Shown: positions 1 through 64,000 of the stretch, piece by piece
Layout of the letters: each line of letters starts with the position of its first letter
Position numbering within the stretch: the first letter of the stretch is position 1
Source of the DNA: Sporolactobacillus kofuensis
Lineage (GTDB): Bacteria > Bacillota > Bacilli > Bacillales > Sporolactobacillaceae
Assembly: GCF_024125425.1 (NCBI RefSeq)
Contig: NZ_JAMXWN010000013.1
Coordinates: 1-64,000 of the forward strand
Length of the DNA: 64,000 bases
Reading direction: 5' to 3'
The notes under the pieces: model-generated
Seen by the model: only the letters and a program-made list of their open reading frames with translations
What the model was told of the DNA's origin: nothing
Databases searched by the model: none
Position numbers and translations under genes: made by a program

Positions 1-205
1 CCCTGTTCAAGGATGAACCTTAGTCACACTTACACTTGTTTCCTCTAATCCCTTTCAACTTAATTCCTAACGAGTGTTAGAAGACTTGATTCAGCCAAGC
101 CCTGTTCAAGGATGAACCTTAGTCACACTTACACTTGTTTCCTCTAATCCCTTTCAACTTAATTCCTAACGAGTGTTAGAAGACTTGGTTCAGCCAAGCC
201 CTGTC
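1..205. repeat. 99-bp direct tandem repeat downstream of ypeB
   Basis: A unit of 99 bp beginning CCCTGTTCAAGGATGAACCT starts at 1 and again at 100, nearly identical. A third unit starts at 199 but leaves the consensus after a few bases, where ypeB ends. The array continues left of the window, so copy number is unknown. All six frames of the unit contain stops, so it is not coding. Each unit holds small inverted repeats, for example GTTCA...TGAAC near its start and CTAAC...GTTAG near its end, which could fold in RNA. It lies in the 3' flank of ypeB. Confidence 0.9.
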
Positions 206-213
206 CATGTCGT

Positions 214-1542
214 CTAGTCTTTGAGCATCTCAATTTTTTCCTGGTCACCGTTATCTGCATTAATCATTACACGGTAGGTATCATTATCCTTTGTCGCAAT
301 AAACTCATAGCAGAGCACATTTTTTAGCAACGGGTTTTGGAAAACAGCAAGATTACTCTCCTGAATTTTCAAGTTCGAATTCAATTGTTTTCTGGCTTGT
401 TGTTCGTTTATCTTTGGTGAAAGAGGCACATCGTCATATTTATTAAAGAGATAATCTGTCTGATCGAAGGCAATAATTTCACCATTATCAAGTGCCACTT
501 TAATACGCATTGAAGCAGGATAAATACGAACGTTATTTCTTTTCAGTACATACGTTAGAACAGCAACGCCGTTGTACTTGTTCCTTTTTGTCAGCGCCAT
601 ATTCTTAATCTGATGTTGTTTGAGATATGCTTCTGATTTTTGCGAAGCTTCATAGAGCGACAAGTTTTCTTTTTGTATCGATCGTTCGAATAAAAACCAA
701 ATCACATGCCCTCCTTTTTTGGTTACGGATGCGTTCAAGTTTCGCCTATGATGTTGCATCGAAATTTCATAGGCAGGAGTATTTGATCCTTTTCCTGTCT
801 CACTGATTTTAGTTAGTTTCGTGTGATTCAAGGCCATCCATTTTTTTAAGTGAGCTACTGCTTGCTCTTTGGTTACGATTGGGCCTTTCATGGGATTGAT
901 TTTCTTTTTCTCCAAGACGACATTACGTGGGTTCTCTGGGCTAAAACTCTGGGTATATTCTGTTGCCTGACCATCAATACGTTTCATCCCATCGATCACT
1001 TGATTATCTTTATTTCCTTTATTCTCCTTCAGTGCCCATTCCACATCCATCCAGTGTAGATGATGGGTCATCACTTCGGACTGGACATCCCGTAATCCAT
1101 CACGTATGGACATGGATTCTGAGTAGAGTTTCTGAAGATTCTTGTACTCTTTTTTACTTAAAGGGCGATCATTGGTTGTTTTAACGCCAGTGTTATAAGT
1201 AAATTCCCCGACATGAGACAAAAATTCATTGGTTCGGTTAAATGGAAGTAATGTCAGTGGCAATTCATTAGCGGCTGCATGCGCAAGGGCACTTAAGCGC
1301 CAAGATTCTACAAGCTGTGGGCGCATAGTTTCACGCGATTGCATCGCAAGAGACATTCCCAGTGATTCTTCCAATGAATCGACATAATATGTTAATTCGT
1401 GAAAAGCTTGCTGATAGTGATTTTCCGCATGGATCATCACAGCCTTTTTCATTTGATGTTCCTGATAGGCCCAAACACCCAAGCTAATCACTAATAATGC
1501 CACAGCTCCTGACATAAGTGTAATCCACAATCGGCGGTTCAT
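214..1542 (-). CDS. ypeB: Germination protein YpeB
   Basis: Spore protein needed for stable accumulation of the cortex hydrolase SleB in the forespore. The 442-residue product has an N-terminal membrane anchor (about residues 7-25), a helical middle part and C-terminal PepSY-like repeats, matching the family's usual length of about 450. The start ATG follows a strong GGGGGGAT ribosome site 11 bases after the sleB stop, so the two genes form the sleB-ypeB operon known from Bacillus. Expression in the forespore under sigma-G is expected from the family; I saw no clear promoter. Confidence 0.93.
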   Translation of the reverse strand: MNRRLWITLMSGAVALLVISLGVWAYQEHQMKKAVMIHAENHYQQAFHELTYYVDSLEESLGMSLAMQSRETMRPQLVESWRLSALAHAAANELPLTLLPFNRTNEFLSHVGEFTYNTGVKTTNDRPLSKKEYKNLQKLYSESMSIRDGLRDVQSEVMTHHLHWMDVEWALKENKGNKDNQVIDGMKRIDGQATEYTQSFSPENPRNVVLEKKKINPMKGPIVTKEQAVAHLKKWMALNHTKLTKISETGKGSNTPAYEISMQHHRRNLNASVTKKGGHVIWFLFERSIQKENLSLYEASQKSEAYLKQHQIKNMALTKRNKYNGVAVLTYVLKRNNVRIYPASMRIKVALDNGEIIAFDQTDYLFNKYDDVPLSPKINEQQARKQLNSNLKIQESNLAVFQNPLLKNVLCYEFIATKDNDTYRVMINADNGDQEKIEMLKD

Positions 1543-1553
1543 TCATATCCCCC

Positions 1554-2399
1554 CTATTTACAGAAAATATGCTTTCCAATCTTTCCAATTTGCGGTCGTG
1601 ACCAAATCCATGCAGAGGTTGCGGTTTCCGGATTAAAATAGTATAGTGCACCATTTGATGGATCCCAGCCATTGATCGCATCCATAACTGCTTTCTTTGC
1701 CGTATCGTTTGGTGTTAGCCAGATTTGTCCGTCAGCAACCGCCGTGAATGCTCCTGGCTGAAAGATGACGTCTGAAATGTTATTTGGAAATCTCGGATCG
1801 GCAACACGATTGATAATTACTGATGAAACAGCGACTTGCCCTATATAGGGTTCACCACGCGATTCACCATAGACGGCATTAGCCATTAAATTCACATCCG
1901 ATTTGGAGTACCCCTGTGGAAGATTATCCATCGTATATTTTCCTCCGCTCGGCTGTGCAGACTTACTACGCCCACTGTTCTTCGTGCTGCCTGTAGTAGG
2001 TCGCTGGGTATTCTTTTTCACTTGTTGATCGAGTGGAACGCCTCCATAATAGGTAAACGTGTTTCCTTCACGAAGATTTTTCATTACAAAGTCTCGATTA
2101 TACTGTGACGCTTGTGTGAGTTTTCGTTTGGTTAGACTGCCTGCCGTACCATCAATCGGCAAGCCAAATTGAGATTGAAAATTTCTTAATGCCCAGTATG
2201 TCCCGTAACCGAATGAGCCATCGATTTTTCCCTTGTAGAAACTTGTATACTGGAGACGTGCTTGAAGCTCAATCACATCGTCCCCGGTATCTCCGCGCAT
2301 GATCACTCGTTCTGAAAACGCATCGGCTGCGCCGGTCTGAAAGAGCAAGAAAGCTGCGAGAAAAGCTCCGAAACTGCCTCGTATCAATCTTTTCTTCAA
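1554..2399 (-). CDS. sleB: Spore cortex-lytic enzyme SleB
   Basis: Lytic transglycosylase that degrades spore cortex peptidoglycan during germination. It has a signal peptide (about residues 1-27), a peptidoglycan-binding domain (about 33-95) and a C-terminal hydrolase_2/SleB domain (about 165-281) with the conserved motif YGESRGEP that carries the catalytic glutamate. A TTG at 2399 is chosen as the start because a GGGGAGG site lies 8 bases upstream and translation begins directly at the basic signal-peptide residues; an upstream in-frame TTG at 2426 lacks such a site. The length of 281 residues is normal. First gene of sleB-ypeB. Confidence 0.93.
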   Translation of the reverse strand: MKKRLIRGSFGAFLAAFLLFQTGAADAFSERVIMRGDTGDDVIELQARLQYTSFYKGKIDGSFGYGTYWALRNFQSQFGLPIDGTAGSLTKRKLTQASQYNRDFVMKNLREGNTFTYYGGVPLDQQVKKNTQRPTTGSTKNSGRSKSAQPSGGKYTMDNLPQGYSKSDVNLMANAVYGESRGEPYIGQVAVSSVIINRVADPRFPNNISDVIFQPGAFTAVADGQIWLTPNDTAKKAVMDAINGWDPSNGALYYFNPETATSAWIWSRPQIGKIGKHIFCK

Positions 2400-2514
2400 A
2401 TCTTTATCCTCCCCTATGGTACACAACCCAAAATCATTAAATTGATTTCATCGTTCGCAGAAATCAGCTTTATGTTTCCAATAAAAGATTGAATTATGCA
2501 TTTAAGAGGAAAAG

Positions 2515-2553
2515 AGAAAAAGACGACTATGTCGTTCACATAGTCGTCTTTTA
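2515..2553 (-). terminator. Rho-independent terminator of gudB
   Basis: Perfect 11-bp stem AGACGACTATG (2521-2531) with CATAGTCGTCT (2539-2549), a 7-base loop and flanking A/T runs. It lies 40 bp past the gudB stop. Confidence 0.85.
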
Positions 2554-2592
2554 CTTCTAATTGAATTTTTTTCTATTCAGTGTACAGAGAAT

Positions 2593-3861
2593 TTAGAACC
2601 ATCCTCGAAATCGTGCAGATTCCGCCATTTTGTATACTCCAGCAATATACGCAGCCTTTTTCATCGGGATCTTTCGCTCTTCAGCAATTTCGTGAACACT
2701 TGAAAATGCATCGGCCAAGATCTGCTTCACACGCATCTCGCCTTCTTCTTTACTCCAAATCAAACCTTGTCGGTTTTGTGCCCACTCGATATAGGAAGAA
2801 GTGATGTCTCCAGAACTCGTCAATATTTCCGGAACGAACAGAATTCCGTTATTCGTTATCCATTCTGCAGCCTGATCAGTCACTGCGCCGCTTGAAGCTT
2901 CAATAACAAGTTTACTCTTCATCGACCTCACATTTTGCTCCGTAATTGGGTCGGAAACAGCGGCAAGAACCATGATATCGGCCGACTTTTCCATTAATTC
3001 TTTGCTTGTCAATGTATGTTTGTACATTTTTGTGATTGTTCCAAAACTATCACGGCATTCAATTAACGAATCCATATCTAAGCCTTGTTCTTGATAGACG
3101 GCACCATACGCATCGGAAAGTCCGGTTATTGTCACTCCTGAATCTGCTAAGGACTTTGCCACGTAGCCCCCTAGAGATCCAAAGCCCTGAACGATTGCAG
3201 TCGCTTCGGTTAATTCAATACCTAGCTTTCGTGCGGCTTCAGATATAAACAACACAATGCCACGTCCTGCAGCATTCTTTCGACTTTTTAAGCCACCGAG
3301 TACAATCGGCTTACCTGTAATAAATCCGGCAGACTGATCTGGGCATAGCTTGCTGTACTCATCCATCATCCAAGCCATGATTTGAGAATTCGTAAAAATA
3401 TCCGGTGCAGGTATGTCTTGATAAGGACCAATCACAGAGCTGATTGCCTGTATGTATCCACGACTTAGAAGTTCCAGTTCCCGAAATGAGAGTTCCCGAG
3501 GTTCACAGATGACTCCACCTTTTGCTCCGCCAAAAGGAATACTCAGTAACCCATTTTTCAAACTATTCATGATTGAAAGAGATTCCATTTGTGTTTCTGT
3601 GACTTCTGGATGAAACAGTACCCCACCCTTTGTTGGTCCAATTGAGAAACTATGTTGGACGCGATAACCTGTAAAGACGCGTACATGTCCACTATCCATC
3701 TTAACCGGAATTCTCACCGATAAGCTACGTTGTGGTTCACTCAGCAGTTGATAGACATCCTCTGAAAAGCCCAATTCCTTCAGCGCTTGCTTCATCTGCA
3801 TGCGTACCGCTGACAAAGATTGATCCTGTTTAATCCTATATTCCTGATGGAAAACAGACAC
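2593..3861 (-). CDS. gudB: Glutamate dehydrogenase GudB-like, divergent
   Basis: Glu/Leu/Phe/Val dehydrogenase family; GudB oxidises glutamate to 2-oxoglutarate with NAD+. It sits in the gudB position next to the mecA-type gene as in B. subtilis. Kept: the substrate lysine in GPTKGG, the lysine in SLKNG, the catalytic lysine in GGAKGG, PAPD, the dinucleotide loop GFGSLGG and the RFRGWF C-terminus. Changed at usually invariant sites: KGGIRFHP is KGGVLFHP, PAA...NQI is LAAVSDPI, AANGPT is ASSGAV, and ASAGGVTVSYFEW is TSSGDITSSYIEW. The GTG at 3861 is preferred because AAAGGA precedes it, giving 422 residues, the normal length. It could be a weakly active or altered enzyme. Confidence 0.85.
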   Translation of the reverse strand: MSVFHQEYRIKQDQSLSAVRMQMKQALKELGFSEDVYQLLSEPQRSLSVRIPVKMDSGHVRVFTGYRVQHSFSIGPTKGGVLFHPEVTETQMESLSIMNSLKNGLLSIPFGGAKGGVICEPRELSFRELELLSRGYIQAISSVIGPYQDIPAPDIFTNSQIMAWMMDEYSKLCPDQSAGFITGKPIVLGGLKSRKNAAGRGIVLFISEAARKLGIELTEATAIVQGFGSLGGYVAKSLADSGVTITGLSDAYGAVYQEQGLDMDSLIECRDSFGTITKMYKHTLTSKELMEKSADIMVLAAVSDPITEQNVRSMKSKLVIEASSGAVTDQAAEWITNNGILFVPEILTSSGDITSSYIEWAQNRQGLIWSKEEGEMRVKQILADAFSSVHEIAEERKIPMKKAAYIAGVYKMAESARFRGWF

Positions 3862-4016
3862 CCAAATCGTCCTTTCTCTAGATAACCCCAAATGTTATTT
3901 GATAAATACGGATGATTATTCAGCATTTTAACTCATGAGCAAGTGAATTCGTGCATACCTATTATTGAAAAAGATGTGATGCTTTTACAGGCGAGGGAAT
4001 GAAAAACTCCGCTCAT

Positions 4017-4631
4017 TCAGCTCTGCGGAGTGTCAATGAAGTATCGGTAGATTTCAGAAATGGCCTTACCTTTAATCAGGCATTTTCCATATTCCTCAAT
4101 TCTATAGATCGTAATTGTCGAGGTATTTCCATATTCAGCCAGTATTGCAACAAGCGTTTCGAGATCATGCTCATCACTCAATTGATTTTCATCAAAATGA
4201 ATATAATATTTATTTTCAAAAAGAAAGAGGCTGCCTGTACGAATATCCAGATCATATAGGGTCTTCGTTAGTGAAATGACATCTTCAAACTGTTCAAACT
4301 GATAAAGGACATCCTGGCTTTCATCCAGTGTCACCTGCATTTGGATAAAATCATCGTCATCTTCAAACTCATCATCCTCATGGTGTCCGTCTCTTCCTCG
4401 AGAAACAATCACAACCATGCCTTGTGCAGGTAGTGAGAATACCTCTACATCAATCGGACCTGAGGCTTCAAAACCCAGCTCATCATCAGCCTCCAACATC
4501 ATATCACGAAAGAGTTTCTCGACTCTTGGTAAGTCATGCCACATGTCTTCCTTTGTAATGCCTCGTTCTTTGAGATCATCGAAAGTCAGGAAAATTTTGA
4601 TTTTGTCACCATTTAAACGTTCCAATCGCAT
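4017..4631 (-). CDS. ypbH: Adaptor protein of the MecA/YpbH family
   Basis: MecA-type adaptors deliver substrates to the ClpCP protease; the paralogue YpbH (MecB) modulates competence and sporulation. The 204-residue product begins MRLERLNGDKIKIFLTFDDL, typical of the N-terminal substrate-binding domain. It has an acidic linker (about residues 85-100, rich in D/E) and a C-terminal ClpC-binding domain (about 105-200). The start ATG follows GGAGGACATTTGCG. Position between gudB and ypbG matches B. subtilis ypbH rather than mecA, but with no second copy visible it could be the only MecA in the cell. Confidence 0.88.
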   Translation of the reverse strand: MRLERLNGDKIKIFLTFDDLKERGITKEDMWHDLPRVEKLFRDMMLEADDELGFEASGPIDVEVFSLPAQGMVVIVSRGRDGHHEDDEFEDDDDFIQMQVTLDESQDVLYQFEQFEDVISLTKTLYDLDIRTGSLFLFENKYYIHFDENQLSDEHDLETLVAILAEYGNTSTITIYRIEEYGKCLIKGKAISEIYRYFIDTPQS

Positions 4632-4860
4632 CGCAAATGTCCTCCTTGCCCCTCCAGCCTAATCTCTTCTTTGCACCACCGAAGACTCTTTATTACATGT
4701 ATATGATCTCGGCACTTTTCGGTGTCTACTGTCTTAAGGTATCTCTGATCAGACAACGAAAAACCGACCGGATTCTTTTACTACACAGCGAACAAGAGAC
4801 TTGAGTGTAGTATACAACGCAACAACAAAAATGTACATGCTTTTACACTTTCCAGCGGCT

Positions 4861-5619
4861 TTAACCCTTTCTAAGGGTAAGCATTAACGCGTCGGGTTTG
4901 GCTCCGAAACGAAGTGGAAGTTTGGTCGTACCAAATCCGCTACTGATGATTAGTGTGCCAAATGAATACCTTTTTACCCCTGCTTTTTCCTTTAATCGAT
5001 AGCCGAAAAGACTGATTTGCCCGCTATGTGTATGTCCAGAAATGACAAAATCGACGCACATAGACCGAGCAAGTTGGTGTTTAATATTCGGGTTGTGACT
5101 GAATAGCAAAGTAGGCACTCCTACTTTTCTTGAACCTAATGTTCTCATAAGGTCATCATGATTCTTAGACGTATCATTCACGCCGGAAAAATTAATCGAG
5201 TAACCATTTCTATCAATCACACAGGTTTCATTATCTAACACGGTCACTTGCATGTCGTTCAGGATACTTGCCACTTGATTGTGGCCCGCTTCCCAGTCGT
5301 GATTGCCCCATACAAAAAGTACCGGTCCAAGCTTTTTGAGCCGTCTCACATTTTCACGAACTCTCGCCCATGGTACGCCCTTCTCTGTAAGATCACCGCC
5401 AATGACAATATAATCCGGATTGCGGCTAAATGAACTTAGCCACTGTTCTGAAATTTCTCGGCGATGAATATCCGAGATAAAGAAAATAGTCACTCCTTCA
5501 AAGTCACTACTGAGATTTTGAACTGCTAAATCCAATTTAACCAAACGGTTCATATGTGCTTCGTAAAACATGAAAATCATCAACAGGACAAGACCTGCAA
5601 TTAAATAATAAAGTGTCAT
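4861..5619 (-). CDS. ypbG: Membrane-anchored metallophosphoesterase, YpbG-like
   Basis: Calcineurin-type phosphoesterase with unknown physiological substrate. The N-terminus has one membrane segment (about residues 3-20). The catalytic motifs follow: SDIHRRE (the usual DxH), GGDLTEKG (GD), WGNHDWE (GNHD), FSHNP and ISGHTHSGQ (GHTH), giving a complete two-metal site. A start at 5619 is chosen because a GGGGGG site lies 7 bases upstream and the membrane segment begins at once; the open frame runs further upstream to 5748 without homology. 252 residues. Same order as B. subtilis, after ypbH. Confidence 0.85.
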   Translation of the reverse strand: MTLYYLIAGLVLLMIFMFYEAHMNRLVKLDLAVQNLSSDFEGVTIFFISDIHRREISEQWLSSFSRNPDYIVIGGDLTEKGVPWARVRENVRRLKKLGPVLFVWGNHDWEAGHNQVASILNDMQVTVLDNETCVIDRNGYSINFSGVNDTSKNHDDLMRTLGSRKVGVPTLLFSHNPNIKHQLARSMCVDFVISGHTHSGQISLFGYRLKEKAGVKRYSFGTLIISSGFGTTKLPLRFGAKPDALMLTLRKG

Positions 5620-5716
5620 TTGAAAGCCCCCCACCATGGATCCATTCAAAAAAAGATTCGCATCACTCTTTATGATTGCGTCAAAAGTAGATTTTTTATG
5701 GATTTTAAAAGCATCG

Positions 5717-5746
5717 GTCTTTATACGAGCACCACTGGCATATAAC
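5717..5746 (+). promoter_or_regulatory. Candidate sigma-E promoter of cotJABC
   Basis: GTCTTTAT (5717-5724), 14-base spacer, CATATAAC (5739-5746), resembling the sigma-E consensus (KMATATT, N14-15, CATACANT). It lies 43 bp upstream of the cotJA start; cotJ operons are mother-cell sigma-E genes. Pattern match only. Confidence 0.4.
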
Positions 5747-5788
5747 AAGATGATGAGTTTATACGAATGTCCGAAAGGAGGTGTTCAT

Positions 5789-6025
5789 TTGGCGACTTAC
5801 AGAAAGTGGTATACACCTTATGTCAGTCCTCTCGATCCTTGCCCACCGCTTGTACCTGTGTCCTATGAGACACCTGTACAGCTCTATCTTGGTTTTCAAC
5901 CGACTGGTATGAAGCAATTCTCACCATTTGAAGCGCTTGCACATGGGACGCTATGGCCGGGACTCTTCACGCCGTACACCAACCCCTATGCGTCGAAAAA
6001 AAGGAGGCATGATAACGATGGCTGA
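5789..6025 (+). CDS. cotJA: Spore coat associated protein CotJA
   Basis: Small spore-coat protein of the mother cell, 78 residues. It has the family signature YTPYVSPLDPCPP followed by LYLGFQPTGMKQFSPFEAL and GTLWPGLFTPY. The frame is open upstream, but the TTG at 5789 is the start because AAAGGAGGTG lies 5 bases before it and the protein begins right at the conserved region. It overlaps cotJB by 8 bases, so the genes are translationally coupled. The whole cotJ operon sits on the plus strand between the minus-strand genes ypbG and ypbF, a location not seen in B. subtilis. Confidence 0.9.
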   Translation: MATYRKWYTPYVSPLDPCPPLVPVSYETPVQLYLGFQPTGMKQFSPFEALAHGTLWPGLFTPYTNPYASKKRRHDNDG

Positions 6026-6287
6026 GCCTAAACCAGTTCCTGAAAGCTATTATTCGGATCTAAAATCGCTTCAAGCAATTGATTTTGTTCTCGTTGAGCT
6101 TACCTTGTACTTAGATACACATCCAAATGATTTGGATGCACTGAAACAGTTTAATTCAGCAGCAAAAAAAAGTGCAGAGCTTCGCCAAGACTTTGAAGCA
6201 AAATATGGACCACTTCAGCAGTTTGGACAGAGCCTCTCCGCTTATCCTTGGCAATGGAAAGATACCCCATGGCCGTGGCAGGTTTAA
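6018..6287 (+). CDS. cotJB: Spore coat protein CotJB
   Basis: Second gene of the cotJ operon, 89 residues, with the family hallmarks LQAIDFVLVELTLYLDTHPN, KQFN, and the C-terminus YPWQWKDTPWPWQV. The ATG at 6018 is chosen because AAGGAGG lies 10 bases upstream; an ATG at 6009 is only one base from that site, and the frame open further upstream is inside cotJA. CotJB is needed with CotJA and CotJC for normal coat polypeptide composition in B. subtilis. Its exact biochemical role is unknown. Confidence 0.92.
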   Translation: MAEPKPVPESYYSDLKSLQAIDFVLVELTLYLDTHPNDLDALKQFNSAAKKSAELRQDFEAKYGPLQQFGQSLSAYPWQWKDTPWPWQV

Positions 6288-6321
6288 GTTTAATTATTAA
6301 TTCGTAAGGAGGCGGACATTC

Positions 6322-6888
6322 GTGTGGTATTATGAGAAAAAACTGCAGTACCCAGTCCGTGTCGGGGTATGTAATCCAAGGATGGCAAAATTTTTGATTG
6401 AACAATATGGAGGTGCCGATGGTGAACTCGCCGCTGCACTCCGCTATTTGAATCAACGATACACAATCCCCAGTCGCGTCATGGGCCTACTTAATGACAT
6501 TGGTACCGAAGAGTTCGCCCATCTTGAAATGATTGCAACGATGGTTTACAAACTTACAAAAGATGCCACACCGGAGCAACTCAAGGAAGCAGGATTGGGT
6601 GATCATTATGTCGATCATGGCAAATCCATTTATTACCATAATGCTGCAGGGCAGAAGTTTGACATGTGTATTCAGTCTAAAGGTGATCCGATTGCTGATC
6701 TGTATGAAGATATTGCTGCTGAAGAGAAAGCTCGATCCACTTATCAATGGATTATCAATATTTCAGATGATCCACTGATTAAAGATTCGCTTGGGTTCCT
6801 TCGTGAGCGTGAAATTGTTCACTCTCAACGTTTTCGTGAAGCTGTAGAATTACTTAAGGAGGAGCAGCAAAAAAAGAAAGTTTTTTAA
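6322..6888 (+). CDS. cotJC: Spore coat protein CotJC, manganese catalase family
   Basis: A 188-residue ferritin-like diiron/dimanganese protein related to manganese catalase and a component of the spore coat. Metal-ligand motifs of the four-helix bundle are visible: the helix with DIGTEEFAHLEM (E...EExxH) and IAAEEKARSTY followed by REREIVHSQRF. Translation begins at GTG 6322, 8 bases after TAAGGAGGCGG. It closes the cotJABC operon and is followed by a strong terminator. Catalase activity is expected from the family, not shown. Confidence 0.93.
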   Translation: MWYYEKKLQYPVRVGVCNPRMAKFLIEQYGGADGELAAALRYLNQRYTIPSRVMGLLNDIGTEEFAHLEMIATMVYKLTKDATPEQLKEAGLGDHYVDHGKSIYYHNAAGQKFDMCIQSKGDPIADLYEDIAAEEKARSTYQWIINISDDPLIKDSLGFLREREIVHSQRFREAVELLKEEQQKKKVF

Positions 6889-6913
6889 TCGAGTACTCCT
6901 GTAACGTTCACGC

Positions 6914-6945
6914 GGGCTGCTTGCTACTTAAGCAGCCCTTTTCTT
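6914..6945 (+). terminator. Terminator of cotJABC
   Basis: Stem GGGCTGCTT (6914-6922) with AAGCAGCCC (6930-6938), 7-base loop, then TTTTCTTTT. It stands between the convergent cotJC and ypbF genes. Confidence 0.85.
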
Positions 6946-6955
6946 TTCATGACCA

Positions 6956-7414
6956 CTATTTGTAGAAGAGATTAATATCATAATCTTTTTTTACGGTGGT
7001 TAATATGACGTATCGCGGTGAATCGCCATACGCATTCGCTTGCTCTTTTGGCCAGAGATGCTCCTCACGGTCAATACATTCCTCTCGCAAATCATCGAAA
7101 TCATCCTCTGCGTCCACGCGCTCACCATGACAATAGGTAAAGAGGATCATGAAAAAAAGACAACAGAACAGCATCAGCCAAAGCTCAGGTCGTCCGATTA
7201 ACGCATGAAAACCATGAATGGAACCTAAATTCTCCGAATGAAAAAAGAATAGATAGGTGATGAGTATACCGCTACTGACCATTAAGCCGAGACCCACAAC
7301 AGATTCTTTCTGTTTCCACTTATTTTTTTTCTCTTTTCGTTTGATTAATTCCAGTAAAATAGTATAGGTCCTTCCGGGAATCAATCCTTGATCACGAAAA
7401 CCCTTCAGTGACAT
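6956..7414 (-). CDS. ypbF: YpbF-like membrane protein (DUF2663)
   Basis: A 152-residue protein with two membrane segments (about residues 42-61 and 76-95) joined by a short loop, a basic N-terminal region (KRKEKKNKWKQKE) and an acidic soluble C-terminus. Identification as YpbF rests on this pattern and on its place beside ypbD and recQ, as in B. subtilis. No function is known. The start ATG follows AAAGGGGTGA. The B. subtilis neighbour ypbE (LysM protein) is absent. Confidence 0.7.
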   Translation of the reverse strand: MSLKGFRDQGLIPGRTYTILLELIKRKEKKNKWKQKESVVGLGLMVSSGILITYLFFFHSENLGSIHGFHALIGRPELWLMLFCCLFFMILFTYCHGERVDAEDDFDDLREECIDREEHLWPKEQANAYGDSPRYVILTTVKKDYDINLFYK

Positions 7415-7493
7415 TGCCGTTCACCCCTTTTTATAGGTTATGAATGCAATACAATAAATAGGACAATCCATGATCAATTTTTATCCATATTCC

Positions 7494-8066
7494 TTATTTA
7501 GCCCGTTTATTCTTTAACCACTTGTAGATCAGTCCTGAGGTGACGTTTACCGTAAAATGGGCCAGAATTGGTGCAATTAGACTCTCAGTCAAAAGATAGA
7601 GACTTCCTAGACAAACACTGAAGACAGCTACTGTTATTAGTAACCGTGGTTTCTTCAGATAGCGAAAGTGAATGAATGTAAATACGACACACGTTGCAAC
7701 AAAACCAATGAAATGCTGCACCAACCCTCGGAATAACACTTCCTCAATGAACGCAACCACAGCCATCGTTAATACAAGTGCTGGCAAAGGAAAGGCGCAA
7801 AACAGCCGTTCATCAAGATGATCCTCAGTGCCCCATCGTGTGGGAAGAATATAATCTACAACACCCTGAAGTGCTGCCATAATAATCCCGACGCCGAGAC
7901 CAAGTGCAACCGATTTACTTTCAACGTGAAACCAAAGATTCAGTGGTAACGTTTCTACAAAAAAGATGCATAAACCCAAATCCAAAATTAATAAAAGCCC
8001 TTGCGATTGATACAATACATGCCGAATCTCTTTGTCGGTCATTTCATCGCTCATTGATGCTCTCAT
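7494..8066 (-). CDS. ypbD: CPBP-family intramembrane glutamic protease YpbD
   Basis: Intramembrane protease of the CPBP (CAAX/Abi) family, 190 residues with about six membrane segments. The catalytic motif EEVLFR (EExxxR) lies near residue 108, FTFIHFRY supplies the second motif with its histidine, and ILAHFTVN the third. All expected active-site residues are present. It starts with an ATGA overlap with the recQ stop, so it is translationally coupled to recQ as in B. subtilis. The substrate is not known. Confidence 0.85.
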   Translation of the reverse strand: MRASMSDEMTDKEIRHVLYQSQGLLLILDLGLCIFFVETLPLNLWFHVESKSVALGLGVGIIMAALQGVVDYILPTRWGTEDHLDERLFCAFPLPALVLTMAVVAFIEEVLFRGLVQHFIGFVATCVVFTFIHFRYLKKPRLLITVAVFSVCLGSLYLLTESLIAPILAHFTVNVTSGLIYKWLKNKRAK

Positions 8067-9601
8067 TTCTCATGGTCACTTCCTTTTAAAAGCAAAGTTA
8101 ACCGTGCCCGCCATTCAAGTATTTGTTCTGAATGTGGACGATCTTCTGGTGATTCTTCTCCAGAAAATGCATCGAATTGAAGACCACATTGATCGCAGCA
8201 CAACTTTGGCTTATGTTGCTGCTTTTCTTTATAGAATGACTGATAAAATGCTCTTCGGCATGTGTTGCTGTTAATATAATCCTTCATCACTTTTAAATCA
8301 TTCATTTGAATGATGCGCCGCTCACGGATGATTCTTCGACATTCGTCCAGAATAGACAAGAAACGTTTTTCTCGCGGAACTGCTCGTACTTGTTCATAAA
8401 GAAATCGTGCGGCAGTTTCACTTGCGCCACGTCCTTGCAATGTCTCTAAAAAGTTGTCTTTTGGTTCCGTCTGCAATAATCCTTGATCTAGTTCAACTAA
8501 AACCTGGTGAAGCATTGTGTCATCAGGAAAATTCATATCAATAAATCCAGAAGGGTAACGTTCATCTTGTTCTGTGTAATAAAGGACCGCAAGCCCCTGT
8601 TTTCCATCACGTGATGCGCGTCCTATTTCTTGAAGATAGGCATTCATCGTCCCTGGAAACTGAAAGTGTACGACTAAGCGAATATCTGGCTTATTGATGC
8701 CCATTCCAAATGCGTTCGTGCAACAGAGCACATCGAGTTCTCCATCGAGAAACTGATTTTGAATCTTTCTTCGGTCAACAGCATCCATACCACCGTGGTA
8801 GTACGCTGTACGCAGACCGGTATGTAGACGAATCTGTTCCGCTAGTCGCTCTGTCCAATCACGTGCAGCACAATAGACAATCCCGGGTAAACGAACTTTA
8901 CTCAGTAATTGAATCAATTGGTCAACTTTTTCACTGTTGTCCATAACCTTCTTTACAATCAGAGCAATATTGCTTCGATCCACACTCATTAATAATTGCC
9001 TTACATCTCTTAAGTCCAATGCACGTGCAATATCTACGCGGACACGCTCATCTGCTGTTGCTGTGACAGCAAGACAAGGCGGATACCCGAGTTTTGCTTT
9101 AATTTGAGCCAAATAAAGATAGTCCGGACGAAAATCATGTCCCCATTGTGAGACACAGTGGGCTTCATCGACCACAAACAAAGAAACCTTGGTCCGTTGC
9201 AATACAGCAAGTATTTGTGGTTGTCTAAGCATTTCTGGTGAAATAAACAGAAACCTCAATGTATTTATTTTCTGCAATACACGCTTTCGTTCTTGTGGAT
9301 GCATCAATCCATTCAGTGCTCGCGCTTGTTTTTCACCGATTTTGCGCAATTGATGCACTTGATCTTCCATTAACGAAAGGAGCGGAGAAATGATTAATAC
9401 TAAACCTTCCATCAGATACCCAGGGACTTCATAACAAATCGATTTTCCGCTCCCTGTTGGCATCATCGCAAAGACGTCATGACCATTCAGAACATCCTGG
9501 ATGACTTGCCATTGACCAGCCCTGAATTGTTCATAGCCAAACTTCTCTTTAAGAATCACATGAGCTCGCTTCAGTTTCTGCGTTTCATCTCGAAGTTCCA
9601 C
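8063..9601 (-). CDS. recQ: ATP-dependent DNA helicase RecQ
   Basis: 3'-5' DNA helicase in recombination and repair. Seen: the RecQ motif 0 region (FGYEQFRAGQ), Walker A TGSGKS, DEAH box VVDEAHCVSQWGHDFRPDY, motif III TATAD, motif V/VI GMGINKPDIR and QEIGRASRDGK, and a C-terminal zinc cluster (NTCRRAFYQSFY, CCDQCG). There is no HRDC domain, as in the short B. subtilis RecQ. The GTG at 9601 follows AAAAGGGG and gives 512 residues; an in-frame ATG at 9643 lies deeper in ypbB. It overlaps ypbB by 17 bases. Confidence 0.9.
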   Translation of the reverse strand: MELRDETQKLKRAHVILKEKFGYEQFRAGQWQVIQDVLNGHDVFAMMPTGSGKSICYEVPGYLMEGLVLIISPLLSLMEDQVHQLRKIGEKQARALNGLMHPQERKRVLQKINTLRFLFISPEMLRQPQILAVLQRTKVSLFVVDEAHCVSQWGHDFRPDYLYLAQIKAKLGYPPCLAVTATADERVRVDIARALDLRDVRQLLMSVDRSNIALIVKKVMDNSEKVDQLIQLLSKVRLPGIVYCAARDWTERLAEQIRLHTGLRTAYYHGGMDAVDRRKIQNQFLDGELDVLCCTNAFGMGINKPDIRLVVHFQFPGTMNAYLQEIGRASRDGKQGLAVLYYTEQDERYPSGFIDMNFPDDTMLHQVLVELDQGLLQTEPKDNFLETLQGRGASETAARFLYEQVRAVPREKRFLSILDECRRIIRERRIIQMNDLKVMKDYINSNTCRRAFYQSFYKEKQQHKPKLCCDQCGLQFDAFSGEESPEDRPHSEQILEWRARLTLLLKGSDHEK

Positions 9602-10685
9602 CGAACGTTTCCCCTTTTCGTACAGCATTCCTTGCCAAGGCAAGCCGAATCTGAAAATAGCTTGCCTGAGCTTTGAGTTGACTTTTTATCGCTTTCAGTT
9701 GGCGGGTTTTCGCTGCAGTTGCTGTTTGAATGATCTGAAGTTCCAATTCATCGGTCAAATAGTGGTTGACTTCAAAATTCGGGTCTTTCAAAACGATTTC
9801 AACCAGATGGTCTTCAACTGTGCTTTCTGTCAACCGTCTGCTTCTTGCGACCTCGCCGAGGGATAAACCATCACGAATGCGTTGCAATGTTTCTGCTGCT
9901 GAGCGTGAGAGTCCGCTTCTTTGTGTATGTAATAACTTACTGTTGTATGGAAATTGATCGGGTTTCTCCGCAATCTGTTTCATTACCCGCCGCAAACCCG
10001 ACTTAAAGAGCAAACGACATTCATAATTGTCCCTGTCCGTTAATACCGCTATTTGACGAATCGTTAAACCATTTTTTTTAAAACCGGTGAGCTGAGATAC
10101 GAGCAAGTCAGCTTCTTTTGAAGGACAATTCGAGAGCAAGCGTACAAGTTCCTCATAAAAGCGATTGGCTAAATCATGACGACTTAGCGTTGTGCTCAGG
10201 AGGCATCGACGAACACTTTCTGTCACACTTGGCACATGCGTCAAGGGTAGGTAAGCTTGTTGATGATGCACCAATGCTGAAAGGGATTGCACCATTAACT
10301 GAAGCTTCAACCAATATTGGCTTTCATCATTGATGTAATCAGTTAACCTCAGCCCGTCCGGGAACAGATTCGTCTTTTGACCAGCAAGTGCTTCATTCCC
10401 CATTTGCGTCAATATATAGTGATGACTATTATCATTTTTGGGGCAAATCCAACCTGCATGTTGGCATTCCATGATTAACGAATCAAACTCCATGCGGTCA
10501 AGATCCTCACACGTATGAAAAAAAGGTTCCACATGAAAAAGATAACTGTCTTGGATACTTTGTGCAGATTTCTTACCCTTTAACAGATGATAAATTCCGG
10601 AGATCGTGCGTTCACCTTGAAAACAATGAATTAAATATAGGATCAGTTCATCGCGGTAGAGCAATTTGTTCGACTCCTCAATCAT
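9585..10685 (-). CDS. ypbB: Helix-turn-helix protein YpbB
   Basis: A 366-residue protein of the YpbB family, cotranscribed with recQ in Bacillus and thought to work with it, because its C-terminal helix-turn-helix region resembles the RQC/HRDC portion missing from short RecQ proteins. The C-terminal part contains the segment GLSLGEVARSRRLTESTVEDH, a winged-helix type recognition motif, and the N-terminus has ISGIYHLLKGKKSAQSIQD, shared with B. subtilis YpbB. The function is inferred. It opens the ypbB-recQ-ypbD operon. Confidence 0.8.
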   Translation of the reverse strand: MIEESNKLLYRDELILYLIHCFQGERTISGIYHLLKGKKSAQSIQDSYLFHVEPFFHTCEDLDRMEFDSLIMECQHAGWICPKNDNSHHYILTQMGNEALAGQKTNLFPDGLRLTDYINDESQYWLKLQLMVQSLSALVHHQQAYLPLTHVPSVTESVRRCLLSTTLSRHDLANRFYEELVRLLSNCPSKEADLLVSQLTGFKKNGLTIRQIAVLTDRDNYECRLLFKSGLRRVMKQIAEKPDQFPYNSKLLHTQRSGLSRSAAETLQRIRDGLSLGEVARSRRLTESTVEDHLVEIVLKDPNFEVNHYLTDELELQIIQTATAAKTRQLKAIKSQLKAQASYFQIRLALARNAVRKGETFGGTSR

Positions 10686-10796
10686 GTGTTCCTTTTATTC
10701 TACCTTTTTTTAAACTAATTTTCGATAAGTGTTAACCAATGCTCCTTTAACGACTATTGAAATGGAGGAAGAGCTTCATTAGAATAATAGGGGTAG

Positions 10797-11084
<288 letters not shown>

Positions 11085-11117
11085 GTAAAAGCCTGCTCGT
11101 ACCATTAGATAAGCGAT

Positions 11118-11158
11118 AAAAAAGAGAAATGAAGATGAGCTCCATTTCTCTTTTTTAT
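11118..11158. terminator. Bidirectional terminator between fer and resE
   Basis: AAAAAGAGAAATG (11119-11131) can pair with CATTTCTCTTTTT (11143-11155). A- and T-runs flank both sides, so it can serve the convergent genes fer and resE. Confidence 0.75.
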
Positions 11159-11164
11159 ATTATT

Positions 11165-12961
11165 TTATTTACCTCCGGTCTCTTCCACCTGTGAGAGAGT
11201 AAATTGAAATGTTGTCCCCTCACCTTGAATGCTGTTTACACTAATTTCTCCACCATGAGCCTCGACAATATGCTTTGCAATTGCAAGGCCAAGACCCGTT
11301 CCCGCTTTTCCTCTCGTTCGTGCTTTATCCGCTTTATAAAAGCGTTCAAAAACAAAGGGGATATCTTCCTGTGCGATGCCGACACCAGAGTCTTTAACAT
11401 AGACGTGAAGCAGATCTTCTTCGATGTTCGCCCAAACGACAACGACACCGTCTTTTCGTGTATGGCGTATGGCATTATCAATCAAATTGGTCATCACTTG
11501 CTCCACTCGGTCAGGATCGAGTAGAAAAGATGTTCCCTCAAGTTGTTGACTATCCGCCTGAAGCCTTATGCCCGCTTCATTCGCTAAGTTGCTAAATTTC
11601 ATCACGACATGCTTAAAGAAATCGCCGATATCGATACTGCGTCGATCCAATTGAAAATGGCCGGTTTCTAATTTCGCTAGATCAAGAAGTTCATTGACCA
11701 AACGGCCCATTCGTTTAGATTCATCAAGTATGATTTGTGCCATGTCCTTTTTCCCTTGAGCAGTTTCTGCAATATCATCAATAATTGCTTCACTGTAGCC
11801 TTGCATCATCGCGATTGGTGTTCTAAGTTCATGACTAACGTTTGCGACAAAACTTCGAATCATTTCATCATTGTGACGTTCTTCGGTCATATCTCTCAAA
11901 ACTGCAACCGCACCGCGAATTTTATTGGAGTCATAGAGCGGTTTCATAATTACAACCCAAATTCTTCCTTTTACTGTTATCTCTTGAATCTTCTGCACAC
12001 CATCGGCAGAAACTTTGAGAAGCAAATCACGCAGAATAGTTGGGGTTTGGAGATTCTCCGTATCCTGTCTTTGTTCGTAATTCCACGAATAAACAAAATG
12101 ATCTGCAGGCGGGTTACTCGCTGCGATCTTTGCATCCGTATCAATAAGAAGAACACCATCCGCCATATTTTGCAAAATACCCGCAAGCTGCTCTTTTTCT
12201 TGATGAAGTGCTGTCATATTTTCTTTAAGCTTTTTTCTCATATTATTAAACGCTATAGCAAGATCGCCAACTTCATCCCGTGTGATCACAGGAACAGTAA
12301 TATCAAAGTTACCTAAGGCAACCTGGAGCGCTGCTTTTCGCATTCTCCGCAGCGGAGCGCCTATTCTGGTTGAGAGAAAAAAAGCAAAGAACGTCGTAAG
12401 CAAAATGGACAATCCGGCACAAATATAGATAAGCTTCTTCGATTGATCAAGTGCATTTTGTGCAATTTGAACAGGTTGGATAATATAAACCGCACCAAAC
12501 TCGGTAGAAGAAACACGTACAGGAACGCCAACAATGAGCAATCGTTGCATTTTGATGCCGTGATCGGTTTTTACCCGGAAACTACTCATTTTATTGACTT
12601 TTCGCCCAGAAAACACCTGTTTGAGCGTTCTGTCTTTCTCGAAGAGCCTCTGAGTTAAACCCGTTTCTGCTTGACCTTTTGGTCCCTTCCAGACATGATG
12701 ATTCATGATTAGCACATAACTGGAATCATAGACATCAACAATATCAGAAACTGAATTCAATAGCTCATTCATCGAGCGTCCGTCCGAATGTTCGAGCATC
12801 CGTTCGGCTTTTACGCCGATCTTCTCCATCTGTTGTTCCGCCTGCTGAATGTTACTGTTTTCAAAGAACTGAAGCAGGAAAAGCGTTAAGAAAAGTAGAA
12901 CAATCGTGACAATCACAATAATTGTCGCCCAAAGTTTACCAATAATACTTCTCCAAATCAT
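11165..12961 (-). CDS. resE: Sensor histidine kinase ResE
   Basis: Membrane sensor kinase of the ResDE system that responds to oxygen limitation and nitric oxide in Bacillus. Domains of the 598-residue protein: TM1 (about 10-30), extracytoplasmic sensor (about 31-175), TM2 (about 178-198), HAMP, PAS (about 255-365), HisKA with phospho-acceptor VSHELRTP, and HATPase (NLIDNAIRH, DSGVGI, GTGLGLAI). It overlaps resD by 4 bases (ATGA). The usual neighbours resABC are absent. Confidence 0.9.
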   Translation of the reverse strand: MIWRSIIGKLWATIIVIVTIVLLFLTLFLLQFFENSNIQQAEQQMEKIGVKAERMLEHSDGRSMNELLNSVSDIVDVYDSSYVLIMNHHVWKGPKGQAETGLTQRLFEKDRTLKQVFSGRKVNKMSSFRVKTDHGIKMQRLLIVGVPVRVSSTEFGAVYIIQPVQIAQNALDQSKKLIYICAGLSILLTTFFAFFLSTRIGAPLRRMRKAALQVALGNFDITVPVITRDEVGDLAIAFNNMRKKLKENMTALHQEKEQLAGILQNMADGVLLIDTDAKIAASNPPADHFVYSWNYEQRQDTENLQTPTILRDLLLKVSADGVQKIQEITVKGRIWVVIMKPLYDSNKIRGAVAVLRDMTEERHNDEMIRSFVANVSHELRTPIAMMQGYSEAIIDDIAETAQGKKDMAQIILDESKRMGRLVNELLDLAKLETGHFQLDRRSIDIGDFFKHVVMKFSNLANEAGIRLQADSQQLEGTSFLLDPDRVEQVMTNLIDNAIRHTRKDGVVVVWANIEEDLLHVYVKDSGVGIAQEDIPFVFERFYKADKARTRGKAGTGLGLAIAKHIVEAHGGEISVNSIQGEGTTFQFTLSQVEETGGK

Positions 12962-13680
12962 GCTTTTGAATCAGCCTCAATTTTATAGCCAACGCCCCAT
13001 ACGGTAACAATCATTTCTGCTGCTTCTTCCGAAACGTGGTTCAGTTTTTCACGAAGCCGTTTTACATGTGTATCAACAGTTCTTAAATCACCAAAAAATT
13101 CATAATTCCACACGTCCTTGAGCAATTGCTCACGTGAGAAGACTTTATCGGGATTCTGCGCCAAGTAATAAAGTAATTCATATTCCTTCGGCGTTAGATT
13201 GACTTCCATTTGATCAACCTTAACGCGATGTGCGTCGTGATCAATGATCAAATGCGGAAAGACAATAACATTTTTCGTCGTAGTTTCAGTTTCCAAAAAC
13301 TTCGTCTTCGATGATCGGCGCAATAATGCTTTTACGCGCAACACCACTTCGCGTGGACTAAAGGGCTTCACAATATAATCGTCAGTGCCTACCTCAAATC
13401 CTTGAACGCGGTTTGCTTCCTCACCTTTTGCAGTCAGCATAATAACCGGCGTTGCTTTCGACTCGCGTAGTTTTTCACACACTTCAACGCCATCCATTCC
13501 AGGCAACATCAAATCAAGAAGAATTAAATCATAATCTTTATCCAAAGCCATTTGCAGAGCTGTTTCCCCATCCCCGGCTTCATCAATCGAATAATTTTCC
13601 CGCTCTAAGTACATTTTTACAAGTTTGCGAATTCTTTCTTCATCATCAACAACCAATATCGTCGACTTCTGCTCTTCCAT
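12958..13680 (-). CDS. resD: Response regulator ResD
   Basis: OmpR/PhoB-type transcription factor, partner of ResE. The receiver domain begins with ILVVDDEERIRKLV and carries the phospho-accepting aspartate in LILLDLMLPGMDG, plus MLTAKG and VKPFSP. The winged-helix domain ends with TVDTHVKRLREKL and VWGVGYK. The ATG at 13680 is chosen over an upstream start because AAGGGAGGATCTGG precedes it, giving 240 residues, equal to B. subtilis ResD. The targets in this organism cannot be the adjacent cytochrome c genes, which are missing. Confidence 0.9.
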   Translation of the reverse strand: MEEQKSTILVVDDEERIRKLVKMYLERENYSIDEAGDGETALQMALDKDYDLILLDLMLPGMDGVEVCEKLRESKATPVIMLTAKGEEANRVQGFEVGTDDYIVKPFSPREVVLRVKALLRRSSKTKFLETETTTKNVIVFPHLIIDHDAHRVKVDQMEVNLTPKEYELLYYLAQNPDKVFSREQLLKDVWNYEFFGDLRTVDTHVKRLREKLNHVSEEAAEMIVTVWGVGYKIEADSKA

Positions 13681-13906
13681 CCAGATCCTCCCTTTTCCGG
13701 CCAAATCCTTATATCTCTTCTGATTCTGTTTCCGTATATACATGAACATTTTCTATTTCTATAATGGCTTCGTGTGCTGCTCAACCTTTCCGAAAACCCG
13801 TTAAACAGGAACTATGCAAATAATACACGATTCGACTATTTTTGCATATGTGTCAATCCTATGTCTTATTTTAAACAATTTCTTTAAAAAATACAGTATA
13901 AATTAT

Positions 13907-14629
13907 TTAAGACTGACGTGTGTTATGCATTAATGTCTTCACTTCATGCGGTTTTAATTCTCTGCTCTCTCCTGGGTGAAGCCCGTTCAAGCCAAGAAAA
14001 CCATAACGTTCCCGTTTCAGTTTGCGCACATGAATATGAAGTGCTTCAAACATACGACGAACTTGGCGATTACGTCCTTCATGTATGGTTAACTGAACAG
14101 AGGCTGTTTTCTTTTCTTTATCGGAGGCAATCAGCTGAACGCGTGCTTTTGCCGTCATTCCATCCTCCAGCTTGATCCCCACTGCCAATTGGCGCAATTG
14201 ATCATTGCTTGGTATTGGCGTTACATTTGCTATGTATGTTTTGTCAAATTCAAAGCTTGGGTGCATCAGTCGGTTTGCAAGTTCCCCATCATTTGTCAGC
14301 AATAGCGCGCCGGATGTATCATAATCAAGACGCCCCACGGGGAAAATTCGTTCCGGTACATGCTTAAAAAAGTCAACAACCGTCGTTCGATTGCGATCAT
14401 CTTTCACACTAGAGATCACACCTGTTGGCTTGTATAACAGATAGTAGACCAGTTGTTCCTTATCTATTGGAACACCGTTTACCGTAACTTTGTCATTATT
14501 TGATACTTTTGTGCCAAGCTCAGTGACCGTTTGGCCATTCACCTGTACTTTACCTTCTAATATCAATTGTTCTGCTTTTCGCCGCGAAGCAAGTCCTGCT
14601 CGGGCGATCACTTTTTGTAATCGTTCCAT
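13907..14629 (-). CDS. rluB: 23S rRNA pseudouridine synthase RluB
   Basis: Isomerises uridine 2605 (E. coli numbering) of 23S rRNA to pseudouridine. The 240-residue protein has an N-terminal S4 RNA-binding domain (MERLQKVIARAGLASRRKAE) and the RsuA/RluB catalytic core with the aspartate motif GRLDYDTSGALLLTNDG. The C-terminal motif EGRNRQVRRMFEALHIHV is also typical. ATG is preceded by GAGGTGGAAGG. It sits between resD and spmB as in B. subtilis, without resABC. Confidence 0.92.
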   Translation of the reverse strand: MERLQKVIARAGLASRRKAEQLILEGKVQVNGQTVTELGTKVSNNDKVTVNGVPIDKEQLVYYLLYKPTGVISSVKDDRNRTTVVDFFKHVPERIFPVGRLDYDTSGALLLTNDGELANRLMHPSFEFDKTYIANVTPIPSNDQLRQLAVGIKLEDGMTAKARVQLIASDKEKKTASVQLTIHEGRNRQVRRMFEALHIHVRKLKRERYGFLGLNGLHPGESRELKPHEVKTLMHNTRQS

Positions 14630-14724
14630 CCTTCCACCTCAGAGCTATCATACCGCGCCAAAAATCTTTTCTCAAGTTTCATTTAATAGTCACTTAATCG
14701 AGAAAAAACGTTCAAAAACTACTT

Positions 14725-14859
14725 TGTCCTTAGTTTGCTTCAATTGTGCTACGATTACTCGCTTGCCGCGGGCGATCCGTGAGCCTCCTCATACAGGCAA
14801 AAATCTGCGGGGTCTCACTGGTTCGCTGATCCCACAGGCGTCTCCCATTTTCGCTCCAT
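14725..14859. repeat. Dispersed repeat, full copy A
   Basis: About 135 bp: TGTCCTTAGTTTGCTTCAAT at the left edge, then TCGCTTGCCGCGGGCGATCC, CTGCGGGGTCTCACTGGTTC and a right edge TTCGCTCCAT. It shares nearly every position with copy B at 14921. GC-rich against AT-rich flanks and with internal palindromic cores (CCGCGG). No coding potential. This fills the rluB-spmB gap (14630-15137) together with copy B. Confidence 0.9.
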
Positions 14860-14920
14860 GTTGAGGTAAAAAGTTTTATTTTTTCTCGTCTTTTGATGGA
14901 TAACTGAGCAACATACATAC

Positions 14921-15054
14921 TGTCCTTAGTTTGCTTCAATTGCGCTATGATTGCTCGCTTGCCGCGGGCGATCCGTGAGCCTCCTGGTACAGGCAAAATC
15001 TGCGGGGTCTCACTGGTTCGCTGATCCCGCAGGCGTCTCGCATCTTCGCTCCAT
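14921..15054. repeat. Dispersed repeat, full copy B
   Basis: Direct copy of repeat A, 196 bp further right, differing at a few positions only (for example GTGCTACGATTACTC against GCGCTATGATTGCTC). It ends CTGATCCCGCAGGCGTCTCG followed by CATCTTCGCTCCAT. Partial copies are found at 19355, 30376, 32684, 39962 and, inverted, 53809. Confidence 0.9.
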
Positions 15055-15137
15055 TTTTCGATTTTTAGAAAGGGGGCCTCTATTCATGATGTTGTTTCCG
15101 AATGTTGCGCCCCTCACACCCGTTTCAGCTCATTTCA

Positions 15138-15668
15138 TTACCCAAACACCAAGGAGACAATCCATACGGCACAGATGACGCCGCATAAGTCTGCCAGCAA
15201 GCCAACTTTAAGTGCATCGCTACTCCGGTGGATCCCGACAGCGCCAAAATAAACGGTAACTACATAAAATGTTGTATCCGTACTTCCTTGCATCACAGAA
15301 GCCAAACGCCCAATAAATGAGTCAGCTCCATAGGTCTGAATCAGATCACTCATTAAGCCGAGTGCACCGGTTCCTGAGATTGGGCGAAGGAGTGCTAAAG
15401 GAACCACTTCCGGTGGCATTCCAATGGCCGCGAGTAGTGGTTGAAGTAAATGAACGAACGCATCCATCGCTCCGGATGCACGAAACACACCGACTGCGGC
15501 AAGCATACCAACGAGAAAGGGCATAATGGATACGGCTAGCGAGAAACCCTCTTTCCCACCTTCAACAAACGCTTCATATGCAGGCACTTTCTTGAGCGTC
15601 CCATAGAGAAGGATTATGGCAATTAAGCATGGAAGTAACCAGGTTGAAAGTACTGTCACAGCACCCAT
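15138..15668 (-). CDS. spmB: Spore maturation protein SpmB
   Basis: Membrane protein required with SpmA for full dehydration of the spore core. It has a nucleoside-transporter-like (Gate) domain, several hydrophobic segments over 176 residues, and the family motifs FRASGAMD, RPISGTGALG and GSTDTTFYVVTVYFG. The ATG at 15668 follows AAAGGGGAG and yields the length of the B. subtilis protein (178). The start lies 1 base after the spmA stop, in the spmA-spmB pair downstream of dacB. Confidence 0.92.
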   Translation of the reverse strand: MGAVTVLSTWLLPCLIAIILLYGTLKKVPAYEAFVEGGKEGFSLAVSIMPFLVGMLAAVGVFRASGAMDAFVHLLQPLLAAIGMPPEVVPLALLRPISGTGALGLMSDLIQTYGADSFIGRLASVMQGSTDTTFYVVTVYFGAVGIHRSSDALKVGLLADLCGVICAVWIVSLVFG

Positions 15669-15669
15669 C

Positions 15670-16263
15670 CTATTTTCTCCCCTTTCTGGTTCGGCGATAA
15701 TAAAAAAAACGATCAATCAGTAATGCAGCAAGTGTCGTGCAGCAAGTCGCGATAAGCGTAGGGCCGACGATATCAGTAGGCGAAACCGCATTATACTTCA
15801 TCCTGATTGCAATCACCGTCGTCGGAACAAGTGTCAGTCCGGAAGTGTTAAGCGCCAATAGTGTGATCATCGAACGGCTTGGTGTAGAGCGGCCACCATT
15901 CAATTTTTTTAGTTCTTCCATCGCTTTTATCCCCATTGGTGTGGCAGCATTTCCCAATCCAAACATATTGGCAATTGTATTCGACAAGATGTAACCCATA
16001 GCTGGATGGTCCGGTGGTACTTCAGGAAATATTTTTCTCATGATGGGGCGGAATAAGCTACTCAACTTCTCAAGCAGGCCAGATTTCTCTGCAATTTTCA
16101 TCAGACCTAACCAAAAGATAAGAATACTAATCAAACCAATACAGATTTCGATCGCAGCAGAAGCGGATGCAAAGAGTTCCTTGTTGACTTCGTCAATCGT
16201 TCCATGAATGGCAGCATAGATCAAACCGATAAGAAATAAGGCAACCCAAATAATATTAATCAT
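15670..16263 (-). CDS. spmA: Spore maturation protein SpmA
   Basis: Partner of SpmB in spore core dehydration, 197 residues, polytopic membrane protein of the nucleoside-recognition (Gate) family. Recognisable motifs: LGLMKIAEKSGL, YILSNTIANMFGLGNAATP and ALNTSGLTLVPTTVIAIR. It starts 5 bases after the dacB stop, so dacB, spmA and spmB form one operon, as in B. subtilis, where it is read by sigma-E in the mother cell. Confidence 0.92.
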   Translation of the reverse strand: MINIIWVALFLIGLIYAAIHGTIDEVNKELFASASAAIEICIGLISILIFWLGLMKIAEKSGLLEKLSSLFRPIMRKIFPEVPPDHPAMGYILSNTIANMFGLGNAATPMGIKAMEELKKLNGGRSTPSRSMITLLALNTSGLTLVPTTVIAIRMKYNAVSPTDIVGPTLIATCCTTLAALLIDRFFYYRRTRKGRK

Positions 16264-16268
16264 ATGCG

Positions 16269-17399
16269 CTACCGACTTTCTCCGGTCATAATTGCATGAA
16301 GAAAACCATTAAATCGTGACCAGAAGCCTGATTTTTTCTTTGCGTTTTGTTGATAATAAACAGGAACAGAGGCAAGCGCGTTATGGTTAACTTTAATTGT
16401 CAGTCTCCCCACTGGTCCTTCTGGTTGCCAATGCTTCTCATGGTGCAGATTCAGCAATACCAAGCTTTTCCGAACTGATTTTTGCTCATCTTTCGTAAGC
16501 GGGAGTGTAAGTACACGATCGATGACTAACTTTCCACTATAAAATGAGGCAACCCTTGCCTTCAGTTTTCCCTTTCTTGTTAATTGAACAGGTTTATAAT
16601 TTGCAAATGCCCATTCAAATAAACTCTGATGATCCTTCCAGTCGTCACCATCATTTAACGTAACCACAATCAAATCCAGACCGTTCTTTGAAGCTGTTGA
16701 AATCAACGTTCTTCTCGCTTTTTTAGTAAATCCTGTCTTTCCACCTGTCGCATATTTATATAAATGGAGCATTTTATTTTTATTTTTCCAAACACGAGAA
16801 ACTTCTTTATTGGTTGCTGGTACACGATGAATGCGCGTACCGGCAATTTTTCTAAATTGTGCATTTCCCATTGCATAACGCATTAAAAGGGCCATATCAT
16901 ACGCAGTAGAATAATGATCGAGATGTTCTAGACCATTTGGATTCATAAAGTGGGAATCCATCATGCCCAGCTCTCGTGCTTTTTCATTCATTATCAGCAC
17001 AAATCCTGATTCACTTCCAGATACTGCTTCAGCAATCGCCCGCGAGGCATCATTCCCAGAACGGAGCATCAGTCCATAGACAAGTTCCTTGAGTTTAATC
17101 CTTTCCCCCGCCTTCAGGTATATCGAAGAACCTTCTGTTCTGAGTGCCTCTTGACTGACTGTCACCTTCCGATTCATTTTCCCTGATTCAATGGCAATGA
17201 TCGCTGTCATTACTTTTGTAATGCTTGCTATTGGTAACTTTTCATTGCTGTTCTGCTTGAATAGGACACGTCCTGATGCTTGATCCATGAGTATGGCTGA
17301 TTGTGCGGACACAGATGGTCCGTCCGCTCGCGCCACATTCGGAATGAAGGAAAAGATGAGTAGCAAGCAAAACATAAAAAAACAAGCTCTCTTTATCAT
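16269..17399 (-). CDS. dacB: D-alanyl-D-alanine carboxypeptidase DacB (sporulation PBP5*)
   Basis: Trims stem peptides of spore cortex peptidoglycan and so controls cross-linking. Signal peptide (about residues 1-27), then an S11 peptidase domain with SITK (SxxK nucleophile), SGN and KTG (in GGKTGFTK), followed by a C-terminal beta domain and an amphipathic membrane-anchoring end. The ATG at 17399 begins the signal peptide; the frame is open to 17480 without signal. 376 residues. First gene of dacB-spmA-spmB. Confidence 0.9.
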   Translation of the reverse strand: MIKRACFFMFCLLLIFSFIPNVARADGPSVSAQSAILMDQASGRVLFKQNSNEKLPIASITKVMTAIIAIESGKMNRKVTVSQEALRTEGSSIYLKAGERIKLKELVYGLMLRSGNDASRAIAEAVSGSESGFVLIMNEKARELGMMDSHFMNPNGLEHLDHYSTAYDMALLMRYAMGNAQFRKIAGTRIHRVPATNKEVSRVWKNKNKMLHLYKYATGGKTGFTKKARRTLISTASKNGLDLIVVTLNDGDDWKDHQSLFEWAFANYKPVQLTRKGKLKARVASFYSGKLVIDRVLTLPLTKDEQKSVRKSLVLLNLHHEKHWQPEGPVGRLTIKVNHNALASVPVYYQQNAKKKSGFWSRFNGFLHAIMTGESR

Positions 17400-17533
17400 G
17401 ATCCCCACAATTTCCATCCCCTGTTCTGATCGATTTAAGATCTTTCCTACAAGGGATAAAGCACCGGGAGGATCAGGCATAAGATAGCCTGGTCATCTCA
17501 AATCATTACATTGAAACGTAAATGTACACGATT

Positions 17534-17574
17534 CCCGGATAACTTGGACACCCTTCACTACAAGTTATGCCGGG
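17534..17574. repeat. Inverted repeat overlapping the dacB promoter candidate
   Basis: CCCGGATAACTTG (17534-17546) pairs with CAAGTTATGCCGGG (17561-17574), one bulged base, 14-base loop. There is no T-run after it, so it is not an obvious terminator. The right arm covers the predicted -10 element of the dacB promoter. Confidence 0.75.
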
Positions 17575-17589
17575 ACAAACAGAATATGA
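17564..17589 (-). promoter_or_regulatory. Candidate sigma-E promoter of dacB-spmAB
   Basis: On the minus strand TCATATT (17589-17583), a 13-base spacer and CATAAC (17569-17564) fit the sigma-E pattern, though the spacer is one base short. dacB is a sigma-E gene in B. subtilis. Confidence 0.4.
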
Positions 17590-17653
17590 TTCATGACTTG
17601 ACTTTCAATTCAAATGTAAACACCAGCGATCTGAAAGAGGATCATCCAGAAGA

Positions 17654-17929
17654 TCAAAAAACAAACTTAAGCATCACCCAGATTATTTGGAAAATCCGAG
17701 AGTGAAACGGAGTAAGAAAGAGTAAAAAAATCGGTATGCTCACGAGAAGGGTAAGCGATACAAGCAACAGCAGAATGGTCACCCCTTCCGCCATCGATCC
17801 GTGGAGAATAATAATAAAGAGAAAAGCAGGGATTAGGGTCAATATTGGCGTGGATAAGCCAAAAGAAATGACTTGCTCCCGATGACGCTCACTAAATGAT
17901 TTCCAATACGCTTGAAAAAATTCAAACAT
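17654..17929 (-). CDS. Small two-span membrane protein, unknown
   Basis: I do not recognise this 91-residue product. It has a charged amphipathic N-terminus (about residues 1-25) and two strongly hydrophobic segments (about 27-46 and 50-72), then a short hydrophobic tail. ATG is preceded by AGAAGGTATGGGAC. It lies 54 bp downstream of scpB in the same direction, in the place where B. subtilis has ypuI, to which it is not similar. A coding role is supported by the ribosome site and the hydrophobic pattern only. Confidence 0.5.
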   Translation of the reverse strand: MFEFFQAYWKSFSERHREQVISFGLSTPILTLIPAFLFIIILHGSMAEGVTILLLLVSLTLLVSIPIFLLFLTPFHSRIFQIIWVMLKFVF

Positions 17930-17983
17930 GTCCCATACCTTCTGTAAAGTACCCTAAAAGCTTGTTCATGCTGCGCGAAACAG

Positions 17984-18586
17984 TTATTCTGAAAGTTCGT
18001 TAATCGTTTCTTTATAATGATCGTAAAAGAGATCATATGCATCCATTTGCTCGTTTTGATTTTTCATCATTTCAACGAGTGGCGGTAATTCACTAAGATC
18101 ATGTAGTCCGAAATAATCAAGGAAGAGTGAGGTTACCCCGTACAGAATTGCACGTCCGCTTCCTTCTGCACGCCCAACCTCTTTAATAAGCCCTTTTACC
18201 ATCAAAGTCTGTAAAGCACGCTCTGATTTAACACCACGAATCTCTTCAATAGATATTCGGGATACGGGTTGTTTATACGCAATAATGGCGACCGTTTCGA
18301 GTGCTGCTTGAGACAATGGTGCTGTCTTTGGAATGACGGCAAACTGTTCAGCATAATCAGCCATGAATGGTTTGGTGGTTAATCGAAACCCATTCGGCAT
18401 ATCGACAATCATGATGCCACTGGACTCATTCTGATTGTAAGCCATTTTCATTTGTTCAATCTGATTTGAGAGTTCCTGAATCGAGCACTCGGGAATGACT
18501 TTACTGATCTGATCTATGGTAAGTCCATCCTCGCCTGTAAGATAGAGCAGTCCCTCAATAATCGAACGAATCTTCGCTTGCTTCAA
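17984..18586 (-). CDS. scpB: Segregation and condensation protein ScpB
   Basis: Kite subunit of the SMC-ScpAB condensin that organises and segregates the chromosome. Two winged-helix domains; diagnostic motifs are SQAALETVAIIAYKQPVSR, EEIRGVKSERALQTL and GRAEGSGRAILYGVT. A TTG at 18586 is taken as start since AAGGAG lies 8 bases upstream, giving 200 residues; an earlier TTG (18607) is possible. It overlaps the scpA end by 32 bases, which implies coupled translation. Confidence 0.92.
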   Translation of the reverse strand: MKQAKIRSIIEGLLYLTGEDGLTIDQISKVIPECSIQELSNQIEQMKMAYNQNESSGIMIVDMPNGFRLTTKPFMADYAEQFAVIPKTAPLSQAALETVAIIAYKQPVSRISIEEIRGVKSERALQTLMVKGLIKEVGRAEGSGRAILYGVTSLFLDYFGLHDLSELPPLVEMMKNQNEQMDAYDLFYDHYKETINELSE

Positions 18587-19343
18587 AATTATCTGCTCCT
18601 TCTCCAAGAATAATCATGATGTCATCAAAATTCTTACTCTGATTACACACAATTGCATTCATTTTCATCAACTCTAACAAAGCAAGAAAAGTAACAATAA
18701 GATGAGAGCGATCCGTGTACAAAAAAATAGATTGGAAAGACAGCGGGATGTTCGTTTTTCTTAATTTATCCATAACATTGCTCATCTGCTGACCAATCGG
18801 TAGCACTTGTCGGTCAATTTTTGTACTCAATGGTTGCTCCAATTTATGCTTAAGTATTACCCGTTGAAAAGCATGAAGCATATCATGAACTGTTGCTCGT
18901 CCAGCAATTGGGATCGCAGTTAGATCATTGTTTTCGTATTCACTTAAGTCTGTTGGTGGTTTTGCAAACAATTGCATGCGTTCACCTTCATGAACCTTTA
19001 ACGCCTCTGCCGCTTCTTTAAATTGGCGATAATCAATAAGCTGCTGCATCAATGCTTGTCGAGCCATTTCCGGATCTTCATATGGTTCATCACTATCTTC
19101 TTGATCAAGCTCCGGTTTTGGCAGCAACATCCTACTCTTCATTGCAATTAATTGTGCTGCCATTAGCAAATATTCGCTTGCAATATCTAATTCTAGTTTT
19201 TGCATTTGATGAATAAAATCCATATACTGATCCGTAATCTCAGCAACCGGAATGTCGTAAATGTCAATTTCAAGTTTTTTAATCAGATGCAGAAGTAAAT
19301 CAAGAGGACCTTCGAAAGCATCGATTTTTACTTTGTACTCCAA
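18555..19343 (-). CDS. scpA: Segregation and condensation protein ScpA
   Basis: Kleisin that bridges the SMC heads and binds ScpB. The 262-residue protein begins YKVKIDAFEGPLDLLLHLIK, the classic N-terminal kleisin motif, has LLMAAQLIAMKSRMLLPKPE in the helical region and a C-terminal winged helix with LHLIVTFLALLELMK-like sequence (here SHLIVTFLALLELMK). TTG start 9 bases after AGGGGG. Upstream lies a fragment of the dispersed repeat and then ribT. Confidence 0.92.
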   Translation of the reverse strand: MEYKVKIDAFEGPLDLLLHLIKKLEIDIYDIPVAEITDQYMDFIHQMQKLELDIASEYLLMAAQLIAMKSRMLLPKPELDQEDSDEPYEDPEMARQALMQQLIDYRQFKEAAEALKVHEGERMQLFAKPPTDLSEYENNDLTAIPIAGRATVHDMLHAFQRVILKHKLEQPLSTKIDRQVLPIGQQMSNVMDKLRKTNIPLSFQSIFLYTDRSHLIVTFLALLELMKMNAIVCNQSKNFDDIMIILGEGADNFEASEDSFDY

Positions 19344-19354
19344 AATTTATCCCC

Positions 19355-19385
19355 CTGATCCCGCAGGCATTCTCGTATCTTCGCT
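19355..19385. repeat. Dispersed repeat fragment (right end)
   Basis: CTGATCCCGCAGGC at 19355 followed by ATTCTCGTATCTTCGCT matches the last 30 bases of copies A/B. It lies immediately upstream of scpA, adjoining its ribosome binding site. Confidence 0.7.
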
Positions 19386-19441
19386 TTATTTTTACGCAAA
19401 AAAGATGAACTTTCTTATCTAGCAAAAAAAAGAAACCATCA

Positions 19442-19819
19442 TCAAGAATTGGTTTCCTTTTCATCGCCTTCTTCAAAACATTTATCAAAGTAAGACTGGA
19501 TGGCTTGGGATGGAGCAAGTCGAATTTTATCTCCGAGCAATTTGCCCAGTTCAAAAATCATTTTCTTTCCGACTCCCTCTGCTCGATACGAAGGATTGAC
19601 ACTGATGTGTTCAATAACAGCTTCGTCATCGGAAATCATCTGAATTCCGATGACACCAAGAATGTCTTCATCATCTTTCCATAAGAACAGCTGCCAACTG
19701 TCTTCTTCTTCATATTTCTTTACCGTTTGCAAAAGTAGCTTAATTTCTTTCTCAGACGGGATAAAAGATAGCAGACCCATGGCTATCTTTTCGTAACTCT
19801 TCTTATAGCGAATCAGCAT
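19442..19819 (-). CDS. ribT: GNAT acetyltransferase RibT
   Basis: GNAT-fold protein of 125 residues that is the last gene of the rib operon in B. subtilis; its substrate is unknown. It matches RibT from the first residue (MLIRYKKSYEKIAMGLLSF) through the acetyl-CoA loop region VNPSYRAEGVGKKMI to SYFDKCFEE. The ATG at 19819 follows GAGGGG; the frame runs upstream to 19861 without homology. The riboflavin genes that should precede it are absent here, so it stands alone between lysA and scpA. Confidence 0.88.
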   Translation of the reverse strand: MLIRYKKSYEKIAMGLLSFIPSEKEIKLLLQTVKKYEEEDSWQLFLWKDDEDILGVIGIQMISDDEAVIEHISVNPSYRAEGVGKKMIFELGKLLGDKIRLAPSQAIQSYFDKCFEEGDEKETNS

Positions 19820-19982
19820 TTTGAACCCCTCATAACTATGAGATAACAAGAATTTCATCAATGGCTTTATATGAATGTAATTGGTACAGTCTATATTATA
19901 ACCAAAAGTAGGAAAGTGTGCATCTCATCACTCAATAACGTTGAAAAAGGTGTGCAACCAAATGAGTATCCCTTAAAGATCA

Positions 19983-21305
19983 TTAATCTCTTCGCGACAA
20001 TTTCTTAATCGGTAGGTCGTTCCGGATCAGGTCGTCAAAGCTTTCCCTTCTTACAGCTAGGGACACCTCACCATTTTCTATAAACACAACCGCAGCATTG
20101 GGAATACGGTTATAATGACTTGCCATCGAATATCCGTAGGCACCGGTCGAAAAAACAGCAATCAAATCACCACTCGTGCACGATTCAGGCAAGAAGGCAT
20201 CCTTGATCAGAATATCTCCGGATTCACAGCACTTTCCCGCCAGTGTCATCTCTGTATCGGTAATCTCGTTTGCTTTATTTGCACAAATCGCATCATATTT
20301 TGCCTGATAAAGTGATGGTCGGATATTATCTGACATACCTCCATCAACGGAAAGATATTTTCTAATTCCAGGAATCGTTTTTGATGCGCCTGCGGTATAG
20401 AGCGTCGTACCCGATTCACCAACAATGGACCGCCCGGGTTCCACCCATATGGCAGGCATTGATAACTGATATCGCGCGCATTCCTTACGTGTCGTTTGCA
20501 CAATCGTTTCGATATAATTGCGAATCGGTAACGGCTGATCGGATTCTGTATACTTGATCCCAAACCCGCCTCCAACATTAAGTACTTCTAGATGAAAGCC
20601 GAATTCTCTTCGCCACGCGTCTGCATGATGGATCATGACTTGAATCGATCGGGCAAAACCATCTGTTTCGAAAATCTGAGAGCCAATATGTGAATGAATC
20701 CCTTTTAAATTCAAATGATCAGAAGTCATTGCTTGTTTCACTGCACGTTCGGCCATTCCATCATCTAAATTAAAGCCAAATTTCGAATCATCCTGTCCAG
20801 TCATGATAAATTCATGGGTATGAGCTTCGACCCCAGGCGTTACGCGAAGCAAAATGTCTATAGCCTGATTACGTTCTGAACACATTTTTTCCAGTAATTC
20901 AAGTTCAAAGAAATTATCAACAATAACTGCACCAATTTTGGCATCGAGAGCCAACGCGAGTTCATCTGCTGACTTATTATTCCCATGAAAATGTATACGT
21001 TCTGGCGATAAGCCTGCTTTCAATGCCGTGAACAGCTCTCCTCCGGAAACAACATCCAATGAGAGTCCCTGTTCATCAATCAATTGAATCATGGCAATCG
21101 TCGAAAATGCTTTGCTTGCATACGCGACTTGCCATTCCAGATTATCAAACGCACGAAACGCATTTTTAAATGCATTTATTTTTTCTTTTATTAAAGCCGT
21201 ATCATATACATAAAGCGGTGTACCGAATTCTTTGACGAGATCGGTTGTATCCACGCCACCAATACTTAAATGCCCTTTTCCATTAATCGCTTGTGTACCG
21301 TACAA
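19983..21305 (-). CDS. lysA: Diaminopimelate decarboxylase LysA
   Basis: PLP enzyme making L-lysine from meso-diaminopimelate. The TIM barrel carries the PLP lysine in VAYASKAFS, HFHGNNKS, VEAHTHEF, SKFGF, SHIGSQ and the glycine-rich VGGGFGI; the C-terminal barrel has EPGRSIVG, DGGMSDNIRP and the active-site CCESGD and GAYGYSM. I prefer TTG 21305 (site GGAGAGGG 8 bases upstream; 440 residues, same as B. subtilis) over ATG 21341. The gene lies just beyond the spoVA operon as in Bacillus. Confidence 0.92.
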   Translation of the reverse strand: MYGTQAINGKGHLSIGGVDTTDLVKEFGTPLYVYDTALIKEKINAFKNAFRAFDNLEWQVAYASKAFSTIAMIQLIDEQGLSLDVVSGGELFTALKAGLSPERIHFHGNNKSADELALALDAKIGAVIVDNFFELELLEKMCSERNQAIDILLRVTPGVEAHTHEFIMTGQDDSKFGFNLDDGMAERAVKQAMTSDHLNLKGIHSHIGSQIFETDGFARSIQVMIHHADAWRREFGFHLEVLNVGGGFGIKYTESDQPLPIRNYIETIVQTTRKECARYQLSMPAIWVEPGRSIVGESGTTLYTAGASKTIPGIRKYLSVDGGMSDNIRPSLYQAKYDAICANKANEITDTEMTLAGKCCESGDILIKDAFLPESCTSGDLIAVFSTGAYGYSMASHYNRIPNAAVVFIENGEVSLAVRRESFDDLIRNDLPIKKLSRRD

Positions 21306-21449
21306 AAAAACACCCTCTCCCGTCAAGCAAATAACATGCATAAACCCAAGGAATAATCTCTACTTTTCTCTTTATCCCACGATCAATTTTAAGTATATAC
21401 AGTCAAAATTTAGTGATAGTGTATCATGATTACTCCTTGAAGACAAGTT

Positions 21450-22943
21450 TCATTTAGCCTTGCTTTTCTCGGGTTGTCGAAATCTATCTAACGGACGAAC
21501 AATGCTCGGCCTGATCACGGATGTCGGCAATGCACGTCGAATCATTATGTTGTAGAGACCTGTTGCATTAAATGGAATGAAAGGCCATAGATAGGGTGTA
21601 TTCAGATTACGGACATGCGACAGATAAATGATAAACAACGTTGACGCGAGCATAAAGCCTGGTACGTGGAACAATCCTGCAGCTAGGATAAGCAAGATGC
21701 GTACCATTTTGTTCGCTAACTGTAGCTCATAGCTTGGTGTTGCAAATCCACCAATTGCTGCGACAGATGTATAAAGAATCACTTCATTTACAAAAACACC
21801 TGCTTCAATCGCAATTTGTCCGACGAGAACAGCGGCGATCAAGCCAAGTGCAGTTGATAAGGCAGTAGGCGTATGAATTGCCGCCAGTCTTAAGGTCTCA
21901 ATGCCGACTTCTGCGATCAGAATTTGAATAAGCAGCGGGATATGGTAATCTTTAACATTTGGTCCAATGAAGTTAAGAAAATCTGGTAGTAAATGATCCT
22001 TCACGAGCAGAAGCCATAAAGGGACAAGGAAAATAGAAGCAAGGATAGCGATAAATCGAAACCAGCGTAGCAATGCCCCCGAAGCTGTTACTTGGCGATA
22101 TTCTTCTGCGTGTTGAATATGATGAAAAAAAGTCGTTGGTAAGATCATGACACTTGGTGAGGTATCCGTAATGATGACCACATGACCTTCCAGCAGATGG
22201 GATGCGGCGACATCCGGTCGTCCTGTATAGCGCACAAGTGGAAAGGGATTCCACCCCTGCTTTAAAATAAATTCTTCAATCGCATTATCCGCCATCGGTA
22301 TACCATCGACATTGATTGCTTTCAGTTCCTTCTTGATCGTATGAATTAAGCCCGGATTGGCAACATCTTTTAAGTAACATAAACATACATCTGTTTTGGA
22401 GCGTACACCAACCTGTAAGAGATCGCATCGAAAACGTGGGTCGCGGATCCGTCTCCGAATCAGACCTGAATTTTCAATAATATTTTCAGTAAAACCATCC
22501 TTGGATCCACGTACTACTTTTTCGACATCAGGTTCCTGTGGCTGCCTCCCAGGATAGTGCCTGAGATCAACACAAAGACCTTTGGTCTCTCCATCAATCA
22601 GCACCACAATGCGTCCGGTCAACATTTTATCGACCGCATCATCAATTGTCGTGATTTCCTCAACCTGTTGATGTACTAAATGTTGCTTAATGATTTTATA
22701 CACGTCCAGATCCTGACTCGTGTTTTGATTCGAGAGGCGCATAAACTCCCGCATCATAATGACAAGAATACTCGAATCCACTAAACTGTTTGTATAGTAT
22801 ATTCGGCTTTCTCGACCAAGTAACTGTAACTCACGTAAGCCGACATCAAAATTATGTGGTCCGAAATCGAGGACTTGTTGCATGACTTCTGCATTTTCAT
22901 AGATGTCCTTTGTGATTGCTTTTTTACTTTTTTGATTCTCCAT
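21450..22943 (-). CDS. spoVAF: Stage V sporulation protein AF
   Basis: GerA-family inner spore-membrane protein, 497 residues, encoded at the end of the spoVA operon. It has a large soluble N-terminal domain, followed by membrane segments from about residue 290. Characteristic sequence includes YYTNSLVDSSI, KQGWNPFPLVRYTGRPDVA, TDTSPSVMILPTTFF, VEVGIETLRLAAIHTP-like text (AEVGIETLRLAAIHTP) and a final IRRALPTSVIRP. SpoVAF modulates germinant-receptor-dependent dipicolinate release. It starts 22 bases after spoVAE. Confidence 0.93.
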   Translation of the reverse strand: MENQKSKKAITKDIYENAEVMQQVLDFGPHNFDVGLRELQLLGRESRIYYTNSLVDSSILVIMMREFMRLSNQNTSQDLDVYKIIKQHLVHQQVEEITTIDDAVDKMLTGRIVVLIDGETKGLCVDLRHYPGRQPQEPDVEKVVRGSKDGFTENIIENSGLIRRRIRDPRFRCDLLQVGVRSKTDVCLCYLKDVANPGLIHTIKKELKAINVDGIPMADNAIEEFILKQGWNPFPLVRYTGRPDVAASHLLEGHVVIITDTSPSVMILPTTFFHHIQHAEEYRQVTASGALLRWFRFIAILASIFLVPLWLLLVKDHLLPDFLNFIGPNVKDYHIPLLIQILIAEVGIETLRLAAIHTPTALSTALGLIAAVLVGQIAIEAGVFVNEVILYTSVAAIGGFATPSYELQLANKMVRILLILAAGLFHVPGFMLASTLFIIYLSHVRNLNTPYLWPFIPFNATGLYNIMIRRALPTSVIRPSIVRPLDRFRQPEKSKAK

Positions 22944-22965
22944 GCTCTATCCTCTCAATCTGAAG

Positions 22966-23316
22966 TTAACCTTTAGGCTTAAAAATGAGCGCAATAATAA
23001 AGCCAAACAGGATTGCTGATGTAATTCCTGCAGATGTTAATTTAAAAATGCCCATTGCAATCCCGAGATAACCATGATCATGCCCTTCCGACATAGCGCC
23101 ATGCAATAGAGAATGTCCAAAGCTGGTAATCGGTACGGTTGCACCGGCACCGGCAAAATCAATTAAACGATCATAGATGCCAAAGACATCCAATGCAGCA
23201 CCGAGTACTACAAATGTAGCAACAACATGGGCAGGTGTTAACTTAAATACATCCATCATGATCTGGCCAATGACGCAAATACCCCCGCCTACTAGAAATG
23301 CATAAAGAAATATCAC
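22966..23316 (-). CDS. spoVAE: Stage V sporulation protein AE (SpoVAEb)
   Basis: Membrane channel component for dipicolinic acid uptake into and release from the spore core, 116 residues with about four membrane segments. Motifs [35 protein letters not shown] and the end [11 protein letters not shown] match B. subtilis SpoVAEb. The GTG at 23316 is the start: it overlaps the spoVAD stop (GTGA) and follows GGGGGATG; the open frame upstream is out-of-frame spoVAD sequence. The soluble partner SpoVAEa is missing. Confidence 0.92.
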
Positions 23317-24332
23317 TGCGCATCCCCCTTTGCTGATTCTAAGACAACACCATGTGCGATACACGGAATGGTATCTTTTTCCTTTGGTGTCGCACTGTTT
23401 AGTAATGCACCCGTTGCAACGATGAGCACGCGGTGGAGTGATCCTTCCGCTAGACGTTTGCATAAGTATCCGTAGGTCACAACTGCCGAACATGCACAAC
23501 CGCTCCCCCCTGCATTCACAGGCTGATCAGAAGTGTAGATCATAGTCCCGCAATCGTGGTGCACTTCAGTAATATCAAGTCCTTTTTCCAGTAATAGTTC
23601 ATTAAGAATCGGTGAACCGACGCTCGAAAGGTCGCCGGTTACAATCATGTCGTAATCTTTAGGATTTCTTCCGGTATCTTGAAAATGGGTCCAAATTGTA
23701 TCCGCAGCCGCAGGTGCCATAGCGGTACCAAGATTACTTGCATCATCAATACCCCAGTCGATGACCCGTCCGATCGTTGCCTCTTTCACCATCACCTTAC
23801 CCGGTTCCCTCGTTACAATCGTTGCACCTGCGCCTGTTACGGTAAAGGTTTGAGTAAGTTTCGATGGGCCACCATATTCCGTCGGATAACGAAATTGCCG
23901 TTCCGCTGTCGCATTATGGCTACTCACTGCGCACAGGACATTTTTTGCAAAACCGCTATCTACCAATTGAGCACCAACTGCCAAGGTTTCCATAGATGTT
24001 GAGCACGCCCCGAACATGCCCAAAAATGGGATACGATTCTCCCGCGCCAAAAAATTAGATGTTACGGTTTGATCCATTAAATCTCCCGCCAAGAACAGAT
24101 CGATGTCCCCTTCTGCTTTTCCTGCCTTTGCGAGGCAGAAGGAAATGGCACGACGAAGCAATGCGCGTTCAGCTTCGGTCCAACTTTTTTCTCCACAATT
24201 TAGATGTTCATATTCTTTGTCAAAACTTCCTGAAAGTGGTCCTCTTGCCTCCAATGGACCGACAACAGTTCCCGTCGCAGCAAGATATATTGGATGTTCA
24301 AATCGCCACGTTTGCTTTCTCACTTTTCCCAC
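23313..24332 (-). CDS. spoVAD: Stage V sporulation protein AD
   Basis: Thiolase-fold protein that binds dipicolinic acid and works with the SpoVA channel, 339 residues. Conserved text includes [65 protein letters not shown] and [20 protein letters not shown] follows GAAAGAGGGG. Its stop overlaps the spoVAE start, so the products are coupled. Confidence 0.94.
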
Positions 24333-24347
24333 GTCAATTCCCCTCTT

Positions 24348-24797
24348 TCACATCAACTGTTCGATAAAGAGCCTGAGCACACCAAGAACAGCCGCCGATA
24401 CAACACCAAAGACAATCACTTCACCGGCCAGTTGGAACAAATTGGTCGCAATGCCAAGCACAATGCCTTCGCTCTTATGCTCGAGCGCGCTGCTCGTGAT
24501 TGAGTTTGCAAATCCGGTCACAGGGACAATCGTTCCGGCTCCGGCAAATTTTGCAATCTTGTCATAGACCCCAAACCCTGTCATCAATGCGGAAATCAGA
24601 ATGAGCGTTGCAACGGTTGGATTGCCAGCCGATTGTTTTGAAAAGTGTAAAACGTACATAAAAAAGGTTTGAATTCCCTGTCCAATGACACAAATAAAAC
24701 CTCCAACCAGAAAGGCATTCAGGCAATTCTTAAAGTAAGGAATCTTTGGTTGATACGCAGCCACGTTTTCTTTGTAATTTTTCGGATCGTTTAGCAT
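24348..24797 (-). CDS. spoVAC: Stage V sporulation protein AC
   Basis: Mechanosensitive-channel-like membrane protein for dipicolinate passage, 149 residues, about four membrane segments. Motifs: YFKNCLNAFLVGGFICVIGQ, AGNPTVATLILISALMTGFG, GAGTIVPVTGFANSI. ATG 24797 lies 9 bases after AAGGAG. It is the first gene of this spoVA operon: the usual spoVAA and spoVAB are missing, and a sigma-G promoter lies directly upstream. Confidence 0.94.
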   Translation of the reverse strand: MLNDPKNYKENVAAYQPKIPYFKNCLNAFLVGGFICVIGQGIQTFFMYVLHFSKQSAGNPTVATLILISALMTGFGVYDKIAKFAGAGTIVPVTGFANSITSSALEHKSEGIVLGIATNLFQLAGEVIVFGVVSAAVLGVLRLFIEQLM

Positions 24798-24832
24798 CAA
24801 GAAAAACTCCTTTCACGAACTTTGCTGAAGAT

Positions 24833-24861
24833 TAGTATTTGCCAGTTGCTGTTAATTATGC
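24833..24861 (-). promoter_or_regulatory. Sigma-G promoter of the spoVA operon
   Basis: On the minus strand GCATAA (24861-24856), 17 bases, ATACTA (24838-24833). This fits the forespore sigma-G/sigma-F pattern well. It is 36 bp from the spoVAC start. Confidence 0.65.
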
Positions 24862-24989
24862 TTAAATCAATAACAAAAGAAAGAGGTTTTTTACGCAGGC
24901 TGAGAAAATGACTTTGAGAAAATCCGGACAAAACACCGCAAGTCCTTGTTTCTTTGAGAATAAACAGAGCAGTTCCACTGATATGCATG

Positions 24990-25038
24990 ACAAAAATCAA
25001 AAGCCAGATGACCGTTATTCGGCCATCTGGCTTTTGAT
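24990..25038 (-). terminator. Terminator of the spoIIA operon, one arm inside sigF
   Basis: Perfect 15-bp inverted repeat: 24996-25010 (ATCAAAAGCCAGATG) and 25024-25038 (CATCTGGCTTTTGAT), 13-base loop. Followed on the minus strand by ATTTTTG. The 5' arm encodes the last SigF residues and the stop codon is in the loop. Confidence 0.8.
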
Positions 25039-25773
25039 TTCTTCAAGAATCTTTTTTTCTAATCGGGACACTTGAACTTGAGAAATACCGAGACGTTCAG
25101 CTACTTCTGTTTGTGTCTGATCCTTATAGTAGCGTAGATACACAATCAGTTTTTCTCGATCATTCAATTGCTCCACAGCTTCTCGTACAACCATTTTATC
25201 AAACCATTTATTACTCTCACTATCTGAAATTTGATCCAATATGGTTATTGGGTCTCCGTCATTCTCAAAAACTGTCTCATGAATGGACGATGGTGCACGA
25301 ATAGCTTCTTGAGAAAGGACAATGTCTTCAGGAGTAAGATCGAGTGCGTCAGCCAGTTCACTAACTGTTGGATTTCGACCCAAATGTTTCGAAAGTTCGT
25401 CCCTTTTCTTTCTCACTTTTATCCCAGTTTCTTTTAGTGAGCGACTTACTTTGACAACACCATCATCTCGGATAAACCGCTGGATTTCCCCAATGATCAT
25501 CGGAACAGCATAGGTTGAAAAACGTACGTCATAGGACAAATCAAATTTATCGACTGATTTTAGTAGACCAATACAGCCAATTTGAAAGAGATCATCTGGT
25601 TCATAGCCACGATTAATAAATCGTTGCACAACCGACCAAACCAAGCGCATATTCTTCTGGACAAGCCGATCACGTGCTTCATGATCTCCAGATTGGCTCT
25701 GTTGGATCAGTTGCTTTACTTCTTCATCATCAAGCAACGGTTCTCTAGACGCCATTTTGCGATCAAGCTCCAT
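25015..25773 (-). CDS. sigF: RNA polymerase sigma factor SigF
   Basis: First compartment-specific sigma factor of the forespore, 252 residues. Region 2 has KNMRLVWSVVQRF, GYEPDDLFQIGCIGLLKSVDKFD and RFSTYAVPMIIGEIQRFIRDDG; region 3 has VSRSLKE and APSSIHE; region 4 has REKLIVYLRYYKDQTQTEVAERLGISQVQVSRLEKK (helix-turn-helix). The ATG at 25773 is spaced 8 bases from GGGAG; an ATG two codons earlier (25779) is too close to it. Last gene of spoIIAA-spoIIAB-sigF. Confidence 0.96.
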   Translation of the reverse strand: MELDRKMASREPLLDDEEVKQLIQQSQSGDHEARDRLVQKNMRLVWSVVQRFINRGYEPDDLFQIGCIGLLKSVDKFDLSYDVRFSTYAVPMIIGEIQRFIRDDGVVKVSRSLKETGIKVRKKRDELSKHLGRNPTVSELADALDLTPEDIVLSQEAIRAPSSIHETVFENDGDPITILDQISDSESNKWFDKMVVREAVEQLNDREKLIVYLRYYKDQTQTEVAERLGISQVQVSRLEKKILEEIKSQMAE

Positions 25774-25785
25774 TTGCATGTCTCC

Positions 25786-26226
25786 CTACTTACATACTGC
25801 TCGATTTCGGGCAATTTCCTTGGTCATGATGAGTGTGGTTCCTTTGCCTTCTTTCGTCACAATCGTGATATGATCCATAAAATTTTCCATAATCGTAAAG
25901 CCCATACCGGACCGTTCCAATTCCGGTTTTGACGTATACAGTGGTTGCTTTGCCTGTTCGATATTTTTAATGCCAACGCCATCATCATGAATGGTTAACG
26001 TCACCATTCCGTCTTCAATGATTGTGTTCAGTTCCACTTTACCTTCACCGCTATTCTCATAACCATGAATGATACAGTTCGTTACTGCCTCAGAGACGAC
26101 AGTCTTAATTTCTGTCAATTCATCCAATGTCGGGTCAAGCTGAGCAACGAATGCAGCAACGGTGACTCTGGCAAAGGATTCATTCGTACTCATTGCCGAG
26201 AAAGTCAGTGACATTTCATTTCTCAA
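25786..26226 (-). CDS. spoIIAB: Anti-sigma F factor SpoIIAB
   Basis: Serine kinase and anti-sigma factor that holds SigF inactive and phosphorylates SpoIIAA. The GHKL ATPase fold in 146 residues shows [20 protein letters not shown] (N box), IHDDGVGI (G1) and [15 protein letters not shown] (G2/ATP lid). TTG start at 26226 abuts the spoIIAA stop and follows GGGGGTGG; the next residues RNEM match the B. subtilis N-terminus. Confidence 0.96.
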
Positions 26227-26577
26227 TTAGGCCACCCCCAGTGTATGGAGCGCATAATCTTCATCAGTCTCCAAGCGAATGATTTTAAACATACCACTTA
26301 ATTCGAACAAGCGACGGACGGCCGGAGAAATCGAACATACCACCATTTCCCCACCTAATCCTGAAATACGTTTGTAGCGCCCGAGAATGACCCCAAGACC
26401 CGAACTGTCCATAAAAGATAACTTTCCTAGATTTAATAAAATATGGTGCACCATTTGTTCTTCCATAATCGCGTTCACTTTTTCTCTTAATTCATCTGCC
26501 GTATGATGGTCAAGTTCACCCTCAAGCCGGATACACAGCACGCCGAACTTTACCTCGAGATCCATTGTTAAACTCAA
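26227..26577 (-). CDS. spoIIAA: Anti-sigma F factor antagonist SpoIIAA
   Basis: STAS-domain protein that releases SigF by binding SpoIIAB when dephosphorylated by SpoIIE. 116 residues with TGELDHHTA-like text ([16 protein letters not shown]), the phospho-serine in [16 protein letters not shown] and [22 protein letters not shown] at 26577 follows GGGAGGGGCG and gives the same N-terminus (SLTMD) as relatives. First gene of the operon. Confidence 0.96.
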
Positions 26578-26612
26578 TGCTGTACGCCCCTCCCTGAATG
26601 GATTGTTTAGTG

Positions 26613-26662
26613 ATTCACTGTTCTATTTCTCTCTTGTCCTTTGATGCTCCTGCATGACGACA
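26613..26662 (-). promoter_or_regulatory. Possible sigma-H promoter of spoIIA
   Basis: On the minus strand AAAGGACAA (26662-26654), 34 bases further AGTGAAT is at 26619-26613, so the only close pairing leaves a spacer longer than the sigma-H norm. A weak pattern match, listed because spoIIA is a sigma-H operon in Bacillus. Confidence 0.15.
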
Positions 26663-26719
26663 GAACTAGTGCGGATTCGGCAAAGAATTACTTCTGAAAG
26701 TCAATGAACAAGAAGATCA

Positions 26720-27892
26720 TCAATGGGTCAGAATTGAACCTGCACTGCGTTTAAATAATTGCCACCACGAAGCACGCTTCACATTTTCTTTAACAATAAG
26801 TGGTGTTTTGGAGATTACGATGTTTTTCTTTTTAACGATAAAATGACCGACAACAGTTCCTGATTTAATTGGCGCCTGTAAAGTGCCTTTCATTTGAATA
26901 GATTTCTTCAGTCCCTTCGTGCTCTCTCCTTTTTTGAGAAGGAGAACAGCGGGACGTTTTGTTACAATTGGGACTTCTGCATGTTCTCCTTTATTGACCT
27001 TAACCAATGCCACTGTTTTATTCTTTTTAAGTAGTGGTTTTGTCATATAGGCTGCAAATGCATTATCCATTAAGGCTGCAATCTCTTTATTTCGTTCTTT
27101 CGGAGTTGGTGCGCCCATGACCACTGCGATAACACGCATTCCGTTCCTTTTTGCAGTCGCTGTGAGACAATATTTTGCTTCGTTTGTAAATCCGGTCTTT
27201 AGTCCATCAGCCCCTGGGTAGGTCTTTATGAGTTTATTCGTATTGACAAGCCAAAATTTCTTATCCGTGTTTTCACGCAGATAGTCTTCATATTTTGATG
27301 TGTAGTGGAGTACTTTAGGATGTTGCAAAAGTGCTCGAGCCATCACCGCCATATCGTGAGCCGTTGTGTAATGATCCGTTATTGGCAATCCAGTAGGATT
27401 AACAAAATGAGTATGTGTTAAGCCTAATTTCTTTGCTTCCCGATTCATATTAGCAACGAAGGCTTTCTCTGACCCTGCGAGAAATTCCGCCATTGCTACC
27501 GACGCATCATTAGCTGATGCAATACAAATCGCATTCAATAGTTCGTCCACAGTCATTGTCTCTCCAGGTTCAAGAAATACCTGTGATCCCCCCATGGACG
27601 CGGCGTGTTCACTCACATTCACTTTATCTTTCAATGAAATTTGGTGTTTTTCCAATGCTTGAAAGATCAAGAGAAGCGTCATGACCTTTGTCATACTCGC
27701 GGGTGGTAACTCTTTGTTTTCATTTTGTTCGAATAGAATCTTCCCAGTCTCCTGCTCGATAACAATTGCCGATTTTAGATTAGCAGTCTCCTTATCTGTG
27801 TTTCCTTTTGTCTCAGCAAATGCCGCAGCCGCTGGAAGAAAGGTCGCAATAATTAGTGCGGCACAAATCGTCCAAATAGAAAATACCCTCAT
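26720..27892 (-). CDS. dacF: D-alanyl-D-alanine carboxypeptidase DacF
   Basis: Forespore carboxypeptidase that adjusts cortex cross-linking together with DacB. Signal peptide (about residues 1-27), S11 domain with ASMTK (SxxK), SAN (in CIASANDASVAMAE) and KTG (in GLKTGFTNEAK), then a C-terminal beta domain and amphipathic tail (SWWQLFKR). 390 residues, standard. ATG follows GTGAGGAGG. It lies upstream of spoIIA as in B. subtilis, where readthrough from dacF also transcribes spoIIA. Confidence 0.94.
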   Translation of the reverse strand: MRVFSIWTICAALIIATFLPAAAAFAETKGNTDKETANLKSAIVIEQETGKILFEQNENKELPPASMTKVMTLLLIFQALEKHQISLKDKVNVSEHAASMGGSQVFLEPGETMTVDELLNAICIASANDASVAMAEFLAGSEKAFVANMNREAKKLGLTHTHFVNPTGLPITDHYTTAHDMAVMARALLQHPKVLHYTSKYEDYLRENTDKKFWLVNTNKLIKTYPGADGLKTGFTNEAKYCLTATAKRNGMRVIAVVMGAPTPKERNKEIAALMDNAFAAYMTKPLLKKNKTVALVKVNKGEHAEVPIVTKRPAVLLLKKGESTKGLKKSIQMKGTLQAPIKSGTVVGHFIVKKKNIVISKTPLIVKENVKRASWWQLFKRSAGSILTH

Positions 27893-27920
27893 GACTAAAC
27901 CTCCTCACAATAATCTTTAT

Positions 27921-27949
27921 CATTCTGTCCATGAGCATTTCTTTTATAC
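27921..27949 (-). promoter_or_regulatory. Candidate sigma-F promoter of dacF
   Basis: On the minus strand GTATA (27949-27945), 14 bases, GGACAGAATG (27930-27921), close to the sigma-F pattern (GYATA, N15-16, GGNNANANT) but with a spacer one base short. It is 29 bp from the dacF start. Confidence 0.45.
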
Positions 27950-28156
27950 AGAAAATCACGCAAAATAATATGTCTTTAGATTAATGAACAACGCAAACGT
28001 TCATTAAGAACACTGAATGGTTATACAAACTTCTCACGTGAGAGTAGAAGAATAGAGTAGCGATTGATGATGGCATAAGTTGATTATTAAAAAGGAACAC
28101 AAATGAGCAACACTTATGATTGATGAATTATTTTAATAGAAGAAAAAAGAGTAAAT

Positions 28157-28199
28157 AAAAACCCCTTGGCATTGGATTTCCAACGTCATGGGGTTTTTA
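28157..28199 (-). terminator. Terminator of pupG
   Basis: AAAAACCCC and GGGGTTTTT arms with a partly paired inner stem (TTGG/CCAA). It lies 29 bp beyond the pupG stop. Confidence 0.75.
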
Positions 28200-28227
28200 G
28201 CATAAACTCATCTTTTTTAATTTTTGA

Positions 28228-29036
28228 TTAGATTGAACGAATAATGGATTTAATTAAGGAAGTAAAATCTGCTTTGACTCGATCAGCCGTTTCTATGACT
28301 TCTTTGTGCGACAACGGCTGATCAAGAATGCCACAAGCCATATTTGTGATACAAGAAATTCCAAGGACATCGAGTCCTAGATGGCTCGCTGCTGTGACTT
28401 CCGGAACAGTAGACATTCCGACGGCATCCGCACCCATCACGCGCATCATACGAATTTCAGCCGGTGTTTCATATTGCGGACCATGCGTTGCAAGATATAC
28501 ACCTTCCTGAACATGAATATTCAGTGTTGAAGCGCCTGCTTTGCCGTATGAATCAATGCCGGACTATATGCATGCGACATATCTGGAAATCGCGGTCCAA
28601 GTTCATCTTCATTCGGACCGATCAGTGGGCTACCCCCGAGCATATTGATGTGATCATTAATTAACATTAAATCGCCTGGTTGAAATGAGGTATTTATCCC
28701 ACCACATGCATTAGTCACAATCAATTTTTCTATGCCCATTGCCTTCATGACATAGACAGGAAAAGCAACTTGTGCCAAAGAGTAACCCTCATAATGGTGA
28801 TAGCGTCCTTGCATTGCAACAACCGTTTTCCCTTCAAGCTCGCCGATCACAAATTGGCCTTTATGACCCTTAACGGTTGATTCAGGAAAATGAGGAAGCG
28901 AATGGTAAGGAATGCGATCCGCATCCGCTATCTCTTCTGCAAGGTCCCCGAGACCGGAGCCTAGGATTAAACCGATATGGGGTTTTTGATTTGTATAGTG
29001 TCTGAGTTTGTCCATAACTTCTTTTATTGGTTTCAT
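28228..29036 (-). pseudogene. pupG: Purine nucleoside phosphorylase PupG, frameshifted
   Basis: Trimeric PNP family, inosine/guanosine phosphorolysis. The N-terminal 171 codons (LILGSGLGDLAEE, MQGRYHHYEGYS, VTNACGGINTSF, GPNEDELGPRFPDMSHAY) end at a TGA at 28521-28523. The rest continues in another frame: HVQEGVYLATHGPQYETPAE, then GADAVGMSTVPEV and ILDQPLSH. One missing base near 28524 (CACTGAATATT, where CAC TTG AAT ATT would restore the frame) accounts for it. Both halves together equal the normal length of about 270. No homopolymer is involved. It starts with GGAGCG before ATG, downstream of xerD. Confidence 0.88.
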
Positions 29037-29076
29037 GTAAATCGCTCCAGTCAGTCGATCGATACGATCTTTTATA

Positions 29077-29994
29077 CTATTCTTTTACACGAGGATGGAA
29101 ACTTGCGTACAATTTCTTCAACGGCGGTCGCTTCGGAAGAGAATACCTCAGTACAGTAGAGGAAGGTGAGCGGCCGAGCAGTTCATCAATGAATTCAAGA
29201 GAAGCACCATTTTGCAACAAGTGTGCGGTTAAGGATTGGCGAAGCGTTTCCGGTGATAAAGAAATGGCCAGACCCGCAATTTCAGCATTGTGCTTAAGGA
29301 TCTTCCAAACCCCTTGCCTTGTAAGCCTTCTATTCAATCGATTGATAAATAGAGGCTGTTCAGCCTTTTCTTCCTCTGCCGATTCATGATCCATGTTCAT
29401 ATATTGGTCAAGTGCTTCAATTGCAGGAGGGTTAAGCGGAATAATCCGTTCACTCCCTTTTTTTCCGCCGACACACTGAACAAATTCTAGTTCAAGATTC
29501 ACATGTTCACGATTTAATTGGATGCATTCGGAGACACGCATCCCAGTGGCATACAATAATTCGAGCATTGCCCGATCACGTCTTCCGAGCTTTGTACTCG
29601 AATCGGGAGCTTTTAGAAGCTTATTTACCTGGTCAATGGTCAAGAGGGTAGATAATGTACGCGGTTCTACATTCGGAATTTCCAATGTATAAGCGGGGTC
29701 ATGTGTCATCTGATGATTCCGAAGTAAGTAGCGATGAAATCCACGTACCGCAGCAGCCTTTCTTGCTTGTGTCGTTGTTGCATTGCCTCGATCTTTTAAA
29801 TAATAGAGATATTTTATCACAACCAAGTCCGTGACATTTTCCCAAGCAGTACAATGCTCTTGATAAATGAGATAATCCAAATATTGATGCAAGTCGTTCC
29901 TGTAGGCCTCAATAGTGTTTTTTGAGAGACCACGATCTTTGATTAGAACAGCTAAAAAGTCATCCAACTGTTTCTTCAATCGCTCACTCTCCAT
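29077..29994 (-). CDS. xerD: Tyrosine recombinase XerD with changed active site
   Basis: XerD resolves chromosome dimers at dif and, in B. subtilis, unloads SMC complexes at the terminus. 305 residues: N-terminal SAM-like core-binding domain (RGLSKNTIEAYRNDL) and catalytic domain with the first arginine in LYATGMRVSE, a lysine in GGKKGSER and the nucleophile tyrosine in LRYSL. The usual PHTLRHSFATHLL is PETLRQSLTAHLL, so the HxxR histidine is glutamate, and LLGHADIS is LLGRSPSS, so the second histidine is arginine. Codons CCG-GAA and GGC-CGC confirm both. It overlaps the yqzK-like gene by 11 bases. Confidence 0.88.
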   Translation of the reverse strand: MESERLKKQLDDFLAVLIKDRGLSKNTIEAYRNDLHQYLDYLIYQEHCTAWENVTDLVVIKYLYYLKDRGNATTTQARKAAAVRGFHRYLLRNHQMTHDPAYTLEIPNVEPRTLSTLLTIDQVNKLLKAPDSSTKLGRRDRAMLELLYATGMRVSECIQLNREHVNLELEFVQCVGGKKGSERIIPLNPPAIEALDQYMNMDHESAEEEKAEQPLFINRLNRRLTRQGVWKILKHNAEIAGLAISLSPETLRQSLTAHLLQNGASLEFIDELLGRSPSSTVLRYSLPKRPPLKKLYASFHPRVKE

Positions 29995-30235
29995 CTCGTA
30001 AAAATTCTATAAGCCTTGCATAATCATGCTGAACATGCCAAAACATGTATTGCCCTTCGCCACCAGTTGTTATTGCGCTCACCTCGGCAGCCCCAGCCCC
30101 AGGCTCCTCATACCGGTGGACATTCTGCTGATGTTGATCCATCCAAATCATTCCATAATAAAATACAGCTGTCAATAAAATGAATACTATCAGCATTTTT
30201 AATAATTGAATGGTTGTTTGACTAGTATTTTTCAT
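29984..30235 (-). CDS. yqzK: YqzK-like small membrane protein (DUF4227)
   Basis: 83 residues with one membrane segment (about 12-30, LLKMLIVFILLTAVFYYGM), then a soluble tail with the family-like motif HRYEEPGAGAAEV. Location between fur and xerD is that of B. subtilis yqzK. No function is known. It is translationally coupled to xerD. Confidence 0.7.
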   Translation of the reverse strand: MKNTSQTTIQLLKMLIVFILLTAVFYYGMIWMDQHQQNVHRYEEPGAGAAEVSAITTGGEGQYMFWHVQHDYARLIEFLRDGE

Positions 30236-30375
30236 TTTTTACCCCTGCCTGTCCTCACATGAATGATCGCTTATTCATTCATATGAACTTTGATGCTAAA
30301 AACATGCAGACAGCAGGAGTTAAATGTCAAGATTCTTCCTATGTATTACAAACTTTCAGTCCTTATTTGTATCCA

Positions 30376-30422
30376 TCGCGCTTTGATTGCTCGCTTGCCG
30401 CGGGCGATCTCGCATCTTCGCT
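30376..30422. repeat. Dispersed repeat, internally deleted copy
   Basis: TCGCGCTTTGATTGC and TCGCTTGCCGCGGGCGAT match the left half of copies A/B, and CTCGCATCTTCGCT matches the right end. The middle of about 80 bp is missing. It lies between fur and the yqzK-like gene. Confidence 0.75.
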
Positions 30423-30462
30423 GAATTATCCGGACAAAAACTTTAAATGTAAATATTTTTTG

Positions 30463-30491
30463 AAAAAACAGCCTGAATAGCTCAGGCTGTT
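30463..30491 (-). terminator. Terminator of fur
   Basis: Perfect 10-bp stem AACAGCCTGA / TCAGGCTGTT with a 5-base loop and a following T-run on the minus strand. Confidence 0.85.
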
Positions 30492-30504
30492 AATGATCAA
30501 ATGG

Positions 30505-31005
30505 TCATACTTTTTCAGGTTCTTTTTCAAATTCCTTTTCTTTATTCAAACGATTTTCTTCTTCATGCTTTTCTAAACAGCGATGGCAAATGCCATGAAA
30601 AGTCAAGCGATGATCTTTGACTTTAAAATGCCATTTACGCTCCACCACTTTCTCAACTTCTCCAAGCAAATCTTCTTGGATTTCATCAACTGAACCACAT
30701 TCAATGCAAACCAAATGATGATGAAAGTGACTTGCACCTTCTCGACGAAGGTCATAACGCGAGACGCCATCTCCAAAGTTAATTTTGTCAACAATCTTCA
30801 ACTCTGACAATAACTCAAGTGTTCGGTATACTGTGGCTAGGCCGATTTCAGGAGCTTTCTCCTTCACAAGAAGATAGACATCTTCAGCGCTCAGATGATC
30901 TTGTTCATTTTCCAACAAGACTCTGACTGTCGCTTCTCGTTGGGGCGTCAATTTGTATTTTTGAGCATGAAGCTGTTTCTTAATTCGATTAATTCTGCCT
31001 TCCAT
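30505..31005 (-). CDS. fur: Ferric uptake regulator Fur
   Basis: Iron-dependent repressor of the Fur family. 166 residues, slightly longer than usual because of a Lys/Glu-rich tail (about 145-166). Winged helix in residues 1-85 (YKLTPQREATVRVLL, GLATVYRTLELL), then metal sites HFHHHLVCIECGSVDE and the second cysteine pair CHRCLEKHEEE. PerR- or Zur-type identity is less likely: the gene sits between spoIIM and yqzK/xerD, as fur does in B. subtilis, and the regulatory histidines follow Fur. A PerR-like box is upstream. Confidence 0.88.
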   Translation of the reverse strand: MEGRINRIKKQLHAQKYKLTPQREATVRVLLENEQDHLSAEDVYLLVKEKAPEIGLATVYRTLELLSELKIVDKINFGDGVSRYDLRREGASHFHHHLVCIECGSVDEIQEDLLGEVEKVVERKWHFKVKDHRLTFHGICHRCLEKHEEENRLNKEKEFEKEPEKV

Positions 31006-31181
31006 ACAAGCCCCTCCTTCGCAAGAACAAATCCATCGTTATATCGGCAACAAATCATTTGAGGTTGTCGGCAATGCGGGTGATCGTGAATGAAAATTGT
31101 CAAAGAAGATGACATATTATCAATAAAACCACTGTCTATCATGGGTAAATTATAATCCTTATTGAGAATGGTGTCAATTAA

Positions 31182-31213
31182 GTATAATCATTTTCAAATT
31201 ATAATTATTGTAT
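31182..31213 (-). promoter_or_regulatory. PerR-like and Fur-like boxes upstream of fur
   Basis: TTATAATTATTGTAT (31199-31213) matches the PerR box (TTATAATNATTATAA) with two mismatches in the second half. GTATAATCATTTTCA (31182-31196) is a weaker Fur-type 7-1-7 match. B. subtilis fur is repressed by PerR. The region is very AT-rich, so chance matches are possible. Confidence 0.4.
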
Positions 31214-31247
31214 TTAAAAATAGTGACAACTTCTTATAGAACACTGT

Positions 31248-31880
31248 TCACGAAATGATCATCCTTATGAGAACAGGTGATACATAAGCTTCGTATCCTG
31301 AAGCAGCGGCAGCAATCAGGCTTGTACTTGCCAATACCAGACCATAATTGATAAACTGTGGAAGCATCGCTTGCTTTCTTGTTTTCATCAATAACTGTCG
31401 GAACATCTTTAAAGAGAAAGCAACTGCAAGTACTGCGATAAATAAATAGTTAGGGATCGTTAATAGATTCTGAGGAAATATACTGACCAGTACGGTCAAT
31501 AGCCCCTTTACCCCCATTTCACTAATCAGAAAACCAACGGTAAAGCCAAGGAACATCCCTTTGACAAAAATGAGCAAGAAGATGAACGGTAATCCGATCA
31601 CTGAGAGCCCAAGCACCCAGATTAAAATCTGAAACTGCAGATCGTGAAAGAGACTTTCTTTGAACAGCGCTTGGGGATCGGCAATTTGATTCTTCGCTAA
31701 TTCTCCGAAGAACTGTTGTAAATAATTAAGAAGATCACTTCTGGATTCATAGGAAAGACAATTCACAACAATTGCACCGAAGATAATGCCCATTAGGAGT
31801 AATCCTGTCACAAAGGTATATAGGGACATATAGTCTTGTACATGCTGGGCAAGAGCTTTTTTTAATCGCTCGTTAATCAT
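31248..31880 (-). CDS. spoIIM: Stage II sporulation protein M
   Basis: Scaffold of the SpoIIDMP complex that drives engulfment through peptidoglycan remodelling at the septum. 210 residues with about five membrane segments. Recognisable are the N-terminal cytoplasmic stretch, TGLLLMGIIFGAIVVN (TM1), the long extracytoplasmic loop and FVKGMFLGFTVGFLISEMG, then SIFPQNLLTIPNYL. The family is typically about 215 residues. Position next to fur as in B. subtilis. Confidence 0.93.
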   Translation of the reverse strand: MINERLKKALAQHVQDYMSLYTFVTGLLLMGIIFGAIVVNCLSYESRSDLLNYLQQFFGELAKNQIADPQALFKESLFHDLQFQILIWVLGLSVIGLPFIFLLIFVKGMFLGFTVGFLISEMGVKGLLTVLVSIFPQNLLTIPNYLFIAVLAVAFSLKMFRQLLMKTRKQAMLPQFINYGLVLASTSLIAAAASGYEAYVSPVLIRMIIS

Positions 31881-31987
31881 CTTGTCGACCTCCCGACTCG
31901 TTCGATCATCTGAAATCTATAATCTCATTCTATGATTTTTTCAGATAACTATGACCAAGCCGGTTACTGTCGCTCTATTCTCACTTA

Positions 31988-32533
31988 TTAATGACGTAAT
32001 GCCCTCAACTGCATGAATTGAACTGCATAGATAGACTTCGCATCATAGATTCGATGATCTTCAGCCATTCTAATGGCTTCTTCCAAGTCAACCGCACGAA
32101 CTTCAAGAAACTCATCTTGATCTAAATGTTGCTCCCCCTTCTTAATGAGAGAATCTGTAAAATAGATATGTAAGAGTTCGTCAGAGAAGCCCGGTGATGA
32201 ATAGAATGAGGCAATTTTTTTCATTTCTCTGCACTGGTAGCCCGTCTCTTCCTCGAGTTCACGGCGAGCGGAGTCATCAGGATCTTCTCCTGGTTCAAGC
32301 TTTCCCGCAGGAATTTCAAAGATAATACTGTCGAGTGGATAGCGATATTGTCTTACAAGAAGCAATTTTCCATCCTCATCCACAGCAATGATTGCGACCG
32401 CTCCCGGATGTTTGACAACTTCGCGGGTGGATTCCTGACCATTTGGTAAAAGCACCTTATCCAAAAATAAATGAACAATTCTTCCTTTAAATAGTTCTTG
32501 AGAACTTTTCTTCTTTTCAGTTAATCCGTCCAT
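31988..32533 (-). CDS. nudF: ADP-ribose pyrophosphatase NudF
   Basis: Nudix hydrolase splitting ADP-ribose into AMP and ribose-5-phosphate. 181 residues; the Nudix box GKLEPGEDPDDSARRELEEE matches GX5EX7REUXEEXGU, and VRQYRYPLDSIIFEIPAG upstream is typical of the ADP-ribose subfamily. ATG 32533 is chosen over GTG 32542 because AAAGGAT is then 9 bases away. Upstream of spoIIM as in B. subtilis. Confidence 0.9.
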   Translation of the reverse strand: MDGLTEKKKSSQELFKGRIVHLFLDKVLLPNGQESTREVVKHPGAVAIIAVDEDGKLLLVRQYRYPLDSIIFEIPAGKLEPGEDPDDSARRELEEETGYQCREMKKIASFYSSPGFSDELLHIYFTDSLIKKGEQHLDQDEFLEVRAVDLEEAIRMAEDHRIYDAKSIYAVQFMQLRALRH

Positions 32534-32837
32534 TAATTCCACATCCTTTTTTCCTCAAATCCATTATTTAGGAACGCATTTCTTTTTTCATTTTATCATA
32601 GTCAGACGTTACGTTATGAACTGTATGATCATTACTCTGTGTCAAATTTTCCGAATCCGAAGTACTCGTGATCAGTAGGGAAGTCCCGTAGGCAGCTCGC
32701 ACCTAATCTTCCTAATTTCCCTTTCCGAGAACTATTTTACGCAACCTATTATTAATCATGTCGTGACTATTCTTCCATTTTGATTTATAGTGTGAGCAGT
32801 GTTATTGAATTTATCAATCTATATTGAGGTGGCAATC
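32534..32837. other. Intergenic region nudF-MFS gene
   Basis: About 300 bp between divergent genes. A decayed fragment of the dispersed repeat (TCCCGTAGGCAGCTCGCACC, 32684-32703) can be aligned to the right end of copies A/B. Nothing else is recognised. Confidence 0.5.
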
Positions 32838-34109
32838 GTGAACAGCCAAGGGCATACACCAATGATGCAATCTAAGTGTAAGATTCCTCAAATTCTCCTC
32901 CCCGTTTATCAGTCGCAAGCCTTTCGCTCTTTGTGGATCGGCAATACATTTTCTAATTTTGGCTCATCAATTACAGGTGTGATTATTCCACTACTCGTCT
33001 ACTCTTTATCTCAGTCAACAGTAGCGATGGGTTTGATTATGACTGCGTATATGTTGCCCAATGTACTCATGCTTCCCTTTGCAGGCGTTATCGTTGATAA
33101 ATATAATCGTGCAAAAATCATGCGTCTGACAGACTTCATTCAAGGTTTCATTGCATTAACAATTATGAGTTTAGCATTGACACATTTGTTAACGATACAA
33201 TTACTGATCATCTTCGCAGTTATGCTTGGTCTATGTAGCGGTCTGTTTCAGCCGGCTTTTTCCGCAATGCGGGCTTCTGTGTTCACGCCCGACATCCGTA
33301 CCTCAGCAAATGCTTTGAATCAGCTCAGTGTTCAAGGGATGCGTTTGATCGGTCCGGCGATTGGTGGCATGATTGTCGCACTTTGGTCGGCTCCTGTAGG
33401 CTTTGGCATTGACGCCCTAACCTTTTTTATTTCATTTATTTGTCTTCTTTTTTTGACAAAGGAAGGCGAGATTAACAAAAATGTTAAAACAGAAACGGAA
33501 AAATCTTCTTTGTTCAAAGAAAGCCTCGGAGGCATTCGAGTTATCAAGAATAACACGTGGCTCTGGGTCACAATTCTCGCTTTTTGCTTCATTAATATTT
33601 GTACATCAGGTGTTATTGTGATACTCATTCCATGGCTACTTAATGTGCACGATCATTTTCCTTCTTATGTATATGGCTTTGTAATGTCCGGTGAGGCAGT
33701 GGGTTCCGCACTCGCAGCATTTATTTTTGGAATGCGCAAAACCTGGAGGTACCGCGGAATTATTGCATACCTTGGTGTGGGTATCGGTGTTGCCGCTTTT
33801 TTGATCATGCCATTTGTTCATAGTCCGGTTGTAATTAGTTTGTTGATGACTCTAGAAGGGCTAGGAAGTATGATTTTTGGATTGATTTGGGAAACCAGTC
33901 TCCAGGAATTCGTTGAGCCGGAGTCTTTCGGTCGTGTAGCAAGTCTGGATATGCTCGGATCATTTGCATTGCTTCCGGTCGGTTATCTATTCACCGGTTG
34001 GTTTGCAAGTATGATTGGCGGCATCTCTGCCATGGTCGTGTTGAGCATGTCCGGACTGTTCATGATCGCCATTTGTCTCTTTATCCCTGCAATTAGGAAC
34101 TATGATTAA
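32838..34109 (+). CDS. Major facilitator superfamily exporter
   Basis: 423-residue MFS permease with 10-12 membrane segments, of the MFS_3 / enterobactin-exporter-like group. It shows RSLWIGNTFSNFGSSITGVIIPLLV in the first segment, GVIVDKYNRAKIMR as the loop 2-3 motif, and QPAFSAMRASVFTPDIRTSANAL. GTG 32838 follows GAGGTGG; an earlier in-frame GTG at 32799 has no ribosome site. It is a monocistronic accessory gene; the substrate cannot be told. Convergent with tag. Confidence 0.85.
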   Translation: MNSQGHTPMMQSKCKIPQILLPVYQSQAFRSLWIGNTFSNFGSSITGVIIPLLVYSLSQSTVAMGLIMTAYMLPNVLMLPFAGVIVDKYNRAKIMRLTDFIQGFIALTIMSLALTHLLTIQLLIIFAVMLGLCSGLFQPAFSAMRASVFTPDIRTSANALNQLSVQGMRLIGPAIGGMIVALWSAPVGFGIDALTFFISFICLLFLTKEGEINKNVKTETEKSSLFKESLGGIRVIKNNTWLWVTILAFCFINICTSGVIVILIPWLLNVHDHFPSYVYGFVMSGEAVGSALAAFIFGMRKTWRYRGIIAYLGVGIGVAAFLIMPFVHSPVVISLLMTLEGLGSMIFGLIWETSLQEFVEPESFGRVASLDMLGSFALLPVGYLFTGWFASMIGGISAMVVLSMSGLFMIAICLFIPAIRNYD

Positions 34110-34126
34110 GCGTGGAAAATGTTTAA

Positions 34127-34714
34127 TTAGTGTCGGGTGATTTCATCAAAACAAAAGCAATGCGTCACATGATCGTTCACCATTCCTGTTGCTTGCATAA
34201 AAGCGTAGCAAATCGTTTCGCCAACAAATTTAAAGCCTCTTTTTTTCAAAGCTTTACTCATTACTCGTGATTTTTCACTAGAAGAAGGAATCGAACCTTC
34301 CTCCGAGAAATGATGAGTGATTGGTTTACCGCCAATGAATGACCAAATATAATCGCTAAAAGATTGTTCTTGTTCAATTTCCAGATACGCCTTTGCATTG
34401 ACAATGATCGCATTAATCTTCAATCGATTACGAATGATCCCTGAATTTCCCATCAATTGTTCGACTTTGTCATTATCATAGTTTGCAATGACTTGGGGAT
34501 CAAAGTTTGCAAATGCCTCTCGATAAGCATCGCGTCGTTTTAAGATGCTGATCCAGCTTAAACCGGCTTGCATACCCTCCAAGCAAAGCATTTCGAATAA
34601 TTCTTGTGAATCATAGTGAGGACGACCCCATTCAAGATCATGATAGTCGATATAATCAGGATCGGAAGTGGACCATGCACATCTCCTCTTTTCAATCTCA
34701 TGTTGTACTTTCAT
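34127..34714 (-). CDS. tag: DNA-3-methyladenine glycosylase I
   Basis: Excises 3-methyladenine from alkylated DNA. 195 residues with the Tag signature: RCAWSTSDPDYIDYHDLEWG (zinc ligand Cys and the aromatic motif), LFEMLCLEGMQAGLSWI including the catalytic glutamate region, and FVGETICYAFMQATGMVNDHVTHCFC containing the second zinc ligands (H...C). All expected ligands are present. The ATG at 34714 lies 6 bases after GAGGTG. Confidence 0.93.
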   Translation of the reverse strand: MKVQHEIEKRRCAWSTSDPDYIDYHDLEWGRPHYDSQELFEMLCLEGMQAGLSWISILKRRDAYREAFANFDPQVIANYDNDKVEQLMGNSGIIRNRLKINAIIVNAKAYLEIEQEQSFSDYIWSFIGGKPITHHFSEEGSIPSSSEKSRVMSKALKKRGFKFVGETICYAFMQATGMVNDHVTHCFCFDEITRH

Positions 34715-34735
34715 CACATTCACCTCGATTTTCGA

Positions 34736-35278
34736 TTAATTAATTAATTTTGTCTTAAAAATGGCATGCATGTGGTTCAGAAACAACTGATGCTGATCGG
34801 TAAACGTTGCCATGCCTTTGTTGTGAGCAATTGTTTTATAACCACGGGAATACGCACCGTAAGCAGTTAGAAAATCACAAATATCTGTACAAACACCAGT
34901 GAGATGAACAGTATCAATCGAGTGTGCACGTAACATTTGGTCTAAATCGGTACCCATAAAAGCATCATATTCTGGCTTGGGAACAAAAAAGACATTCGAT
35001 TCAGTCTTATGCGCCTGAAACCAGACATTCAGATTTCCATACAATTCAGCGCCCCATGTTCCTTTAATATTATGAGGCGGCCATAATTGAAAATGTGCAT
35101 CGTTCTGCTCATGTGCGTCCATACAGAAAAAGATCGGTTTTTCTGCTTCAAAGAATTGATTGGCCATATCGACAATATACGGCACGATTTTCTGTGCCGG
35201 CTTGCCTGCTGTCAATCCACCATGCTCATCCACAAAGTCATTACTCATATCAATGATAAGAAGTGCTTCATTCGCCAC
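34736..35278 (-). CDS. pncA: Nicotinamidase, isochorismatase family
   Basis: Hydrolyses nicotinamide to nicotinate for NAD salvage. 180 residues with the triad aspartate in IIDMSNDF, the lysine in PPHNIKGTWG, and the nucleophile cysteine in GVCTDICDF; DAHEQNDAHF supplies metal ligands. It closely follows the B. subtilis PncA pattern (PPHNIKGT, FxGTDLD, HLTGVCTDIC). GTG 35278, 7 bases after GGGGGG, is preferred over ATG 35293. Same direction as tag, 21 bp upstream of it. Confidence 0.85.
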   Translation of the reverse strand: MANEALLIIDMSNDFVDEHGGLTAGKPAQKIVPYIVDMANQFFEAEKPIFFCMDAHEQNDAHFQLWPPHNIKGTWGAELYGNLNVWFQAHKTESNVFFVPKPEYDAFMGTDLDQMLRAHSIDTVHLTGVCTDICDFLTAYGAYSRGYKTIAHNKGMATFTDQHQLFLNHMHAIFKTKLIN

Positions 35279-35421
35279 AAAAAGACCCCCCATTCATAAT
35301 TAACTCTACTCTATCACGGCTCGCTGTTCCTTAACAGTAAAACGAGAGAAACAATTCTTTCCGTTCATGTGGGATTCTGCTAAAATGAGAACAAGATGAT
35401 TTGAAAAGAGGAAGATTTGCG

Positions 35422-35736
35422 ATGAAAGCAATTGAAACGACAGAAGAATTTCAGCAAGTCATCAACACACCAAAGACAATCATGATTAAATTTGAAACCA
35501 CTTGGTGCCCGGACTGCAAAAGGTTGAACATGTACATTGATGATATTATTAAAGATTTTGACTTTGAATGGTATAGCGCGGATCGCGATCAATTTCCAGA
35601 ACTTGGACGGGATTATCAAGTACTCGGCATCCCCAGCTTGCTGGCTTTCAAGAACGGTAAAAAAATAGCACATCTTCGTGCCGATGACCAATCACCAGAA
35701 GAAATTCGTGCCTATCTAGAAACAATTGAAGCTTAA
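35422..35736 (+). CDS. Thioredoxin-like protein (YdbP type)
   Basis: 104-residue thioredoxin fold with the active-site motif TTWCPDCKRLN (WCxxC) near residue 30 and the cis-proline loop LGIPSLLAFKNGKK. The CPDC dipeptide differs from thioredoxin CGPC, as in the YdbP family, whose physiological partner is unknown. ATG 35422 is spaced from AGAGGAAG. It is a single gene ending at a shared terminator. Confidence 0.85.
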   Translation: MKAIETTEEFQQVINTPKTIMIKFETTWCPDCKRLNMYIDDIIKDFDFEWYSADRDQFPELGRDYQVLGIPSLLAFKNGKKIAHLRADDQSPEEIRAYLETIEA

Positions 35737-35749
35737 GTTTATCACTCAA

Positions 35750-35789
35750 AAAGCAGGAATGAAGATAATCTTCATTCCTGCTTTTTATC
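35750..35789. terminator. Bidirectional terminator
   Basis: AAAGCAGGAATGAAGAT pairs with ATCTTCATTCCTGCTTT (stem of 14 bp or more) flanked by A- and T-runs. It serves the convergent thioredoxin-like and cation-exporter genes. Confidence 0.88.
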
Positions 35790-35799
35790 TTTATCTTCT

Positions 35800-36738
35800 T
35801 TATCCATGTTTCTGATGTGCGCAATCTGAGCGACACTCTGCATAATGACTATTTTCGATTTGTATCGTAGAGTGTTCCAAATGGTAGTCGGCCAGCAACT
35901 GTTCTACTTGAGTCAAAATTTGGTCACGATCAACACCATCACTCACGGTCAAATGACAGCTGAGCGAATAAAATCCCGATGTGATTGTCCATATATGCAG
36001 ATCATGTAGCCCTTGCACCCCATTTAATTGGAGGATGCGACTGCGAACCTCCTCCAGATCTAAATTTTCAGGTTTCGCTTCCATCAAAATATTTACCGAT
36101 TGGCGCGTAACACCCCATCCGCTCTTTAAGATAATGAGGGATACGAGGATACTTGCAATCGGGTCTGCAATCACCCAACCGAACCACATGATCATGAGTG
36201 AGGCAACGATAGCTCCAACCGAGCCAAGCAAATCTCCAAGTACATGGAGAAAAGCACTCCGTATATTCAGGTTCTCTTCTTTTTCTCCATGGATGAGAAG
36301 CCCTGCGACAACAATATTGACAACAAGTCCAATGCTCGCAATGAACAACATCTCACTGCTTGCGACAGATTGCGGCACGCGTAAGCGTGAGATTGCTTCG
36401 ATGATTATTACTAATGAAATAATAAGGAGCAATACCCCGTTAAAAAGTGCGGCTAAGATTTCAAATCGCTTGTAACCGAAGGTTTTATTAGTGTTGGCAG
36501 AAGCTCTTGCACTGACTACCATGGCGATAAAACTTAATCCTAATGAGACAGCATCGCTCAGCATATGGCCAGCATCTGATAACAAAGTTAGACTATGACT
36601 CAAAAAGCCGCCAATCGCTTCCACGATCATGAACACCGATATAATTAAAAAACTGATAAAGAGCAATTTCTGATTGTTAGATGGATGATGATGCTCATGA
36701 TTCTGTGTACTTTCATGATTTTTGTTGTGCGTGTCCAA
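35800..36738 (-). CDS. czcD: Cation diffusion facilitator (CzcD-like)
   Basis: Zn/Co/Cd exporter of the CDF family, 312 residues. A histidine-rich N-terminus (ESTQNHEHHHPSNN) precedes six membrane segments; the metal site residues appear as LLSDAGHMLSDAVSLGLS (HxxxD in TM2) and HVLGDLLGSVGAI (TM5). A soluble domain at the end carries metal ligands (HDLHIWTITSG, HYAECRSDCAHQKHG). TTG start follows GCGAGGCG. A regulator gene is not adjacent; a likely ArsR-type operator is upstream. Confidence 0.9.
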   Translation of the reverse strand: MDTHNKNHESTQNHEHHHPSNNQKLLFISFLIISVFMIVEAIGGFLSHSLTLLSDAGHMLSDAVSLGLSFIAMVVSARASANTNKTFGYKRFEILAALFNGVLLLIISLVIIIEAISRLRVPQSVASSEMLFIASIGLVVNIVVAGLLIHGEKEENLNIRSAFLHVLGDLLGSVGAIVASLMIMWFGWVIADPIASILVSLIILKSGWGVTRQSVNILMEAKPENLDLEEVRSRILQLNGVQGLHDLHIWTITSGFYSLSCHLTVSDGVDRDQILTQVEQLLADYHLEHSTIQIENSHYAECRSDCAHQKHG

Positions 36739-36773
36739 TGCGTATCGCCTCGCTTACCGTAAATGCCTAATAA

Positions 36774-36808
36774 CAATTGAACATATGTTTAATCGTTCAT
36801 ATGTATAG
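36774..36808 (-). promoter_or_regulatory. Possible ArsR/CzrA-type operator of czcD
   Basis: On the minus strand ATATGAAC...ATATGTTCA forms an imperfect inverted repeat (CATATG cores at 36782-36787 and 36799-36804), similar to zinc-sensing ArsR-family sites (ATATGAAC / GTTCATAT). It lies 35-70 bp upstream of the czcD start. Confidence 0.4.
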
Positions 36809-36925
36809 TATCGTTCTTACATAATAAAGTGTCAATATTTCTTGCATTTTCTGACGACCATTTTACACAAGCCACAACGAATTTGTTATACTTCTAACAC
36901 AAGTCATAAGATTGAGGGCGTACAC

Positions 36926-37315
36926 ATGATCACTATAACAGGCATTCACCACTGTGCGATTATTTGTTCTGATTACGAGCGAGCCAAACATTTTTACGTT
37001 GATTTGCTTGAATTTAAGATTCTTGAGGAAACCTATCGTGCAGAAAGGCATTCTTATAAACTCGACCTTTCGTTACCTGATGGGTCGCAAATTGAATTAT
37101 TTTCCTTTCCCGCACCGCCTAATCGACAGACACAACCAGAGGCATGTGGGCTGCGACATCTTGCGTTTAAGGTACCCAATGTTGCGGTTGCTGTCCGAGA
37201 GTTAAACGACAAAGGTATTGTTACGGAGCCGATTCGAATCGATCCATTAACAAGTAAGCCATTCACATTTTTCAGAGATCCTGATGATTTGCCACTCGAG
37301 CTCTATCAGACTTAA
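36926..37315 (+). CDS. VOC-family protein (glyoxalase-like)
   Basis: 129-residue vicinal-oxygen-chelate fold with two beta-alpha-beta-beta-beta repeats: ITGIHHCAIICSDYERAKHFYVDLL and LRHLAFKVPNVAVAVRELNDKGI. Metal ligands fit the histidine of HHCAI, the glutamate in GSQIELF, RHLAF and the glutamate at LELYQT. Relatives (YwkD/SMU1112c type) are annotated as glyoxalases, but the substrate is not proven. ATG 36926 follows GAGGGCG. It precedes deoD by 67 bp in the same direction. Confidence 0.8.
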   Translation: MITITGIHHCAIICSDYERAKHFYVDLLEFKILEETYRAERHSYKLDLSLPDGSQIELFSFPAPPNRQTQPEACGLRHLAFKVPNVAVAVRELNDKGIVTEPIRIDPLTSKPFTFFRDPDDLPLELYQT

Positions 37316-37382
37316 CTCCATTGTGCTTCGATTACATGTTAAAATAAAAGAGATTTGATACATAATTAAAGGAGGAAAAGCG

Positions 37383-38090
37383 TTGAGTATTCATATTGAA
37401 GCAAAACCAGGCGAAATTGCGGACCGCATTTTACTTCCTGGCGATCCGCTCCGTGCCAAATATATTGCAGAAACATATCTCGAGAATGCGGTACAGTACA
37501 ACAATGTCAGGGGGATGCTTGGCTATACAGGAACGTATAAAGGTCAAAGAATTTCTGTCCAAGGAACGGGAATGGGCATCCCATCAATTTCAATCTATAC
37601 CAATGAACTTATTCGCGACTATGGTGTGAAAAAGTTGATTCGCGTCGGTACATGCGGCGGTGTTCAGAAAGATATTCATGTTCGCGATGTCATCCTTGCG
37701 ATGTCGGCGACAACGGATTCATCCGTGAACCATAGCACATTCCCTACAATTGATTTTGCACCTACTGCGAATTTCGACTTGCTCCAGAAAGCTTATTCGA
37801 TCGGCAGAGAACTTGGAATCGTTTTACGCGCCGGAAATGTCCTTTCAGCCGATGTCTTTTATCGTGACAGTATGGATATTGTGAAAAAGCTTGGTGAATA
37901 TGGCGTACTTGCTGTTGAAATGGAAACCTCTGCCTTATACACTTTAGCAGCAAAATATGGTGCACAAGCTCTGACGATCCTCACGGTCAGCGATCATATA
38001 TTCACTGATGAGGACGATACGACTGCTGCAGAACGGCAAACGTCCTTTAATTCTATGATCAAAATTGCACTTGAAACGGCAATTAACTAA
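37383..38090 (+). CDS. deoD: Purine nucleoside phosphorylase DeoD
   Basis: Hexameric (high-molecular-mass) PNP, acting on adenosine, inosine and guanosine. 235 residues with [62 protein letters not shown] and the catalytic aspartate in [13 protein letters not shown] start follows AAGGAGGAAAAGCG. It may compensate for the frameshifted pupG. Confidence 0.94.
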
Positions 38091-38104
38091 TTTATTTTAC
38101 ATGA

Positions 38105-38147
38105 AAAGCAATGACCCAGAGCCATGCTCCGGATCATTGCTTTTTTG
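38105..38147 (+). terminator. Terminator of deoD
   Basis: AAAGCAATGA and TCATTGCTTT arms with an inner partial stem, followed by a T-run. Confidence 0.8.
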
Positions 38148-38224
38148 TACTACAAATTTATTGCCTAACCATTCATTGGAAGTTCGCATTATGCTCGAAT
38201 GAAACATAACATGTGAACGAAGCT

Positions 38225-38692
38225 TCACTTGTTTTCTTTACCCCTCTTTAAGAAATACTCGTTTATAATGATACGATGATTTTTTAAAATAAGATCAGGG
38301 AGATTTTCAATGGAACGAAATTCAAAGGTTTCGGATTCCTTTGAATCAATCTTCCATTCACCAGCCACCATCTCTGCTAAATACGCAATCGTTACTGGAA
38401 AATACTGGTCGCCATTTGCAGCTCGTGAAGGCGTCTTTACCCCGGAATATACTTGAAATAATTGCAGATTGTGAATGGTTAATCCGGTCTCTTCAAACAC
38501 TTCACGTTTCGCTGTTTCTTCAGCCGTCTCCCCTAATTCCATTAAGCCGCCAGGCAATCCCCAGTACTGTTCCGGATATTTACGTTTTTGAAGCAAAACA
38601 GCTCCTTGTTTATCAACAATTAATGCAACAGCCCCGACCAACATTACCGGATAATGACCAATCTGCTTTCGAAGTTCTTGTACGTATCCCAT
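38225..38692 (-). CDS. Nudix hydrolase
   Basis: 155-residue Nudix protein. The box GGLMELGETAEETAKREVFE followed by ETGL matches the GX5EX7REUXEEXGU consensus completely. Flanking segments (MLVGAVALIVDKQGAVLLQKR, PEQYWGLPGG, NGDQYFPVTIAYLAEM) resemble uncharacterised MutT-like proteins acting on nucleotide derivatives. It starts one base after the permease stop and so is the second gene of that pair. Confidence 0.85.
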   Translation of the reverse strand: MGYVQELRKQIGHYPVMLVGAVALIVDKQGAVLLQKRKYPEQYWGLPGGLMELGETAEETAKREVFEETGLTIHNLQLFQVYSGVKTPSRAANGDQYFPVTIAYLAEMVAGEWKIDSKESETFEFRSIENLPDLILKNHRIIINEYFLKRGKENK

Positions 38693-38693
38693 C

Positions 38694-39794
38694 CTACTTC
38701 ACCTCATTTTGGTTTCTCCACTGTTTGCGCAATTGAACCAGTTGATAAACCCTCGTAACAATGACTTTGCAAACGGCATAAAATGGAATTGCAAGCAGCA
38801 TACCAATAATCCCCGCCAAATTGCCGGCTACCAACAATAGGCAGATGATTGTTAGTGGGTGAATATCCAGTTTTCTTCCCATAACAAGCGGAGAAATGAC
38901 GTTTCCTTCTATCTGTTGGACAACTGTAACCCCAACAATGACATAGACAGCGAGTATAGGAGACTGAATAAAAGCCACGATGACAGCGGGAATCGTAGCG
39001 ATAAAGGAGCCAACGAATGGAATCACATTTGTAAAAAGAATCACAAGTGCTAGTACCAAAGAATAGTGAAGCCCGATGATTAAATACCAAATATAAATGA
39101 AAATAAAGTCAAAAAGCAAAACAATCATTTGTCCCTGTATATACCCACTAATCGTCTGATCCATATCTTTTAGAATTTCATGTGCTTTGTCTTGATGTTC
39201 TTCTGGAACAAATTTCATTACCCCACGCGACATGCGGTTGCCGTCTTTTAATAGATAAAAGAGTATGAATGGAACAGTCACAATAATCAGTACGGTACCT
39301 GTAACCGATTGAATGATTGAAAGGACATTATTCCCAATGGCCGTAACCATTGTTGAGAATGATTTTGAGAATCGATTTGCAAAATCAAGATATGGAATTT
39401 CATCGAGATGCATTTTGGAAAACAGTTCACTCTGCTGAAAATTGACGAGTTGATCCCCAAGCTGCTGAATTAACCCCGGCATAGTAGTAATTAGTGAAAG
39501 AAATTGATTATATAATACCGGACCAAATGAGAGAATAAGCAGCGTGATGCCACCAATCACAATAAGATAGATAATAATTATGGCTATTACTTTAGGTATC
39601 TTTAATCGAACCAATCCTCGAACAAGTGGGCGCAACAGATAATACAATAATCCTGAGATGATGAGTGGGGCAGCAAGGGAGGTAAACAGCACCCCAACGG
39701 GTTGAAGAATAAAAGTAAGCTTCGAACCTACCATTAATATTACGAGAATGATTAATAACCAAACGGCAAAACGAAAGTACTTAGACTGTGGCAT
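38694..39794 (-). CDS. AI-2E family transporter (UPF0118)
   Basis: Polytopic membrane protein, 366 residues, about eight membrane segments, with the family pattern LLYYLLRPLVRGLVRLKIPKV near the N-terminus and ILFTNVIPFVGSFIATIPAVI, QQIEGNVISPLVMGRKLDIHP in the C-terminal half. Family members include AI-2 exporters and Na+/H+ antiporters, so the cargo is open. ATG follows AGAAGGGGAAATCAA. First gene of a two-gene operon with a Nudix hydrolase. Confidence 0.85.
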   Translation of the reverse strand: MPQSKYFRFAVWLLIILVILMVGSKLTFILQPVGVLFTSLAAPLIISGLLYYLLRPLVRGLVRLKIPKVIAIIIIYLIVIGGITLLILSFGPVLYNQFLSLITTMPGLIQQLGDQLVNFQQSELFSKMHLDEIPYLDFANRFSKSFSTMVTAIGNNVLSIIQSVTGTVLIIVTVPFILFYLLKDGNRMSRGVMKFVPEEHQDKAHEILKDMDQTISGYIQGQMIVLLFDFIFIYIWYLIIGLHYSLVLALVILFTNVIPFVGSFIATIPAVIVAFIQSPILAVYVIVGVTVVQQIEGNVISPLVMGRKLDIHPLTIICLLLVAGNLAGIIGMLLAIPFYAVCKVIVTRVYQLVQLRKQWRNQNEVK

Positions 39795-39961
39795 TTGATT
39801 TCCCCTTCTATAGCGATCACCGGTGTGACAACGCAGTATTTACACACATTGTACCCTAATTTTCATTCATTTATCCAATCAATTCCGAACAATACTTTTA
39901 TAATCGTAAACTCAGAATAAGAAAAACTAAAAAAACACTCCATCCAGATGGTGCATCAAGT

Positions 39962-40003
39962 GTGCTTCGACCACTCGCTCCAGCAGGCGTCTCGCACGTT
40001 CGT
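39962..40003. repeat. Dispersed repeat, decayed copy
   Basis: GTGCTTCGACCACTCGCTCC joined to GCAGGCGTCTCGCACGTTCG. It retains the left and right edges of copies A/B, with the centre lost. Confidence 0.6.
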
Positions 40004-40086
40004 GTTTGACTTTTAACTTGTACCAACTATGACTGTGCAAATACGAACACTGATACCATCCAAATTTATATACGCTCTCTTGTACA

Positions 40087-40119
40087 AAAAAAAACAGTTC
40101 CGCATGGGGCAGGACTGTT
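40087..40119 (-). terminator. Terminator of the acoABC operon
   Basis: AACAGT and ACTGTT arms with a partly paired inner stem and nine T on the minus strand. It is about 40 bp after the acoC stop. Confidence 0.75.
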
Positions 40120-40159
40120 CTCATTGACTAACTCAATTTTTGAAGCGATTGATCTCTTT

Positions 40160-41401
40160 TTAGAGTACAAGTTTAAATGGTTTCTCAAGATTCGCCTTAA
40201 TAGCGGCGAGGAACGATGCAGCAGGTGCGCCATCAATTGCTCGGTGATCAAAGGTGAGGCTAAGTGGAAGCATGCTCCGCTTCTTCAGTTCGTCACCGAA
40301 ATAAACGGGTTGCTCACTAATTGTACCCACACCGAGAATCCCGACTTCGGGAGGATTCAGCACAGGTGTAAAGAAACCAATACCATAAGTTCCAAGTGAA
40401 GTAATCGTAAATGTAGAACCGTTTAATTGAAGTTGGTTCATTTCTGATGCACGCGCCAATTTACTCGCTTTCCTAATTTCTCGAGAGATTGCACTGAGTG
40501 ATTTTCGATCTGCGTCTTGAATCACCGGTACAACAAGTCCTTCAGGTAGAGCAATTGCAACACCAAGATGCACCGAATCAAACGTCGTTATCGAGTCTCC
40601 TTGATAGAGACTATTCATTTCCTTATGATCAAGGAGCGCATTGATTGCCGCTTTTGCAATAAAATCGGTAATGGTTAAGCGCACTTCATCATTAATCTGG
40701 TAGGCTTCTCTTGCTTTTTTCTGAAAGGCCAGTAATTCCGTAACATCAGCTGTAGTTTGCAAGGTGAGCTGTGCGGTTTGTTGCAAACTCTGGAACATGC
40801 GTTCTGAGATAACCTTCCGCATCCCGGTCACCCGTTTTGTCGTTCCACCAATCGATGGAGGTGTAGCTGAAGGTTTTTCCTCGATCTCAATTGTCTTGTT
40901 TTCCGGTTCTACTTTTTGAGTATTTGCAGCATGTTCGACATCAGCCTTTGTAATTCTGCCTAATGGTCCTGAACCGGTAACTGTGGATAGATTAACCTTC
41001 ATGATTTTAGACAGTCTTCTTGCAGCAGGAGATACACGAAGTCTAGGTTCTTCTTCAGAAGCAATTGCTGTAGCTTGATTGATCTCCACAGTAGGAACAT
41101 CAGAATCTTCTTGCGTAGGTTGAATCAAAGATGTCGGTTCACCCGGCTCATTTATTGATTCACCTGGTGAACCAATGTATCCTAATGGTTTGCCGATCGG
41201 CACTATATCATCAACATCCGCCTCAATTTCGATCAACACACCTTCCTCAGGTGCTTCGAGTTCTTTTTCAATTTTATCTGAACTGATTGAAACTACAGAT
41301 TCGCCTTTTTTAACCGAATCGCCTTTCTGTTTCAGCCATTCGACAACGGTTCCTTCTTCCATACCCATGCCCATTTTCGGCATAATGATTTCTACAGCCA
41401 T
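40160..41401 (-). CDS. acoC: 2-oxoacid (acetoin) dehydrogenase E2, acetyltransferase
   Basis: Dihydrolipoyl acyltransferase, 413 residues. Lipoyl domain (about 1-78) with the lipoylated lysine in SISSDKIEKELEAP; peripheral subunit-binding domain (about 125-160, RVSPAARRLSKIMKV, GPLGRITKADVE); catalytic domain (about 195-413) with TITSLGTYGIGFFTPVLNPP and the catalytic HR in SLTFDHRAIDGAPAA. The opening MPKMGMGMEEGTVVEWL is typical of acetoin or acetoin-like complexes. Third gene after acoA and acoB; no E3 gene follows. Confidence 0.85.
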   Translation of the reverse strand: MAVEIIMPKMGMGMEEGTVVEWLKQKGDSVKKGESVVSISSDKIEKELEAPEEGVLIEIEADVDDIVPIGKPLGYIGSPGESINEPGEPTSLIQPTQEDSDVPTVEINQATAIASEEEPRLRVSPAARRLSKIMKVNLSTVTGSGPLGRITKADVEHAANTQKVEPENKTIEIEEKPSATPPSIGGTTKRVTGMRKVISERMFQSLQQTAQLTLQTTADVTELLAFQKKAREAYQINDEVRLTITDFIAKAAINALLDHKEMNSLYQGDSITTFDSVHLGVAIALPEGLVVPVIQDADRKSLSAISREIRKASKLARASEMNQLQLNGSTFTITSLGTYGIGFFTPVLNPPEVGILGVGTISEQPVYFGDELKKRSMLPLSLTFDHRAIDGAPAASFLAAIKANLEKPFKLVL

Positions 41402-41491
41402 GTACTTTTCGCTCCTTTCGGTTAAACTCAAGGATCTTCAGCTAACTAAGATAATGCTCAAGAAATAAAATACGGAGTTCATCGTCGACCA

Positions 41492-42526
41492 TCACACAGC
41501 TGAAAAAACCTTATCGCCAACCATCACACTGAATGCAGCGAGAATTTTCTCCGGTGAAGGCATGTATAGTTTTTCCAGAGGTGGAGAGAAAGGCACCGGT
41601 GCATGGGGAGCAGTCACTCTTTTAATCGGTGCGTCAAGATAATCAAAAGCTTTGTCTCCGACAATAGCTGCAATATCTGTTGCCGCACTGCAACGTGGAT
41701 ATGCTTCATCGACAATAATGAGCCGTCCGGTCTTTTTTACCGAATTGATAATCGTATCTTCATCGAGTGGGGATAATGTTCTTGGATCGATAACTTCAGC
41801 TTCAAAGCCTTTCTTCGCAAGTTGATCCGCTGCTTTCATCGCGGTATGCACTTGTTTCCCAATTCCTACAATGGTAAGATCTTTTCCAGCCCGAGTAATT
41901 TCTGCTTTTCCAAATGGAATCGTATAGAAGCCTTCACCGACTTCCCCCTTCATTCCATAGAGCGTCTTATCCTCAAATACGATGACCGGATCATCGTCAA
42001 AAATAGCATTGAGAAGTAATCCCTTCATATCATATGGATTGCTCGGAACGACAACCTTCAATCCAGGAATATGAGTGAATAGCGCATACAAACTCTGTGA
42101 ATGTTGTGCAGCCGCATTAAATCCTGCTCCATCTATTGTACGAATGGTGAGTGGGACCTTGGCTTTTCCTCCAAACATATAGTGGAACTTCGCTGCTTGG
42201 TTCATTACTTCGTCCAAGCAACTACCGATAAAATCATTAAACATAAGTTCTGAAATCGGTCGCAATCCGGTAGCTGCAGCGGAGACTGCTGCCCCCATAT
42301 ATCCGGATTCAGCTATGGGCGTATCGATAACACGATCACGGCCAAATTCTTCGACAATGCCTTTGGTGACACCAAAAACACCGCCCCATGCGCCTTGGTC
42401 TTGCAAATGATCGACTTCGGCACCTCCCGCTACATCTTCACCAATTAAGATAACGCTTTCATCTTTACGCATTGCCAAACGAATCGCATCATTTATTGCA
42501 TCTGAATAACTCATTTTGACTGCCAT
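41492..42526 (-). CDS. acoB: 2-oxoacid (acetoin) dehydrogenase E1 beta
   Basis: Beta subunit of the thiamine-diphosphate-dependent E1, 344 residues. Motifs: VILIGEDVAGGAEVDHLQDQ, GGVFGVTKGI, DTPIAESGYMGAAVSAAATG, FNAAAQHSQSLYALFTHIPG and VDEAYPRCSAATDIAAIV. The Q in DHLQDQGAWGG insert is typical of AcoB-like enzymes. ATG 42526 lies after GGAGGTGCTTGCA; the frame extends three codons upstream. It lies between acoA and acoC with 30 and 90 bp gaps. Confidence 0.85.
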   Translation of the reverse strand: MAVKMSYSDAINDAIRLAMRKDESVILIGEDVAGGAEVDHLQDQGAWGGVFGVTKGIVEEFGRDRVIDTPIAESGYMGAAVSAAATGLRPISELMFNDFIGSCLDEVMNQAAKFHYMFGGKAKVPLTIRTIDGAGFNAAAQHSQSLYALFTHIPGLKVVVPSNPYDMKGLLLNAIFDDDPVIVFEDKTLYGMKGEVGEGFYTIPFGKAEITRAGKDLTIVGIGKQVHTAMKAADQLAKKGFEAEVIDPRTLSPLDEDTIINSVKKTGRLIIVDEAYPRCSAATDIAAIVGDKAFDYLDAPIKRVTAPHAPVPFSPPLEKLYMPSPEKILAAFSVMVGDKVFSAV

Positions 42527-42556
42527 TGCAAGCACCTCCGGATTTCACAGATCGAA

Positions 42557-43552
42557 TTAATAAGAAACATAGACGTCGGTTGTCACTTCACCTTCACCTG
42601 GAAACGGACTTTCCTCACTAAATCGAATAGCTTCCTCAATCGCTGCCTTCACTTGATCGTCAATCTCTCTAATGTCCTCTTCAGACAAAATCTTGTGCTC
42701 TTTCACAAATTGCTGATAGCGTAAAATGGCATCATCATCTGTAACTGCTTTTTGCTGCATGTCTTTATCTTTATAGGATTGTGTATCACCTTCAAAATGT
42801 CCGAAGTCACGATAGGTGAGACATTCCAGAATTGTTGGTCCTTCTCCGTTGCGTGCACGTTCCACTGCCTTACCCGCTGCTTCATATACAGCAGCTAAGT
42901 CTTTTCCGTCCACAGTCTCCCCGGAAATTTTATACACTTTGGCAAAGTCTGAAATTCGATCAGCTGCAGCAGCATAATCGAATGTGGATGCCTCACCAAA
43001 TCCATTATTTTCACACACAAAAATAACCGGAAGCTTCCAAATCGCAGCCATATTCACTGCTTCATGAAATGTGCCGTGATTGCTTGCGCCGTCTCCAAAG
43101 AAGCAAACAGCTACATCATTTGTTTTTTTCACCTTTGCAGTTAATCCTGCACCAATTGCAAGTGGTAATCCTGCGCCAACAATTCCGTTCGCTCCGAGCA
43201 TCCCCTTCGATACATCTGCGATATGCATCGAGCCGCCTTTTCCTTTACATAGACCGGTGGCACGTCCAAATATTTCCGCCATCATCCCATTTAGATCACA
43301 GCCTTTGGCAATACAATGCCCATGCCCACGATGAGTACTTGTGATGCTGTCATTATCTGTAAGATGTGCACAAACACCTACTGCAACAGCTTCTTCACCG
43401 GCATAAAGGTGCACAAAACCAGGAATTTCTCCTTTCGCAAAGATGTCATGAACTGCGGTTTCAAATTGGCGAATTTCTTGCATTTTAGTATAAATCCATC
43501 TTGCGGTGTCAACGGTCATGTCTTTTGCGGATGCTTGTGTTTCTGTTTGCAT
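42557..43552 (-). CDS. acoA: 2-oxoacid (acetoin) dehydrogenase E1 alpha
   Basis: E1 alpha subunit, 331 residues. Recognisable are FVHLYAGEEAVAVGVCAHL, STHRGHGHCIAKGCDLNGMM, CKGKGGSMHIADVSKGMLGANGIVG and the thiamine-diphosphate motif GDGASNHGTFHEAVNMAAIW ending in ENN. This pattern is that of AcoA/acetoin dehydrogenase or related pyruvate-type enzymes. ATG 43552 follows GGGAGGAG. A cre site and a further inverted repeat lie in the 5' leader, suggesting carbon catabolite repression plus a second regulator. Confidence 0.85.
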   Translation of the reverse strand: MQTETQASAKDMTVDTARWIYTKMQEIRQFETAVHDIFAKGEIPGFVHLYAGEEAVAVGVCAHLTDNDSITSTHRGHGHCIAKGCDLNGMMAEIFGRATGLCKGKGGSMHIADVSKGMLGANGIVGAGLPLAIGAGLTAKVKKTNDVAVCFFGDGASNHGTFHEAVNMAAIWKLPVIFVCENNGFGEASTFDYAAAADRISDFAKVYKISGETVDGKDLAAVYEAAGKAVERARNGEGPTILECLTYRDFGHFEGDTQSYKDKDMQQKAVTDDDAILRYQQFVKEHKILSEEDIREIDDQVKAAIEEAIRFSEESPFPGEGEVTTDVYVSY

Positions 43553-43581
43553 TCTGACTCCTCCCGTCATTTACCACATAC

Positions 43582-43605
43582 CAAAATTGGCACACACCAA
43601 TTTTG
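43582..43605. promoter_or_regulatory. Perfect inverted repeat in the acoA leader
   Basis: CAAAATTGG (43582-43590), 6 bases, CCAATTTTG (43597-43605). It lies 30 bp upstream of acoA and abuts the cre site, so it may be an operator or an RNA hairpin. No T-run follows. Confidence 0.7.
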
Positions 43606-43617
43606 TAAGCGGTTACT
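43604..43617. promoter_or_regulatory. CcpA binding site (cre) of acoABC
   Basis: TGTAAGCGGTTACT matches the cre consensus TGWAANCGNTNWCA in all but the last base. It lies about 10-25 bp downstream of the predicted transcription start, where CcpA would block elongation. Confidence 0.7.
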
Positions 43618-43626
43618 TTCACAACA

Positions 43627-43655
43627 ATAATACCTCAATTATAAAAGTTAGGCAA
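43627..43655 (-). promoter_or_regulatory. Sigma-A promoter of acoABC
   Basis: On the minus strand TTGCCT (43655-43650), 17-base spacer, TATTAT (43632-43627). It is 75 bp upstream of the acoA start. Confidence 0.65.
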
Positions 43656-43686
43656 AAAAATAGATTTACAAATTTCGCATCTTTAC

Positions 43687-44469
43687 TTATTTCATCTTTA
43701 AAAATGCTCCAAAAAATTTCACAAAAATACCTGGTGTGATTTGAAAAAGCTTGGCACCAATAGCCATGTACCATGGAAGGTTGAGTTCACGTTTGTTCCG
43801 TTCAATAGCATTGAACACTCTTTCTGCAACGTGATGGGGCTCCAATAAAAAACGTCCCGCTGATTCCACATAATGACCGGACGGATCTGCAATATTCAGA
43901 AAAGGGGTGCGAATCGGACCTGGATTCACAACCAATACGCGAAGGCCTTCATTTTCAAGTTCCATGCGCAGTCCATCAGAAAAACCTATAACGGCATGTT
44001 TCGTCGCTCCATACACAATTGATTTAGGCGTGGTCACCTTTCCCGCCATTGAAGCGATATTGACCAACTGTTTCCGTTCCCCTTTAAGAAGCAAAGGCAG
44101 TGCAGCTTTTGAACAAGCAATTAACCCAAGAACATTGACTTTGAACATATGCTCAATGCTCTGATCAGTCATTTCTGTAAATCTTTGAAATTGGCCATAG
44201 CCTGCACAATTAATGCAAATGTCGATAATGCCAAATTGATCTTCTATTTTTCTAAAAACATCAGAGACAGCTTCGGATTTGGTAATGTCAAGCGTCATAC
44301 TGAATGCTCGACCACCCTCACTATTAATTTGTTGCTTAATTTCAGTAAGTCTCTTCTCATTCCGTGCAAGCAGCACCACTATTGCTCCTTTTTGGGCAAA
44401 GAGCAACGCTAACTCACTGCCTAATCCACTTGAAGCTCCTGTAATCACAACAACTCTATTCTTAAGCAT
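43687..44469 (-). CDS. yqjQ: Short-chain dehydrogenase, YqjQ-like
   Basis: NAD(P)-dependent SDR oxidoreductase, 260 residues. The cofactor motif TGASSGLG is near residue 10, NCAGYG follows, the catalytic serine is in VNIASMAG and the YxxxK motif is YGATKHAVIGFSDGL. The C-terminal region (ITPGIFVKFFGAFLKMK) is hydrophobic and suits membrane association. Matches B. subtilis YqjQ in length and in linkage with rnz. Substrate unknown. Confidence 0.8.
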   Translation of the reverse strand: MLKNRVVVITGASSGLGSELALLFAQKGAIVVLLARNEKRLTEIKQQINSEGGRAFSMTLDITKSEAVSDVFRKIEDQFGIIDICINCAGYGQFQRFTEMTDQSIEHMFKVNVLGLIACSKAALPLLLKGERKQLVNIASMAGKVTTPKSIVYGATKHAVIGFSDGLRMELENEGLRVLVVNPGPIRTPFLNIADPSGHYVESAGRFLLEPHHVAERVFNAIERNKRELNLPWYMAIGAKLFQITPGIFVKFFGAFLKMK

Positions 44470-44917
44470 CCCTCAATCACCTTCACGCAAGATCTTCAAA
44501 ATTATTCTTCTATTATAGAAAACAATTGAAACATATGAAAAGCATTTACGAAACAGGAACCCATTTACCTAAAATATAAATTTGAATTTTATTGGATTTG
44601 ATTTCTTGTTGATAACGATGATTTTTCTGACATTGAATTTGATCTCTTCATTGTCTGATTATCAATGAACAAAATCTGTTCATTAGCCTCTTGAATTTTA
44701 CATTGTTCCTAATTAATCGGGAAATAACGATGAAATCAGTTATGATTTCCTACAATACGGTAAATTTGTCCGGGATCTTCAGTATGTAAAAATCAAAAAA
44801 ATTGTCGTATTTGGAAAGGCTTTCATAAATAAATGAATATTTTTAATATTTTGTTGTAACTTTTACTGACATGTTATGTTATAATAATTTCATTCGAAAG
44901 AAGGGGGCATCAGATAC
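44470..44917. other. AT-rich intergenic region upstream of amtB
   Basis: About 450 bp without a coding frame. It contains an 8-bp perfect inverted repeat (AATGAACA at 44664-44671 with TGTTCATT at 44677-44684, 5-base loop) and, near amtB, a TnrA/GlnR box and a -10 element. Nothing else recognised. Confidence 0.6.
44855..44885 (+). promoter_or_regulatory. TnrA/GlnR box and -10 of amtB
   Basis: TGTAACTTTTACTGACA (44855-44871) is an exact match to TGTNAN7TNACA. A TATAAT follows at 44880-44885. The box centre lies at about -29, overlapping the -35 position, which suits repression (GlnR-like) better than the -49 position of TnrA activation. Confidence 0.65.
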
Positions 44918-46150
44918 ATGAAAGAATTATCTGCAAGTGTTGATTCATTATGGGTATTGATTGCAGCAATCTTAGTTCTTCTTATGCAAGCAGGTTTCGC
45001 TTTTCTTGAGTCAGGTTCTCTGCAAAGCAAGAACGCTGGCCACATTACAGGCAAGCAAATTATCACTCTTGCTATATCATCGATTGTCTTCTGGGCAGTT
45101 GGTTATGGTGTAGCATTTGGTGATGGAAATGCATTTATTGGCGGTTCTAAATTTTTCTTGAGCGGTGTTCCAAGTGGCGCTGACTCTATTTTCTTCCTTT
45201 TCCAACTTGCTTTCGCCGCTGTGTCCCTTGCTATTGCTTGGGGTGGTTTTGCAGAACGTGCAAAACTATCAGTATATTTCATTTTTGGTACTGTGTTTAT
45301 CGCTATTATCTATCCGGTCGTTGGTCACTGGGTATGGGGCGGCGGCTGGCTAAGTACACTCGGTATGCAAGACTTTGCCGGATCAACAGTCGTTCACCTT
45401 CAAGGTGCAACTGCAGCTCTTGTAGGTACATTACTCCTCGGACCTAGAATTGGAAAATTCAAAGACGGAAAACCACAAACGATTCCAGCTCACAGCATTC
45501 CTTTCGTTTATCTTGGTACATTTATTCTTTGGATTGGCTGGTTCGGATTTAACGCCGGTAGTACTGTAAGTATCGGCAATGGTATGTTCTTCGGCTATGT
45601 TGCATTGACAACGAACATGGCAGCAGCTGCAGGTGCTCTTGGCGCACTGTTCGCTGCAATGATCCTCAGAAAAACAGCTGATATCGGAGCTATGTGTAAT
45701 GGTGTTCTTGCAGCACTCGTTGCTATCACAGCATCTTGTGCGTTCGTTGAACCTTGGGCTGCGATCGTTATTGGTGCCGTTGCCGGTGCGTTCACGTACT
45801 GGACTGCAATTGCCCTTGAAGCTAAAGGTCTTGACGATCCGATCTATGCATTCTCTGTTCATGGTATCTCAGGTATCATCGGTACACTGTCAACCGGATT
45901 CTTTGCAGCTCCTGCACTCGTGAAATTGGCTGGTGTTGGTAAAGCAGGTCTCTTCTATGGTGGCGGCTTCCACCAATTAGGTGTTCAAGCGCTTGGTGTT
46001 GTTGCAGCATTTGCATTCGTTGCAGTTGCATCCTTCATCGTACTTGCTATCATGAAAGCAACAATGGGACTTCGCGTTTCTGCTGAGGCTGAAAAAGCAG
46101 GTCTCGATATTAGTGAACACGGTGCATATGGTTACGGTGAAACGAAATAA
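44918..46150 (+). CDS. amtB: Ammonium transporter AmtB
   Basis: Trimeric ammonia/ammonium channel, 410 residues with 11 membrane segments. Seen: LMQAGFAFLESGSLQSKNAGH, WAVGYGVAFGDGNAFIG, HLQGATAALVGTLLLGPR, WIGWFGFNAGS, and AFSVHGISGIIGTLSTGFFA with the pore histidines. Starts with ATG after AAGAAGGGGG. Monocistronic; the PII partner gene glnK that follows amtB in B. subtilis (nrgAB) is missing here. Confidence 0.95.
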   Translation: MKELSASVDSLWVLIAAILVLLMQAGFAFLESGSLQSKNAGHITGKQIITLAISSIVFWAVGYGVAFGDGNAFIGGSKFFLSGVPSGADSIFFLFQLAFAAVSLAIAWGGFAERAKLSVYFIFGTVFIAIIYPVVGHWVWGGGWLSTLGMQDFAGSTVVHLQGATAALVGTLLLGPRIGKFKDGKPQTIPAHSIPFVYLGTFILWIGWFGFNAGSTVSIGNGMFFGYVALTTNMAAAAGALGALFAAMILRKTADIGAMCNGVLAALVAITASCAFVEPWAAIVIGAVAGAFTYWTAIALEAKGLDDPIYAFSVHGISGIIGTLSTGFFAAPALVKLAGVGKAGLFYGGGFHQLGVQALGVVAAFAFVAVASFIVLAIMKATMGLRVSAEAEKAGLDISEHGAYGYGETK

Positions 46151-46186
46151 TTAACCTACTTAATGCATAAGTTAAAAGTACATGAT

Positions 46187-46225
46187 AAGAGGGGCTTCCT
46201 TGAATAGGAAGCCCCTCTTTTTTAT
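46187..46225 (+). terminator. Terminator of amtB
   Basis: AAGAGGGGCTTCC (46187-46199) pairs perfectly with GGAAGCCCCTCTT (46207-46219), 7-base loop, then a T-run. Confidence 0.92.
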
Positions 46226-46254
46226 GTGTATCAATAACCGATAAATGAAGTTGA

Positions 46255-47190
46255 TTATGCTCTTGGTTGCATCTTTAATTGAAAGTGCCAAAGATCATGA
46301 GCAAGAAATGTATGAGGAAATAACGATTTTGCCTCATTCAACAGACCCAATTGTTCTTTTCTTTGGTAGCGAGAACTTAAATGCGTCAAGATTAATGTCT
46401 TTACCGATGACTGTCTCGCCGTTTCAGCGGCTTGAATGGATGTCGAATGATGATAATCATGGGCCAACTGTTCGGCATCCCCTCGAAAAGTAGCTTCATG
46501 AACCAATACATCTGCATTCTCTGCAAGCTCAACAGTTGCAGCACAGGTTCGTGTATCTCCTAAGACTGTGATAATGCGACCTTTTCTTTTTTCACCAATG
46601 AATGCTGCAGTCTCTAATTTCGTTCCATCTGGCAATTCTACCTCAGATTGTTCCTTAATTAACTTATAGATCGGGCCCGGGGTAACGCCGATCGCTTTCA
46701 ATTTATCAACCAATAATTCACCTTGTTGATCTTTTTCAGTTACTCGATATCCGTAACTTTTAATGCCATGATCCAACTCACGAGCAGTAACCACAAAATG
46801 AGCATTTTCATAAACAACGCCGTTATGCTCAATTTCAATTACCGTCACAGGAAAGTGGAGATGCGTTCCCGATAGTTTCAGAGAAGTTTCTACATATTCC
46901 TTTAAACCAACTGGACCAATCAAGTGCAATGGCGTTTCTGCTCCTTGAAACGAACGGCTACCTAAAATGCCGGGCAATCCAAATAAATGGTCGCCGTGTA
47001 AATGGGTGACAAAGATTACGGTTAATTTTGTTAGCTTAACAGATGTATACAGAACTTGTCGTTGAGTGCCCTCGCCACAATCAAAGAGCCAGAGATCACC
47101 ATCATATTCTGGAAACCCTAAAGCCATCGAAGTCACATTTCTTTCTTTCGCCGGCATTCCTGCACCCGTGCCTAGAAAAGTAAAATTCAT
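46255..47190 (-). CDS. rnz: Ribonuclease Z
   Basis: Metallo-beta-lactamase endonuclease that matures the 3' end of tRNAs lacking CCA. 311 residues; opening LGTGAGMPAKERNVTS, metal site THLHGDHLFGLPG (HxHxDH), HEATF region with VLGDTRTCAATVELAENADVL, and LTHLSSRY near the C-terminus. ATG 47190 lies 5 bases after AAAGGGTGG. Neighbour of dinB as in the B. subtilis yqjH-yqjK region. Confidence 0.95.
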   Translation of the reverse strand: MNFTFLGTGAGMPAKERNVTSMALGFPEYDGDLWLFDCGEGTQRQVLYTSVKLTKLTVIFVTHLHGDHLFGLPGILGSRSFQGAETPLHLIGPVGLKEYVETSLKLSGTHLHFPVTVIEIEHNGVVYENAHFVVTARELDHGIKSYGYRVTEKDQQGELLVDKLKAIGVTPGPIYKLIKEQSEVELPDGTKLETAAFIGEKRKGRIITVLGDTRTCAATVELAENADVLVHEATFRGDAEQLAHDYHHSTSIQAAETARQSSVKTLILTHLSSRYQRKEQLGLLNEAKSLFPHTFLAHDLWHFQLKMQPRA

Positions 47191-47228
47191 TCCATCCACC
47201 CTTTTTTCAACGCATAAAGCACGAATCT

Positions 47229-48461
47229 CTATCTTTTTTCCGTCTTTTTCGTTTCTTCCTCATTTTGTCTTGCTGATGACTGCTCATTCAGTAATCGAGC
47301 AGCAGGTGTTAATGTAAAATCGCCAAAACGGTCATTGAGTTCGTTAACTAAACCCATAAGACGCTCAGTTTTGGCATCCTCTTGATAAGTGAAAATGTCC
47401 AGTTGTTTCGTTGACTCACTTACGGGTTGAAAATCAGCGAGTGTTAGACCAAGTAAACGAACAGCTGAATGATTCCAATTTTTTTGGAAAAGTGCGTACG
47501 CAACATTCACAATTTCATCCTGATCATTGAGGGGCTGAACAGTGGACCTCTGTCTTGTAACCGTTGTCCAGTCATAATAACGAATGGTCACAGTAATTCC
47601 ATAACTCACCACGTGCTCTCTGTGTAATTGAATGACTAATTCTGAAGCGAGTTTCTGAAAAGTGCTTCGTATGAGATCTAACGAACGCGTATCACGCGCT
47701 AACGTGACCGAATGACCAATACTCTTATACCGATCCCAAGCTTCAGGATCAACAGGTCGATCATCATTACCATTAGCATGCGCATGGAGACGGTTCATGT
47801 TAATTCCGTACTTCGTTGCTATGTACTGAGGATCTTTTCGAGCAAGATCACCGATTGTAAACATACCGTCTTTAATCAGTATTTTTTCTGTCTTCGGACC
47901 AACGCCATGCATTTTTCCAATCGGTAACGGCCAAAGTTTATCGGCAAGTTCACGCTTTCGAATTACGGTTACTCCCATTGGTTTCTTCATATTAGAAGCC
48001 ATTTTAGCTAGGAATTTATTGGGTGCAATGCCAATACTACAAGGCAAATGGAGTTCCTTTGCAATTCGCGCTTGTATATCAGAAGCCAATCGGAGTGGAT
48101 GAATGCGTTCAATCTGCCCCGTAACATCGAGATAACCTTCATCGATTGATGCTTTCTCAACAAGCGGGGTATAGGACATAAGCATCTGAAAGAGATGCTC
48201 CGATGTTCTGCGATACAACGGAAAGTCCGGATGTTTGACAATCAAGCCCGGGCACCGTTTTTGTGCCTCCTGAACAGTCATCGTGGTACGAACACCCATT
48301 TTTCTTGCCTCATAACTACTCGTGACAATAATTCCATGACGTTCTTCGGGTTTTCCCGCAATTGCAAGTGGCCGACCTTCTAACTCCGGATGATTCGCGA
48401 TTTCCACCGAGGCGTAAAAACTATTCATATCAATATGAAAAATTACGCTCGCTTTCCCCAT
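47229..48461 (-). CDS. dinB: DNA polymerase IV (Y family)
   Basis: Translesion DNA polymerase, 410 residues. Palm: FHIDMNSFYASVE (catalytic Asp) and EKASIDEGYLDVT (Asp-Glu pair); fingers IVTSSYEARKMGV; thumb HhH motif GVGPKTEKIL; little finger VTIRYYDWTTVTRQRS. A C-terminal QLDIFTYQED is a clear beta-clamp binding motif (QLxxF). All catalytic acids are present. Lies between the peptidase-like gene and rnz. Confidence 0.95.
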   Translation of the reverse strand: MGKASVIFHIDMNSFYASVEIANHPELEGRPLAIAGKPEERHGIIVTSSYEARKMGVRTTMTVQEAQKRCPGLIVKHPDFPLYRRTSEHLFQMLMSYTPLVEKASIDEGYLDVTGQIERIHPLRLASDIQARIAKELHLPCSIGIAPNKFLAKMASNMKKPMGVTVIRKRELADKLWPLPIGKMHGVGPKTEKILIKDGMFTIGDLARKDPQYIATKYGINMNRLHAHANGNDDRPVDPEAWDRYKSIGHSVTLARDTRSLDLIRSTFQKLASELVIQLHREHVVSYGITVTIRYYDWTTVTRQRSTVQPLNDQDEIVNVAYALFQKNWNHSAVRLLGLTLADFQPVSESTKQLDIFTYQEDAKTERLMGLVNELNDRFGDFTLTPAARLLNEQSSARQNEEETKKTEKR

Positions 48462-48500
48462 CGTTTCTCATCCCCTTATTGCGACCCACCAATGTATTAA

Positions 48501-49622
48501 TTAATCGTTCATGGCCGCTTGATCGATCAGTGCCAAGACTAATTCACCGGTCTTTACCAATTCAGCAATAGCTATTTTTTCTTTTACCGTATGAATGTTC
48601 TCATAACCGACACCAAGATTCAGCGTCGGTATACCTTTTCCGCAAACGACATTGGCATCACTACCTCCACCACTTTGTAAAAGTCGTGCTGTTCTGCCTA
48701 CCTTCTCAATGGCCTTTGAGGCGAATTGAACCAATGCATCTTTAGCTTCAAAGCGGTATCCAGGATACATGAATTGTACGTGAACATCAGCCGTTCCACC
48801 CATTGCGTCAGCAGTTGTTTCAAATGCCTCACTCATTTTTTTCACTTGACGATCCATTTTATCTTTATTCAGAGACCGAGCTTCCGCTAGGACTTTAACA
48901 GAATCACAAACGATGTTGGTTGCTTTTCCGCCTTCAAAACGGCCAATATTTGCTGTTGTCTCTTTATCAATACGACCTAGTGGCATCATCGCTATCGCTT
49001 TTGCCGCAATGGTGATCGCCGATATACCTTTTTCAGGTTCAATGCCAGCATGAGCGGTCTTTCCATAGAGATTTACTTCTAATTTCGTTTGATAGGGTGC
49101 GGCAATGATAAGATCACCAACGGGTCCGTCACTGTCGAGTTCGAAACCATAATCTGCATGAATAAGAGACGTATCAAGTGCCTTAGCACCGACAAGTCCT
49201 GATTCCTCGCCAACGGTAACCACAACCTGCACTTCTGCATGGTCAAGTCGTTCCTCTTGAATGACGCGAAGAGCTTCAAGTATTGCTGAGACACCCGCCT
49301 TATCGTCTGAACCTAATATTGTTGTACCGTCAGATTTGATATATCCATCACTGACAATTGGTTTAACCGATTGTCCTGGAAAAACCGTATCCATATGTGC
49401 ACCAAAGAAGATTGGTGTACCCTTTACTGTTGCTGGCAATGTACAAATCAAATTATTTGCACCATGACCAGTCGCTCTCTTCGCATCATCTTCCTTAACG
49501 TCCAATCCCAATGCCTCGAATTTGTTTTTAAGCACTTGAAAAATTCGTGCTTCATTACCCGTCTCAGAATCCACCTTCACTAATTCACAGAAATTGTCTA
49601 CCAACTGATTTTTATCGATCAT
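48501..49622 (-). CDS. yqjE: M20 metallopeptidase, peptidase T-like (YqjE)
   Basis: Zinc exopeptidase of the PepT/YqjE group, 373 residues. Metal ligands: FFGAHMDTVFPG, GSDDKAGVSAILEAL, TVGEESGLVGAK and the C-terminal ENIHTVKEKI; the dimerisation domain has GKTAHAGIEPEKGISAI. These match aminopeptidases acting on small peptides, but the substrate is unproven. ATG 49622 is chosen after GGGTGA. B. subtilis yqjE occupies the same neighbourhood. Confidence 0.88.
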   Translation of the reverse strand: MIDKNQLVDNFCELVKVDSETGNEARIFQVLKNKFEALGLDVKEDDAKRATGHGANNLICTLPATVKGTPIFFGAHMDTVFPGQSVKPIVSDGYIKSDGTTILGSDDKAGVSAILEALRVIQEERLDHAEVQVVVTVGEESGLVGAKALDTSLIHADYGFELDSDGPVGDLIIAAPYQTKLEVNLYGKTAHAGIEPEKGISAITIAAKAIAMMPLGRIDKETTANIGRFEGGKATNIVCDSVKVLAEARSLNKDKMDRQVKKMSEAFETTADAMGGTADVHVQFMYPGYRFEAKDALVQFASKAIEKVGRTARLLQSGGGSDANVVCGKGIPTLNLGVGYENIHTVKEKIAIAELVKTGELVLALIDQAAMND

Positions 49623-49735
49623 GACATTCACCCATTTCGTTTAGGACAGAATGATCTATTCCGGTCCATTCTTGTCCAATTTAATACATTCCTAGTTATT
49701 TTATCATATCATTCGCATTGAATTTATTCTCTTGA

Positions 49736-49765
49736 TTGAAAAGATCACAGATCTTCTACTATAAT
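49736..49765 (+). promoter_or_regulatory. Sigma-A promoter of the Prli42-like gene, with spacer inverted repeat
   Basis: TTGAAA (49736-49741), 18 bases, TATAAT (49760-49765). The spacer contains AAGATC-ACA-GATCTT (49741-49755), an operator-like inverted repeat. It is 32 bp from the start codon. Confidence 0.6.
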
Positions 49766-49796
49766 GAAACAAGTAATTGTAGAAAGGATCTTATCC

Positions 49797-49904
49797 ATGT
49801 CGAAAAAACTATTTAAATTCGTAGTTTATGTGATGATCGGTGCCCTTGTTTTATCAACTGTATCAGCTTTTATTATTGCGATTGTAAATGAAGCGCTTAA
49901 TTAA
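49797..49904 (+). CDS. prli42: Prli42-like small membrane protein (DUF4044)
   Basis: 35-residue product MSKKLFKFVVYVMIGALVLS continuing with about 15 residues and ending NEALN. It has a short basic start and one membrane helix (about residues 8-30). The pattern KKxxKxVVYxMI...LST resembles Prli42, the stressosome anchor of Listeria, and the DUF4044 family in Bacillales. Evidence is GAAAGGA before ATG plus a promoter upstream. It overlaps the kinase gene stop by 8 bases in the opposite direction. Family assignment is from memory of short motifs, hence moderate confidence. Confidence 0.65.
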   Translation: MSKKLFKFVVYVMIGALVLSTVSAFIIAIVNEALN

Positions 49905-50994
49905 TGGCGCTTTTCTCATTTCCTTCTCCACGCACTGGAAGCAAGATCGAAAATAGTGTGCCTTTACCATAGTCACTGCTCACATGAATCTCTCCATGAT
50001 GCACATCGATAATCTTTTTCACGATTGAGAGACCCAATCCATTTCCTCCTTGTTTACGATTACGTGAGCGATCGGCTTTATAGAAACGTTCAAAAAGATG
50101 TACAAAATCTTCTTTTTTTATACCTATTCCGCTATCTGTTAGTCGAAAACAAATCTGATCACCTATTTTTTTTAATTCTATTCTTATTTCACCTTGGTTC
50201 GGGGTGAACTTTATACTATTGTGAATCAAATTCATCCACACCTGATTCATCAACTCAGAGTCTGCATTAATAAATACAGGATCAAGATTAATTGTCATTC
50301 GTAATTGTTTCTTACTCCATTGCGGTTCTAACGCAAGCACACAGGATCTAATTTGTCGATCCGGACGATAATTGGTCATATGCAACGGATGTCTACCATT
50401 CTCAAGAGCCGTCAGCTTCAGCAGATGATCGCTTAGCTTCGATAACCGATCAGTTTCAGTCTGTATAATCTTAAGATAGTGATCGTGCTTTTCTTTTGAA
50501 AGTTGATCATTTTCAAGTGCTCGTGCAAATCCTTTAATTGATGTAAGCGGTGACTGAATTTCATGTGAGACATTTGATATGAATTCTTGACGTACTTTTT
50601 CCAACTGCCCTAACTCTTTTGCCATATCATGTACACTGTCGGCAAGCTGAATGAATGGATTGTCTTTATGAATACCCTCATGTGCAATCGGAAGATCGAG
50701 TTTAATTTCGAAATTCCCTTTGGCTATTTGTCGAATCGCTTGAGTGATGGTCTGAAGATAATTGAGTCTCATCGGTTTTACTCGCTTACCAACCTGGATC
50801 ATAAGGATAACAAACGAAAGAAAACCGAAAAAAGCACTAATCAAATGAAGAACGATCGGCGGCCATGATAAGTGATATACGTTCAAAATAAAATCCACAG
50901 CAATGTAAAAGATAATCCATAGTGCGTTCAGAAGGAGCAAGAAGAAGAGAAAGAGACTTCGGGCTTTGATACGTTTCCATGACAATAATCTCAT
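49897..50994 (-). CDS. Sensor histidine kinase, short extracytoplasmic loop
   Basis: 365 residues with two close membrane segments (about 13-36 and 48-64) and a very short outside loop, a cytoplasmic linker/HAMP-like stretch, HisKA with FISNVSHEIQSPLTSIKGFA (phospho-histidine), and HATPase boxes NLIHNSIKF, TDSGIGI and GGNGLGLSIVKKI. Such architecture is that of intramembrane-sensing kinases. It overlaps its regulator gene by 4 bases. No ABC transporter is next to it, which is often the partner of such kinases. Confidence 0.85.
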   Translation of the reverse strand: MRLLSWKRIKARSLFLFFLLLLNALWIIFYIAVDFILNVYHLSWPPIVLHLISAFFGFLSFVILMIQVGKRVKPMRLNYLQTITQAIRQIAKGNFEIKLDLPIAHEGIHKDNPFIQLADSVHDMAKELGQLEKVRQEFISNVSHEIQSPLTSIKGFARALENDQLSKEKHDHYLKIIQTETDRLSKLSDHLLKLTALENGRHPLHMTNYRPDRQIRSCVLALEPQWSKKQLRMTINLDPVFINADSELMNQVWMNLIHNSIKFTPNQGEIRIELKKIGDQICFRLTDSGIGIKKEDFVHLFERFYKADRSRNRKQGGNGLGLSIVKKIIDVHHGEIHVSSDYGKGTLFSILLPVRGEGNEKSAIN

Positions 50995-51665
50995 AGACGT
51001 TCATCCAATCGATAGCCGAGTCCACGAACAGTCTTGATTTCAAATCCAGAGTTTTCATTTGAAAAGCGTTCACGCAATCGCTTTATATGGACATCAACTG
51101 TTCGTTCGTCCCCTACATAGTCATATCCCCAGATCTCTTCAATGAGATCATCTCGTGTAAAGGTTCGGCCTGGAGAGCTGGCAAGCATGAATAAAAGCTC
51201 GAACTCCTTCATTGGGATCATGATCGATTTGCTGCCGTGATGAATCGTGAATGATTTTCGATCCAGATTTAACTTTCCAACCCGCACTGTCTGGGAAACA
51301 GAAACCTGATAGCGCTTAAGTAAAGCTTTGACACGCATCACCAGTTCAATTGGTTCGAAAGGTTTAACGAGATAATCATCTGCACCCAGTCTGAAACCTT
51401 TCACCTTTTGCATCGTTTCTCCTTTTGCAGTAAGCATCAGAATAGGCGTTTGCCAAGCTTTTCTGACTTCATGGCAAAATGTCCACCCATCCATTTCCGG
51501 CATCATAATATCCAGAACAATTAACCCAATGGACTCCCGCTCTAAGTAGTGCAGTGCTTCTTTTCCATTTTCTGCTTCGATACACGACATTGCTTCATTT
51601 TCTAGAAAGAGCGTTACAAGTTCACGAATATGCGGATCATCGTCTACAACAAGAACTTTATTCAT
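50991..51665 (-). CDS. OmpR-type response regulator
   Basis: 224 residues. Receiver: VLVVDDDPHIRELV, phospho-acceptor in LIVLDIMMPEMDG, MLTAKGE and VKPFEP. DNA-binding winged helix: KEFELLFMLASSPGRTFTRDDLIEE and RTVDVHIKRLRERF, ending VRGLGYRL. ATG follows GAAGGAGG. It is paired with the kinase downstream (4-base overlap). Targets unknown. Confidence 0.9.
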   Translation of the reverse strand: MNKVLVVDDDPHIRELVTLFLENEAMSCIEAENGKEALHYLERESIGLIVLDIMMPEMDGWTFCHEVRKAWQTPILMLTAKGETMQKVKGFRLGADDYLVKPFEPIELVMRVKALLKRYQVSVSQTVRVGKLNLDRKSFTIHHGSKSIMIPMKEFELLFMLASSPGRTFTRDDLIEEIWGYDYVGDERTVDVHIKRLRERFSNENSGFEIKTVRGLGYRLDERL

Positions 51666-51848
51666 AGACTCCTACCTCCTTCAATTACAGTTCAGTTCAT
51701 TCACCCATAGTTTGCAGTGTAACTATGAACAGAAGATGAATCAAGTCAATTCTGCTGCAAAGAATGAAGGATAGTTGATTGGCATAATGATTTCTATACT
51801 GAGTATTTTCCGAAATAATGTGGCTGATTTTTTCCTTGACTATTTATG

Positions 51849-52742
51849 TCAGACGTTGCGCTCTTTGTATGATGCATTGAATCGTCGAATAATCTTCATT
51901 GGGCGGAGCTCCATCATGACAATACTCACTACTACAAGTGCTGCTCCGAAATATCCACTTGTCGATAACTGTTCACCTGTAAAGAGAAAGGCAAATAATG
52001 CCGCAAACACGGGTTCAAGTGTAAAAATTATCCCAGCGTGAACCGAAGAAGTGAAGTGCTGTGCGACAACTTGTATCATATACCCTGCAGCACTACATAA
52101 AATACCAAGTCCCAGTACAGAAATCCAGGCACCTGGAGTATGTGGCAAGTGTACACCTTCAGTAAAAAGAGAAAGGAACAACGCGATAGCCCCAACAAAA
52201 CCCATTTGCCATACGCCTAATGCAATCGCATGAACACGCTTAACAAATCGATCGGCAAAAACGATATAGCCTGCGTTAAAAAGTGCACCCAAAATACAAT
52301 AAAGATCTCCGAGATTAACTTGAGCATCGCTTCCACCAGTCAATAAAAAGATGCCAAGTAAAGAGACACAACCACTCAATAGAACTTTCCGCTCCGGAAT
52401 TTTCCGAATCAGCAAAGCTTCAATTAGGGGAACAAATAGAACGGTGAGACTTACTAAGAAGCCTGCTTTTGATGCAGATGTTGTCTTCACACCAAGCATA
52501 ATAAAAAGAAAGACGCCAAGGAGAATAATGCTTAAATAAAAGCTATACATGAATGTCTGTCGATTTGTTTTTCGAATCCATTGATTGAATAACAAAACGG
52601 TGATGACAAAAGCAATTAAAAAGCGTAAGCCAATTAAGTTGAACACGCCTAATGAATCAAGTCCGGTTTTCATAAATAAATAGGAGGATCCCCAAAATAA
52701 GGTGACGACAACAAGCATCCAATCTGCTTTTTTTTGATTCAT
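51849..52742 (-). CDS. EamA/DMT-family transporter
   Basis: Ten-segment drug/metabolite transporter, 297 residues, with two EamA repeats: WMLVVVTLFWGSSYLFMKTGL at the N-terminus and LGDLYCILGALFNAGYIVFADR beginning the second half, with VFAALFAFLFTGEQLS late. Substrate unknown; the family exports amino acids and metabolites. ATG 52742 lies after GAAGGA. It is divergent from the LysR gene at 52871, a common arrangement in which the LysR protein regulates the exporter. Confidence 0.88.
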   Translation of the reverse strand: MNQKKADWMLVVVTLFWGSSYLFMKTGLDSLGVFNLIGLRFLIAFVITVLLFNQWIRKTNRQTFMYSFYLSIILLGVFLFIMLGVKTTSASKAGFLVSLTVLFVPLIEALLIRKIPERKVLLSGCVSLLGIFLLTGGSDAQVNLGDLYCILGALFNAGYIVFADRFVKRVHAIALGVWQMGFVGAIALFLSLFTEGVHLPHTPGAWISVLGLGILCSAAGYMIQVVAQHFTSSVHAGIIFTLEPVFAALFAFLFTGEQLSTSGYFGAALVVVSIVMMELRPMKIIRRFNASYKERNV

Positions 52743-52870
52743 CGGTCTTTTTCCTTCAATCATCAATTAATCATTTTCCATATATAGTATAAAAGCATCA
52801 TTGGCATTAATAAAATGAATGTTTATAATCATGAACATGAACATTTTTCATTTACATAAGGAGACCAACG

Positions 52871-53743
52871 ATGAGTCTGATTAAGTATCAAATCTTAGTT
52901 AAAGTCGTGGATGTCAGCAGTTTTACAAAGGCTGCTGATCAACTTGGACTTACACAATCAGCAGTTAGCCATGCTGTCACGAGCTTGGAAAATACATTTG
53001 GTTTCCTATTAATTAATAGAGATCGATCCGGAATTACGCTTACTCGTGAAGGAGAATCACTTCTCCCTTCGATTCGGGCGATACTTAGGATGGATGATAA
53101 AATTCATCAAGAAGCCTCCGCCTTACTCGGTGTTGCAAGCGGTACAGTTTCAGTCGGTGTATTTACGAGTGTGTCCAAACATCTTCTTCCTCAAATCATT
53201 CAAAGGATGGACAAAAAGTATCCATTTATTAAAATTCGATTATCCGAAGGCAACTATAAAGAGATTGAGGATGGTTTATCCAGCGGCGAATTAGATTGTG
53301 GCTTTATCAACAAGCGATCATTCAAACCTTTTGATGTGACCCCTCTAAAAAAGGACCGTATGCTTTGCATCGTCTCATCAGAGAGTTCGCTCTACGACGC
53401 TTCAGACGTTTCATTTCGTCAAATTGAGAACGAATCATTTATTATGCCTGCATTCGGAGGCTATCATGAAGTCAAACGACTATTAGCAGAACACCACTGT
53501 CGACCAAATGTCCGGTTTGAATTGATGGAAGAAAATGCGATTTTAGCAATGATCACGCACCACCTGGGGATCAGTATCCTCCCCGAGATGGTCCTTCCGG
53601 AAGACATTTCGCCGCTGAAAGCCATTCCCTTAATATCCAATAGCTACAGATCAATCAGCCTTGCAACACGAAATCCTCCTTCCCCTGCTGCAAAAGCATT
53701 TACCGATGTCACGAAAGAAGTCATCATAGACTTTGAAAGCTAA
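52871..53743 (+). CDS. LysR-family transcriptional regulator
   Basis: 290 residues: N-terminal helix-turn-helix SSFTKAADQLGLTQSAVSHA-type sequence with S/V at the expected positions, linker helix, and a periplasmic-binding-like effector domain from about residue 90. ATG follows AAGGAGACC. It is transcribed away from the EamA gene; the 128 bp between them would hold the shared control region. Confidence 0.9.
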   Translation: MSLIKYQILVKVVDVSSFTKAADQLGLTQSAVSHAVTSLENTFGFLLINRDRSGITLTREGESLLPSIRAILRMDDKIHQEASALLGVASGTVSVGVFTSVSKHLLPQIIQRMDKKYPFIKIRLSEGNYKEIEDGLSSGELDCGFINKRSFKPFDVTPLKKDRMLCIVSSESSLYDASDVSFRQIENESFIMPAFGGYHEVKRLLAEHHCRPNVRFELMEENAILAMITHHLGISILPEMVLPEDISPLKAIPLISNSYRSISLATRNPPSPAAKAFTDVTKEVIIDFES

Positions 53744-53808
53744 GATTCTCGCTTCAAAGATAAGGTTAATACAAAATTTTCACTAGAGAATAAAGAAAAG
53801 CTGCGAGC

Positions 53809-53892
53809 CAAGTGAGACCCTGCAGACAACGGCGATCGAGGAAGCTCACGGATCGCCCGCGGCAAGCGAGCAACCGGAGTGTCATTGAAGCA
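53809..53892. repeat. Dispersed repeat, inverted partial copy
   Basis: On the reverse strand TTGCTCGCTTGCCGCGGGCG, then ATCCGTGAGCTTCCTC and GCAGGGTCTCACTTGG match copies A/B in order, lacking the last 40 bases. It lies between the LysR gene and aroA. Confidence 0.85.
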
Positions 53893-53923
53893 TAAGTTTC
53901 AACGCGCGCCAATCTAAGGAATG

Positions 53924-53952
53924 TTGACAGTAAAAAGCGTAACTACTAGAAT
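53924..53952 (+). promoter_or_regulatory. Sigma-A promoter of aroA-aroC-aroQ
   Basis: TTGACA (53924-53929), exact 17-base spacer, TAGAAT (53947-53952), 72 bp upstream of aroA. Confidence 0.75.
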
Positions 53953-54023
53953 TTACTTTAATTAGCTAAACAATAGAGTCGAACACGCTCATTTTTTAGT
54001 CGATAAAAGGAGTCGATTGATTT

Positions 54024-55295
54024 GTGCAAATCATAACATCTAAATGGCGAGGAACCGTGGCAATTCCACCTTCCAAAAGTTATGCACATCGCGCGATTAT
54101 CGCCGCCGCGCTGGCGGGTGGCAACAGTACGATCAAACATGTCGCTCTGTCCTCCGATATGCAAGCGACACTACATGCCATGCAAACACTTGGTGCAAAG
54201 ATCACATTGAGTAAGGGTAACACTAATACTTTATATACACTCTCAGTATGTGGCATTTCTCGAAAGGTTCATGATGATGCGCCCCAAATCGATTGTAATG
54301 AATCCGGATCAACACTGAGATTTACAATTCCTATTGCATTAGCTTTACGTGGAGCAGCAACATTTAGAGGTGCTGGACGATTGGCACAGAGATCTCTAGC
54401 GCCTTATCAACATCTGTTCACAGATAAAAAGATTGAATGGAACCAAGAATGTAATCAATTTCCACTACATATTCAAGGTACCTTGAAACCTGGAAAATTT
54501 ATGATCACAGGAAAGATCAGTTCGCAATTCATCAGCGGTTTGCTTTTCGCCTTACCGCTTTTAACAGATAAATCGACGTTGATCATTACTGACACACTTG
54601 AATCAAGAAATTATGTAGCGATGACACGCGATGTCCTTAAGCATTTCGGGGTTTATATAGAGCAATCAAAAAACACCTATCTCGTCACACCGAGTGCGTA
54701 TCGTCCGAAGACATACACCGTAGAGGGGGACTGGTCTCAGGCAGCCTTCCTGCTCTTAATGGGTCTGCTTGGTGAACGCGTGGCCATTAGTGGTCTTAAC
54801 CCAATGAGTATCCAGGGTGATCGAATCATAGAATCCATCTTTAAATCTATGGGTGGAACTCTGTATTGGGAAGGTCCGTTGCTTGTCGCTGAAAAATCTT
54901 CCTTAAAGGCAACTACCGTTAATGTCTCTCAGTGCCCGGATCTTGCTCCGGCAATTGCCGGAGCAATGGCACTCGCTGAAGGAAGAAGTGTTATTACTGG
55001 AGGAAAAAGATTAAGGGATAAAGAATCCGATCGGATTACTTCAGTTGCCGAAGCGTTAACATCTCTCGGCGCAAAGGTATCTGAAACTGAAGACGGCATG
55101 ATCATTGACGGTGTGCCCGAGCTACGAAGCGCTCGGGTATCTTCCATGAATGATCATCGACTGGCGATGATGCTTTCTGCACTTAGTGTCGCAGTTCACG
55201 GTGAAATTCGACTTGAACAGGCAGAAGCAGTGAATAAATCATGGCCTGAATTCTATCAAATTGTTAATCAATTAGGAGGCCAATGTATTGAGTAG
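54024..55295 (+). CDS. aroA: 3-phosphoshikimate 1-carboxyvinyltransferase (EPSP synthase)
   Basis: Joins phosphoenolpyruvate to shikimate-3-phosphate, sixth step of chorismate synthesis. 423 residues; IPPSKSYAHRAIIAAALA (PEP/S3P lysine), CNESGSTLRFTIP, SSQFISGLLFALPLL, VEGDWSQAAFLLL, GGKRLRDKESDRI and MNDHRLAMMLSAL are visible. The ESGSTLR and SYAHR forms are those seen in clostridial-type AroA. GTG 54024 follows AAAAGGAG. It overlaps aroC by 8 bases. Confidence 0.93.
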   Translation: MQIITSKWRGTVAIPPSKSYAHRAIIAAALAGGNSTIKHVALSSDMQATLHAMQTLGAKITLSKGNTNTLYTLSVCGISRKVHDDAPQIDCNESGSTLRFTIPIALALRGAATFRGAGRLAQRSLAPYQHLFTDKKIEWNQECNQFPLHIQGTLKPGKFMITGKISSQFISGLLFALPLLTDKSTLIITDTLESRNYVAMTRDVLKHFGVYIEQSKNTYLVTPSAYRPKTYTVEGDWSQAAFLLLMGLLGERVAISGLNPMSIQGDRIIESIFKSMGGTLYWEGPLLVAEKSSLKATTVNVSQCPDLAPAIAGAMALAEGRSVITGGKRLRDKESDRITSVAEALTSLGAKVSETEDGMIIDGVPELRSARVSSMNDHRLAMMLSALSVAVHGEIRLEQAEAVNKSWPEFYQIVNQLGGQCIE

Positions 55296-56394
55296 TTGTT
55301 GGGGAAATCAAATTAAATTAACCATTTTTGGAGAGTCACATGGGACAGCCATTGGCGGGGTGATTGATGGGTTACCACCGGGATTGACGATTGACTTTGA
55401 TGAAGTCGGCTTCCAAATGAAACGCCGTGCTCCTGGTCAACATCAATGGTCAACGCATCGTCATGAGACGGATGAATGGGAACTATTAAGCGGCATGTTT
55501 CAAGGAAAGACAACGGGTACGCCTCTTGCCTTCCAGATTCGGAATCGAGATCAGAAATCGAAAGCCTATGCGGAGCTGAATATTGTGCCTCGACCAAGCC
55601 ATGCTGATTTCACAGGAAATGTTCGTTACCATGGCTATCAAGATTATCGCGGCGGGGGTCACTTTTCTGGTCGCCTGACTGCACCTCTTGTTTTCGCCGG
55701 CGCTGTTGCTCGTCAAGTACTAGCGACCAAAAACATTCAGATTGGCGGACATATTCGGACAATTGGTACGCTCTCGGATACACGATTCAACCCTATTGAT
55801 CCTGCCTCTCACCTTTTCCGTGAAGTCGCCCTAAAACAATTTCCAGTTATTGATGATACTGCTGGCGATCAAATGAAAGCATTGATCGAGTCTGCCCGTA
55901 AAGATTGTGATTCCGTAGGCGGGACTGTGGAAGCCGCAATTATTGGTGTCCCTGCAGGTATTGGTTCCCCTATTTTTGATGCACTGGAAAGCAGTATGGC
56001 CTCTATTCTTTTTGCGATTCCCGCTGTTAAAGGCGTATCATTTGGGGATGGATTCGACATTACAACATTGCGCGGTAGTCAGGCAAATGATCAATATGAT
56101 CAAATGGATGACCAAAGAAACCTCACCACGAGTAGTAATCACAATGGAGGTATTTTAGGAGGGATTACCAGTGGCATGCCTATCCTCTTAAATGTCGCCT
56201 TTAAGCCTACCGCCTCAATTGCTAAGCCGCAACAGTCAATAAATATGAGGACCGGTGAACAGACGAAATTAATCGTTAAAGGAAGACATGATCCTTGCAT
56301 TGTACCACGCGCAGTACCTGTTGTTGAAGCAGCAATGGCCTTCTCACTTCTCGATTCGATCTGCCAAATCAAAGGTTTGGAGTACTGGTCATGA
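55288..56394 (+). CDS. aroC: Chorismate synthase
   Basis: FMN-dependent enzyme converting EPSP to chorismate, 368 residues. It begins with the signature FGESHGTAIGGVIDGLPPG and contains MKRRAPGQH, SHADFTGNVRYHGYQDYRGGGHFSGRLTA, DFFSVGG-like DCDSVGG, SSNHNGGILGGITSGMPI and KGRHDPCIVPRAVPVVEA. TTG start lies within the aroA end, after GGAGGCC. In B. subtilis this gene is aroF. Confidence 0.95.
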   Translation: MSSCWGNQIKLTIFGESHGTAIGGVIDGLPPGLTIDFDEVGFQMKRRAPGQHQWSTHRHETDEWELLSGMFQGKTTGTPLAFQIRNRDQKSKAYAELNIVPRPSHADFTGNVRYHGYQDYRGGGHFSGRLTAPLVFAGAVARQVLATKNIQIGGHIRTIGTLSDTRFNPIDPASHLFREVALKQFPVIDDTAGDQMKALIESARKDCDSVGGTVEAAIIGVPAGIGSPIFDALESSMASILFAIPAVKGVSFGDGFDITTLRGSQANDQYDQMDDQRNLTTSSNHNGGILGGITSGMPILLNVAFKPTASIAKPQQSINMRTGEQTKLIVKGRHDPCIVPRAVPVVEAAMAFSLLDSICQIKGLEYWS

Positions 56395-56675
56395 ATGAAA
56401 TCCAACGGTACCGTCAATCCATTGATTCTATTGATGAACAACTGAGCAGCCTGCTAAACCAACGCATGGTGATCACTCGTTCTATAGCAAGATACAAAAC
56501 GGAACATGACTGTTCTGTTCTCGATTCTCAACGAGAGAAAGAGATCTTGAAAAAAGCACGACAGCGTTGTACAACTGAAGAGCTTACCCCCTATCATGAA
56601 TCTTTCTTTACTCATGTGCTTGCACTTAGCCGTCAGTATCAGCAATCGATAGTGACAAGAGAACACACAAAATAA
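56391..56675 (+). CDS. aroQ: Chorismate mutase (AroQ class)
   Basis: 94-residue monofunctional all-helical chorismate mutase that makes prephenate. Helix 1 is RQSIDSIDEQLSSLLNQRMVI, followed by RSIARYK and DSQREKEILKKARQR; the family's arginine and glutamate positions are present. It overlaps aroC by ATGA, so aroA, aroC and aroQ are translationally coupled. Confidence 0.9.
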   Translation: MNEIQRYRQSIDSIDEQLSSLLNQRMVITRSIARYKTEHDCSVLDSQREKEILKKARQRCTTEELTPYHESFFTHVLALSRQYQQSIVTREHTK

Positions 56676-56699
56676 TCATCGAGCTTATCGATTAAAAAG

Positions 56700-56742
56700 A
56701 AACACCTCTCTTACCCATAAAGAATGGACAAGAGAGGTGTTT
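56700..56742. terminator. Bidirectional terminator between aroQ and bkdB
   Basis: AAACACCTCTCTT (56700-56712) and AAGAGAGGTGTTT (56730-56742) pair perfectly over 13 bp. A- and T-runs flank it. Confidence 0.85.
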
Positions 56743-56763
56743 ACTTATATTCCTTTTTATTTA

Positions 56764-58050
56764 TTAATAAATCGGTGTGTTTTCCGGATTAATATTCTCC
56801 AGCAGCTCTTTAACTCGAGCAAGAAACCTTCCGGTGATCAGCCCGTCCAGAACGCGATGATCAATAGAAATACAGAGATTCACCATATTCCGAATAGCAA
56901 TCATATCATTGACTACGACCGGACGTTTTACAATCGACTCAATTGAGAGTATTGCTGCCTGAGGGTAATTGATAATGGGTTGTGATTGAATGGAGCCAAA
57001 TGAACCCGTGTTATTCACTGTAAAGGTTCCGCCCTGCATATCATCAGGTGACAAACGATTTTCCCGTACATTTGCAGCAAGGTCATCTACAGCAAAAGCT
57101 AATCCTTTGATACTTTTCTCATCTGCATTTTTAATTACAGGTACATAAAGTGCTTCATCCGTGGCAACAGCGAGTGAAATATTGACCGCTTTTTTTTCAA
57201 TGATCTTATCTCCTGCCCATGTACTGTTCATTCGAGGAAACTCTTTAAGTGCAGCAACGATCGCTTTTATAAAGAAAGGAAGATACGTTAACTTATGACC
57301 TTCTTTTTTCATAAAGGTACCTTTAATTTGGTTTCGATAGTTGACCAAATTGGTGACATCAACTTCAATCATCGTCCAAGCATGTGGAATTTCGTGCTTA
57401 CTGCGCAACATATTTGAAGCAATCGCCCGACGAACCCCAGTCAATGGGACAACATGATCACCCGCCTCATTCTCATGAATCCTTTGAACAGGAGTTGACT
57501 GAGTAGCCGCTTGTGCGACGGCATCTGAGAAACAGCCAGCACGGGTTGATTCTGCTTTCGTCTCATCGATCTGTTTTTCTTGAGTTGCTTGACCGTTAGT
57601 AATATAGTTTTCAATATCTTTTCGCGTAATACGCCCGCTTCTCCCTGTACCTGACAGATGCTCAAGGTCAATCTGATGTTCTTGAGCCAGCTTAAGTACA
57701 GCAGGTGAATAACGTCTCTTCATTGAGGTATCTGGCTGTACTTCTTCATGGTTTGCATGCACGACTGAAGCATTCTTTGCAAGTTTCTCAACGGATGGTT
57801 CGGCTGCTGTTTCTACAGTGATTGTGCAGATCGGTTCACCAACAGGTAGCGTATCACCTTCACCAACAAGTAAAGCTGTTATCTTACCAGAAAAGCTTGA
57901 AGGAATCTCTGCGTTCACTTTGTCAGTCGTTACCTCTGCGATTGGATCATACTTGTTCACTGTATCACCAACGGATACGAGCCATTGACTGATTGTGCCT
58001 TCTGTTACACTTTCTCCTAATTGTGGCATCGCCATTTGTTCTACTGCCAT
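56764..58050 (-). CDS. bkdB: Branched-chain 2-oxoacid dehydrogenase E2
   Basis: Dihydrolipoyl acyltransferase, 428 residues. Lipoyl domain with MPQLGESVTEGTISQWL and the lipoylated lysine in EVTTDKVNAEIPS; subunit-binding domain YSPAVLKLAQEHQIDLEHLSG and GSGRSGRITRKDIE-like text; catalytic domain ending with INYPQAAILSIESIVKRPVV and SIDHRVLDGL (catalytic His). Like BkdB of Bacillus, it carries a single lipoyl domain. Last of four genes of the bkd operon. Confidence 0.9.
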   Translation of the reverse strand: MAVEQMAMPQLGESVTEGTISQWLVSVGDTVNKYDPIAEVTTDKVNAEIPSSFSGKITALLVGEGDTLPVGEPICTITVETAAEPSVEKLAKNASVVHANHEEVQPDTSMKRRYSPAVLKLAQEHQIDLEHLSGTGRSGRITRKDIENYITNGQATQEKQIDETKAESTRAGCFSDAVAQAATQSTPVQRIHENEAGDHVVPLTGVRRAIASNMLRSKHEIPHAWTMIEVDVTNLVNYRNQIKGTFMKKEGHKLTYLPFFIKAIVAALKEFPRMNSTWAGDKIIEKKAVNISLAVATDEALYVPVIKNADEKSIKGLAFAVDDLAANVRENRLSPDDMQGGTFTVNNTGSFGSIQSQPIINYPQAAILSIESIVKRPVVVNDMIAIRNMVNLCISIDHRVLDGLITGRFLARVKELLENINPENTPIY

Positions 58051-58068
58051 ATGGATCCCCCCTTCTCC

Positions 58069-59052
58069 TTAAAATTCAGCTAAATTCCGTAATTCATTTT
58101 CAACTTGTTCAGGCTTGACCATAAATGCTTGTTCCAACGGACCTGCATAAGGCATCGCCGGAGCATCCGGGGCTCCCAGACGTTTTATCGGTGCATCAAG
58201 GTCGAACAAACAATTTTCAGCAATGATTGCTGCCACTTCACTCATGATACTGCCCTCTTTCGTATCTTCCGTAAGGAGCAGAATTTTTCCCGTTTTGGAT
58301 GCCGCCTCGATAATGGCTTCTTTATCTAAAGGATAAACGGTACGCAAATCAAGAATGTGTACGGAAATTCCTTCATCCGCCAGTTTCTCTGCTGCTTGTA
58401 ATGCAAAATGAACCATCAGTCCATAGGTAATCACTGTAACATCTGTACCTTTGCGCTTCACATCTGCTTTTCCAAGAGGGAGTACATAATCGTGATTAGG
58501 AACTTCACCTTTAATTAAACGGTACGCACGTTTATGTTCAAAGAACAGAACTGGATCATTACTACGGATTGATGCTTTTAATAACCCTTTTACGTCATAA
58601 GGGGTTGATGGAATTACTATTTTCAAACCGGGCACATTGGCAAATATTGCTTCCATAGATTGTGAGTGATAGAGGCCGCCGTGCACCCCACCACCAAAAG
58701 GTGCCCGAATCGTCATCGGCACGGACCAGTCGTTGTTGGAACGATAGCGCATTTTTGCTGCTTCCGATATAATTTGATTCGCGGCTGGCAGCATAAAATC
58801 TGAGAATTGCATTTCAGCAACCGGACGCATGCCGTACATTGCTGCACCAATGCCAACACCTGCAATTGCCGATTCAGCTAGAGGTGTATCGATGACTCGG
58901 TTTTCTCCATACTTCTCATACAATCCTTTTGTAGCCTGAAAGACGCCTCCACGCATCCCGACGTCTTCACCCATAATAAATACATTTTCATCGCGACTCA
59001 TTTCTTCGTCAAGTGCTTGAGTGAGCGCTTCGATATATGAAATAACCGGCAT
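58069..59052 (-). CDS. bkdAB: Branched-chain 2-oxoacid dehydrogenase E1 beta
   Basis: E1 beta subunit, 327 residues. Motifs: VFIMGEDVGMRGGVFQATKGL, RVIDTPLAESAIAGVGIGAAMYGMRPVAE, GGGVHGGLYHSQSMEAIFANVPG, LFFEHKRAYR. The text follows B. subtilis BkdAB. It starts 12 bases after bkdAA stop and ends 18 bases before bkdB. Confidence 0.93.
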   Translation of the reverse strand: MPVISYIEALTQALDEEMSRDENVFIMGEDVGMRGGVFQATKGLYEKYGENRVIDTPLAESAIAGVGIGAAMYGMRPVAEMQFSDFMLPAANQIISEAAKMRYRSNNDWSVPMTIRAPFGGGVHGGLYHSQSMEAIFANVPGLKIVIPSTPYDVKGLLKASIRSNDPVLFFEHKRAYRLIKGEVPNHDYVLPLGKADVKRKGTDVTVITYGLMVHFALQAAEKLADEGISVHILDLRTVYPLDKEAIIEAASKTGKILLLTEDTKEGSIMSEVAAIIAENCLFDLDAPIKRLGAPDAPAMPYAGPLEQAFMVKPEQVENELRNLAEF

Positions 59053-59064
59053 GAACTCTCCTCC

Positions 59065-60090
59065 TTAGTTCTCTTCCTCATAGACGTAACGAAGAACAGT
59101 ATCCGCATCATCAAATGGCGCCTTTTCCGCATAGTCAGTTGCTTCGTCAATTTCTTTACGGACTTGTTCCTCCATCTTTTTTTCTCTATCCTCAGTCAGA
59201 ACACCAACTGCACGCAAATAGTTGGCAAAGGTTAGCACGCCATCATTTTTTTTAGCTTCATCAACTTCTTTTTTTGTCCGATAGGTCATATCGTTGTCAT
59301 CACTCGTGTGCGGCATTAGACGATAACAATTTGCTTCAAGTAACGTTGGTCCTTCACCACGATGTGCGCGGTCGGAAGCTTCCTTGACTGCGGCATATGC
59401 TGCAAGGGGATCATTGCCATCAAAAGTCTTTCCTGGCATGCCGTAACCAATAGCTCGATCTGAAATCTTTTCACAAGCTAATTGATGTTTCAATGAAACA
59501 GAGATTGCATAGTGGTTATTCTCACACATGAAGACAACTGGAAGTTTCTGAACCGCCGCAAAATTGGCAGCTTCATGAAAATCTCCTTGATTCGACGAAC
59601 CTTCACCAAAGGTTACGAAGCTGACAATGTCGTCTCCCTTTAGCTTTGCGGCAAGAGCAATGCCAACAGCATGAGGATTTTGAGTCGTTACGGGTGATGA
59701 ATGACTCAATATGCGTAATTTCTTACTGCTAAAATGTCCGGGCATTTGACGACCTGCGGAATTTGGATCTTCTGCTTTTGCAAAGTTATTGAGCATTAAC
59801 TCTTTAATGGTCATGCCCCAAGCGAGAACAAAGCCATAATCACGGTAGTAAGGAGCCACATAGTCTTTATCTCGATTCAATGCAAAAGCTGCACCAACTT
59901 GTGCTGCTTCCTGGCCTTGACCGGAAACAACAAAAGGAATTTTTCCCGCACGGTTTAAGAGCCATAGCCGTTCATCAACTCTCCTTGCCTTCAACATATT
60001 CAGATAGATATCCAAAACATCTTGATCGGTTAATCCGAGTTCTTGGTGTCGATTCGTCTCGATTGTTGTTTCACTTTTATCTTTAATCAT
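59065..60090 (-). CDS. bkdAA: Branched-chain 2-oxoacid dehydrogenase E1 alpha
   Basis: E1 alpha, 341 residues, with YYRDYGFVLAWGMTIKELML, FAKAEDPNSAGRQMPGHFSSKKL, SHSSPVTTQNPHAVGIALAA and the thiamine-diphosphate motif GEGSSNQGDFHEAANFAAV...ENNHYAISV. ATG 60090 overlaps the lpdV stop (ATGA); the upstream open frame is lpdV sequence. The YRDYG and SSPVTTQ forms distinguish it from the acetoin-type E1 alpha at 42557. Confidence 0.93.
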   Translation of the reverse strand: MIKDKSETTIETNRHQELGLTDQDVLDIYLNMLKARRVDERLWLLNRAGKIPFVVSGQGQEAAQVGAAFALNRDKDYVAPYYRDYGFVLAWGMTIKELMLNNFAKAEDPNSAGRQMPGHFSSKKLRILSHSSPVTTQNPHAVGIALAAKLKGDDIVSFVTFGEGSSNQGDFHEAANFAAVQKLPVVFMCENNHYAISVSLKHQLACEKISDRAIGYGMPGKTFDGNDPLAAYAAVKEASDRAHRGEGPTLLEANCYRLMPHTSDDNDMTYRTKKEVDEAKKNDGVLTFANYLRAVGVLTEDREKKMEEQVRKEIDEATDYAEKAPFDDADTVLRYVYEEEN

Positions 60091-61505
60091 ATATGAATAG
60101 CCCTCCCGTCGACCGCAAGCGCGGCTTCTCCGATAATTTCGGTCAATGTCGGATGTGGATGAATTGCTTCTGACAATTCCCAAGGTGTTGCATCCAGTAA
60201 TTTTGCTAGGGCTGCTTCACCAATTAAGTCTGTAGCATGGGGTCCATACAGATGAATACCTAGAATATCATCGGTCGCCTTATCAGCGATTATCTTTGCA
60301 AATCCATCTGATTCACCGTAAACGAGTGCTTTACCAATCGCGCCAAAGGGAACTTTACCTACCTTCACCACATGTTCTTTCTTCGCTTCAGCTTCGGTCA
60401 ATCCAATCGATGCGATCTCTGGGTGGGTATAGATACATTTTGGAACGAGTTCTGGATGTAGAGGCTCAACCGGGAGTCCGGCGAGATGCTCAACTGCTTT
60501 TATTCCTTCATGGGAGGCAACATGAGCAAGCTGTAGACCTCCGATGACGTCGCCTATTGCATAAATCTGAGATTCTTTCGTTTGGCCAAATGCATTTGTC
60601 TTAATATACCCATGATCTAATTCAATTGCCGTGTTTGAAAGTCCGAGATCTTCTGTGTTTGGCAGTCTGCCAACAGAAACCAGCATTTTATCTGCATGAA
60701 ACGTTTGCTGTTGATCGCCAATTTCTGCATTAATTGTGACTCCTTCACCTGTTCGCAATGTTTCCGGAAGAACCTTCGCCGAAGTGACAATTTTTATGCC
60801 TCTTTTTTTCAGGCTTCTCGCGAGCGTGATGGAAAGTGTCTTGTCCTCTGTCGGAATGATTCGATCACTATATTCAATGATCGTCACTTCAGCGCCAAAA
60901 TCAGCCAGCATGGATGCCCACTCTACGCCGATGACACCACCGCCAACAATGATTATCGAATTTGGACAATCGCTGAGCTGCAATGCTTCATCCGATGTGA
61001 GCACATACTCTCCGTCTATGGCCAGTCCTTTCAGTGAACGCGGCCTTGAACCCGTTGCAATAATAACATTCTTTGATGTCAGAATTTCATTATCTCTGTT
61101 GTCGGGAAATTCAACTGAGATCGAACCGGGTAGAGGTGAAAATATGGATGGTCCAAGCAGACGACCAATTCCATGATAAACATCAATTTTCCCTTTTTTC
61201 ATCAGTTGCTGAATACCCTGGTGTAATTTGTCTACGATCGCTTGCTTGCGTTCTTGTATTTTTCCAAAATGCAGTGCAACTTCTGATACTTCGATACCGT
61301 ATGATGCACTTTTTTTAACTTCTTCATATACCTCTGCGCTTCTGAGTAAGGCTTTTGTTGGGATGCATCCTTTGTGTAGGCATGTTCCACCAAGCGCGTC
61401 TTTTTCGACAATGGCGGTTCGTAGCCCTAATTGACTCGCGCGTATTGCCGCCACATACCCGCCTGTTCCACCACCTAATAGGATCAGGTCATAATTATTG
61501 GCCAT
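60087..61505 (-). CDS. lpdV: Dihydrolipoyl dehydrogenase (E3) of the bkd complex
   Basis: FAD/NAD disulfide oxidoreductase, 472 residues. FAD motif LILLGGGTGGYVAAIRASQLG, redox pair GGTCLHKGCIP, NAD motif IIVGGGVIGVEWASMLADFG, and C-terminal HPHPTLTEI with the catalytic His-Glu pair. All catalytic residues are present. ATG 61505 follows GGGAGTGAC. First gene of lpdV-bkdAA-bkdAB-bkdB; the B. subtilis genes ptb, bcd, buk and bkdR are not upstream. No other E3 is in the window. Confidence 0.94.
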   Translation of the reverse strand: MANNYDLILLGGGTGGYVAAIRASQLGLRTAIVEKDALGGTCLHKGCIPTKALLRSAEVYEEVKKSASYGIEVSEVALHFGKIQERKQAIVDKLHQGIQQLMKKGKIDVYHGIGRLLGPSIFSPLPGSISVEFPDNRDNEILTSKNVIIATGSRPRSLKGLAIDGEYVLTSDEALQLSDCPNSIIIVGGGVIGVEWASMLADFGAEVTIIEYSDRIIPTEDKTLSITLARSLKKRGIKIVTSAKVLPETLRTGEGVTINAEIGDQQQTFHADKMLVSVGRLPNTEDLGLSNTAIELDHGYIKTNAFGQTKESQIYAIGDVIGGLQLAHVASHEGIKAVEHLAGLPVEPLHPELVPKCIYTHPEIASIGLTEAEAKKEHVVKVGKVPFGAIGKALVYGESDGFAKIIADKATDDILGIHLYGPHATDLIGEAALAKLLDATPWELSEAIHPHPTLTEIIGEAALAVDGRAIHI

Positions 61506-61709
61506 AAAAAAAGTCACTCCCTATTCTTGCATGACTTACTTACGTGTTAATGATCAAAAAGTTTCACTTTTCGAGACTAATGAAAAGTAGAGCATCGTGA
61601 ACAACACCCCACTCATCATTTCTATTACTCATTTTACTCTTGTTCCGAAGAAGTCTCAAATGATCGGTGTATGAGCAGATACCGCAAAAATTAATCCAAC
61701 ACGTCTTCC

Positions 61710-61991
61710 TTATATCAGTGATTTTTCAAAGCAATAAAAGAGCCCATTTCGAAATGAAATTGTTCCTAATTTTTTATACCCAAGTTTTAAATATAATTTA
61801 ATTGCCGGTTTATTTTTAACCGATGTATCTAGTCGTATCGATTGATAACCTTGTTCACACCCGTCGATAACTGCCTCATTTGGATAGGTATGATCCCATT
61901 GATCGATACCGCCCGATTGCATAATTGGAATGATCCGATGAATAATTTCCATAATTTGTTTTAAATCATTACTCTTCGCTCTTCGAATCAT
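61710..61991 (-). pseudogene. GNAT acetyltransferase with in-frame internal deletion
   Basis: 93 codons. The first 46 or so (MIRRAKSNDLKQIMEIIHRI, GGIDQWDHTYPNEAVIDG) match the N-terminus, and the last 42 or so (SIRLDTSVKNKPAIKLYLKL, GYKKLGTI, LFYCFEKSLI) match the C-terminus of a GNAT protein of about 150-160 residues. The central part, with the acetyl-CoA loop (Q/RxxGxG/A), is missing, apparently by an in-frame deletion of some 60-70 codons. A remnant most likely without activity. It lies between the bkd operon and the TetR gene. Confidence 0.7.
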
Positions 61992-62116
61992 AAGTCTAAC
62001 CTCACACTTTCTTCGATCATCCTTTTACTATGTCCGCATTTCTGAACAAGATTCTGATCTCACTGTAACATAATTTGTCAGGTGAAAAAATTAATTCTTG
62101 ACCGTTGCCAATAAGG

Positions 62117-62147
62117 TAACCAACGGTTATTATATAACCAATGGTTA
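62117..62147 (+). promoter_or_regulatory. Twin TetR operators
   Basis: TAACCAACGGTTA (62117-62129) and TAACCAATGGTTA (62135-62147), both perfect palindromes outside the middle, 18 bp apart centre to centre. They lie just upstream of the TetR gene. Confidence 0.75.
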
Positions 62148-62171
62148 TATAAAATGAAAGGACTTCGATTT

Positions 62172-62801
62172 ATGTCCAAATTGTCGCAACAACACTCAGA
62201 AAGAACTAAAAATGAACTATTAAAAGCCGCTGCACGACTATTCACTGAGAAAGGTTATAATGCAGTGACTATACGTGAGATTGCTCGAAATGCTGGCTGC
62301 TCACACACAACTCTTTATATCTATTTTAAAGATAAGGAAGCATTGCTTTATGCATTATCCGAACCGTCACTTACTCATTTGAAAGCTCAGCTGGAACACG
62401 TGCTCTCTCAAAAGAATAATCAGTCAGAACAAAAATTAATTTCTTTTTGTTTACTTTTCATCCATTTTTGCCTGAGACATCGTAATATGTATCGGATTTT
62501 CTTTGAAACGAAACCATCGAGAGTCGATGAAGCGCATCCTGAAATTGAAATAAATAAGATCCGAATTGAAATCTTTCAACTACTGAAACAGGCATTGTGC
62601 GAATGTTTGCCAAATAATGTCAGTGATTCCGCTCAACTCAGTTATTCACGTATTTTATTCTATCTGATACGCGGGATCATCGGCACGTATATGGAGTCTG
62701 AAGAAACAGTTGAAGCATTGAGTCAACGTCTTACACCGACATTTATTGAAGCATTCGATGTTTTACTTACCGGTTTCACACGAAGAGTAGAAAAGGAGTG
62801 A
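62172..62801 (+). CDS. TetR/AcrR-family regulator
   Basis: 209 residues: N-terminal helix-turn-helix LFTEKGYNAVTIREIARNAG then TLYIYFKDKEALLYAL, and an all-helical ligand-binding C-terminal domain resembling TetR_C. ATG 62172 is spaced 9 bases from GAAAGGA. It heads an operon with the metallo-hydrolase and the YrdB gene, and probably regulates it through the twin operators. Confidence 0.88.
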   Translation: MSKLSQQHSERTKNELLKAAARLFTEKGYNAVTIREIARNAGCSHTTLYIYFKDKEALLYALSEPSLTHLKAQLEHVLSQKNNQSEQKLISFCLLFIHFCLRHRNMYRIFFETKPSRVDEAHPEIEINKIRIEIFQLLKQALCECLPNNVSDSAQLSYSRILFYLIRGIIGTYMESEETVEALSQRLTPTFIEAFDVLLTGFTRRVEKE

Positions 62802-62807
62802 GGAAGA

Positions 62808-63473
62808 TTGAAAATAAAACAAATTTCCGAACATATCTGGAGTGTGCAATCTTGGATATTGATCCCAATTACTGTATGGCTTGTTGCTGACAAACAGGGA
62901 TTGACTTTAGTTGATGCTGGTGTTTCACCGATGGCTAATGGCATAGTAAATGAAATTGAAAGACTCGGCCGAGGACCTCTGCAGCGCATTTTGCTCACGC
63001 ATGGTCACAGTGATCATACAGGTGCCCTTTCAAAAATTCTAAAACATCATCAAGTGCCCATCTATGCTCACGAAAGAGAAATTCCTTACATGGAAGGAGA
63101 CTTACCTTACCCACGCCGTAAGAAAGCTCAGAAGACCGTAGAGAAGCACTGCGTTCAACCACTTGATGAAATGAATGGCAAATTCAATCCAATTGGCGAT
63201 CTCACACCTTATTTCACTCCTGGCCACTCCCCGGGACATGTCGTTTATTTCCATGAACAAGATAACATTCTACTTTCTGGTGACTTATTCACATCAAAAA
63301 AAGGCGCTCTGCACCGACCAATGCCTATGTTCACTGGAGATATGGCTGAAGCCGTTCGAAGTGCAGCAATTGTCGATCAGTTAAAACCTACGCGACTCGA
63401 GGTCTGCCACGGTCAATCTGTTTTCCTTCCTGCCGATCAGCTTTCTGATTATCTTAAAGCGAACACAATCTAA
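62808..63473 (+). CDS. MBL-fold metallo-hydrolase
   Basis: 221 residues. The metal site is complete: LTHGHSDHTGAL (HxHxDH), the histidine in TPGHSPGHVVYF, the aspartate in LLSGDLF and the final histidine in LEVCHGQS. Family enzymes range from glyoxalase II to lactonases, so the substrate is not predictable. TTG start lies after AGGAGTGAGGAAGA, only 6 bases after the TetR stop. Confidence 0.88.
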   Translation: MKIKQISEHIWSVQSWILIPITVWLVADKQGLTLVDAGVSPMANGIVNEIERLGRGPLQRILLTHGHSDHTGALSKILKHHQVPIYAHEREIPYMEGDLPYPRRKKAQKTVEKHCVQPLDEMNGKFNPIGDLTPYFTPGHSPGHVVYFHEQDNILLSGDLFTSKKGALHRPMPMFTGDMAEAVRSAAIVDQLKPTRLEVCHGQSVFLPADQLSDYLKANTI

Positions 63474-63490
63474 AAAAAGGGTTGATTTAC

Positions 63491-63841
63491 ATGGACATAA
63501 TAAAAATATGGATGCTTACGCTAACCTTTTTTGCTGAACTTACAGCTCTTCTCTCCTTTGGTCTCTGGGGTTTCCAAATACCAAAAGGATTGCTTCTCAA
63601 ATGTCTGCTTGGTATTGGACTACCGCTTGTCGTTGCCATTAGTTGGGGACTGTTTCTTGCACCAAAAGCGGTATACCCTACTGGCTTAATGATACGCATT
63701 CCTGTAAAAATAATCATCTTTTCATTGAGTGCAATTGCTTTCTACGCCATCGGTCAACGCTTTTTTGCGCTCTCATTTTTCATTGTCACTCTGATGCTTG
63801 TCACGCTCACCGAGAATTGGAATCTATCAACAAAAATGTGA
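63491..63841 (+). CDS. YrdB-like membrane protein (DUF2568)
   Basis: 116 residues, four hydrophobic segments over nearly the whole length (about 8-27, 35-57, 69-86, 92-107). The pattern TFFAELTALLSFGLWGFQIP...GIGLPL...WGLFLAPKA matches B. subtilis YrdB-type proteins of unknown function. ATG 63491 lies 9 bases after AAAAAGGG. Third gene of the TetR operon, 17 bp behind the hydrolase. Confidence 0.75.
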   Translation: MDIIKIWMLTLTFFAELTALLSFGLWGFQIPKGLLLKCLLGIGLPLVVAISWGLFLAPKAVYPTGLMIRIPVKIIIFSLSAIAFYAIGQRFFALSFFIVTLMLVTLTENWNLSTKM

Positions 63842-63860
63842 CAAATATAGCAAATTTCCG

Positions 63861-63889
63861 TTGCGAACATAAGTTCTTTTTCGTATAAT
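63861..63889 (+). promoter_or_regulatory. Sigma-A promoter of the terminal gene
   Basis: TTGCGA (63861-63866), exactly 17 bases, TATAAT (63884-63889), 51 bp upstream of the start at 63941. Confidence 0.65.
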
Positions 63890-63940
63890 TAATACGTACT
63901 TTGGTCAAACTAATCGAATTGAAAAAGGAGCGAGATAAGC

Positions 63941-64000
63941 ATGGCATTGAAAATAGCACCCTATTTAATGATGAACGGGAATGCAGAAGAAGCCATTCAG
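63941..64000 (+). CDS. PhnB/YjdN-like VOC protein (partial, cut by the window end)
   Basis: Twenty codons before the window ends: MALKIAPYLMMNGNAEEAIQ. This opening (PYLMMNGNAEEAI) is characteristic of PhnB-like/3-demethylubiquinone-methyltransferase-like VOC proteins. Start is supported by AAAAAGGAG and the promoter above. The rest lies outside the window. Confidence 0.6.
   Translation, partial: MALKIAPYLMMNGNAEEAIQ

Follow-up and report, generated by a model that had tools for sequence, protein, structure and literature searches.

Why would a bacterium keep a tyrosine recombinase that has lost the residues with which it recombines? The question is raised by the xerD gene of Sporolactobacillus kofuensis, which lies at 29077..29994 on the minus strand of the window, the 64,000-nucleotide stretch of DNA analysed here. 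An earlier note on this DNA held that the encoded protein lacks two catalytic histidines, and that selection may be keeping it for its DNA-binding role.

The xerD locus and its catalytic residues

The earlier note described xerD as intact and in its usual place, and this holds: the reading frame has an ATG start, zero internal stops and a 305-aa product, and the order of its neighbours recurs in the genus. TIGR02225 (XerD) is the top-scoring of 11 NCBIfam models for the window protein, at 279 bits against a cut-off of 329.6 that is missed, and the Pfam SAM-like and Phage_integrase domains are both above cut-off. By sequence, the best solved relative is E. coli XerD (PDB 1a0p); the streptococcal short XerD model NF002685 is not reached (35.7 bits, cut-off 178). 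A structure model from 8 sequences has a mean pLDDT of 81.3 and a pTM of 0.59, with residues 108-114 and 278-290 below 50, and a Foldseek search with this model adds little, its first match being 1a0p with a TM of just 0.45/0.50.

Upstream lie a small gene that we take to be yqzK-like (29984..30235, minus strand) and a fur-like regulator gene, the usual upstream neighbour (30505..31005, minus strand), while downstream come the start of pnp (purine nucleoside phosphorylase), the usual downstream neighbour (28521..29036, minus strand), and putative dacF, spoIIA and spoVA. The identities of fur, pnp, dacF, spoIIA and spoVA are presumed from motifs, and an endospore former fits the neighbouring spore genes. 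The usual order, fur - small gene - xerD - (deoB) - pnp, is met in the genus by motif tags: the small gene is present in 15/15 loci, fur is upstream in 14/15 (untagged in G010), and pnp is downstream in 14/15 (none listed for G009, and broken in G000, the window's genome). The window pnp is frameshifted past residue 171, its remainder lying in another frame, which is either real or an assembly error; among the 14 congener loci, 13 have an open pnp of 270-317 codons, counted between stops, and G009 has none listed. The stop of the small gene overlaps the xerD start, and a reading frame ending in [RG][DEN]GE and a stop terminates at the xerD start in all 19 loci read. This overlap of the small gene's conserved end with xerD is the same in dead and active XerD loci, and translational coupling is possible.

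The active site of the window XerD consists of R153 (in GMRVSE; 29536..29538), K178, E249 (in PETLRQ), R252, R275 (in LLGRSPSS) and Y284 (29143..29145). E249 and R275 align with the histidines of SPHVLRH and LLGH in 1a0p, which agrees with the earlier note's reading of the HxxR histidine as Glu and of the second histidine as Arg, and the codons are as read there, GAA at 29248..29250 and CGC at 29170..29172 (all minus strand). A search for xerD gave matches in 57 of 58 genomes, the window's own included. We aligned 30 of these 57, including the full set of 15 genus genomes (G000 to G014); the 27 xerD-bearing genomes outside the alignment are all outside the genus. The 12 canonical XerDs that serve as our active set all have His at both positions, and all 15 genus genomes have E and R there, in proteins 45-66% identical to the window XerD. 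The earlier note had suggested aligning close relatives, and none of the 14 congeners carries PHTLRH or LLGH. We also considered a sequencing error or a lone oddity, which is ruled out because the identical residues recur in 15/15 genomes. None of the other 15 aligned rows, all from outside the genus, has E or R at these positions, and a branch with 100/100 support separates the genus from the rest of the tree.

The earlier note further held that the first arginine, the HxxR arginine and the tyrosine are kept. This is true of the window, but across the genus it fails for the tyrosine, which is Phe in 6/15 species (G001, G002, G004, G007, G008 and G009). R153 is retained in 14/15 and is His in G001, one of the Phe species; K178 is retained in 7/15. 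With both histidines replaced in every member, the R-K-H-R-[H/W]-Y set is complete nowhere in the genus, and we regard the catalytic loss as near certain; the lack of a competent active site, which the earlier note had suspected for the window protein, is fixed in the clade. The Phe states probably arose in three places (G004/G007; G001; G002/G008/G009), and two origins are also possible because the forks between G001 and G002/G008/G009 lack resolution. Elsewhere in the family, the XerD of G019 (another genus, no XerC; locus L030) has Gln for the HxxR histidine and His for the beta-hairpin lysine, perhaps a second, partial decay, and the dif adjoining its xerS is a near-perfect XerD palindrome. 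A wider contig scan returned only two Coriobacteriaceae XerDs, and the literature titles searched, with subscription papers mostly outside their coverage, include none about a catalytically dead XerD from this group and none on Sporolactobacillus with XerD or XerS.

XerS, the missing XerC and the former dif

Chromosome dimers are presumably resolved in the genus by XerS. XerS is present in all 26 family genomes, with its catalytic set intact in 25; the exception is G018, a 75%-complete genome with stops within the gene. The XerS of the window's genome has the motifs GLRLSE, RKGNK, HKLRH, LGH and YTH, and it has everything by which we recognised a XerS: a score above the NF003462 cut-off (393.1 bits vs 267), the full catalytic set and a linked asymmetric site (G000:C43:43336). 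XerD is found in 25/26 family genomes, G023 being the one without a match. A locus distinct from xerD passes the XerC model in 5/26 (G015, G017, G021, G022 and G024), and in G016 only the xerD locus does; we count XerC as absent in 20/26, with the 75%-complete G018 placed in neither class.

Across the genus, applying the XerC model to integrase-family matches returned no XerC. A hidden XerC in the window's genome was sought among nine integrase-family matches, which are XerD, XerS and seven others; none passes the XerC model, and the seven, read at six loci, are proteins resembling integrases, or fragments. At the usual locus, xerC is missing from both genus genomes read: G000 has trmFO - codY, with hslV and hslU missing there as well (L182 14499-14816, G000:C1), and G014 has trmFO - hslV - hslU - codY, as against topA - xerC - hslV - hslU - codY in the control G024. 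The identities of trmFO, codY, hslV and the G024 xerC were checked with NCBIfam, and those of topA and hslU are presumed. At L008 1441-2248 (G000:C1), what we take to be a mutL-like gene is adjoined by integrase fragments in more than one reading frame, probably a decayed mobile element. A search for other Xer genes, also suggested in the earlier note, thus yields a full XerS in the window's genome and no XerC. The combination that the note had named as speaking against it, a normal close relative while this genome lacks any other Xer, was not found.

In G000, G014 and G002, an inverted repeat, ATTACTACGTAAAATATAATTTTGACGAAGTAAT, lies 0.5-1.9 kb upstream of xerS, the third base of its core varying. 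We spotted this XerS dif-like site by eye because the inverted repeat is conserved; its right arm is one base longer, and there is one such site per scanned stretch in each of the three genomes. Its left half-site recurs directly upstream of xerS, where it may serve autoregulation; on G000:C43, the full site and two left half-sites lie upstream of xerS (43336, 43737 and 45066), the last of them being the copy next to the gene. For difSL, too, PMC5357621 describes a right arm that is longer by one base. The resemblance to XerS/difSL of streptococci and lactococci thus covers both the protein, which passes NF003462, and a linked site with asymmetric arms, but the letters differ (the streptococcal difSL sequence has only scattered weak matches in the DNA upstream of xerS), as does the arrangement of a distant full site and a half-site copy next to xerS. 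The family also departs from streptococci and lactococci in having XerD as well nearly throughout and XerC in five genomes; a coexistence of XerS with XerCD is described for L. helveticus in the available part of PMC3025954.

In G014, which is a single contig, dnaA is at 778 kb and xerS at 2318 kb, and in twenty 20-kb samples the GC skew flips again between the 2307 and 2370 kb stretches, so that xerS sits at the terminus, at the skew switch away from dnaA. In some relatives with XerCD, a dif like that of B. subtilis, judged against what we take to be the B. subtilis letters, adjoins xerS, for example GTTTACATAATATATATTATAGGAAT in G024. A search for dif, likewise proposed in the earlier note, finds its XerD arm in the genus, apart from the XerS site: GTTTACATAA lies beside xerS in 15/15 genomes (12 exact, three with one mismatch), on the xerS strand; relative to the point where the xerS match ends, its position ranges from 4 bp ahead to 676 bp beyond. 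When such stretches are shuffled by mononucleotide, 6-16% of them, depending on the genome, contain an arm with at most one mismatch. The former XerC arm has turned XerD-like in all 15, carrying the T16, G20 and T21 that also occur in the TTATGT of a second XerD arm. Near xerS, the best arm has two mismatches in G023, which has no XerD, and three and two in G016 and G022, both with XerD; absence of the arm beside xerS is therefore not always loss, because G016 and G022 carry XerD without an arm there.

The position of this former dif suggests a role for the dead XerD as an accessory or regulator of XerS recombination, in synapsis, as a topological filter or as a link to FtsK, and not as an SMC unloader. 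The ex-dif arm just downstream of xerS in every genus genome, which in three genomes read is 2-3 kb away from the XerS site, and the XerS left half-site just upstream of the gene would suit such a role. However, further polar XerD-type sites lie 5-107 kb away, G023 has XerS and a XerS-type site upstream of xerS with no XerD match, and streptococcal XerS is, in the available text of PMC5357621, a single recombinase under FtsK control with no XerD part named there. We consider a XerS accessory unlikely.

XerD-type sites around the terminus

Across the 15 genomes we counted 124 copies of the arm pattern GTTTACATAAW, or 113 once those within 1 kb of xerS are removed. Within 50, 100 and 150 kb of xerS there are 16, 21 and 26 such arms, against 2.9, 4.9 and 6.2 expected. 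The reversed pattern, used as a control, is itself mildly enriched, with 9, 10 and 10 of 105 against 2.7, 4.4 and 5.6 expected (p 0.0019, 0.015 and 0.06, respectively), which points to some general enrichment near xerS. At 150 kb, arms exceed reversed patterns (26/113 vs 10/105, Fisher 0.006), and do so with three near-copy genomes removed (23/92 vs 7/78, p 0.005). By itself, the XerD arm is a weak genome-wide marker with counts like those of the reversed pattern; the signal is carried by position and by the second arm.

We read 25 of the 26 near sites, excluding one near-copy orthologue, and 21 hand-picked far sites. GT at offset 20, which belongs to the second arm, is found in 16/25 near and 3/21 far sites, and any other offset gives at most four in either set. 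With xerS taken as the position of the terminus, the strong arm faces the terminus in 16/16 two-armed near sites and in 5/9 one-armed ones. Several of these sites are syntenic or orthologous and hence not independent, and the 16/16 amounts to about six or seven independent positions: in the four genomes compared, sites recur near -38 kb in three, at +25 kb in four and at +40 to +50 kb in two. The +25 kb site lies within a long ORF in G014, G002 and G010 and is intergenic in G000. Flanks are richer in AT near the terminus (0.76 vs 0.65 far), and this composition accounts for part of the clustering.

In stretches that we read from end to end, two-armed sites with an exact arm (base 4 T or A), ex-dif included, number three in 147 kb of G000, three in 400 kb of G014, four in 240 kb of G002 and three in 326 kb of G010. 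There are none in distal DNA of G014 (340 kb) or G002 (200 kb), and none in 200 kb around xerS of G023, and the DNA read in G024, G017 and G020 has none either. Only this exact class is informative, since two-armed sites with one mismatch are not enriched, their distal rate (two in 340 kb) resembling the near rate. In G024 and G020, two arms each obey the polarity of the genus; the polarity is broken by the dif and one arm in G017, by a one-mismatch site in G024 and by one arm in G023. G023 (L060), a single contig with XerS and SMC and no XerC or XerD match, is a natural deletion control. Taken together, the sequence data support a clustering at the terminus of XerD-type candidate sites, at which binding is predicted.

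Clustered terminus sites are also shown by MatP-like and fork-trap proteins, polar ones by fork traps, and the XerD DNA-binding fold could have been put to another kind of terminus organisation, as a septum anchor, a fork barrier or a local control on transcription. We find this improbable given that B. subtilis XerD is reported, in the available parts of the papers cited below, to unload SMC, and that a streptococcus-like dead XerD adjoins scpA in 26/26 genomes.

Selection on the dead XerD and its proposed role

In all 15 genus genomes xerD is open and free of internal stops, and it is under purifying selection, with a dN/dS of about 0.12, even between two species without the tyrosine. The three unsaturated dead pairs give 0.129 (G006/G014, with few changes), 0.124 (G004/G007) and 0.130 (G005/G011), where XerS gives 0.00, 0.043 and 0.040, and four more distant pairs give 0.09-0.15 at dS >1.6. 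The only unsaturated pair with canonical histidines, G020/G025, which has no XerC, is lower at 0.077. Between G004 and G007, both Phe species, a simplified count finds 18 nonsynonymous changes over 687 sites against 45 synonymous changes over 210 (p 5e-17); this count and the dN/dS values rule out a pseudogene.

XerD evolves at about three times the rate of XerS, and 62 of its 305 columns are invariant in the genus. We scored columns near-invariant in the 12 active XerDs for retention in all 15 dead ones: 41/98 are kept before residue 236 (14/34 in the N-terminal domain and 27/64 in residues 106-235), against 5/40 in the catalytic end (236-285) and 3/13 in the tail. New and fixed in the genus are E249, R275, S247, L255 and A257, and, in the N-terminal domain, A30, K79 and A80. 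With sites persisting around the terminus, this purifying selection would fit the DNA-binding role that the earlier note had put forward.

It is conceivable that the protein still recombines by an unusual chemistry, with Glu and Arg substituting for the histidines, as E249 and R275 never vary although the protein evolves fast, and R153, R252 and Y284 remain in 9/15 species. Yet the other six combine this E and R with Phe for the tyrosine, K178 is retained in fewer than half of the species, and XerC and its arm are gone, and we give such chemistry very little credence. Least credible of all is a functionless relic in slow decay, which a long stem branch and a XerD faster than XerS might suggest, but which sits poorly with a gene that is stop-free in 15/15 and has a dN/dS of 0.12-0.13 in unsaturated pairs, even after loss of the tyrosine.

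We consider it probable, then, that a recombination-dead XerD is kept as a terminus-binding protein, most likely as an SMC unloader of the B. subtilis type. SMC is full length and above the TIGR02168 cut-off in all 15 genus genomes. The window has an scpA-like ORF, called by motif, at 18555-19343, which ends 9.7 kb from xerD and so does not adjoin it. Since G023 keeps SMC without XerD, the role would be dispensable in the family. The XerD of B. subtilis (RipX) is alike in its gene order, which we take to be fur - small gene - xerD, in XerD-type terminus sites and in the presence of SMC, but it recombines with XerC (CodV) at dif, whereas the genus has a ruined active site, XerS and no XerC that we found. 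In B. subtilis, SMC unloading by XerD reportedly needs no recombination. That XerD unloads SMC at the B. subtilis terminus is stated, with reference to Karaboja et al. 2021, in several citing papers (PMC12322038, PMC13342612, PMC8357415, PMC9564211, PMC10945525), the last of which mentions an unloading site, XDS, and the perhaps necessary presence of several as SMC takes large steps. The spread of our candidate sites over tens of kb fits such a need for several sites.

A parallel is seen in a genus that we take to be Streptococcus. Among 398 genomes sampled from the class, which we presume to be Bacilli, a short XerD passes the NF002685 cut-off in 26, all of this one genus. In these 26, the first arginine is Leu, Thr or Ser throughout, the first histidine is Gln in 25 and His in one, the second histidine is Leu in all, and the tyrosine is kept in 21 and Phe in five. 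In 26/26 the short XerD gene is followed, in the same orientation and with either an overlap or a gap of at most 50 bp, by a gene with an scpA motif (23 called by one motif and three by a looser look; the two scanned with NCBIfam pass the ScpA model), and scpA encodes an SMC subunit. This protein (PRK02436, NF002685), for which we take XerD-like to be the HAMAP name, is like the window's a XerD homologue with its catalytic residues lost, in bacteria that use XerS; it differs in being shorter, in having other substitutions and in lying directly upstream of scpA. The use of XerS by streptococci is stated in the available text of PMC5357621.

As read from the genomes, the genus has lost the catalytic set and XerC, has XerS and its site, keeps xerD under purifying selection, and has candidate sites that are clustered and polar. 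We propose that the recombinase chemistry of an orthologous XerD was lost in the ancestor of the genus, within a family that would have had XerS and its own dif throughout and had lost XerC, and that the protein was retained as a sequence-specific terminus-binding protein. The dead XerD would occupy, as dimers, the former dif and several two-armed, dif-like sites on either side of the terminus, each with its strong arm oriented to the terminus, and origin-derived SMC-ScpAB would most likely be released there, as by XerD in B. subtilis. Binding, dimer occupancy and SMC release are what we infer for the dead XerD, and the release step leans on the B. subtilis analogy and on the streptococcus-like gene neighbourhood. 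More tentatively, and with somewhat less than even confidence, we suggest that a recombinase has become a dedicated, orientation-dependent SMC release factor, whose dimers on polar sites would catch SMC on its way from the origin, twice, here and in streptococci, each time in a lineage with XerS for dimer resolution.

The two jobs of B. subtilis XerD, recombination and SMC release, thus seem to have been separated by evolution in this genus. With the protein and its terminus sites but no chemistry, the genus would be a clean system for asking what SMC release requires of XerD, whether the orientation of sites matters, and whether the short streptococcal XerD beside scpA shares this role.
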